NCBI GenBank assembly: GCA_944376225.1 | Contig: CALWBZ010000045.1 | Span: 1 to 32,395, forward strand | Origin: an uncultured Clostridia bacterium | GTDB lineage: Bacteria; Bacillota; Clostridia; Lachnospirales; Bianqueaceae | DNA: 32,395 nt | Direction: 5' to 3' | Shown here: piece by piece, positions 1-32,395 of the stretch | How the letters are laid out: each line of letters starts with the position of its first letter | How positions within the stretch are numbered: position 1 is the stretch's first letter | The notes under the pieces: model-generated | Told to the model about the DNA's origin: nothing | Seen by the model: the letters and a program-made list of their open reading frames with translations, nothing else | Databases searched by the model: none | Made by a program: the position numbers and the translations under genes

Positions 1-61
1 CTCGCTCGACACGGAAGATCTCGGAAGCAAGATATGTTGTATTGATCTGCTGCTTGTTCAT
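1..61 (-). CDS. 5' end of an unidentified protein gene (cut by window edge)
   Basis: The first 20 codons are visible and read MNKQQINTTYLASEIFRVER; the rest lies left of the window. The ATG is preceded by a good ribosome binding site (AGGGGTG, about 7 bases upstream) and by a near-consensus promoter, so this is a real gene start and not a chance frame. Too little protein is visible to assign a family. It is transcribed in the same direction as polC but sits beyond the polC terminator with its own promoter, so it is a separate transcription unit. The inverted repeat around its promoter suggests a regulated gene, perhaps a small autoregulated repressor; that is inference only. Confidence 0.6.
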   Translation of the reverse strand, partial: MNKQQINTTYLASEIFRVER

Positions 62-73
62 GGCGCCACCCCT

Positions 74-114
74 TTCGTATTCCCCATTATAGCACAAGAA
101 ATACGAACTGTAAA
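74..114 (-). promoter_or_regulatory. Promoter with flanking inverted repeat for the left-edge gene
   Basis: On the minus strand TTTACA (114-109) and TATAAT (91-86) are separated by exactly 17 bases. The -10 is bracketed by a perfect 8-bp inverted repeat, TTCGTATT at 107-100 and AATACGAA at 81-74 (minus strand). The half-site centres are 26 bp apart, about 2.5 helical turns. This arrangement suits a dimeric repressor covering the promoter. The binding protein is unknown. Confidence 0.65.
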
Positions 115-142
115 GAGGGAATACAAAGGGACGGATCTTGCG

Positions 143-167
143 AAAAAAAGGAACCCCGAAGGGTTCC
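143..167 (-). terminator. Rho-independent terminator of the pyrH-polC operon
   Basis: Read on the minus strand, a 7-bp stem (GGAACCC/GGGTTCC) with a TTCG tetraloop is followed by seven T residues. It starts 11 bases beyond the polC stop codon. Confidence 0.9.
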
Positions 168-178
168 CCTGAGATTTC

Positions 179-3100
179 TTAAAACAGACTCATCTGCATA
201 GACTCTGGCAATTCGTCCAGAATGTGCAGGCGGCGCATCTGCTCCACCGTAGTTTTCGGCACTTTGGCCCTGACGCAGAAATCCTCGACCGTCTTAAAGG
301 GCGCCTCTTCTCTGGCCTGCACGATGCTTTTCGCCGCCGTGGCACCCATCCCCGACAAAGAGGTGAACGGCGGCAGCAGGTGTCCTTCCTCCGTCAGTTT
401 GAATCGATCCGCTCCGGACTTTTCCAGGCTGATGGGATCGAACTGAACTCCGCGGCAGTAGGCCTCGATGACGAGCTCCAATGTGGTGACCATGTCTTTT
501 TCTTTATCGGTGGCTTCCTTGCCGAGCTCCTCGATCCTGGCCTTTTCGTTTCTGGCGATATCCTCACCCTGACACATCAGCTCATAATCGAATCCGGTCG
601 CTCTGATGCTGAAAAAGGCCGCATAGTAAGCTTCTTTATAAAAAACTTTATAGTAAGCGACTCGCAGGGCCATGATGACATAGGCCGTGGCGTGCCCCTT
701 AGGGAACAGATATTTGATCTTCTTACAAGACTTGATATACCAATCCGGCACCCCGGCTTCCGTCATGGCCTGCTCATCCTCCGGCTTCAGTCCTTTGCCT
801 TTTCGAACCGCTTCCATGGTTTTGAAGGAATAGAGATTGTCCATATGATGGCGGATCAGATAGGTCATGATATCGTCACGGGTACAGATGACCTCCGAGA
901 TGGTAGCCACGTGATCTCGGATCAGATCCTGAGCGTTATTGTTCCACACGTCCGTCCCATGGGAAAGCCCGGAAATACGAACCAGATCCGAGAAACACTG
1001 GGGTTTTGTGTCCACCAGCATCTGACGGACAAAACGGGTACCGAACTCGGGAACGCCATAAGTTCCCACCGGGCTTCCGATCTGTTCCGGCGTGACGCCC
1101 AGCGCCTCCGTCCCCAAGAACAGGGAAAGCACTTCTTTATTATCCACAGGGATCGTGGTGGCGTCCACTCCCGTCAGATCCATGAGCATGCGGATCATCG
1201 TGGGATCATCGTGCCCGAGAATATCCAGCTTCAGGAGACGGCCATGCAGCTGATGATAATCGAAATGCGTTGTGATCGTGCCGGTCTCCGCCTTATTGGC
1301 CGGATACTGTACCGGACAGAATTGATAGATGCTGTACCCTTTTGGTACGACCATCTGTCCGCCCGGATGCTGGCCCGTGGTACGCCGCACGCCTGTGCAG
1401 CCTGCTACCAGGCGGCTCATCTCCGCCCGATTGATCCGCATATGATGTTCGTCCACATATTTTTTTACGTATCCATACGCGGTTTTTTCGGCCAGGCCGC
1501 CCATCGTTCCCGCGCGGAACACCTGCGTTTTCCCGAAAAGCTCCTCCGTGAAGGCATGGGCCCTGGGCTGATACTCTCCGGAGAAGTTCAGGTCGATATC
1601 CGGCTCCTTATCTCCGTCGAAACCAAGGAAGGTCTCGAAGGGAATATCATGTCCCTCTTTCATGAGCATGCTGCCGCAGCGAGGACACACCTTATCCGGA
1701 AGGTCAAAGCCGGACTTGCCGGCATTGGCCCGAATTTCTTCGGAATCGAACTCGCTGTACTGGCACTCCTTACAATAGTAATGAGGCTTTAGCGGATTCA
1801 CTTCGGTGATTCCCGCCATCGTCGCCACGAAGGAGGATCCTACGGAGCCCCGGGATCCGACCACATAACCGTCCGCGTTAGAATGCCAGACCAAACGTTG
1901 GGCGATGATATAAAGACTGGCAAAACCGTTCTTGATGATGGAGGTCAGTTCCCGATCCAGACGGGCCTGTACGGGTTCCGGCAGCGGGTCCCCATAAATG
2001 CTTTTCGCCTTATTATGGGTGATCTCCACCAGCTCGTCGTTGGCGCCCGGTATCTCCGGTGTGAAAGTCCCGTCCGGGATAGGTTTAATCTTCTCGATCT
2101 GCTCACTGATCATGACGGGATTGTCGATGACGACTTTATGGGCGGTCTCTTCTCCCAGATAATCGAATTCCCGGAGCATCTCCTCTGTCGTTCTAAAATA
2201 CAGGGGAGCCTGCTGATCCGCGTCGTCAAAGCCCTTCCCCTTTAGAATGATCTTTCTGTAGATTCCGTCCTCCGGATCCATGAAATGCACGTCGCAGGTG
2301 GCCACCACCGGCTTATGGTACTGCTCTCCCAGTTCCACGATCCGGCGGTTGATATCTTTTAGGGCCTCCATATCCGGCACGGTCTGATTCCGCACCATAA
2401 ATTCGTTGTTGCAAAGGGGTTGAATCTCCAGATAGTCGTAGTAATTGACCAGGTTCTCGATGACCTCCGGGCCGTCGTTGTCAAGAACCGCCTGATAGAG
2501 TTCGCCGGCCTCGCAGGCGGTTCCTAAAAGCAGGCCTTCCCGCAGGCGGTTAAACTCGGTCTTAGGAATCCGCGGGACTCGGAAGAAATAGTTCAGATGG
2601 GCGATGGATACCAGTTCATAGAGGTTGCGAAGCCCTGTCAGATTCTTGACCAGGATGATGGCGTGATGGGCTCGGAGACGTTTCACGTCCACCCTTTCCA
2701 TGATGAAGGGATTGATCTCGCCCAGATTCTCCACTTTCTGTTCCCTCAACTCGGTCAGACAGCGTTTGAAGATCTCCGCCGTGGCTCCTGCGTCGTCCAC
2801 CGCTCGGTGATGGTTCTCGAGGGAGACGCCCAAATGCTTGCACACCGCGTCCAGCGTATACCGCTTGAGCTGGTTGTATAGACCTCTGGCCAACGCCAAC
2901 GTATCGATGACCGTAAACGACACCTCGCCCAGTCCCAAATCCCTCGCCTTGGTTTCCATGAAGCCCGAATCGAATCCGGCGTTATGGGCCACCCATACGG
3001 CGCCCTCGCAGAATTTGAGAAATTCGGGAAGAACCTCTTCGATCGGGGGCGCGTCTTTTACCTGCTCGTCGGTGATGCTCGTCAGCTCCGTGATCCTCTC

Positions 3101-4933
3101 CGGGATGGGCACGCGGGGATTGACAAAGGTACTGAAAGTGTCTATTGTCTCCCCGTTTTGCACCTTCACGGCGCCGATCTCGATGATCTGATCCCGTTCT
3201 TTGTTGAAACCGGTGGTCTCGATGTCGAAGACGACGAAGGGCACGGAAAAGTCCTGTCCCTGATCCCTTCTCACCGCTTCTTGCAGATCGTCCACCAGAT
3301 AGGCTTCCACGCCGTAGATGACCTTGATGGGCAGTTTTTCCGCCGCCTCCATGGCTTCCGGGAAGCCCTGCACCACGCCGTGATCCGTGATCGCCACCGC
3401 CGGGTGTCCCCAACGGTTGGCCTGCTGAACCAGCGCCGTGGGAGAGGATACCGCGTCCATCTCACTCATCTTGGTATGCATATGTAATTCCACACGTTTT
3501 TCGGGGGCGTTATCCTCCCTTTGAGGTTTAATCACGCTCTTGCGCCGTCTGATGGCCTTCGCCTGCAGGATCCTGTGATCGCCCTTATAATCGTCCTGCA
3601 TCTCTCCCAGGACCGTAATGCCTTTGCCTGCCTTCAGATCCGAAGCGATCACTTTATACCGCTCCTTATCCACCCGGGCATACACCGGGACGGATCCCGT
3701 ATAGTCCGTGATATCGATGATTAAGGACATGTTGCCGGAACGATCCTCGTTGGCCTCGTGAAGGATGACATCCCCCTGCACGGTCACGGTTCCGCTGACT
3801 GCCTCGATATTGCGCAAAGGCCGCTCGTTCGTATCTTCAAAGGGCGTCCCCAGAATCATCTGATCCATTGCCTCTTTGAGCGCCGGGTCGATGGGATAGT
3901 CCTCCCGGCACAGGGTGATGTGATTGGCGATGAGGGTCACCGCGTGGAGGAAATCATCCTGTCGGGCCGTTCCCTTGGCCATGACCGTCACGCCGCCGAC
4001 AAGCTTTTCTCCCCACTGCTCATACTCCTCCTGGGGAACGAAAGCCTTCACGATGGCCTCCTCCTGATAATCCGTCAGGGTAAGCTGTACCAGAATCTTC
4101 TCCCCTTTGATGGGACGCTCGCTTTTGGCTGACACGATTCCGTGCAGTACGGTTCTCTTACCGTCTTCCAGCGAAGATAACGCCCCAATCTTTCCGGTGA
4201 TGCGTCGTCCGAAGAGCACCTGATCTCCCAGGCTTTCTTCTTCCTCTTCTATCTCATCCGGCTCCATGGGAGGCACGGGGTCATCCCAGGGCAGCTCTCC
4301 AGGCTCCACCATCACCGGATCCGTCGCCGCCATATCCTCTTCTGACGCCGTGGGAACCTGTGTCAAAACCTGACGCAGGATACTTTCTTCCCTCCTTTTT
4401 CGCTCTTCCTCCTGCCGCAGCAGAAGTTCCGGCGCTTCCGTCTCCTCCTGGAGGTGGATCTTGGCGAGTCCGCCCGTGATCTGCTCCATATTCTCCTCCA
4501 GCCTGCCTAGGATTCCGCTGTGACGCAGCAGCCGGGCCTGGTACGAGGGCAGTTTTACTTCCACGCGGCCTTCTTTGCAGATCGCCCTTCGCGGCGACAC
4601 CAGCATCGACACCAACATGGGGTGAACTCCCCGCTCGCTTTCCAAAGCCATATGCCAGGCGTCCTCCCAAATGTCCTCCCCTTCCGTCGGCCTATAGTCT
4701 ACCTCCAGCAAAACCTGCAGCTGATCCTGCATGCCCTCCTGAATCGTCTTTTGCAGGCTGCTGCGCCAGGCGGGAGAAAAGAGATGGCTCGTCTTCGCCT
4801 GAATGCACATCTGCCGGTCCTGCCGCTTGATCCGAATTTCCTGCACGTCAAGAAGAGAGGCCAGTTCCCGCTGCCCCTCGTCTTCGATCCACTTGCCAAA
4901 ATAATCCTTTACCGTCTGTTTACGCGCCTGCAC
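179..4933 (-). CDS. polC: DNA polymerase III alpha subunit, PolC type
   Basis: Replicative DNA polymerase of low-GC Gram-positives, combining polymerase and 3'-5' proofreading in one chain of 1584 residues. Domain order: N-terminal and OB-like region (about 1-480) with an acidic stretch near 190-235; PHP domain starting VELHMHTK (His484, His486), split by a DnaQ-like exonuclease with DIETTG (Asp570, Glu572) and HNAGFD/HRAVDD motifs; then the C-family polymerase with a zinc-type CxxC...CxxC pair, the GSRGSVGSSF motif and the catalytic PDIDLNF (Asp1112, Asp1114). It is roughly 150 residues longer than Bacillus subtilis PolC, the excess lying before the PHP domain. The start is GTG with AGGAATGAGG just upstream. 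The ispG stop lies 6 bases away, so translation is probably coupled. Last gene of the operon, followed by a terminator. Confidence 0.97.
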   Translation of the reverse strand: MQARKQTVKDYFGKWIEDEGQRELASLLDVQEIRIKRQDRQMCIQAKTSHLFSPAWRSSLQKTIQEGMQDQLQVLLEVDYRPTEGEDIWEDAWHMALESERGVHPMLVSMLVSPRRAICKEGRVEVKLPSYQARLLRHSGILGRLEENMEQITGGLAKIHLQEETEAPELLLRQEEERKRREESILRQVLTQVPTASEEDMAATDPVMVEPGELPWDDPVPPMEPDEIEEEEESLGDQVLFGRRITGKIGALSSLEDGKRTVLHGIVSAKSERPIKGEKILVQLTLTDYQEEAIVKAFVPQEEYEQWGEKLVGGVTVMAKGTARQDDFLHAVTLIANHITLCREDYPIDPALKEAMDQMILGTPFEDTNERPLRNIEAVSGTVTVQGDVILHEANEDRSGNMSLIIDITDYTGSVPVYARVDKERYKVIASDLKAGKGITVLGEMQDDYKGDHRILQAKAIRRRKSVIKPQREDNAPEKRVELHMHTKMSEMDAVSSPTALVQQANRWGHPAVAITDHGVVQGFPEAMEAAEKLPIKVIYGVEAYLVDDLQEAVRRDQGQDFSVPFVVFDIETTGFNKERDQIIEIGAVKVQNGETIDTFSTFVNPRVPIPERITELTSITDEQVKDAPPIEEVLPEFLKFCEGAVWVAHNAGFDSGFMETKARDLGLGEVSFTVIDTLALARGLYNQLKRYTLDAVCKHLGVSLENHHRAVDDAGATAEIFKRCLTELREQKVENLGEINPFIMERVDVKRLRAHHAIILVKNLTGLRNLYELVSIAHLNYFFRVPRIPKTEFNRLREGLLLGTACEAGELYQAVLDNDGPEVIENLVNYYDYLEIQPLCNNEFMVRNQTVPDMEALKDINRRIVELGEQYHKPVVATCDVHFMDPEDGIYRKIILKGKGFDDADQQAPLYFRTTEEMLREFDYLGEETAHKVVIDNPVMISEQIEKIKPIPDGTFTPEIPGANDELVEITHNKAKSIYGDPLPEPVQARLDRELTSIIKNGFASLYIIAQRLVWHSNADGYVVGSRGSVGSSFVATMAGITEVNPLKPHYYCKECQYSEFDSEEIRANAGKSGFDLPDKVCPRCGSMLMKEGHDIPFETFLGFDGDKEPDIDLNFSGEYQPRAHAFTEELFGKTQVFRAGTMGGLAEKTAYGYVKKYVDEHHMRINRAEMSRLVAGCTGVRRTTGQHPGGQMVVPKGYSIYQFCPVQYPANKAETGTITTHFDYHQLHGRLLKLDILGHDDPTMIRMLMDLTGVDATTIPVDNKEVLSLFLGTEALGVTPEQIGSPVGTYGVPEFGTRFVRQMLVDTKPQCFSDLVRISGLSHGTDVWNNNAQDLIRDHVATISEVICTRDDIMTYLIRHHMDNLYSFKTMEAVRKGKGLKPEDEQAMTEAGVPDWYIKSCKKIKYLFPKGHATAYVIMALRVAYYKVFYKEAYYAAFFSIRATGFDYELMCQGEDIARNEKARIEELGKEATDKEKDMVTTLELVIEAYCRGVQFDPISLEKSGADRFKLTEEGHLLPPFTSLSGMGATAAKSIVQAREEAPFKTVEDFCVRAKVPKTTVEQMRRLHILDELPESMQMSLF

Positions 4934-4939
4934 GAACCC

Positions 4940-6016
4940 TCATTCCTTTTCTTTCGCCTCTTTTTCCAGAGCTCTCGCTTCTTTTATCAACGCGGATAAA
5001 AGCTGATCCTCCGGAACCTTATATAAAATCTTTCCTTTCTTAAAGACAAGCCCTTCGCCGTGACCGCCCGCGATGCCCAGATCCGCTTCCCTGGCCTCTC
5101 CCGGTCCGTTGACCGCGCCGCCCAGCACCGCGACGCGCATCGGAAGCTCCAGATCTCCCAGGGCTTCCTGGACCTGCTTTGCCAATTTTACCAGATCGAT
5201 GGACGTCCTCCCGCAGGTGGGACAGGAGATGAATTCCACGCCGAAACGGCGCAGCCCCGCGAAGGTCAGGATCTTTTTCGCGGTACGCACTTCCTCTGCC
5301 GGGTCGTCGGTCAAGGATACGCGGATGGTATCCCCGATGCCCGAATGCAGCATGATCCCCAGCCCCATGGCGGACTTGACCGCTCCGTCAAAAAGCGTTC
5401 CCGCCTCGGTCACTCCCAGGTGCAGCGGATAGGGAAACCGCTCGGCAAACCCCAGATAGGCGTCCGCGCAGCGATTCAGATCCGACGCTTTCAACGAGAC
5501 GACGATATCCTCAAAATCGAATTTCTCCAGGAGCCTGACATTCTCCTCCGCGCTTTCGATCAGGGCTTCCACGGTGGACCCATGGTATTTCTCCACCAAG
5601 TCCTTGCGAAGGGATCCCGCGTTGACACCCACGCGGATCGGTACATGATGGGCCTTACAGGTCTCCACCACGGCTCTGACCCGATCCTCCGCGCCGATGT
5701 TCCCGGGATTGATGCGGATCTTATCCGCCCCATGTTCTACGGCCGCGATCGCCAGGCGATAATCGAAATGGATGTCCGCGACCAGCGGAATCGAGATATT
5801 TTCCTTGATCTTCTCCAGGGCTCTGGCAGACTCCATATCCGGCACCGTGACTCGGATAATCTCGCAGCCTGCTTTTTCCAGGGCATGAATCTGCCCGATC
5901 GTCGCGCCATAGTCTTCTGTCTTTGTATTCGTCATCGACTGGATCCTTATGGGCGCTCCGCCTCCCAGCGTAAGACCTCCCACCTGAACCTGTTTTGTCT
6001 TTTCTCGCGTATACAT
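4940..6016 (-). CDS. ispG: 4-hydroxy-3-methylbut-2-en-1-yl diphosphate synthase (IspG), with one Fe-S cysteine replaced by Gly
   Basis: Penultimate MEP-pathway enzyme, converting MEcPP to HMBPP with a [4Fe-4S] cluster (358 residues). The TIM-barrel part shows the usual ADIHFD, KIRINPGNIG and RVGVNAGS segments. The C-terminal part carries the first two cluster cysteines in SCPTCGR (Cys265, Cys268). Bacterial IspG normally continues with a third ligand in GC-[AVI]-VNGPGEA (Cys305 in E. coli). Here the segment reads LGGAVNGPGEA, with the codon GGC for Gly300 where TGC is expected; Glu in NGPGEA is retained. This could be a real substitution that weakens the cluster, or a one-base sequence error. 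Start ATG with GGAGAG upstream; 16 bases after rseP. Confidence 0.95.
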   Translation of the reverse strand: MYTREKTKQVQVGGLTLGGGAPIRIQSMTNTKTEDYGATIGQIHALEKAGCEIIRVTVPDMESARALEKIKENISIPLVADIHFDYRLAIAAVEHGADKIRINPGNIGAEDRVRAVVETCKAHHVPIRVGVNAGSLRKDLVEKYHGSTVEALIESAEENVRLLEKFDFEDIVVSLKASDLNRCADAYLGFAERFPYPLHLGVTEAGTLFDGAVKSAMGLGIMLHSGIGDTIRVSLTDDPAEEVRTAKKILTFAGLRRFGVEFISCPTCGRTSIDLVKLAKQVQEALGDLELPMRVAVLGGAVNGPGEAREADLGIAGGHGEGLVFKKGKILYKVPEDQLLSALIKEARALEKEAKEKE

Positions 6017-6032
6017 TTCACACTCTCCGATA

Positions 6033-7118
6033 TTACCTAAAAAGTCTTACGATATCCTGATAGGCCACAAAAACCATCAGCAGCATCAATAACAAAAAAC
6101 CTGCCGTATAGATGCCGTTTTCCAGACGCTTGGAAATGGGCTTGCGTCTGATCGCCTCGATGGCCAGAAACACCAGGCGGCTTCCGTCCAGCGCCGGGAT
6201 GGGAAACAAATTCATGACGCCCATATTGACGGACAGAAGCGCCGTCAGGCTCAGCACATTCAGGATGCCGCTCCAGACATCCACCCGCGCCGCCTCGCTG
6301 TAGGACTCGCCTACCACGCTGACGATCCCGATGGGACCCATCATATTTTCCGCCGATGCCTGCCCGGTCACCAACTGCACCACACTGCGAATGACGACTT
6401 CCACATTCCCCGCCATCTGCCAGAAGGACTGGCTTATGGTGGCCCAGACGACCTCGGGGAGCACGCCCCATCCCTCCGTCTCCAGGATCTCTCCCCAGCT
6501 TTGACTGCGTCCTTCCGCGGTAATTCCGATGCGGTAGCGTTCCAGTTCCTCATCATACTTGGGTGTGATGAGGACGGTATCCGTACTGCCGTCCGTTTTT
6601 TCCACCGTGATTTCCACAGGTTCCCCTCCAACATCCAAAAGGGCATACTGCAAATCCTGAAAGATATGCACCGATTTTCCGTTGATCCGAATGATCCTGT
6701 CCCCGGCCGTAAGTCCCGCCGCCTGGGCTCCGTACCCTTCGTCCAGGGCTCCGATCACCGTGGTGGCATATCCGGTGGAGACGATCACCACCACGGTGAG
6801 AATAAAGGCGGTGAGGATGTTCATCAGAGGCCCCGCCGCCACGATGGTCATACGGGCCCACACCGGCTTTTCGGAAAAGGAATTCTCGCCCTCCGCCTCC
6901 TCCGACTCCCCCAACATCTGGCAAAATCCGCCGATGGGGAAAAGCCGCCAGGAAAATACCGTCCCCGTCTTCTTTGACGTATGGCTTACGATCTTAGGTC
7001 CCATGCCCAGGGCAAACTCCTGCACAAAAACGCCGTTCGCTCTTGCCGCGATGAAATGCCCCCACTCATGAATCAGGATCATGAAACTAAAGACCAGTAT
7101 GGCGATGATGATCCCCAA
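6033..7118 (-). CDS. rseP: RIP metalloprotease RseP/RasP (site-2 protease)
   Basis: Membrane-embedded zinc protease that cleaves anti-sigma factors and signal-peptide remnants. The 361-residue protein starts with a hydrophobic segment carrying HEWGH (His17, Glu18, His21). It continues with a second membrane region (AAGPLMN), a PDZ domain around 125-205, and a C-terminal membrane pair carrying NLFPIPALDG (303-312), the motif that supplies the third zinc ligand. The start is TTG, chosen because AGGTGGG lies just upstream and the hydrophobic first helix begins there. It lies between dxr and ispG; B. subtilis has rasP at the same place but proS downstream instead of ispG. Confidence 0.95.
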   Translation of the reverse strand: MGIIIAILVFSFMILIHEWGHFIAARANGVFVQEFALGMGPKIVSHTSKKTGTVFSWRLFPIGGFCQMLGESEEAEGENSFSEKPVWARMTIVAAGPLMNILTAFILTVVVIVSTGYATTVIGALDEGYGAQAAGLTAGDRIIRINGKSVHIFQDLQYALLDVGGEPVEITVEKTDGSTDTVLITPKYDEELERYRIGITAEGRSQSWGEILETEGWGVLPEVVWATISQSFWQMAGNVEVVIRSVVQLVTGQASAENMMGPIGIVSVVGESYSEAARVDVWSGILNVLSLTALLSVNMGVMNLFPIPALDGSRLVFLAIEAIRRKPISKRLENGIYTAGFLLLMLLMVFVAYQDIVRLFR

Positions 7119-7139
7119 TCCGTTCCCACCTTTCTATTC

Positions 7140-8291
7140 TTAACCTGCAAACTCCTGCCGAATCCCTTGCTCCAGGGCAAATACATCCTCCAGAGTGTAA
7201 GCTTCCTTTGAAAATCCGTGTGTGTCGGCCCACTCCATGCCCCGCTCGATCCATCGGTAGATCTCTGTAAACCCGATGCGATCCGCCAAAAAGGCTGATA
7301 CGGCGCATTCGTTCGCGGCATTCAGCGCCACGGGGAAGAGTCCGCCCCTCCTCATGGCCTCTCTGGCCAGGGGCAGGGCGACGAAGACTTCCTCGTCGGG
7401 CTTCTCAAAGGTCATCGTACCGACCTTCGTGAGATCCAGGGGTTCCACCACCCGTTCCCCCCGCTGGGGGTATTCCAGCGCCACCTGAATCGGCAGCCGC
7501 ATATCCGCCACCGCCAGCTGGGCCAGGACGGAGCCGTCTGTAAGCTCGATCATGGAATGCACGATGCTCTGGGGATGCACCAAAACCTGGATTCGGTCCG
7601 GCGGACAATCGAAAAGCCACCTTGCCTCGATCATCTCCAACCCTTTATTGACCATGGAGGCCGAATCGATGGTGATCTTGGCCCCCATGTTCCAGTTGGG
7701 ATGCTTGAGGGCCTGCTCTTTTTTCACCTTCGTAAGGGCTTCTCCGCTCATTCCTCGAAAGGGGCCTCCGGAAGCCGTCAATATGATTTTATGCAGACTT
7801 CCCGGCTCTATGCCCGCAAGACATTGAAAGATGGCCCCATGCTCGCTGTCCACCGGCAGGATCCGCACGCCTTTCTCCCGGGCTAAGTCCATAATCAGCC
7901 GGCCGGCGCACACGAGGGTCTCTTTGTTGGCCAGGGCAATGTCCTTTCCCGCCTCGATCGCCCGTATGGTGGGACGCAATCCGATCATCCCCACCATGGC
8001 CGTCACTACGATATCCGCCTCTTCGAGGGAGACCGCCTCCAAAAGTCCTTCCATGCCGCAGACCAGGCGCGTCTCTTTCTCCTGCCACCGCGGCAGAAGG
8101 CTCCGGTACGCCGTTTCGTCGTAGACCACGGCGACGCGAGGTCGAAACTTCCTCACCTGTTCCGTCAGCTTCTCCACGGATGAGCGAACCGCCAGCGCCA
8201 CGATCCGAAATTTCTCCGGCGCCCTCGCCGCCACGTCCAGCGTCTGCGTCCCGATCGATCCTGTGGATCCCAGTACCACGATGTTTTTCAT
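7140..8291 (-). CDS. dxr: 1-deoxy-D-xylulose 5-phosphate reductoisomerase
   Basis: First committed step of the MEP pathway: DXP to 2-C-methyl-D-erythritol 4-phosphate, using NADPH and a divalent metal. The 383-residue protein shows the N-terminal Rossmann motif GSTGSIG (8-14), the metal-binding DSEHGAIFQC, the substrate segment HPNWNMG, and NKGLEMIEARWLF with the conserved Lys and Glu. No catalytic residue appears to be missing. Its ATG overlaps the cdsA stop as ATGA. Together with ispG here and ispF at 25894-26367, it shows the organism makes isoprenoids by the MEP route. Confidence 0.97.
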   Translation of the reverse strand: MKNIVVLGSTGSIGTQTLDVAARAPEKFRIVALAVRSSVEKLTEQVRKFRPRVAVVYDETAYRSLLPRWQEKETRLVCGMEGLLEAVSLEEADIVVTAMVGMIGLRPTIRAIEAGKDIALANKETLVCAGRLIMDLAREKGVRILPVDSEHGAIFQCLAGIEPGSLHKIILTASGGPFRGMSGEALTKVKKEQALKHPNWNMGAKITIDSASMVNKGLEMIEARWLFDCPPDRIQVLVHPQSIVHSMIELTDGSVLAQLAVADMRLPIQVALEYPQRGERVVEPLDLTKVGTMTFEKPDEEVFVALPLAREAMRRGGLFPVALNAANECAVSAFLADRIGFTEIYRWIERGMEWADTHGFSKEAYTLEDVFALEQGIRQEFAG

Positions 8292-9118
8292 GCTAAAACT
8301 CCCTTTATGACAAAGATCACGATCATGACCGCCGGTCCCACGAGAAGCGTCGAATCGAATCGATCCAGGATGCCGCCATGACCCGGTATCAGATTGCCGA
8401 AGTCTTTAATGCCCATGACCCGCTTGACGGAGGAGGCGAACAAATCTCCCAGCTGCCCCAGGAGGGCGCCCACCAAGCCGATGAAAAAGCTCATGATATA
8501 AAGTTCCCCGCTCTCCATATGAACGAAGGGACTGATACAGAGGGCATACAGGAGGGACAGCAGAATCGCCCCCAGCGTCCCGCCTATCGCTCCCTCCACC
8601 GTCTTCTTGGGACTCAGGTGGGGGGACATCTTATGCCGGCCAAAGAACCGGCCGGCCAGATAGGCGCATGTATCGCATCCCCAGGAGGCCATGAACACAT
8701 ACCATACATAGAAGATCCCGTCCTCCTGCTCCCGCAGGAAGTACAAGGATGAAAACAATACGGGAACGTAAAGAATCCCCGTCAATGTGAGGGCTCCGTC
8801 CTCGATCCGTCTCTTAGGATACGAGATCACGCTCCCGATCATGAGCGCCATGAAAACGACGATGATATAGAGCATGAAGAGTCCCGTCTCCCAAAACGCC
8901 TCCGGCCATATCGCCGTAAGAACGTAATAGAAAAGGGCTGCCGTCATGCCCAGATATCCGTAAGGGCGATGCCCGCCGGCGCCCGCCGCCCGGTAAAACT
9001 CCCACAGGCCGATTAGGCTCATGGCCAAAAGGCCCGTCAGCAGGAAATAATCGCCCACATACATCAGCCCGATCATGATGAGGATCAGAATGACTCCGCT
9101 GACCGTTCTCTTAAGCAT
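8288..9118 (-). CDS. cdsA: Phosphatidate cytidylyltransferase
   Basis: Integral membrane enzyme making CDP-diacylglycerol from CTP and phosphatidate, the branch point for phospholipid headgroups. The 276-residue protein has about eight hydrophobic segments. Its C-terminal part carries the family signature: KTVEGAIGG followed by KRVMGIKDFGNLIPGHGGILDR, with the conserved Lys-Asp, His-Gly-Gly and Asp-Arg-x-Asp residues. ATG with GAGGAGGGG upstream, 12 bases after uppS; its stop overlaps the dxr start by 4 bases. Confidence 0.96.
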   Translation of the reverse strand: MLKRTVSGVILILIMIGLMYVGDYFLLTGLLAMSLIGLWEFYRAAGAGGHRPYGYLGMTAALFYYVLTAIWPEAFWETGLFMLYIIVVFMALMIGSVISYPKRRIEDGALTLTGILYVPVLFSSLYFLREQEDGIFYVWYVFMASWGCDTCAYLAGRFFGRHKMSPHLSPKKTVEGAIGGTLGAILLSLLYALCISPFVHMESGELYIMSFFIGLVGALLGQLGDLFASSVKRVMGIKDFGNLIPGHGGILDRFDSTLLVGPAVMIVIFVIKGVLA

Positions 9119-9130
9119 CCTACCCCTCCT

Positions 9131-9856
9131 CTATTTTCTTCCGCCGAACCGGCGCTGCCGACCGGCGTAGTCGAGTATCGCTTCTTCCAGATCCTGGGGC
9201 GTGAAGTCCGGCCAATACTTGGGAGAAAAATAAAACTCGCTGTAAGCCAGCTGCCACAGGAGGAAATTGCTGATCCGCTCCTCGCCGCTGGTTCTGATCA
9301 AAAGATCCGGATCGGGTATGTCCGCCGTATCCAGATGGGCGCCGATGACTTCCTCCGTAATCTCCTCCGCTTTGATCCCCTCCGCCGCGATCTTCTGTAC
9401 CGCCCGGCGGATCTCGTCCCGCCCGCCGTAATTGATGGCAAACTGCAGGTAAAAGGAATCGAGGGATGCCGTCGCCTGCTCCACGTCCTCGATCAGATCT
9501 CTCAGGTCAGGGGCGAGCCCCTGTTTATCTCCCAACACCCGAATCCGAATGTTTCTGCGGATCGCGTCTTTTTTATTCTTTACCAGATAGCGCTTCAGAA
9601 GCATCATCAGATAAGAAACGTCCTCTTGACGCCGCTTCCAGTTCTCGGTGGAAAAAGCGTAAACCGTCAGATAAGGGATTCCCATATCGATCAGCGCGTC
9701 GGAGATGGTCTCCACATTTTCCGCGCCCGCAAGATGTCCCTTAGAGCGGGACACGCTGTGCTCCTTGGCCCACCGGCCGTTTCCGTCTAAAATAATCGCC
9801 ACATGTTGGGGAAGCCTTTCGTGGGGAAGCTTCTCAACCCATTCGTATTGTCCCAT
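9131..9856 (-). CDS. uppS: Isoprenyl transferase / undecaprenyl diphosphate synthase
   Basis: Cis-prenyltransferase that elongates farnesyl diphosphate with isopentenyl diphosphate to the C55 lipid carrier used in cell-wall synthesis. The 241-residue length is normal. Visible motifs are HVAIILDGNGRWA (catalytic Asp24, Asn26, Arg28), the YLTVYAFSTENW segment, and the C-terminal RTSGEERISNFLLWQ signature. It uses products of the MEP genes in the same operon. It is separated from frr by 59 bases that hold a hairpin. Confidence 0.97.
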   Translation of the reverse strand: MGQYEWVEKLPHERLPQHVAIILDGNGRWAKEHSVSRSKGHLAGAENVETISDALIDMGIPYLTVYAFSTENWKRRQEDVSYLMMLLKRYLVKNKKDAIRRNIRIRVLGDKQGLAPDLRDLIEDVEQATASLDSFYLQFAINYGGRDEIRRAVQKIAAEGIKAEEITEEVIGAHLDTADIPDPDLLIRTSGEERISNFLLWQLAYSEFYFSPKYWPDFTPQDLEEAILDYAGRQRRFGGRK

Positions 9857-9880
9857 ATGATCCTCTTCTTCCGTCCCATG

Positions 9881-9909
9881 AAGGAAAGAGGCCGATTTCC
9901 ATCAGCCTC
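9881..9909 (-). terminator. Hairpin between frr and uppS, weak terminator or processing site
   Basis: On the minus strand a 9-bp stem (GAGGCTGAT/ATCGGCCTC, one T-G wobble) with a GGAA loop is followed only by TTTCCTT. The T tract is too weak for a strong terminator, so partial attenuation or an RNA processing site inside the operon seems more likely. Confidence 0.5.
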
Positions 9910-9915
9910 AATTCC

Positions 9916-10473
9916 TTATACGGACATTACTTCCTTGGTTTTCTTTTCGATCCGGCTGTCGATCTCCTTGATAAAACGATCCGTCAGATCCTGCATCTCC
10001 TTCTCCAGCCCCTTCAGATCGTCTTCGGTCATATCGCTGTCCTTCTTCTGTTTTTTGAAGGCGTCCATGCCGTCTCTGCGGATGTTGCGCACCGCTACCT
10101 TGGCGGCCTCGCCCCGCTTCTTCACTTCCTTGCTCTGTTCCTTACGCTTCTCCTCCGTCAGCTCGGGGAAGACCAGTCGTATGGCCTTGCCGTCGTTGGT
10201 GGGATTGATGCCCACGTCGGACATCTGAATCGCCTTTTCGATCTTCTTAATCATGGAAGCGTCCCAGGGCTGTATCACCAGGAGTCTGGCCTCCGGCACC
10301 GTGATGTTTCCTACCTGCTGCAAAGGCGTGGGGGATCCGTAATAGTCCACCATGATCTTGTCCAGCACATGGGGGTTGGCGCGGCCTACCCGAATCGTGT
10401 TAAACTCTTCTTCCAGCGCCAGAATCGCCTTTTCCATCCGTTCCTCATAGGGTTTCATATCTGACTTTGCCAT
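9916..10473 (-). CDS. frr: Ribosome recycling factor
   Basis: Splits post-termination ribosomes together with EF-G. At 185 residues it has the standard length. The RVGRANP segment near residue 28, the central SDVGINPTNDGK motif and the long charged helices at the C terminus are typical of the three-helix-bundle and beta/alpha/beta architecture. ATG preceded by AAAGGAGAG. It lies 24 bases downstream of pyrH, the usual pairing in Bacillota. Confidence 0.97.
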   Translation of the reverse strand: MAKSDMKPYEERMEKAILALEEEFNTIRVGRANPHVLDKIMVDYYGSPTPLQQVGNITVPEARLLVIQPWDASMIKKIEKAIQMSDVGINPTNDGKAIRLVFPELTEEKRKEQSKEVKKRGEAAKVAVRNIRRDGMDAFKKQKKDSDMTEDDLKGLEKEMQDLTDRFIKEIDSRIEKKTKEVMSV

Positions 10474-10497
10474 TGTACTCTCTCCTTTGCTGTGTTT

Positions 10498-11199
10498 TTA
10501 TCCTACAATGGTGGTGCCGATCTTCTCGCCGTTCACCACGCGGATGATGCTTCGCTCTTCCTTCAGCGCGAACAATACCGCCGGCATGTGATTCTCCATG
10601 CACAGCGCCGCCGCGGGAAGATCCATCACCATCAGATTCTTCTCTAAGATCTCCTGATAGGTCAGCTCGTCATAGCGCTTGGCATTCGGGTTCTTCCTGG
10701 GATCGTCGTCATAAACTCCGTCCACGCTCTTGGCCATGAGCATCACGTCGCAATCCGTCTCCACGGCCCGCAGCGCGATGGCCATGTCCGTAGAAAAGTA
10801 GGGATGCCCCGTGCCGCCGGCGTAAAAGACCACCTTCTGCTGGGCCAGATCCCGATTGACCTTATCTTTATTGAAATTCTCCGTATACAGACCCACCGGA
10901 TAGGGCGCGTAAATAGAAGTCTCCATGCCCTCTCCCCGGAAAATCTCGGAAGCGTAGAGGCAGTTCATCACCGTGGCCAACATGCCGATCTGATCCGCCT
11001 TCACCCGATCCATCTCCTGGGAACTCCTGCCTCTCCAGAAATTGCCCGCTCCGATAACCACGCCGATCTCCACGCCCAGGTCATGGGCCTCTTTCACCTG
11101 TTTGGCCACCTGCCGCACCGTCGCTTCGTCAAACCCGAAGCCCTTGTCTCCGGACAGCGCCTCGCCGCTGAGCTTGAGTAAAATACGATGATATTTCAT
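10498..11199 (-). CDS. pyrH: Uridylate kinase (UMP kinase)
   Basis: Phosphorylates UMP to UDP; bacterial hexameric enzyme of the amino-acid-kinase fold, 233 residues. Visible motifs: LLKLSGEALSG at the N terminus for phosphate binding, the GAGNFWRG glycine loop, the GGTGHPYFSTD segment, and KSVDGVYDDDP near the nucleotide site. Start ATG with AGGAGGT eight bases upstream. First gene of the pyrH-polC run, with its own promoter inside the end of the upstream glycosidase gene. Confidence 0.97.
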   Translation of the reverse strand: MKYHRILLKLSGEALSGDKGFGFDEATVRQVAKQVKEAHDLGVEIGVVIGAGNFWRGRSSQEMDRVKADQIGMLATVMNCLYASEIFRGEGMETSIYAPYPVGLYTENFNKDKVNRDLAQQKVVFYAGGTGHPYFSTDMAIALRAVETDCDVMLMAKSVDGVYDDDPRKNPNAKRYDELTYQEILEKNLMVMDLPAAALCMENHMPAVLFALKEERSIIRVVNGEKIGTTIVG

Positions 11200-11241
11200 T
11201 CTGATGTACCTCCTAGAGCTTCCTTTCTCTTCTCGAATATT

Positions 11242-11270
11242 ATCATATCAGCAAAAACCCGGTCTGTCAA
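11242..11270 (-). promoter_or_regulatory. pyrH operon promoter, overlapping the end of the GH3 gene
   Basis: On the minus strand TTGACA (11270-11265) and TATGAT (11247-11242) are 17 bases apart, about 40-70 bases before the pyrH ATG. The -35 and spacer are also the last codons of the glycosidase gene (ending LDRPGFC-stop); the -10 begins right after its TGA. Confidence 0.85.
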
Positions 11271-13842
11271 GTGCTATTGCCGTCATGTAGCCGCCTAAGC
11301 CGGCAAACTGCTCCGAATAACTCACCGCGCCTTCGTACCTATCCGTCTGCAGGATGATCCGCACCGTGTTCCATACGCATCGCTTAAGGTCCCGAAGATC
11401 CAGCGTCCCCGCCTCCAGTTCCGCCCGGAGGTTCTCAAAGTCCATCTCCATCCCCGGCATGATCATGTCGTTGCCCGCCCGCATGCAGCCGGCGGCCGTA
11501 CACTCCCCTATGGGCGTGGCGTTCGTGGTGGTCCAGTCTGTCATGACGACTCCCGAAAAGCCCCACTCGTCCCGGGCGATCCGGGTACACAAATCTTTAT
11601 TGTTGGCCGCGTGGACGCCGTTAATCATATTGTAGGAAGTCATGATGGCCATGGGCTGGGCGTCTTTTACGGCAATCTCGAATCCCTTAAGGTAAATCTC
11701 CCGCAATGTTCGTTCCGACAGGACGGAGTCGGATCCCATCCGGTACTCCTCCTGATTGTTGCAGGCAAAATGTTTGACGGTGGTTCCCCTTCCCGGAACC
11801 GACTGCACCCCTCGGGTCACGGAAGCGGCCATGATGCCGGACAGGAGCGGATCTTCTGAATAATATTCGAAATTGCGGCCGCACAGCGGATTCCTGTGGA
11901 TGTTCATGCCCGGCGCCAGCCACAGATCCACCTGGAAGAGCTCCATCTCCCGCCCGATCATCGCGCCCACTTCTTCTAAAAGCGCCGGGTTCCATGTCTG
12001 CGCCAGAACCGTTCCGACGGGGAGGGCCGTACAATATTGATAATAGGTGGTTCCGCGTTTCTCCTTTTTCCGGGAAAAGAACCCTCCCTCGAAGGAGGCC
12101 AACGAATCCCGCCCCACAATCTGCCCGTCTTCCACCTGATAGGTCTGATGGAGCCGTATGCCCGCGGGGCCGTCCGCCAGCACAATGGGCGCTACGTTCC
12201 AAGGCTCCTCTGCGGCGGCGGAAGAGGTCTCCGCGGCGGATCCGCACACCTGCTTGCCCGCCGCTCCCAGGGCCCCGGTTTCCTGCTTTTTGCTCGGTTC
12301 TCCGCAGGCAAGACGAATCAGCTGCTCCACGGAAAGGCTCTCTACGATCTCGCCGGCCCTGCCGGACAAAGCCTGTTTCTCCGTTGTATAAGTAGCGGTT
12401 TTCGAGGGCAGATCCGCCGCCGCGATCTCCACGACAGGCAGACTCTCTGCCTCTTTATGCCAAAGGGCTTCCCTCTCCCGCACGCGCCGTGCCTCCGGGG
12501 CGAGTTCTTCCATAGGACGCCTCAGCGGGCAAACCGGCGCGCAGCGCATCCACACATGATCTAAGTCGAGGCGCAGGACGCCTACCAATCGGGCGGACTC
12601 CAAGGAGTCTCCCACCCATACGCCGTAATCCCCCGCCTCCAGAATCCAGGAAGAACTCCCCTCGTCATAAGAGGCCAGCTGCTCGACCAAAACCGAGATC
12701 GAAAGCTCCTGGGACGCCCCGGGAGCCAAAAGGCCGGTCTTGCCGAACCCCACGAGCCTGCGAAACTCCTTCACGAGTCTCCCTTGGGGACAGGAGACAT
12801 ATACCTGCAAAATCTCCTTGCCGGCGTATTTTTCTCCCGTGTTGACCACGTCCGCGCGAAGGTCTATTCTTTTCCTCTCCCGATCCCAGGAAAGCCGGGG
12901 ATTCTTCCAGGCAAAACTCGTGTAGGAAAGACCGTATCCGAAACCGTACCGCACCGGCACCTGAAACGTGTCGAAATACCGATAGCCCACGTAGATCCCT
13001 TCCCGATACTCCTCCAGTTCCACATGATCGCTGTGATAACTGTAGGTCGCCGCGTTGGGATAATCCTCATAGGCTCTGGCCCAGGTATCCGTCAGTTTCC
13101 CGGAAGGCGTCACATCGCCGGATAATACGTCCGCCAGCGCGTTTCCTCCCTCCTGTCCCGCTTGCCCGTAATCGAGCACCGCCTGAATCTTGGGATAACG
13201 CTCCAAAAAGCCCAGATCCACGACGCCGCCCGTATTGAGGACTAGGATCAGACGCTCGTAGGCCCGTTCCAGCTGACCGAGCAGCGCTTCTTCCTCATCG
13301 GTCAGGTAATAGTCTCCCTTCGCGTCATGCCGATCCGCGTTTTCTCCCGCCACCCGGGCCAAGACGAAGATCGCGATATCCGCGCCGTCTTCACTCGCGA
13401 GCGCTTCGTCGATCACAGGCCCTGCCGGCGCCTCGTAGGGCGTGGTGGAATAGGCGTTAAAGAAGTTACCGCCCATCTCCTCCATCTTCCGCAGCACCTC
13501 GTCCCTCCAGGACTCCCGGGAACGCCTGTAAATCTCCTCGTATTCTTTTAACCAGGCCTCGCTCGTGACCCTATATCCTCCGCCTATGAGGCCCTCCGCT
13601 ATGCTGACCGAGGCGCGCTCATTCACATCGCCGGATCCTGTGCCTCCTTTGACCGTACACACCGCGCCGCTGCCATACAGGCCGATCTTGGTCCCCCTCG
13701 CCATCGGGAGAATCTCCCCTTCATTCTTAAGAAGCACAAAACCTTCGGCCGCCGCGCGTCTGGCCAGAAGTCCGTGTTCTGTTTCCCGCTTTGTTTTCTC
13801 CGGCGACGTCGTGCCGTTCCATCTTCTTTCTTTTATCTTCAT
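11248..13842 (-). CDS. Glycoside hydrolase family 3 with permuted domain order (beta-glucosidase-like)
   Basis: A cytoplasmic 864-residue GH3 enzyme; no signal peptide is visible. The usual order is reversed. The alpha/beta sandwich domain comes first (AAAEGFVLLKNEGEILP, about 30-300), then a fibronectin-III-like domain (about 330-420), a linker near 450-590, and the TIM-barrel domain last (about 590-845). The barrel has the LADGPAGIR motif, KHFACNNQE, and the nucleophile in VVMTDW (Asp769). Such permuted GH3 proteins are known in rumen and gut Clostridia. Substrate is uncertain; a beta-glucoside is likely. The start is the ATG after GGGGGGACAAGGC; the longer frame would overlap the upstream gene by about 200 bases and lacks family sequence there. 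It lies 16 bases after the disulfide reductase and is probably co-transcribed with it. Confidence 0.9.
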   Translation of the reverse strand: MKIKERRWNGTTSPEKTKRETEHGLLARRAAAEGFVLLKNEGEILPMARGTKIGLYGSGAVCTVKGGTGSGDVNERASVSIAEGLIGGGYRVTSEAWLKEYEEIYRRSRESWRDEVLRKMEEMGGNFFNAYSTTPYEAPAGPVIDEALASEDGADIAIFVLARVAGENADRHDAKGDYYLTDEEEALLGQLERAYERLILVLNTGGVVDLGFLERYPKIQAVLDYGQAGQEGGNALADVLSGDVTPSGKLTDTWARAYEDYPNAATYSYHSDHVELEEYREGIYVGYRYFDTFQVPVRYGFGYGLSYTSFAWKNPRLSWDRERKRIDLRADVVNTGEKYAGKEILQVYVSCPQGRLVKEFRRLVGFGKTGLLAPGASQELSISVLVEQLASYDEGSSSWILEAGDYGVWVGDSLESARLVGVLRLDLDHVWMRCAPVCPLRRPMEELAPEARRVREREALWHKEAESLPVVEIAAADLPSKTATYTTEKQALSGRAGEIVESLSVEQLIRLACGEPSKKQETGALGAAGKQVCGSAAETSSAAAEEPWNVAPIVLADGPAGIRLHQTYQVEDGQIVGRDSLASFEGGFFSRKKEKRGTTYYQYCTALPVGTVLAQTWNPALLEEVGAMIGREMELFQVDLWLAPGMNIHRNPLCGRNFEYYSEDPLLSGIMAASVTRGVQSVPGRGTTVKHFACNNQEEYRMGSDSVLSERTLREIYLKGFEIAVKDAQPMAIMTSYNMINGVHAANNKDLCTRIARDEWGFSGVVMTDWTTTNATPIGECTAAGCMRAGNDMIMPGMEMDFENLRAELEAGTLDLRDLKRCVWNTVRIILQTDRYEGAVSYSEQFAGLGGYMTAIALDRPGFC

Positions 13843-13858
13843 GCCTTGTCCCCCCTTT

Positions 13859-15562
13859 TTATTCCTCATGAATCGGCAGCCCGCAGGAATGACTCGGAAC
13901 CGGGTTACACTCCTGATCCTCGCAGATGAGCGCGTAATATCGGTAGCCTCCGATGAGGTTATAACAATCAAAACCTTTTTGCGCCAGAATCCGACAGGCC
14001 AGGTAACTGCGCAGACCGCTCTGACAGTTGACATAGACTCTCTTGCCCCTGTCAAGCTCTGAAAGCCGTTCCCGCAGACCGTCTAGCGGAATATGCACCG
14101 TTCCCGGGATGTGTCCCGCGGCATACTCCTTGTCCGTGCGCACATCGAGCAGGGTCACGCTTCCGTCCCGGGGCAGACTCAAGGCTTCTTTCCAGGTATA
14201 CTGCTTCACCAAACCTTCCCGCACGTTCTCGATGACATAACCGGCCATGTTGACGGGATCCTTCGCGGAGGAAAAGGGCGGCGCGTATGCCAGTTCCAAT
14301 TCCGCCAGCTCCTCCCCCGTCATCCTGGCTCTGATCGCCGCGGCAAGCACATCGATCCGTTTATCCACCCCTTCAAATCCGATGATCTGGGCTCCCAGGA
14401 CCTGCCCGGATTCTTTATGAAAGATGACCTTCAGCGTCATATTGGAAGACCCGGGGTAATAGGCCGCGTGGGAAGGCGAAAACGTGATTACGTAATCGTA
14501 GGGGATGCCCGCCTCCTTCGCGCCTTTTTCGTTTAGTCCTGTGGACGCGATACTCATGTCGAAAAGCTTCAGGATGGAGGAACCCTGACTCCCCCGGTAA
14601 GAACTCCCCCGCCCGCATATATGATCCGCCGCGATCCGTCCCTCTTTATTGGCCGGCCCCGCCAGCGCGATCCAGGCCGGCTGTCCGCTGACAAAATGCC
14701 TGACTGTCACGCCGTCTCCCACCGCGTAAATGTCCGGATCCGAGGTCCGCATATGCTCGTCTACCACGATCGCTCCCCGAAGACCCAGATCGAGTCCCGC
14801 CTCCTTCGCGAGCCAGTTTTCCGGGCTGACGCCTATGGCTAACAGCACCATGTCGGTTTCCAGCGCCTCCTCACCTTCGATCTGCACGGTAAGCCCCTGT
14901 TCTGTCTTTTCAATCCCCGTCACCCTTTGCCGGAACCTGAGATCGACGCCCCGTCCCCGCAGATAAGCATGCACGCCGCAGGCCATGTCGTAATCTAGAG
15001 GCGGCATGACCTGATCGCTTTTTTGCAGGAGCGTCGTTCTGATTCCTAAGCCCAGGAGATTTTCCAACATCTCCAGCCCGATGAATCCGCCGCCGATTAC
15101 CGCCGCCCTTTTGGGCTTCTTCTCCTCGATCCATTCCCGGATGCGCCATGTGTCTTCCACCGTCCGCAGGGTGAACACTCCTTCCTGCTCTACCCCGAAG
15201 ACGGCGGGCTTTACGGCCGATGCTCCCGGAGATAGGAGAAGCTTATCATACCCTTCCTCATAGGTCTCCCCCGTCTTAAGATCGCGGATTTGGACCTTTT
15301 TTTCTTCCCTTCGGATCCGAATCACTTCCTGATGAACCCGCGCCTGGATGCGGAATCGCTTCCAGAAGCTCTCCGGCGTCTGCAGGGTGAGATCTTCCTT
15401 TCGCGTAATCACGCCCCCAATATAATAGGGCAGCCCGCAATTCGCGTAAGAGATATAACCGCTGCGCTCGATAATCGTGATCTCCGCCGACTCATCCAGC
15501 CGTCTGAGCCGGGCCGCCGCCGTCGCGCCGCCCGCGACGCCTCCCACAATGATGACCTTCAT
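13859..15562 (-). CDS. CoA-disulfide reductase-like flavoprotein fused to a rhodanese domain
   Basis: A 567-residue pyridine-nucleotide disulfide oxidoreductase. The N-terminal FAD motif is IIVGGVAGGATAAAR; the single active cysteine is Cys42 in YANCGLPYY, typical of CoA-disulfide reductase and NADH oxidase relatives; a second GxGxxG-type NAD(P)H motif lies near 157 (AVIGGGFIGLE). After the dimerisation domain a rhodanese domain (about 465-545) carries the active-site loop CQSGLRS (Cys513). This fusion matches known CoADR-Rhd proteins that reduce CoA disulfide or persulfides and polysulfides. A role in thiol redox or sulfur handling is likely; exact substrate cannot be read from sequence. ATG with AAGGAGAG upstream; divergent from the ATPase gene. 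Confidence 0.9.
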   Translation of the reverse strand: MKVIIVGGVAGGATAAARLRRLDESAEITIIERSGYISYANCGLPYYIGGVITRKEDLTLQTPESFWKRFRIQARVHQEVIRIRREEKKVQIRDLKTGETYEEGYDKLLLSPGASAVKPAVFGVEQEGVFTLRTVEDTWRIREWIEEKKPKRAAVIGGGFIGLEMLENLLGLGIRTTLLQKSDQVMPPLDYDMACGVHAYLRGRGVDLRFRQRVTGIEKTEQGLTVQIEGEEALETDMVLLAIGVSPENWLAKEAGLDLGLRGAIVVDEHMRTSDPDIYAVGDGVTVRHFVSGQPAWIALAGPANKEGRIAADHICGRGSSYRGSQGSSILKLFDMSIASTGLNEKGAKEAGIPYDYVITFSPSHAAYYPGSSNMTLKVIFHKESGQVLGAQIIGFEGVDKRIDVLAAAIRARMTGEELAELELAYAPPFSSAKDPVNMAGYVIENVREGLVKQYTWKEALSLPRDGSVTLLDVRTDKEYAAGHIPGTVHIPLDGLRERLSELDRGKRVYVNCQSGLRSYLACRILAQKGFDCYNLIGGYRYYALICEDQECNPVPSHSCGLPIHEE

Positions 15563-15614
15563 AGCAATTCTCTCCTTCCCGTTGGTGTAATAATGATACC
15601 GTCTTGCTGCGCCT

Positions 15615-15643
15615 ATTGTACCACATCCTCCGTCTTTTGTCTC
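15615..15643 (-). promoter_or_regulatory. Putative promoter of the disulfide reductase-GH3 operon
   Basis: On the minus strand GAGACA (15643-15638) and TACAAT (15620-15615) are 17 bases apart. The -10 is good; the -35 matches only at its GACA part. It is about 50 bases upstream of the ATG. Confidence 0.5.
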
Positions 15644-15669
15644 TCCTGGGGAGCAGGATTTTGAAAAAT

Positions 15670-15701
15670 ATTCTTGACAAGAATGGAAGTTCGGCTATGA
15701 T
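15670..15701 (+). promoter_or_regulatory. Promoter with palindromic operator for the ABC-class ATPase
   Basis: TTGACA (15674-15679) and TATGAT (15696-15701) are 16 bases apart. The -35 lies wholly inside a perfect 15-bp palindrome, ATTCTTG-A-CAAGAAT (15670-15684). A bound dimer there would block RNA polymerase, so repression is likely. The sequence does not match the LexA, PerR, Rex, CIRCE or CodY consensus that I know. Confidence 0.7.
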
Positions 15702-15743
15702 AAAAGAGTCATCCAATATATTGATACTTCGGGAGGATTTCAT

Positions 15744-17447
15744 ATGCAGACAGCAGCAGAACTCAGAAACCTACTTCATCATATCGATCATCGGGGATAT
15801 CCCGCCTATAAAGACACTCGCGGCGCCTATCTGTTCCCGCGCTATATCCTATCCATTGACCATGTTCAGGGCGATCCCTTCGCGGCGCCTTCCCGGCTGA
15901 GCCTGCGGGTGAAAGGGCAGGACGCCGCTTTCCCGCCCGCATACTACCGTTTTCCCCATACACGGATCGCCTTGCAGGACGAGCTGACCAGGCAGTTTCG
16001 CCGGCAGATCGACCGTTTCTCCTTCCAGGCCAAGGGATCCGGCAAGAGCGGGCTGATCTCGGTCAGTCGATGCGGCCAGGAGATTTTGGAACGAACGGCC
16101 TGCGAGATTGATCCTCAAACCGGCGATCTTCTTCTTCGCTTCGAGGTCGGCTTTCCCGCCAACGGCCGGACCATCAACGCCCGCGAACTGGAACGGATCC
16201 TCTTTGATTTCTTGCCTTCTTGCGTTCAAAACGCCCTGTTTTTCCGAAATTTAGATGAAAATAAGCTGCGCCGGATCGTTGACCTCGCCGAAGATCAGCA
16301 GTTTATCCGGGAACAGCTTCCTAAACTGGGCCTCTGCGCCTTTATCGCGGACGGCAGCATTCTTCCCCGGGAATCCGGGGTATCCTCCCGGCCTATGCGG
16401 GACGCCGTCCCCTTTGTCTCCCCCGACGAACTGCGCGTCACCCTGGATTTGCCCCACAAAGGACGAATCAGCGGCATGGGCATTCCAAGGGGGATCACAC
16501 TGATTGTCGGCGGCGGTTATCACGGTAAGTCTACCCTGCTTTCCGCCCTGGAGATGGGCGTTTATTCCCATATCGACGGGGACGGTCGGGAATATGCCAT
16601 CACGGAAGATACGGCCATGAAAATCCGCGCGGAGGACGGACGCTGCATTCGTCAGACGGATATTTCCATGTTTATCCATGATCTGCCGAACGGCAAGGAT
16701 ACCGCTTCCTTTGTGACCGAAGACGCCAGCGGCAGCACCTCTCAGGCCGCGAATGTCATCGAGAGTCTCGAGTCATCCTCTTCTCTGCTTCTCATCGACG
16801 AGGATACCAGCGCGACGAATTTCATGATCCGAGATGAACTGATGCAGCGCGTGATCCATCGGGACATGGAGCCGATCATCCCCTTCATCGACAGGATCCG
16901 CGAGCTCTACGAGGATCATGGCGTTTCTTCGATCATCGTGGCGGGAAGTTCCGGTTCCTATTTCCATATCGCCGATCATATCATCCAGATGGATCGATAC
17001 GTGCCCCGGGATATCACGACTTACGCGAAGCAAGAAGCGGAAAAATTTCCTCTTCTCCGAGAGGAGGTTCTTCGCGCCGGTCTTCCCTCTTTCGATCGCC
17101 GTCCGAAACCTTCCCCCGCCTTTCGCGCTCAAGACCGCGTGAAGATCAAGACCATGGGGCGGGACGGCGTGATGATCGACCATGAAACCATCGATCTGCG
17201 GTATGTGGAACAGATCACGGATCCGGAACAGGTGGCGGCCCTGGGATACTGCGTCAAATACGCGCAGAAACATATTTTAGACGGTAAGAAGACGCTGCGT
17301 GAGGCAGTGGAGGAACTCGACCGGCTGATCCGTCAACAGTCTCTGGCCGCCCTATGCGAGAACGCTTCCGGCGTATCCTCCCTGGCCCGCCCCAGAAAAC
17401 AGGAGATCTTCGCCTGCTTCAACCGCTATCGGAGCCTTAAAATTTGA
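15744..17447 (+). CDS. Predicted ATPase of the ABC class (PF09818/COG3044 type)
   Basis: A soluble 567-residue protein of a widespread but poorly understood family. The N-terminal half (about 1-230) is the family-specific region. The nucleotide site follows: Walker A GGGYHGKST (256-264), a signature-like SGSTSQ (329-334), Walker B LLIDED (Asp352, Glu353), and a later IIVAGSSGSYFHIADHII segment resembling a switch region. No membrane helices are present, so it is not a transporter. A structurally studied relative is the trypanosome mitochondrial protein MRB1590, linked to RNA processing; a nucleic-acid role here is inference. Start ATG with GGGAGG seven bases upstream. It is transcribed against the surrounding genes, from an intergenic region shared with the disulfide reductase. 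Confidence 0.85.
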   Translation: MQTAAELRNLLHHIDHRGYPAYKDTRGAYLFPRYILSIDHVQGDPFAAPSRLSLRVKGQDAAFPPAYYRFPHTRIALQDELTRQFRRQIDRFSFQAKGSGKSGLISVSRCGQEILERTACEIDPQTGDLLLRFEVGFPANGRTINARELERILFDFLPSCVQNALFFRNLDENKLRRIVDLAEDQQFIREQLPKLGLCAFIADGSILPRESGVSSRPMRDAVPFVSPDELRVTLDLPHKGRISGMGIPRGITLIVGGGYHGKSTLLSALEMGVYSHIDGDGREYAITEDTAMKIRAEDGRCIRQTDISMFIHDLPNGKDTASFVTEDASGSTSQAANVIESLESSSSLLLIDEDTSATNFMIRDELMQRVIHRDMEPIIPFIDRIRELYEDHGVSSIIVAGSSGSYFHIADHIIQMDRYVPRDITTYAKQEAEKFPLLREEVLRAGLPSFDRRPKPSPAFRAQDRVKIKTMGRDGVMIDHETIDLRYVEQITDPEQVAALGYCVKYAQKHILDGKKTLREAVEELDRLIRQQSLAALCENASGVSSLARPRKQEIFACFNRYRSLKI

Positions 17448-17456
17448 TGAATACAC

Positions 17457-17488
17457 AAAGGGCATAGCCTCGAAAGACTATGCCCTTT
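17457..17488. terminator. Bidirectional terminator between the ATPase gene and tsf
   Basis: A perfect 11-bp stem (AAAGGGCATAG/CTATGCCCTTT) with a 10-base loop lies between the convergent stops. Plus-strand read-through meets TTT and a TTTTT run slightly further on; minus-strand read-through meets TTTGTGT. It probably serves both genes. Confidence 0.8.
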
Positions 17489-17516
17489 ACCTAACTGATT
17501 TTTATGAGTCTGCCAA

Positions 17517-18434
17517 TTACTGGCCCATCTGCTTCGCAACTTCCGCGGCGAAGTCTTCCTGCTTCTTCTCGATGCCTTCGCCGGTCTCGTAACGAACATA
17601 ACCCGTTACGGTGACTTCGCATCCGACTTCCTTGGATACCTGCTTCAGGTACTTGCCAACAGTCAGCTCGTCATCGCGGAAATATACCTGATCCTGGAGG
17701 CAGTACTCCTTCAGCTCCTTGTTCAGACGGCCTTCCACCATCTTCTTCAGGATCGCCTCGGGCTTACCCTCCTTGGAGGCCTGCTCCATCAGGATCGCTC
17801 TCTCATGCTCCAGGAAATCCTGGGGCACGTCATTGCGGGTGTTATAACGGGGATTAAGCGCCGCAACCTGCATCGCCACATTCTTGGCCGCTTCCTTAAC
17901 CGCGTCGTTGACGATTTCGCTGCTCACATTCACCAGAACCGCGATACGTCCGCCGCCGTGCACATAGGCGCCCACATAGCTGTCGCTCTTGACCTGCTCG
18001 AAACGGCGAATCTGAAGATTCTCGCTGATCACGGCCACCTTCGCCACCAGCGCGTCCTTTACGCTGATGCTGGGATCCTTCTCCCAAGCTTCCGCCATGA
18101 AACCGTCCATATCCGTCGCCTTCGTATCCAGCGCCTGATGGGCCACATCCGATACGAACTCCTGGAAAATCGCGTTCTTCGCGACAAAGTCGGTCTCCGA
18201 GTTTACTTCCACGATGGCTCCGGTCTTCTGATCTTCCGATACCGCGACGGCCACCAGACCCTCGGCGGCGATGCGGCCGGCCTTCTTGGCCGCCGTAGCG
18301 ATACCCGCCTTACGAAGGTACTCGATGGCGGCGTCCATATCGCCGTCGCTAGCCGTAAGAGCCTTCTTGCAATCCATCATACCCGCGCCAGAGATCTCGC
18401 GCAGTTCCTTAACCATAGCTGCTGTAATATTCAT
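17517..18434 (-). CDS. tsf: Elongation factor Ts
   Basis: Nucleotide exchange factor for EF-Tu, 305 residues. The N-terminal UBA-like domain has the family signature LREISGAGMMDCKKAL; the core contains SETDFVAKN. The C-terminal residues continue the dimerisation region without truncation. ATG preceded by GGAGGGAA. It follows rpsB by 32 bases. In most Bacillota pyrH comes next; here the minus-strand run is instead closed by a terminator and a three-gene block intervenes. Confidence 0.97.
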   Translation of the reverse strand: MNITAAMVKELREISGAGMMDCKKALTASDGDMDAAIEYLRKAGIATAAKKAGRIAAEGLVAVAVSEDQKTGAIVEVNSETDFVAKNAIFQEFVSDVAHQALDTKATDMDGFMAEAWEKDPSISVKDALVAKVAVISENLQIRRFEQVKSDSYVGAYVHGGGRIAVLVNVSSEIVNDAVKEAAKNVAMQVAALNPRYNTRNDVPQDFLEHERAILMEQASKEGKPEAILKKMVEGRLNKELKEYCLQDQVYFRDDELTVGKYLKQVSKEVGCEVTVTGYVRYETGEGIEKKQEDFAAEVAKQMGQ

Positions 18435-18466
18435 GCTCTTCCCTCCGAAATGTGTAGGATCAATGA

Positions 18467-19225
18467 TTACTCGTCTTCCTCTTCCGCAGTCTCAACCGCG
18501 GCCTCTTCTTCCGCCTCGGTATCCTCGGCGGCGCTCATCTGCTCGCCCTGGTTCGCCTCGATGACGGCGTCGGCGATCGTAGAGGCGATCAGCTTCACCG
18601 CGCGGATGGCGTCGTCGTTTCCGGGGATTACGTAATCGATCTCATCGGGATCGCAGTTCGTATCCACAATACCCACCAACGGGATATCCAGGATATGAGC
18701 TTCCTGAATCGCGATGTGCTCCTTACGAGGATCTACTACAAAGATCATGTCCGGAACATCCTTCATGTCGCGGATACCGTTCAGGTTCTTCTGCAGCTTG
18801 TCCAGCTCCGCCTTCAGATTCAGTACTTCCTTCTTCGGCAGGATATCAAAAGTGCCGTCCGCCTCCATCGTCTCCAGCTCGATCATACGATCGATACGGC
18901 TGCGAATGGTCTTGAAGTTGGTCAGCATACCGCCCAACCAACGGTTGTTAACATAATACATGCCGCAGCGCTCGGCCTCGCTCTTGACAGCCTCCTGCGC
19001 CTGCTTCTTGGTGCCGACGAACAAGATCTTGCCGCCTTCGGCAGCCACTGCCTTCACCGCCGCGTAAGCCTCGTCCACCTTACGGTTGGTCTTCTGCAGG
19101 TCGATGATATAAATGCCGTTACGCTCCGTAAAGATATAAGGAGCCATCTTGGGGCTCCATCTTCTGGTCTGATGTCCGAAATGCACGCCGGCTTCCAGAA
19201 GCTGTTTCATAGAAATAACACTCAT
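18467..19225 (-). CDS. rpsB: 30S ribosomal protein S2
   Basis: Small-subunit protein of 252 residues. The N-terminal [22 protein letters not shown] and the [12 protein letters not shown] region are typical of S2. The C terminus ends in a glutamate-rich tail, common in Clostridia. A longer open frame exists, but the start was set at the ATG with GGAGGGAAAG directly upstream and S2 homology immediately after it. A structured leader and a strong promoter lie upstream. Confidence 0.97.
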
Positions 19226-19260
19226 GTCTTTCCCTCCGCTAATTTTGTTTTTCCTCCTTG

Positions 19261-19313
19261 TTCGGCCGTTTTCACGTCCCACCCCGTCGGGGCACCGAGA
19301 CGTTATGACCGAA
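19261..19313 (-). promoter_or_regulatory. Structured 5' leader of rpsB, candidate S2 autoregulatory RNA
   Basis: The rpsB leader of about 115 bases folds into a 53-base imperfect hairpin. The outer helix is TTCGGTC/GGCCGAA, followed by an internal loop, the middle helix ACGTCTC/GGGACGT, another small loop, and a terminal CCCC/GGGG helix. Both 7-bp helices contain a single G-T wobble. No T tract follows, so it is not a terminator. Feedback control by ribosomal protein S2 is a reasonable hypothesis. Confidence 0.6.
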
Positions 19314-19347
19314 AAGTGTGGATTTGCCCTCTTTCGGGCCGTTCTTT

Positions 19348-19376
19348 AGTATACCGGATTTCCTGGGAAAAATCAA
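19348..19376 (-). promoter_or_regulatory. rpsB-tsf promoter
   Basis: On the minus strand TTGATT (19376-19371) and TATACT (19353-19348) are 17 bases apart. The -35 overlaps the stop codon of the upstream sigma gene, so rpsB-tsf can be transcribed independently of codY. Confidence 0.8.
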
Positions 19377-20101
19377 GTACAATTTTCCCTTTCTTCCAAA
19401 TTATTTTTCAGACAGGCCAAGGCTTCTTCCAGATCCTGTTTTATCTTCCATCGTGATTTTGACCGTGCTTCGCTGATTTTGCGCAGGGACTTCTCTTCAT
19501 AAAAATAGTCCACGACTGTTTCGTAGTATGGGGACGGCAGGCCTTTTAGCATATTTTGTAAGTCCTGCTGTCGGCGGGGATCCTCCCATGGCTCCGACTG
19601 TTCCTTTCTCGCCGCCCCTTCCGCGGGACATCTTAGCCCGTAGAGTTCCATACGACAAAGCATCAGGCGCTGACACAGGATCTGATATTTTCGCCAACCG
19701 ATTCCTATTTCTGACGCGATCTCTTCGTGAGTGGGTTCCCGTTTCAGCTGTTGACACAACCGTTCCCGACATTTTTCATACGCCCTCTTTTTCTGATACA
19801 GCCTCCGGGGAATCCCCGTGCCGGCTTCCATTCCTTTCCGCATTTGATAACGGATTTTAGGATACGCGTATGCCGGAAAATGAGGGCTTAACCTGGGGTT
19901 AAATCCTTCCACTGCCTCGATCAATCCGATGACTCCGCAGGCAAACATGTCTTCCTCCTCTGTCTGCCACGGGATATGGCCCCGGACGCGTTCGACGCAT
20001 TGCCGGACCAGATCGATATACTGCCATACCAAGTGGTTCCGCTGTTCCGTCTTTCTTTCTTGTAAGTAAACGCTCCAATATCTTGTCTCATCCTGTGTCA
20101 C
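19373..20101 (-). CDS. Sigma-28 (FliA/SigD)-like sigma factor with divergent region 4
   Basis: A 242-residue sigma-70 family protein. Region 2 is recognisable (WQYIDLVRQCVERV ... EEDMFACGVIGLIEAVEGF ... YAYPKIRYQMR), as is region 3 (REPTHEEIASEIGI). Region 4 (about 190-236) keeps a LP..Y..V..YFYEEKSL..I frame but lacks the glycine turn and the usual EIG..LG.S..RVSQ recognition helix, reading ISEARSKSRWKIKQ. It lies between codY and rpsB, exactly where B. subtilis ends the fla/che operon with sigD. No flagellar gene remains here. The start is GTG with an in-frame TAA just upstream and only a weak GAG ribosome site, so expression may be low. It may be a decaying relic or a repurposed factor. 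Confidence 0.8.
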   Translation of the reverse strand: MTQDETRYWSVYLQERKTEQRNHLVWQYIDLVRQCVERVRGHIPWQTEEEDMFACGVIGLIEAVEGFNPRLSPHFPAYAYPKIRYQMRKGMEAGTGIPRRLYQKKRAYEKCRERLCQQLKREPTHEEIASEIGIGWRKYQILCQRLMLCRMELYGLRCPAEGAARKEQSEPWEDPRRQQDLQNMLKGLPSPYYETVVDYFYEEKSLRKISEARSKSRWKIKQDLEEALACLKNNLEERENCT

Positions 20102-20138
20102 ATTTTACGGAGCTCTGCCTGTATGAACCCGCCGTTAA

Positions 20139-20906
20139 TCAGATATTGCCATACTTCTTCAGTTCGTCGCGAAGAGCAGAATTTAGGATCCGGATGTATG
20201 TGCCCTTCATCCCCAAGGATCTGGACTCGATGACTCCCGCGCTCTCAAACTTACGCAGGGCATTCACGATGACCGACCGGGTGATTCCCACCCGATCGGC
20301 AATCTTACTGGCCACCAAGAGCCCTTCCTCGCCCTCTAACTCCTGAAAGATATGAAGAATTGCCGCTAATTCGGAATAAGACAGGGTCGCGATCGCCGCC
20401 TGGATCGCTTCGTTTTTCTTTTTCTCCTGCTCGCTCTCCTGATAAATCGCCTGCGCCAGTTCCCTGGCCACCACCAGAGAGATAAATTCCACTAAAATCA
20501 ATTCGTCCGGCGTATAGTCTCCCTCCTGCCGGCAGATGATCAGCGTTCCTATGCGCTGCCCGGCGGAATCCAGCGGAATGAGCACGCTTTTTACGATCTC
20601 GTCTTTGGTTCCCACGCCAAAGGATCGCAGGTCCGCGTTCTCCGTAATCTCCGTAATGCGGTTTAAGGAACCGGCCCGACGATCTGACACCGACGTGCCC
20701 TTCTCCCAATACGCTTCCAGCACCTCCGGTTCCTCTTCGTAACGAAATACCGAAAGCGCCTTGCCCTTCTGGGAGAGGATCAATACGCTGGAGGACAGCA
20801 TCTCCGCGCAGAGCGCGGAAATCTCCTCGAACATCAGCGGATCCATTCCCGCTTTCTTCACCAAACTATGAATACTCCGTACTTTCTTCAGCAATTCTTC
20901 GTTCAT
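20139..20906 (-). CDS. codY: GTP-sensing transcriptional pleiotropic repressor CodY
   Basis: Global nutritional regulator that senses branched-chain amino acids and GTP and represses biosynthetic, transport and often competence genes. The 255-residue protein has the N-terminal GAF ligand-binding domain (about 1-155), a linker helix, and the highly conserved winged-helix domain around 199-240 containing ASKIADRVGITRSVIVNAL and SLGMKGTYI. ATG is 16 bases after the topA stop. It is co-oriented with dprA and topA, as in B. subtilis, although hslVU, xerC and trmFO are absent here. Confidence 0.97.
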   Translation of the reverse strand: MNEELLKKVRSIHSLVKKAGMDPLMFEEISALCAEMLSSSVLILSQKGKALSVFRYEEEPEVLEAYWEKGTSVSDRRAGSLNRITEITENADLRSFGVGTKDEIVKSVLIPLDSAGQRIGTLIICRQEGDYTPDELILVEFISLVVARELAQAIYQESEQEKKKNEAIQAAIATLSYSELAAILHIFQELEGEEGLLVASKIADRVGITRSVIVNALRKFESAGVIESRSLGMKGTYIRILNSALRDELKKYGNI

Positions 20907-20922
20907 TCGAACCCTTATCCTT

Positions 20923-22992
20923 TCATTCTGCCTGTTCGCTGTATCCGCATTCTTTAGAGGAACATACGAACCTCGTATTTTTTCCTTTTTTCTCTACCAT
21001 ATAAGATCCGCATTTGGGACATTTTTGGGCAACGGGTTTGTCCCAAGACACGAAGTCACATTCCGGATGCCTGGAGCAGCCGTAAAATACTCTTCCCTTA
21101 CGGGACTTGCATACCTGAATCGGCGCCCCGCATATCGGACAGGGCACATCTAAAAGTTCCTGGTATGGCTTGGTGTTTCTGCATTCCGGAAATCCCGGAC
21201 AGGCATAGAATTTACCGTACCGTCCGGTCTTAAGAACCATGTTGCGGCCGCATTTCTCGCAGATTACGTCCGTGACCTCGTCTTCGAGCTGAACCTTCTC
21301 CAGTTCATTAGACGCCTTTTCCACCAGAGGTTCGAAACCGACGTAAAAATCCTGCAATATGGTTCGCCAGTCCACCTCGCCCTCTTCCACTTTATCCAGT
21401 TTTTCCTCCATACCGGCCGTAAAGCGAATATCCACGATCTCCGAGAAATACTGGCTGATCATCTGGTTCACGATCATCCCCAGTTCGGTGACATAAAGCA
21501 CCTTTTTCTCTTTGGCCAGATAGGTTCTGGCGATCAGCGTCGCTATAGTGGGCGCGTAAGTGCTGGGACGGCCCACGCCGTTATCCTCCAACGCCTTGAC
21601 CAGCGCCGCTTCCGTATAACGGGGAGGGGGCTGGGTAAAATGCTGCTGCGGCTCTACGGACTTCATCTGCACCTCGTCCCCGGTCTCGAGGCCTTCGATG
21701 GTCTCGAACTTCTCCTGCTCTTCCTCTTGCTCTTTATAAACCTGGAGGAAGCCCGCAAACACCAACTTGGAGCCCGTAGAGGTAAACTCGAATCCATCTT
21801 TTTCCAGGATGATCTGCAGCGTATCATACACCGCGGCCGCCATACGGCTCGCCACAAAGCGCTCGTAGATCAGCTTATACAGACGCATCTGATCTCTGGA
21901 CAGGCTTTCCTGCACCTTGATCGGGGTGTATTGCATATACGTGGGACGAATGGCCTCATGGGCGTCCTGTATCCGCTGTCCCGCCGGCGCGGCCTTGACC
22001 TGTCCTACATACTCCTGCCCGTATTGCTGAGCAATCATCTTGACCGCCGCCTCGTGTGCCTCCTCCGCGATACGGGTGGAATCGGTACGCAGATAGGTGA
22101 TGAGTCCCACCGTTCCGCCGCCCACATCCACGCCCTCATAGAGCTGCTGCGCGATCTGCATCGTTTTCTGGGGAGAAAAACCGAGCCGCTTTGAGGCCTC
22201 CTGCTGCAGGGTGCTGGTGGTAAAGGGAAGCGGCGGCCGCCGGTTTCTTTTACCCTTTTTTATGTCCTTCACAAAAAAGCTGCCTACTGCCCGGATACGT
22301 TCGATCAGCTCTCTCGCCTCTTCTTCCTTATGGATCTCGGGCTTTTCCTGACCCACTTTGGAGAGCCTGGCCAAAAGCGTTCCTTTGGCTTTTTTCTTAT
22401 TAAACTTTCCCTCGATAGTCCAGAACTCTTCCTGGACGAAATCCTGGATCTCGTTTTCCCGGTCGCAGAGAAGCTTGAGGGCGGCGGACTGCACGCGTCC
22501 GGCGCTCAGGCCCTTGCGCACCTTCTTCCACAAAACGGGGCTCATTTTATAGCCCACGATCCGGTCCAGCACACGCCGGGCCTGCTGGGCGTCCACCAGG
22601 TTTTGATCGATCCCCCGCGCCTGTTTCAGCGACTTACGCACCGCGTCCTTCGTGATCTCGTTGAAGGTAATGCGTTTGGTCGTTTGTTCCGGCAGATTCA
22701 GCACGTGAGACAGATGCCAGCTGATGGCTTCTCCCTCACGGTCCGGGTCCGTCGCCAGATAGACACGGTCCACCTTATGCGCCTCTTTCTTCAGACGGCT
22801 GACCAGATCCCCTTTGCCTCTGATCGTGATATATTTGGGTTCAAACCCGTGTTCGACATCCACGCCCAACTGACTCTTGGGAAGATCCCGCACATGTCCG
22901 TTGGAGGCGATGACCTCATAATTGGAACCAAGAAATTTCTGGATTGTCTTCGCCTTTGCCGGAGACTCTACAATAACCAGATTCTTTGCCAT
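20923..22992 (-). CDS. topA: DNA topoisomerase I
   Basis: Type IA topoisomerase relaxing negative supercoils, 689 residues from the chosen start. The Toprim domain begins NLVIVESPAKAKTI and contains TDPDREGEA. The active tyrosine lies in ITYLRTDS (Tyr300). The C terminus carries three four-cysteine zinc modules (CEKC..C..C, CPIC..C..C, CPKC..C..C). Two ATGs are possible. The AAGGAG at 23008-23003 is only 1 base from the first (22999-23001) but 10 from the second (22990-22992), so the second, starting MAKNL, is preferred. It lies 18 bases after dprA. Confidence 0.97.
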   Translation of the reverse strand: MAKNLVIVESPAKAKTIQKFLGSNYEVIASNGHVRDLPKSQLGVDVEHGFEPKYITIRGKGDLVSRLKKEAHKVDRVYLATDPDREGEAISWHLSHVLNLPEQTTKRITFNEITKDAVRKSLKQARGIDQNLVDAQQARRVLDRIVGYKMSPVLWKKVRKGLSAGRVQSAALKLLCDRENEIQDFVQEEFWTIEGKFNKKKAKGTLLARLSKVGQEKPEIHKEEEARELIERIRAVGSFFVKDIKKGKRNRRPPLPFTTSTLQQEASKRLGFSPQKTMQIAQQLYEGVDVGGGTVGLITYLRTDSTRIAEEAHEAAVKMIAQQYGQEYVGQVKAAPAGQRIQDAHEAIRPTYMQYTPIKVQESLSRDQMRLYKLIYERFVASRMAAAVYDTLQIILEKDGFEFTSTGSKLVFAGFLQVYKEQEEEQEKFETIEGLETGDEVQMKSVEPQQHFTQPPPRYTEAALVKALEDNGVGRPSTYAPTIATLIARTYLAKEKKVLYVTELGMIVNQMISQYFSEIVDIRFTAGMEEKLDKVEEGEVDWRTILQDFYVGFEPLVEKASNELEKVQLEDEVTDVICEKCGRNMVLKTGRYGKFYACPGFPECRNTKPYQELLDVPCPICGAPIQVCKSRKGRVFYGCSRHPECDFVSWDKPVAQKCPKCGSYMVEKKGKNTRFVCSSKECGYSEQAE

Positions 22993-23010
22993 ATTTTCCA
23001 TACTCCTTAC

Positions 23011-24096
23011 TTATTGCTTTTTTCGCAGGATACCGCCGTCCGGTCGGCGCTCCACATAGCCGGACAGCTCCAGCATCGTAACGCACTGCATAAACTTGTC
23101 CGCCTCGATCCCCAGCTTCTGAGACAGCTCCTGCAAATTCTGGGCGGTCCAGCCCACATGCTCCCAGACACGCTGCACGTCCGCGTCGCAAAACCTCTTC
23201 TCCGGCTCTTCCGACGGCGCCGCGTCTCCTAATTCCGCGGGAATCACACTCCAGTCGCTGACCAGAACCGCGCCCTGCCCGAGCAGGCGATGGGTTCCCC
23301 GACTGTTTGGACTAAAGATCTGCCCGGGCACCGCGAAAACCTCCTTACCCGCCTCCAGCGCCTGATCCGCCGTAATGAGGGCGCCGCTGCGCTCCGCGGC
23401 CTCCACGATCACGACGCCGCTGCTCAGGGCGGCTATAATGCGGTTTCTCATGGGAAACAGCCCCGCCTTGGGAGGCGTTCCCGGCGCGTATTCGGAAAGC
23501 AGGAGCCCCCACTTGGAGATCCTTTCATACAGACGCAGATTACCCTTGGGATAACAAATATCGATACCGCACCCTAAAACCGCGATGGTTTTGCCCCTGG
23601 CGTCCAGCGCCCCCTGATGGGCGCAGGCGTCGATGCCGCTGGCCATTCCGCTGACGATGGTATAACCGGCCCGCGCCAGATTCTGCCCCAGATACCTGGC
23701 GACACCCGCGCCGTAGGGCGTACACTTGCGTGAACCGACCACCGCGAGGCAGCGGGTCGCCAGAAGGTTTACATCCCCCCTGGCGAAAAGCCTGTATACC
23801 GACGGCCTGATGCAGCGAAGCCCTTCCGGAAACAGGGCATGTTCCCTGGTCATGACGACAATGCCCTGATCCGCCCACTCCTGACAGCGCCTACGGATCG
23901 GCTCCAGGTCCTTCGCTTCCTCCAGCGCCCTCGCCTGTTCCTCTTTAAGCCCCGCGGCCATGTATTGATCCGCTCCCGCCTCATAGACGGCGGTCACGCT
24001 GCCGCAAGCCTCTATCAACGCGTCCCTTTTTACGGGTCCGATACCGGCCTGCCCGCAGAGCCAGATCCAATAATAATCCTCCTGTGTATACATCAT
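23011..24096 (-). CDS. dprA: DNA processing protein DprA (Smf)
   Basis: Binds incoming single-stranded DNA and loads RecA during natural transformation. The 361-residue protein has a N-terminal SAM-like helical domain (about 1-75), the extended Rossmann domain with VVGSRKCTPYGAG (119-131), SGMASGIDACAHQGAL (149-164), and GxLITADQALEAGKEVFAVPG (239-258). A C-terminal winged-helix (about 300-361) follows. The start was taken at an ATGATG five bases after GGAGG; an ATG 11 codons upstream lacks a ribosome site. First gene of the dprA-topA-codY run, divergent from comM. Confidence 0.95.
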   Translation of the reverse strand: MMYTQEDYYWIWLCGQAGIGPVKRDALIEACGSVTAVYEAGADQYMAAGLKEEQARALEEAKDLEPIRRRCQEWADQGIVVMTREHALFPEGLRCIRPSVYRLFARGDVNLLATRCLAVVGSRKCTPYGAGVARYLGQNLARAGYTIVSGMASGIDACAHQGALDARGKTIAVLGCGIDICYPKGNLRLYERISKWGLLLSEYAPGTPPKAGLFPMRNRIIAALSSGVVIVEAAERSGALITADQALEAGKEVFAVPGQIFSPNSRGTHRLLGQGAVLVSDWSVIPAELGDAAPSEEPEKRFCDADVQRVWEHVGWTAQNLQELSQKLGIEADKFMQCVTMLELSGYVERRPDGGILRKKQ

Positions 24097-24119
24097 CTTA
24101 ACCTCCACATCATTAGAAT

Positions 24120-24139
24120 ATGTCAGCATTCCGATGCGG
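24120..24139 (+). repeat. Left copy of a 20-bp direct repeat flanking the dprA-comM gap
   Basis: ATGTCAGCATTCCGATGCGG here matches ATGTCAGCGTTCCGGTGCGG at 24340-24359 in 18 of 20 positions, in the same orientation. A -10-like TAGAAT lies immediately before it. It lies in the untranslated leader of dprA. Confidence 0.75.
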
Positions 24140-24161
24140 CAGATTAAAATCTGTGCTCTAC

Positions 24162-24190
24162 ATTATAACGTTTTTTTTCGCGCTTGTATA
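24162..24190 (-). promoter_or_regulatory. dprA-topA-codY promoter
   Basis: On the minus strand TATACA (24190-24185) and TATAAT (24167-24162) are separated by 17 bases. Transcription would start near 24155, leaving a leader of about 60 bases that begins with the perfect palindrome CAGATT-AA-AATCTG (24140-24153). Confidence 0.7.
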
Positions 24191-24202
24191 GTCCCAAATT
24201 CA

Positions 24203-24217
24203 AATATTCTGAAAATA
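24203..24217. promoter_or_regulatory. Candidate CodY box 1
   Basis: AATATTCTGAAAATA matches the CodY consensus AATTTTCWGAAAATT at 13 of 15 positions. It lies 13 bases upstream of the dprA -35 and about 165 bases before the comM start. Confidence 0.55.
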
Positions 24218-24231
24218 GTAGCCTTTTCTGT

Positions 24232-24246
24232 CTTTTTCTGAAAAGT
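24232..24246. promoter_or_regulatory. Candidate CodY box 2
   Basis: CTTTTTCTGAAAAGT matches the CodY consensus AATTTTCWGAAAATT at 12 of 15 positions, centred 29 bp from box 1. The local sequence is AT-rich, which raises the chance-match rate. Confidence 0.4.
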
Positions 24247-24265
24247 CTGATCTTTTTGTCCTATC

Positions 24266-24308
24266 CGGTGTTTTTTCCGAAAAAAATATTTTTTTCAAAA
24301 AATCACCG
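24266..24308. repeat. 43-bp interrupted palindrome between dprA and comM
   Basis: The core GAAAAAAATATTTTTTTC (24279-24296) is a perfect 18-bp palindrome. Outside it TTTTTT/AAAAAA and CGGTG/CACCG (24266-24270 and 24304-24308) continue the symmetry with 1-2 unpaired bases. It could act as a bidirectional transcription block, a bent-DNA element or a protein site. Confidence 0.65.
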
Positions 24309-24339
24309 ACCACTTCCCAAAAACGAGCGATTATATATT

Positions 24340-24359
24340 ATGTCAGCGTTCCGGTGCGG
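24340..24359 (+). repeat. Right copy of the 20-bp direct repeat, upstream of comM
   Basis: ATGTCAGCGTTCCGGTGCGG lies 20 bases before the comM ATG, directly after a -10-like TATATT (24334-24339). It matches the copy at 24120-24139 at 18 of 20 positions. No convincing -35 precedes it. Confidence 0.75.
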
Positions 24360-24379
24360 AAAAGAAAGGAGGATCTCTC

Positions 24380-25897
24380 ATGTTCTGTTCCATATCCGGC
24401 TGCACTCTGAGCGGCGCCTCCGGCGCCCTCGTTCGTGTGGAGACTACTCTCTCCAACGGTTTGCCCAATTTCTATGTGGTGGGCCTTCCGGACAGCATCG
24501 TCCGCGAATCGAAGGAACGGATCCGTTCCGCGCTGCAAGACAGCGGTTTCTCTTTTCCCTCCGGACGGATCACCGTGAATCTGGCTCCCGCCCATCTGAA
24601 AAAAATCGGCAGCGCCTTGGATTTTCCCATCGCCGCGAGCATCCTTTGCGCCGAAGGCCTTCTTCCCCAGGGGGAAGACAGCCTCCTGTCCCGGGCCATG
24701 CTGCTCGGGGAGTTATCCTTAAACGGGGAACTGCGGCCGGTGCCCGGCGCTTTAGCCATGGCCGCCCACGCCAAGGATCTGGGCTGCCGCCGTCTTCTTT
24801 TACCCGCGGAAAACGCCAAGGAGGCCGCCTTGCTGGACGGCCCGGAAATCATCGGTATTCGCACATTAGGGGAAGCCGTGGATTATCTGCGCGGTTTTCG
24901 CGCTCTCTCCCCGACGCCCCATCATTTCCCCCTACTTTCCGCGGCGGATCCCAAACCCTTGCAGGCGCTCATGGGGCAACCTCTTACGTTACGCGCCTTA
25001 ACCGTCTCCGCCGCTGGAATGCACCCCATCCTGCTCTGGGGGCCCCCGGGCACCGGGAAAACCATGGCCGCCCAGGCGCTGCGCGCCCTGCTGCCCCCTC
25101 CCAGTCCTCGGGAATATCTAGAGACCGGCTCCGTCTACAGCAGTCTAGGCCTCTCCCTCCCCAAAGAACGGCCCTATCGAGCGCCCCACCACACCGTATC
25201 GGCAGCCGGCCTCGCGGGAGGCGGACAACCGATAAAGCCGGGAGAAATCACGCTGGCTCATCACGGAATCCTGTTTCTGGATGAACTGCCCGAATTCTCC
25301 CGGCCCGTATTGGAAACCCTGCGTCAACCCCTGGAAGAACACCGGATCCGCATCCGCCGTTCCCACGAGAGCGTGACCCTGCCCGCGGATTTTCTTCTGA
25401 TCGCCAGCATGAATCCCTGCCCTTGCGGGTACTATCCGGATCGCTCCCGCTGTCAATGCAGCGAGTCGCAGATCCGCCACTACCTAGGCCGGCTCAGGGG
25501 GCCGCTTTTGGACCGGATCGATCTGGGGGTCCTGCTTGGAGCCCCAGACTACGAAGATCTGAAGCCTTTATCTGCCAACGACGCGGAAAACCTTCGCGAA
25601 AGCGTCCGCAAGGCCCGCGAGATCCAGGCCAAACGATATCAAGAGCTTCCTTATCACTATAATGCCCAAATCCTCTCCACGGATCTGCCCCGGTTTTGCC
25701 CCCTTTCTTTCGAAGGCGAGGATCTCTTAAAAACCGCCTACCGGCATTACCGTCTAAGCGTCCGGGGCATGCACCGGATCTTAAAGATCGCCCGCACCCT
25801 GGCAGATCTCTCCGAGTCGTCCTCTATCGGGATCCCCCACCTACAGGAAGCGATTCAGCTTCGCTGTCCCGATTTTTTGGGGATGACATCCTGTTAA
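24380..25897 (+). CDS. comM: Mg-chelatase-like AAA+ helicase ComM/YifB
   Basis: AAA+ protein of 505 residues; in Gram-negatives ComM is a branch-migration helicase used in natural transformation. The N-terminal Lon-protease-like domain (about 1-170) begins [19 protein letters not shown]. The AAA+ module has Walker A GPPGTGKT (221-228), Walker B ILFLDE (297-302) and [10 protein letters not shown] with clustered cysteines, and the Mg_chelatase_C domain ends the protein. ATG with AAAGGAGG upstream. It is divergent from dprA, also a transformation gene, which supports a shared role in DNA uptake or recombination. Its stop overlaps the ispF stop. Confidence 0.95.
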
Positions 25898-26367
25898 GCG
25901 GATTCCAGCAGGCAGACCACTTCCGCCGCGATTCCTTCTTCCCTTCCGGTAAAGCCCAGTCTCTCCTCGGTCGTCGCTTTCAGGTTAATTTGGGTGGGAT
26001 CGCATTCCATGACCCTCGCCAAATTTTCCCGCATCCGCGGGAAATAGCCGCCAAGCTTAGGCCGCTGGGCGATCACCACCCCATCCACGTTGCCGATCCG
26101 ATACCCTTCTCCTTTCACGATCTTCATCACCTGTTCCAGCAGCAGGAGGCTGTCGATTCCCGCGTATCGCGGATCCTGATCGGGAAACCATCTGCCGATA
26201 TCGCCTTTGCCTACGGCGCCCAGAAGGGCGTCCATCAAGGCGTGGGTCAGCACGTCCGCGTCGGAATGCCCCAGAAGGCCCATGGAGTGGGGAATCTCCA
26301 CGCCTCCCAAAATCAGTTTTCTCTCCGGCACCAACCGGTGTACATCATATCCGATTCCGATTCTCAT
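25894..26367 (-). CDS. ispF: 2-C-methyl-D-erythritol 2,4-cyclodiphosphate synthase
   Basis: MEP-pathway enzyme forming MEcPP, the substrate of IspG. At 157 residues the length is standard. Metal ligands Asp8, His10 (GIGYDVHRL) and His42 are in place, as are HSDADVL and the C-terminal [16 protein letters not shown] preceded by AAAGGATGAG. It lies 15 bases behind the ABC exporter gene, so it may be transcribed with it. It converges on comM: the sequence TTAA supplies both stop codons, one on each strand. Confidence 0.97.
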
Positions 26368-26382
26368 GATCTCATCCTTTCT

Positions 26383-28158
26383 TTAAGATATAAACCGGGT
26401 CTGAGTCGTATAAAGCGTGTAATAATGCCCCTTCTTCTCCATCAGCTCTTCGTGAGTGCCCGCCTCTTCGATGTTTTTATGATTAATCACCATGATGCGG
26501 TCCGACTTGCGGATCGTAGACAGGCGGTGGGCGATGACAAAGGAAGTCCTACCCTTTAAGAGATTTTCCAATCCCTTCTGTAACGCCTGTTCCGTACGAG
26601 TATCGATGCTGGAAGTGGCTTCGTCCAGAATCAAGATCTTAGGATTCGCCAAAAGGGCCCTGGCAAAGGAGATCAACTGTCTCTGTCCTACGGAGAGGCG
26701 GCTTCCTCTCTCGTTGACCTGGGTCTGATATCCCCTTTCCATCTCCATGATGAACTCATGGGCGCATACGGTCTTGGCCGCCTCCACCACCTCTTCGTCC
26801 GTGGCGTCCAGTTTTCCGTACCGGATATTGTCCATGATCGTTCCGGAGAAGATAAAGCTGTCTTGCAGCATCACGCCCATCTGTTTACGCAATGACTGCA
26901 GCGTCACCTTCGCGATGTCGTAACCGTCGATACGGATCTGCCCTTTTTGAATATCATAGAACCGGCTGATTAAGTTGATCACCGTGGTTTTCCCCGCGCC
27001 CGTAGGCCCGACCAAGGCGATGCTTTGTCCCGGATTCACCCGAAAACTCACGTCCTCCAGGATCGGCATGTTGGGCTCGTATTCGAAGGTCACATGATCG
27101 AATTCCACCGCTCCTTGAATCGGAGGAAGATCGACGGCGTCCGGGGCGTCCTGAATCCTAGGATCCTCGTCGATCGTCTCGAAGATCCTTTCCAGATAGG
27201 CCATGTTCGTGATGACCTGATTATAGAAATTGCTCAGATTGATGACGGGAGACCACAGGCGTCCCGTGAACCCCAGAAAGGCAATCAGGGTTCCCGCCGA
27301 TACCGAATGCTCTAAGAGGGCGATGCCCACCAGAATCACCGCGCCGTTAGCTATCGTAGAAATGATCTCGATGGAGGGCGTCACTAAGTTGTTCAGACGG
27401 ATGGCCCGCATCCACGTCTTACGATAATCATCCTGTACGTTATCCAGGATCTCGGCATTGTAGTTTTCCCGCACGAAAGACTGGGTCACCTTCATTCCCG
27501 CCAGGCTCTCGTGAACGTAGGCGTTTAGGTTGGAGGATTTGTTGCTTACCCTCTGCCAGGCCACACGGTTCCACGTCTTGAGCCGGAACACCACGAAGAT
27601 CATAATCGGCATCGCCGCGAGGCAGACCAGCGTCAGCACGGGATCCATGAAAAACATGATGATGAGCACGATGATCAGGCTGAATCCCTCCGCCAATACG
27701 TTGACAAGGCTTCCGGAGAGCAGATCGCTCACCGAATTGACGTAATTGACCACTCGGACGATGATCTTTCCGTGGGGACGGTCATCGTAAAAGGAAAAGG
27801 GCAACTTTTGCAGATGGACGAACAGATCCCGACGCATGGTCTGGATGATGGTCTGTCCCAGCTCGTTGACCACCTTGATCCTCTTTTTCAAACATACCGC
27901 GCTGATCAAAATGAGCACGGCAAAAACAGAACAGAGAAACACCAGCTTCTTTACGTCTCCTTCCGGGATGACCCGGTCGATCGTTTCTTTTACCAGAAGA
28001 GGAATGACGATATTGGCGATGCTGGCTAGAAGCATCAGCGCCAGGGCGAAGACCAGTTTCTTCCGATGGGGCTTTAGATAGCCGAACAACCGCTTAAGAT
28101 GCTTAAAATTAAATTCCTGTCGGAGCGTCTCATCTACATTATATACGTTACGCGCCAT
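26383..28158 (-). CDS. ABC exporter half-transporter, consensus-ATPase subunit of a heterodimer
   Basis: A 591-residue fusion of a six-helix exporter membrane domain (about 30-330) with a nucleotide-binding domain. The latter shows Walker A GPTGAGKT (Lys390), Walker B ILILDEATSS with the catalytic Glu513, and a His switch IAHRLS. Its signature motif is LSVGQ instead of LSGGQ. Paired with the upstream gene, this gives one intact and one degenerate ATP site, as in TM287/288 and BmrCD multidrug exporters. The substrate cannot be read from sequence. Its ATG shares one base with the stop of the upstream subunit (TGATG), so the two are made together. Confidence 0.93.
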   Translation of the reverse strand: MARNVYNVDETLRQEFNFKHLKRLFGYLKPHRKKLVFALALMLLASIANIVIPLLVKETIDRVIPEGDVKKLVFLCSVFAVLILISAVCLKKRIKVVNELGQTIIQTMRRDLFVHLQKLPFSFYDDRPHGKIIVRVVNYVNSVSDLLSGSLVNVLAEGFSLIIVLIIMFFMDPVLTLVCLAAMPIMIFVVFRLKTWNRVAWQRVSNKSSNLNAYVHESLAGMKVTQSFVRENYNAEILDNVQDDYRKTWMRAIRLNNLVTPSIEIISTIANGAVILVGIALLEHSVSAGTLIAFLGFTGRLWSPVINLSNFYNQVITNMAYLERIFETIDEDPRIQDAPDAVDLPPIQGAVEFDHVTFEYEPNMPILEDVSFRVNPGQSIALVGPTGAGKTTVINLISRFYDIQKGQIRIDGYDIAKVTLQSLRKQMGVMLQDSFIFSGTIMDNIRYGKLDATDEEVVEAAKTVCAHEFIMEMERGYQTQVNERGSRLSVGQRQLISFARALLANPKILILDEATSSIDTRTEQALQKGLENLLKGRTSFVIAHRLSTIRKSDRIMVINHKNIEEAGTHEELMEKKGHYYTLYTTQTRFIS

Positions 28159-29909
28159 CAGTCCTCGCCTCCTTCCTGCATGCCTTCTGTGACGATTCCC
28201 ATCTGCTGACAGTAGATCTCGTAATATCGGCCTTTTAGGGCCAGCAGCTCGTCGTGGGTTCCTCTTTCGGCGATTTCGCCGTGATCCAGAACCAGAATCT
28301 GATCCGCGTCCTTGACCGAGGAGATGCGGTGGGCAATGATGAAACGGGTCTGATTGCTCTGCTGTTTCTTCAGCCCGTCAAAGACCCGAAACTCCGTCTC
28401 CATATCCAGCGCCGACGTGGTATCGTCTAAAATGAGGATATGGGGCTGCACCAGGAGCGCCCGGGCCAGGGCCAGACGCTGCTTCTGACCGCCGGACAGG
28501 CCCACGCCCCGTTCTCCCACGATCGTATCGAAACCCTCGGGAAACTGGGTGATAAACTCCGTCGCGCCGGCGAGCTCCGCCGCCCGTTCCACTTCTTCCA
28601 TGGAAGCTTTGGGGTTTCCGTAGGCGATATTTCCCTCGATCGTATCCGAGAACAGGAACACGTCCTGCATGGTCATGGCGATCTTGCGCCGGATCTCGTA
28701 TTTATCCAGATTCTTTACATTGATATTATCAATATAAACCCCTCCGGAACTCACGTCGTAAAACCGCATGATCAGATTCATCATCGTCGATTTTCCCGCC
28801 CCCGTAGCGCCCATAACCGCCACGGTTTGTCCCGGCTCCACCTTAAAGGAAATGTTTTTCAGGATCATCTCTTTGTCATAGCGGAAGGAGACGTCCCGGA
28901 ATTCCAATGAGCCGCTGACCGGCACTTCTCTCGGCCGTTCCGGATTCCGAATCACGGGTTCCACGAAGGCGACGGTCTTCATCTTGTCGTATGCGGCGAC
29001 GAAACGCATCAGGTCGTTTAAGAGCCATCCAAAGGATCTTAACGGATTGTTGACTGCCCACAGATAGCCGTTGATCATGACCAGATCCTCGATGGACATG
29101 CTGCCGCTAAGACACATGGCGCCGCCAACGGCGATCATGATAAAGGACAGGCTCACCGCTAGAGCGTCCATCACGGGTATGTACTTGGCCTGCATTCTGG
29201 CCGCCGACAGGTTGGCTTCTTTATAGGCCGCGTTCCGCTTGTCGAACTTCTCGATCTCGTAATCTTCCTTCGCAAAGGCCTTTACGACGCGGTTTCCGCT
29301 GATATTCTCCTGCACCATGGAATTGAGCCTGGAATATTCCTCCCGCACTTCCACATGGGCTCCGCGGATATGGCTGGCCATGCGAATCGCCAGCACGAAG
29401 ATAAAGGGCGCTACGATCAGAAGAATCAGCGTAAACGTCACGTTGATGCTAAACATCATCACCAGGGCGAAAACAAACGTACACAGATTGATCACCAGCT
29501 GATAGACCACAAAGGCCACGAAGACTCGAATCGCCTCGATGTCTCCTGTCAGACGGGACATGAGATCGCCCACCCGATTCTTGTCGAAGAACCGAAAATC
29601 CATGCGCTGGATTCTGCGATAAATATCGTCTCGAATCTCACAGATCACCTTCTGGGAGATATCCTCGAAGATCCATAGATAGACGTATCGCAGGACGGCA
29701 ATCAAAAGGGCCGCCCCCAACATGAGCCACAGATAAGGCATGAGCCGCTCCGTCAGCCCCTCGCCGATGACCTCGCCCACGATCTTACCCGTGGCATAGG
29801 GCGAGACCATGGAGAGGCCGGCCACCGCCACCGTCAGGACCAAGGCCATCGCGAATGCCCAGGCATAGCGACGGATGTAAGTCCATACGTATTTTAATGC
29901 TTCCTTCAT
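28158..29909 (-). CDS. ABC exporter half-transporter, degenerate-site subunit of a heterodimer
   Basis: A 583-residue half-transporter with a N-terminal membrane domain (about 15-310) and ATPase domain. Walker A is GATGAGKS (Lys373), the signature is the canonical LSGGQ, but Walker B reads LILDDTTS, with Asp496 where catalytic Glu is normal. Together with the LSVGQ of the partner this places the degenerate ATP site on this subunit's Walker motifs. The start was set at the ATG after AGGTGGG; a TTG ten codons earlier lacks a ribosome site. First gene of the exporter operon, divergent from an AraC regulator that may control it. Confidence 0.93.
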   Translation of the reverse strand: MKEALKYVWTYIRRYAWAFAMALVLTVAVAGLSMVSPYATGKIVGEVIGEGLTERLMPYLWLMLGAALLIAVLRYVYLWIFEDISQKVICEIRDDIYRRIQRMDFRFFDKNRVGDLMSRLTGDIEAIRVFVAFVVYQLVINLCTFVFALVMMFSINVTFTLILLIVAPFIFVLAIRMASHIRGAHVEVREEYSRLNSMVQENISGNRVVKAFAKEDYEIEKFDKRNAAYKEANLSAARMQAKYIPVMDALAVSLSFIMIAVGGAMCLSGSMSIEDLVMINGYLWAVNNPLRSFGWLLNDLMRFVAAYDKMKTVAFVEPVIRNPERPREVPVSGSLEFRDVSFRYDKEMILKNISFKVEPGQTVAVMGATGAGKSTMMNLIMRFYDVSSGGVYIDNINVKNLDKYEIRRKIAMTMQDVFLFSDTIEGNIAYGNPKASMEEVERAAELAGATEFITQFPEGFDTIVGERGVGLSGGQKQRLALARALLVQPHILILDDTTSALDMETEFRVFDGLKKQQSNQTRFIIAHRISSVKDADQILVLDHGEIAERGTHDELLALKGRYYEIYCQQMGIVTEGMQEGGED

Positions 29910-29944
29910 CGTTTTCCCACCTTTCCGGGTGTTTTTCAACGCCT

Positions 29945-29972
29945 ATTATACAGAAGAAACGCCGTTATGGAA
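29945..29972 (-). promoter_or_regulatory. Putative promoter of the ABC exporter operon
   Basis: On the minus strand a perfect TATAAT (29950-29945) has a weak TTCCAT (29972-29967) 16 bases upstream. A weak -35 would fit a promoter needing an activator. Confidence 0.55.
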
Positions 29973-30012
29973 TGGATTTTTCGAATATAAACCTGTACTA
30001 ATCTTAACCCTT

Positions 30013-30025
30013 TTGGTTTCACCAA
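30013..30025. promoter_or_regulatory. Small palindrome in the ABC/AraC intergenic region
   Basis: TTGGT-TTC-ACCAA is a perfect 13-bp inverted repeat, about 40 bases upstream of the exporter -35 and 65 before the araC-type promoter. It could be a regulator site. Confidence 0.35.
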
Positions 30026-30091
30026 TCACTTTTTGCTCTTTTTCGACACCTTCTTCCGTTTTTGTTTTTTTGAAATTCTCCATCTTTTTGC

Positions 30092-30120
30092 TGGATTTTT
30101 TTTAAGTTATCCGCTATAAT
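30092..30120 (+). promoter_or_regulatory. Promoter of the AraC-family gene
   Basis: A perfect TATAAT (30115-30120) has TGGATT (30092-30097) 17 bases upstream. The ATG follows 40 bases later, with GGAGGAG between. Confidence 0.6.
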
Positions 30121-30160
30121 GAAATCATCCATTGATTCTAACACGTGGAGGAGAATATCT

Positions 30161-31021
30161 ATGCACCCTTTTCAGATCAGTGCCGAGGATTTCAATCCGA
30201 AAGTGCTCTTTCAATATAAATCCCATGTCAAGCCGCGGCCGATCAGCCACACTCATGATTTTTTAAGCGTGCATTATGTCGTATCCGGTCATTGCATGTT
30301 CGAAGTAGACGGCAAGGAATATCTGGTCAAGAAGGACGATATGGTGATCATCAACCCCGGCGTTTCCCATCATTCCATCCCCATCGAGAATACGGACTGT
30401 GTCATCTTCTACCTGGGAATCGATGAGCTATGCATCAAAGGATATCCCAAAAACTTCATTCCGGTGAACAGCACCATCGTCCCGATCCGTAAGTATATTC
30501 ATGAACTCTATAACTGTTATCACAACATCATCAGCGTCCAGGAGAAGAAGGAGACCCTATGGGCGTTGATGGCCAAGGAACTGTCCTTGCAGTTTCTCGT
30601 GATTCTCCTTAAGGAGTTATCCCCCCAGGCCACCAACAACCTGTCGGACTATTTCCATCTGGAAACCTACGACAAGGCTACCATCGCCCAGACAATCACC
30701 AATTATTTCCAGGAAAACTACATGAAAAAGATCTCCATCGAGGAGATCGCGAAATCCACATATCTGAGTACGACGTACATTACGAAGATCTATAAGGAAA
30801 TCACGGGAGATACCCCGATCAACTACCTGATCAACCTGCGCATGGAAAAGGCCCGGGAAATCCTGAGCGAAGGTCATTTTTCCATCCAGACCGTCGCGAA
30901 ACGGGTAGGATACGACGATCCTTATTATTTCAGCAAGCTGTTTAAGAAGAAGTTTGGATACTCTCCCTCGACCTTCAAACTGCAGGCCTGTGAGATCACG
31001 GCCACGGATAAAGCTATATGA
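30161..31021 (+). CDS. AraC-family transcriptional regulator with cupin sensor domain
   Basis: A 286-residue DNA-binding regulator. The N-terminal cupin (about 10-95) shows HTHDFLSVHYVVSG, GKEYLVKKDDMVIINPGVSH and is typical of regulators that sense sugars or small metabolites. The C-terminal 100 residues hold the double helix-turn-helix: IEEIAKSTYLSTTYITKIYKE and QTVAKRVGYDDPYYFSKLFKKKFG. The start is the ATG seven bases after GGAGGAG; the longer frame overlaps the -10. It is divergent from the ABC exporter operon and could regulate it; the effector is unknown. Confidence 0.92.
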   Translation: MHPFQISAEDFNPKVLFQYKSHVKPRPISHTHDFLSVHYVVSGHCMFEVDGKEYLVKKDDMVIINPGVSHHSIPIENTDCVIFYLGIDELCIKGYPKNFIPVNSTIVPIRKYIHELYNCYHNIISVQEKKETLWALMAKELSLQFLVILLKELSPQATNNLSDYFHLETYDKATIAQTITNYFQENYMKKISIEEIAKSTYLSTTYITKIYKEITGDTPINYLINLRMEKAREILSEGHFSIQTVAKRVGYDDPYYFSKLFKKKFGYSPSTFKLQACEITATDKAI

Positions 31022-31030
31022 ATCGAAAAG

Positions 31031-31051
31031 CCTCTCCCGGAGCGGGAGAGG
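31031..31051. terminator. Terminator between the AraC-family gene and the toxin-like gene
   Basis: A perfect 9-bp GC-rich stem (CCTCTCCCG/CGGGAGAGG) with a GAG loop begins 10 bases after the AraC-family stop. TTTAATT follows on the plus strand and CTTTTC on the minus strand, so it may act in both directions for the convergent genes. Confidence 0.75.
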
Positions 31052-31052
31052 T

Positions 31053-31496
31053 TTAATTACCATGATTATATGCAGTAAAATTAAGATCAAAGGCCAGAAC
31101 ATGCAGAATAAAGCTATGTTGCAGATCTGGTTTGCAAAGCATTCTTGCCTTTTGTTGATTAAATCTTAAAACAAAGATCTTACTATCTTCGGAAATAATA
31201 GGGCATTCCTTCATGTGATTTTGAAGAGATTCGCTCAACTCCTTTACCGGAATGCTTTCAATCCCTGTCCTTTTATCCCTCATCATCAAATCAAGCATCG
31301 TCAATTTTGACCATTCTCTCAATTTGTCCATAAAATCCAAGGCGTATTCGGCTTGTTCTCTTGTCTTCAAAACATGAAAAGTATAGTCCTTTTTGTCAGT
31401 AAAATACTGAAAACTAAAACGGATGGGGGCAGCGTTGGAACGTTCTTTGCTGATGGTGGGGCCGTTCTGGTTTTTAATGTTTTTGACGCTTTTCAT
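31053..31496 (-). CDS. Putative toxin partner of the Panacea-domain protein
   Basis: A 147-residue soluble protein with no motif I can name. It resembles hypothetical proteins paired with Panacea proteins: an N-terminal FSFQYF segment, a central YALDFMDKLREWSKLTMLDLM helix region, and a C-terminal core ending in a hydrophobic strand and FDLNFTAYNHG. The ending, an Asp-x-x-Phe-x-x-Tyr-x-His-Gly pattern, suggests a small beta-rich fold of the RelE/HigB-like or RNA-interacting sort, but this is only a guess. Its ATG overlaps the upstream stop by 4 bases (ATGA). Lower GC than the core genes suggests acquisition by transfer. Confidence 0.65.
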   Translation of the reverse strand: MKSVKNIKNQNGPTISKERSNAAPIRFSFQYFTDKKDYTFHVLKTREQAEYALDFMDKLREWSKLTMLDLMMRDKRTGIESIPVKELSESLQNHMKECPIISEDSKIFVLRFNQQKARMLCKPDLQHSFILHVLAFDLNFTAYNHGN

Positions 31497-31960
31497 TGTT
31501 CGATATAGTTTTTCTTGAAATACTCTTTCATGGTCTGTCGGTCAATGATACCATTTAATACTTCTCCATTATGTGTCGCATCCTTCCAGGGCTTTTCTTG
31601 ATGCGTCATATTCCGCAAGCCCCATGCGCTATATTGCCCGAATACATTATAGACCATTTCCAGAATCTGCGCATCCTTTGGAGCAATTTCTCTTGCTGCG
31701 TCTTCGGCTTCTTCGTCACAGGGAAGATGAAACGGATCTGCGTTATAGTGATGATAAACAGAGGGCACAACGGGACCGTGCTCCCATGCGATAATGTTGT
31801 CCTCAAATAAGGAACCATTATCCAATGCCAGCGAGCAACCTTCTGCATAATACAGTAGCTTTAACAGTTTTAGCAGCGAGAGATCTTCGCCGTCTCCGGA
31901 TGCTTTTTCGAACTCATTACGCACAATGAACCATTGAGCAACTTTAAGTGCATCATACAT
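31493..31960 (-). CDS. Panacea-domain (DUF4065/SocA/GepA-like) protein, probable antitoxin
   Basis: A 155-residue protein matching the Panacea domain: an N-terminal helix (VAQWFIVRN), LSLLKLLKLLYYAEG, the core IIAWEHGPVVPSVYHHY, and a C-terminal MTHQEKPWKDA. Panacea proteins neutralise many unrelated toxins (PanAT systems); SocA acts as a proteolytic adaptor for its toxin. Gene order here is antitoxin first, toxin second, in a two-gene operon with overlapping codons. ATG with AGGAGGTG upstream and a very strong promoter. The gene and its partner are AT-richer than the neighbouring housekeeping genes. Confidence 0.85.
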   Translation of the reverse strand: MYDALKVAQWFIVRNEFEKASGDGEDLSLLKLLKLLYYAEGCSLALDNGSLFEDNIIAWEHGPVVPSVYHHYNADPFHLPCDEEAEDAAREIAPKDAQILEMVYNVFGQYSAWGLRNMTHQEKPWKDATHNGEVLNGIIDRQTMKEYFKKNYIEQ

Positions 31961-31974
31961 TCAAAACACCTCCT

Positions 31975-31996
31975 CGCAATTGAATTATACGCAATT
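31975..31996. promoter_or_regulatory. Direct repeats bracketing the Panacea operon -10
   Basis: CGCAATT occurs at 31975-31981 and 31990-31996, 15 bp apart start to start, on either side of the TATAAT box. This is a plausible site for autorepression by the antitoxin or complex. Confidence 0.4.
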
Positions 31997-32012
31997 AGGA
32001 TTCATTTTGCAA
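31984..32012 (-). promoter_or_regulatory. Promoter of the Panacea toxin-antitoxin operon
   Basis: On the minus strand TTGCAA (32012-32007) and TATAAT (31989-31984) are 17 bases apart, with the ATG about 25 bases beyond the -10. Confidence 0.8.
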
Positions 32013-32035
32013 GCATTTCAGTAAAAAACTAAAAT
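32007..32035 (+). promoter_or_regulatory. Putative plus-strand promoter sharing the same -35
   Basis: TTGCAA (32007-32012) reads the same on both strands. On the plus strand it is followed, after 17 bases, by TAAAAT (32030-32035). RNA polymerase binding in one direction would exclude the other. Confidence 0.5.
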
Positions 32036-32041
32036 TCACAG

Positions 32042-32153
32042 ACTGAAACAAGAAATTTTAAGAAGAACCCCCTTCGGAGAGAGGCTTACTCTTGATAATG
32101 AATCTAAGTGACCGCAGCCGGGCAAGAGATCCACTCTCTGCCCGGTTCTTTTT
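32042..32153 (+). ncRNA. Possible short RNA of about 110 bases next to the Panacea operon
   Basis: A plus-strand promoter-like pair (TTGCAA-17-TAAAAT) and a strong terminator (32118-32153) bound a region with no convincing gene. One short frame starts at an ATG near 32099 but lacks a ribosome site and runs through the terminator. The segment may encode a small RNA, or be the tail of a lost gene. Size and ends are inferred. Confidence 0.35.
32118..32153 (+). terminator. Rho-independent terminator on the plus strand
   Basis: An 11-bp stem with one bulged A (CCGGGCA-a-GAGA / TCTC-TGCCCGG), a 5-base loop, then TTCTTTTT. There is no plus-strand protein gene upstream for it to end. Confidence 0.85.
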
Positions 32154-32158
32154 ATGCA

Positions 32159-32180
32159 ACTATCCCCAAACTATCCCCAA
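32159..32180 (+). repeat. Tandem 11-bp repeat ACTATCCCCAA x2
   Basis: Two exact, adjacent copies of ACTATCCCCAA lie between the orphan terminator and the tRNA terminator. Position next to tRNA genes allows a role as a recombinase site or a scar, but no integrase is present. Confidence 0.6.
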
Positions 32181-32203
32181 AACGCAGGTTTTCCCTTCCT
32201 GGT

Positions 32204-32244
32204 AAAAACAAAACCGCCTAGACAATGGCTTGTCTAAGCGGTTT
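32204..32244 (-). terminator. Terminator of the tRNA operon
   Basis: On the minus strand a 15-bp stem (AAACCGCTTAGACAA / TTGTCTAGGCGGTTT, one T-G wobble) with a GCCA loop is followed by TGTTTTT. It begins 6 bases after the tRNA-Arg 3' end. Confidence 0.9.
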
Positions 32245-32250
32245 GTGAAG

Positions 32251-32324
<74 letters not shown>

Positions 32325-32328
32325 ACAA

Positions 32329-32395
32329 AGCGGGTGATGGGAATCGAACCCACGTATCCAGCTTGGAAGGCTGGTGTTCTACCATTGAACTACAC
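32329..32395 (-). tRNA. tRNA-Gly (anticodon TCC), 5' end cut by the window edge
   Basis: The visible part has D arm GTTC..GAAC, anticodon loop CTTCCAA (TCC), T arm GTGGGTTCGATTCCCAT, and acceptor 3' strand CACCCGC with discriminator T; CCA is not encoded. The first 4 bases of the acceptor 5' strand are outside the window. It lies upstream of tRNA-Arg in the same operon. Confidence 0.92.

Follow-up and report, generated by a model that had tools for sequence, protein, structure and literature searches.

The window, by which we mean the whole stretch of 32,395 nucleotides that was analysed, is one entire contig (G000:C45) of a metagenome-assembled genome from UBA1390, a family of gut bacteria (Lachnospirales). 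The assembly comprises 2.49 Mb in 142 contigs and is 94.6% complete. The minus strand encodes, in this order, dprA, topA, codY, an intact gene of the sigma-70 family (242 aa), rpsB and tsf, where topA and rpsB are names that we presume from the sequence (Table 1). The sigma gene starts 37 bp after the end of codY, and its stop codon is followed after 147 bp by the rpsB ATG at position 19225. In GTDB, as given in PMC8035907 and PMC11334427, the family UBA1390 sits in the Lachnospirales and the genus UBA1390 is named Candidatus Faecimorpha. The genus-mate in our comparison set is G001, and the window is assigned to this group through its kinship with G001.

A preliminary description of this DNA had noted that codY, a single sigma gene and rpsB are adjacent, that the sigma gene is full length without stop or frameshift, and that its ribosome site is weak. 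These observations hold. The ORF is open from a GTG start codon with no internal stops, an AGGAGG-like run is missing immediately 5' of the GTG, and the adjacency is not due to chance, since 17 family genomes carry the same gene immediately ahead of rpsB and one more has it behind codY.

Table 1 Features of the window and of the encoded sigma factor (limits of sigma regions 2, 3 and 4 as set by us)
Feature	Position	Strand	Evidence or remark
Orphan FliA-derived sigma gene	19373..20101	(-)	242-aa ORF, GTG start; best NCBIfam models, family orthologues, tree
Sigma region 2	19817..20044	(-)	aa 20-95; core-polymerase-binding part kept; -10 contact positions K82, K89, E92 vs R, D, R in motile relatives
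Sigma region 3	19640..19816	(-)	aa 96-154; weak in window protein
Sigma region 4 with helix-turn-helix	19397..19579	(-)	aa 175-235; recognition helix begins at aa 217
codY, upstream neighbour of sigma gene	20139..20906	(-)	HTH_CodY, 106.7 bits
topA (presumed), next neighbour upstream beyond codY	20923..23001	(-)	ORF; conserved in family
rpsB (presumed), downstream neighbour of sigma gene	18467..19225	(-)	ORF
Sigma-A-like promoter of rpsB	19348..19376	(-)	TTGATT-17-TATACT; consensus scan
rpsB leader	19237..19323	(-)	Conserved CACAC and GGAGGAAAAAACC-like ends
Overlapping ORFs	31053..31960	(-)
ORF of this pair	31493..31960	(-)	SocA/Panacea antitoxin-domain protein, 77.2 bits
Partner ORF	31053..31496	(-)	No Pfam family at E 1e-5
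Glycosyl hydrolase family 3, permuted	11248..14055	(-)	Glyco_hydro_3_C at 107-358 before Glyco_hydro_3 at 674-889

Elsewhere in the window, a permuted glycosyl hydrolase is encoded, and the two overlapping ORFs are perhaps a toxin-antitoxin pair.

Profile searches recognize the sigma protein at low scores. Pfam regions 2, 3 and 4 reached 16.7, 24.0 and 20.3 bits, each below the gathering score, and the top NCBIfam models, WhiG (88.9 bits, cut-off 343) and FliA_WhiG (87.9 bits, cut-off 189.6), both remained below their cut-offs. An AlphaFold2 model from a four-sequence alignment (mean pLDDT 76.6, pTM 0.60) contains a C-terminal helix-turn-helix formed by helices 206-213 and 217-241. Foldseek searches with this model retrieved sigma factors, including WhiG as the second hit and sigma-28/FlgM as the seventh, at modest TM-scores of 0.3-0.5.

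To place the protein among sigma factors, a maximum-likelihood tree was calculated from 18 family sigmas, 13 FliA proteins of motile relatives and 8 other sigmas, which we take to be SigF-, SigG- and SigA-like from length and context. The 18 family sigmas form one clade (97/90), and together with the motile FliA they stand apart from the 8 other sigmas (100/99), in a tree with several very long branches. TIGR02479 (FliA_WhiG) matches 18/18 family sigmas with the best E-value, and the position between codY or the fla/che genes and rpsB is common to the family sigma and the FliA of motile relatives. Judged by tree and position, the family sigma is a descendant of FliA; judged by the curated cut-off and the contact positions described below, it is not a standard FliA.

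Searches for flagellar and chemotaxis markers covered the own genome and 40 relatives, 18 from the same genus or family and 22 from the same order (family n=19, order n=22). FlhA and CheW were each found in 0/19 family genomes vs 19/22 order relatives, and FlgM above cut-off in 0/19 vs 18/22; matches to FlgM below cut-off occurred in four family genomes (E 0.015-0.043). Flagellin, searched in the own genome alone, gave a single match below cut-off at E 0.38. In six of the eight motile relatives examined, codY is followed by ~30 kb including flhA and then by the sigma gene, with rpsB 2.6-4.2 kb further on in five of these six. In the motile relatives G030 and G019, the latter with its sigma gene at a distance of 1.5 kb to rpsB, the sequence retrieved did not contain codY. 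The markers missing in the family, together with the codY-flhA-sigma order in motile relatives, indicate that the family lost the fla/che genes, and this loss predates the present species. The data thus fit the scenario suspected from the window, in which the fla/che block would have been lost and its last regulator kept. The counter-scenario raised at the same time, flagellar genes elsewhere accompanied by a second, normal FliA, did not materialize, as the own genome yielded no further FliA of normal type.

We next turn to the retention of the gene. rpsB was found in 18/19 family genomes; G002, 66% complete and without an rpsB match, does not enter the retention count, and a match in this genome was rejected as an orthologue because it is a SigG-like gene. 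In 17 genomes, rpsB is immediately preceded by an intact sigma-like ORF, with lengths of 180-271 aa. In the eighteenth, G009, the sigma gene follows codY, and rpsB sits on a different contig, where an unrelated ORF precedes it, indicating that the place was rearranged there. The sigma ORF is open and kept in 18/18 family genomes in which rpsB was found. A contig scan with the sigma protein as query found no relative. A second scan with topA as query returned five loci, three of which belong to G001 (L127), G009 (L128) and G007 (L129); L130 and L131, where neither sigma nor rpsB was found, were not counted.

The surroundings of the gene vary within the family. Between topA and sigma, codY is missing in 13 genomes that keep sigma (four g3, G005, G012 and seven g5; loci L095, L096, L097, L099 and L101-L109 of g3, g4 and g5). 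A second rpsB contig of G017 (L111 = G017:C126), left out of the counts, carries topA, codY and rpsB without a sigma gene between codY and rpsB. Its topA is 52% identical to that of the window; the contig is probably foreign, from another organism, and probably also an example of sigma gene loss.

As controls, 30 of 71 FlhA-negative genomes outside the family were drawn from an order sample of 245, with FlhA-negative status for 21/30 inferred from absence among listed positives. A sigma-like ORF within 1.5 kb upstream of rpsB was found in 0/30, where the available stretch was short for G116 (~0.7 kb) and G160 (~0.1 kb). Because the sigma gene of motile relatives lies 1.5-4.2 kb from rpsB, the stretches were extended for 29/30 controls (28 of 3.5-6.8 kb, G116 0.9 kb; G160 was left at ~0.1 kb), and no FliA-like gene was present in these 29. 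Sigma genes at the control loci L251 and L261 were taken for sporulation-type genes by their sequence resemblance to SigF and were not counted as FliA. A FliA-grade match was not found anywhere in the 30 controls, the best reaching 4.7e-21, where six motile controls gave values of 4.8e-70 to 1.0e-92. The same query yields only 1.8e-9 (G000) to 7.7e-25 (G003) with the family sigmas, so that an equally diverged copy elsewhere in the controls would not stand out; these genomes do carry sigma genes of 235-263 aa at other places. In the sampled sister lineages, then, the sigma gene disappeared from this place along with the flagella.

Pairwise dN/dS was determined with a custom codon-model script for six pairs. 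Values were 0.166, 0.153 and 0.166 for three g3 pairs, which are not independent, 0.311 for g5, 0.113 for g4 and 0.150 for G000/G001; dS is saturated in the g4 and G000/G001 pairs, and the weight rests on the four pairs with dS < 1. A dN/dS of 1 was rejected in 6/6 pairs (likelihood ratio 12.2 to 110.1). When neutral evolution was simulated with substitutions only at the observed dS, the frame stayed open in 10/3000, 158/3000 and 0/3000 runs. The sigma gene is kept by purifying selection. This backs the initial suggestion that it is maintained, and the ratio near 1 named as a sign of neutral decay was not observed. The dN/dS of sigma is above that of topA, rpsB and tsf, and the ratio of sigma dN to topA dN amounts to 1.6, 1.7 and 1.7 (g3), 6.9 (g5), 3.3 (g4) and 10.6 (G000/G001), while in two of the three g3 pairs the rate of change of dprA matches or exceeds that of sigma. 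The constraint, weaker than on topA, may reflect partial relaxation.

Residues R74, D81, R84 and R91, promoter contacts of E. coli FliA, were placed on the family sigmas by counting along the chain alignment. These positions read RDRR in 13/13 motile relatives and K82, K89, E92 and R99 in the window sigma, with R99 corresponding to the kept R91. All four residues are kept in 0/18 family members, and G018 from another genus carries the same K, K, E and R, so some of the changes recur. The recognition-helix signature of the 13 motile relatives, SESR-SQ-H-KA, reads SRWKIKQDLEEAL in the window sigma; among the 18 family sigmas its E is retained in 0/18, Q in 1/18, R in 4/18 and A in 16/18. The region 2 landmarks G and A are present in 18/18 and D in 17/18, and further positions that do not vary among the motile relatives are lost as well, which points to fast evolution of the whole protein and not of the contacts alone. 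Identity of the recognition helix is 12-14/17 in four close pairs, 7-9/17 in three wider same-genus pairs and 3-4/17 between G000 and other genera (three comparisons), a divergence just slightly steeper than that of the remainder of the protein. The preliminary description had called region 4 degenerate and without its usual recognition-helix pattern. The pattern is indeed altered, with a helix-turn-helix still predicted, but regions 2 and 4 are recognized by Pfam in 18/18 family sigmas, so that "replaced" is a better word than "degenerate". Region 3 is detected in 6/18 and undetected in 12/18 family orthologues, vs detection in 12/13 motile relatives. Some family sigmas are short, with 220-221 aa in four g3 proteins and 180-206 aa in six of seven g5 proteins. 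The window protein retains a weak region 3 and helices in the model, and hence differs from the ECF two-domain build of regions 2 and 4 with no region 3.

Matches to the sigma-28 promoter pattern TAAA-N14-16-GCCGATA were counted in 25 genomes, using reversed and scrambled patterns as controls. The 11 family genomes contained 42 matches vs 48 reversed and 45 scrambled, the 14 motile genomes 118 vs 103 and 103, and the own genome 5 vs 0 and 9. Counts of TAAA / GCCGATAA promoters are not above the controls in the family, nor clearly so in motile genomes, which hardly stand out.

Promoters in the locus were located by a consensus scan, which returned 3 sites in the scanned stretch vs 1.7 expected. 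The first hexamer of the rpsB promoter holds the stop codon of the sigma gene; the promoter is conserved in G001 and has similar counterparts in other genera. With a sigma-A-like promoter of its own, rpsB probably needs no orphan sigma. No promoter-like site was detected upstream of the sigma gene up to position 21000, and codY lies directly ahead, which makes read-through from topA/codY the likely source of sigma mRNA. When folded singly, the rpsB leader forms a long, strong hairpin in 17/17 family genomes compared, at energies of -20 to -36 kcal/mol and with differing stem sequences. Consensus folding on the sequence alignment gave no pairs, and Rfam no match within 18000-21500 of the window; an S2 autoregulatory leader is possible.

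The reading that we consider probable from these comparisons is that of an orphaned FliA which, devoid of FlgM and under purifying selection, would bind RNA polymerase and read new, non-flagellar promoters. An ancestor of the family would have lost FlgM together with the fla/che genes that once separated codY from sigma; the sigma gene stayed in place and is kept by purifying selection. Through region 2 the protein most likely continues to bind core RNA polymerase, and it most likely directs a small set of non-flagellar genes, with region 2.4, region 3 and the region 4 recognition helix presumably rewritten along different lineages of the family. Without FlgM, the protein would probably be controlled by a low level of transcription reading through from topA/codY. 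The scores below cut-off, the constraint weaker than on topA, the divergence beyond the contacts, a recognition helix that diverges little more than the remaining protein and the weak ribosome site count against this reading. A more specific version, which we regard as plausible at somewhat less than even confidence, holds that the promoter-reading surfaces were rebuilt lineage by lineage after loss of flagella and anti-sigma factor, and that some lineages shed region 3 and turned a three-domain sigma-28 into an ECF-like two-domain sigma. The family would then represent natural steps toward a new sigma specificity, with the ancestral position of the gene as their anchor.

Other explanations have to be weighed against the orphaned, respecified FliA. 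It is unlikely that the sigma keeps sigma-28 specificity and serves a non-flagellar part of the ancestral regulon, e.g., cell-wall hydrolases. Autolysins of B. subtilis are controlled by SigD. Retention of R99, partial conservation of region 2 and the 5 pattern matches in the own genome vs 0 reversed would agree with an old specificity, but K and E stand in place of the contacts D81 and R84, the recognition-helix signature is gone, the scrambled pattern reaches 9 matches in the own genome, and the 11 family genomes fall below the reversed control. In favor of old specificity, the repurposed relative WhiG is described as sharing flagellar promoter specificity (PMC8325347). We regard it as distinctly unlikely that the gene is a slowly decaying, functionless leftover: fast divergence, the weak ribosome site, the frequent failure to detect region 3 and a dN/dS above that of topA, rpsB and tsf could be read this way, but a dN/dS of 0.11-0.31, frames open in 18/18 genomes that neutral simulation rarely keeps, and the disappearance of the gene from sampled flagella-less sister lineages all argue against decay.

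It is very unlikely that the protein has given up transcription initiation and instead regulates by binding polymerase or DNA, e.g., by competing with other sigma factors; changed contact positions and eroded region 3 are compatible with such a role, while regions 2 and 4 recognizable in every family sigma and the predicted helix-turn-helix speak against it. That a different sigma of sporulation, stress or horizontally acquired origin landed at the place of FliA is hardly credible. The scores below curated cut-offs and many long tree branches would allow it, but the place is identical to that of FliA in motile relatives, the tree groups the protein with FliA apart from the 8 others, FliA_WhiG gives the best E-value throughout the family, and the SigF- and SigG-like genes of the own genome lie elsewhere.

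Compared with known systems, the family sigma resembles FliA/SigD (sigma-28) in chromosomal position, clade, three-region build and best NCBIfam group. Unlike FliA/SigD, it occurs without flagellar or chemotaxis markers or FlgM, its contacts and recognition helix are changed, and its score lies below the cut-off. Legionella oakridgensis, going by the title of a study cited in PMC12199754, is reportedly non-flagellated with FliA kept and FlgM present; the sigma is kept without flagella in both cases, with FlgM there and in 0/19 genomes above cut-off in the family. WhiG of Streptomyces and Rubrobacter is described as a flagellar-clade sigma in another process, Streptomyces being non-motile (PMC8325347, PMC4598750). 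WhiG likewise acts apart from flagella, but it keeps flagellar promoter specificity, whereas the specificity positions of the family sigma differ; a further feature of WhiG is the anti-sigma RsiG with c-di-GMP binding. In Chlamydia trachomatis, described as non-motile (PMC4598750), sigma-28 is similarly kept, with a known and reportedly very small regulon of hctB and tsp (PMC12282069). In one survey, 41% of the genomes of non-motile bacteria gave FliA hits (PMC12199754). No description of the present gene was found in our literature search. Repurposed flagellar-clade sigmas in non-motile bacteria are thus known already from WhiG and Chlamydia; what sets the present case apart is that the gene persists throughout the family in its ancestral position without FlgM, vs its loss in the sampled sisters, and that specificity positions are altered and region 3 is eroded.

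If the orphaned FliA indeed reads new promoters, the 18 positional orthologues together with the motile sister set would provide a series for testing how new promoter specificity evolves in a sigma factor. For genomes from the gut, the presence of a FliA-type gene would then not count as evidence of motility.
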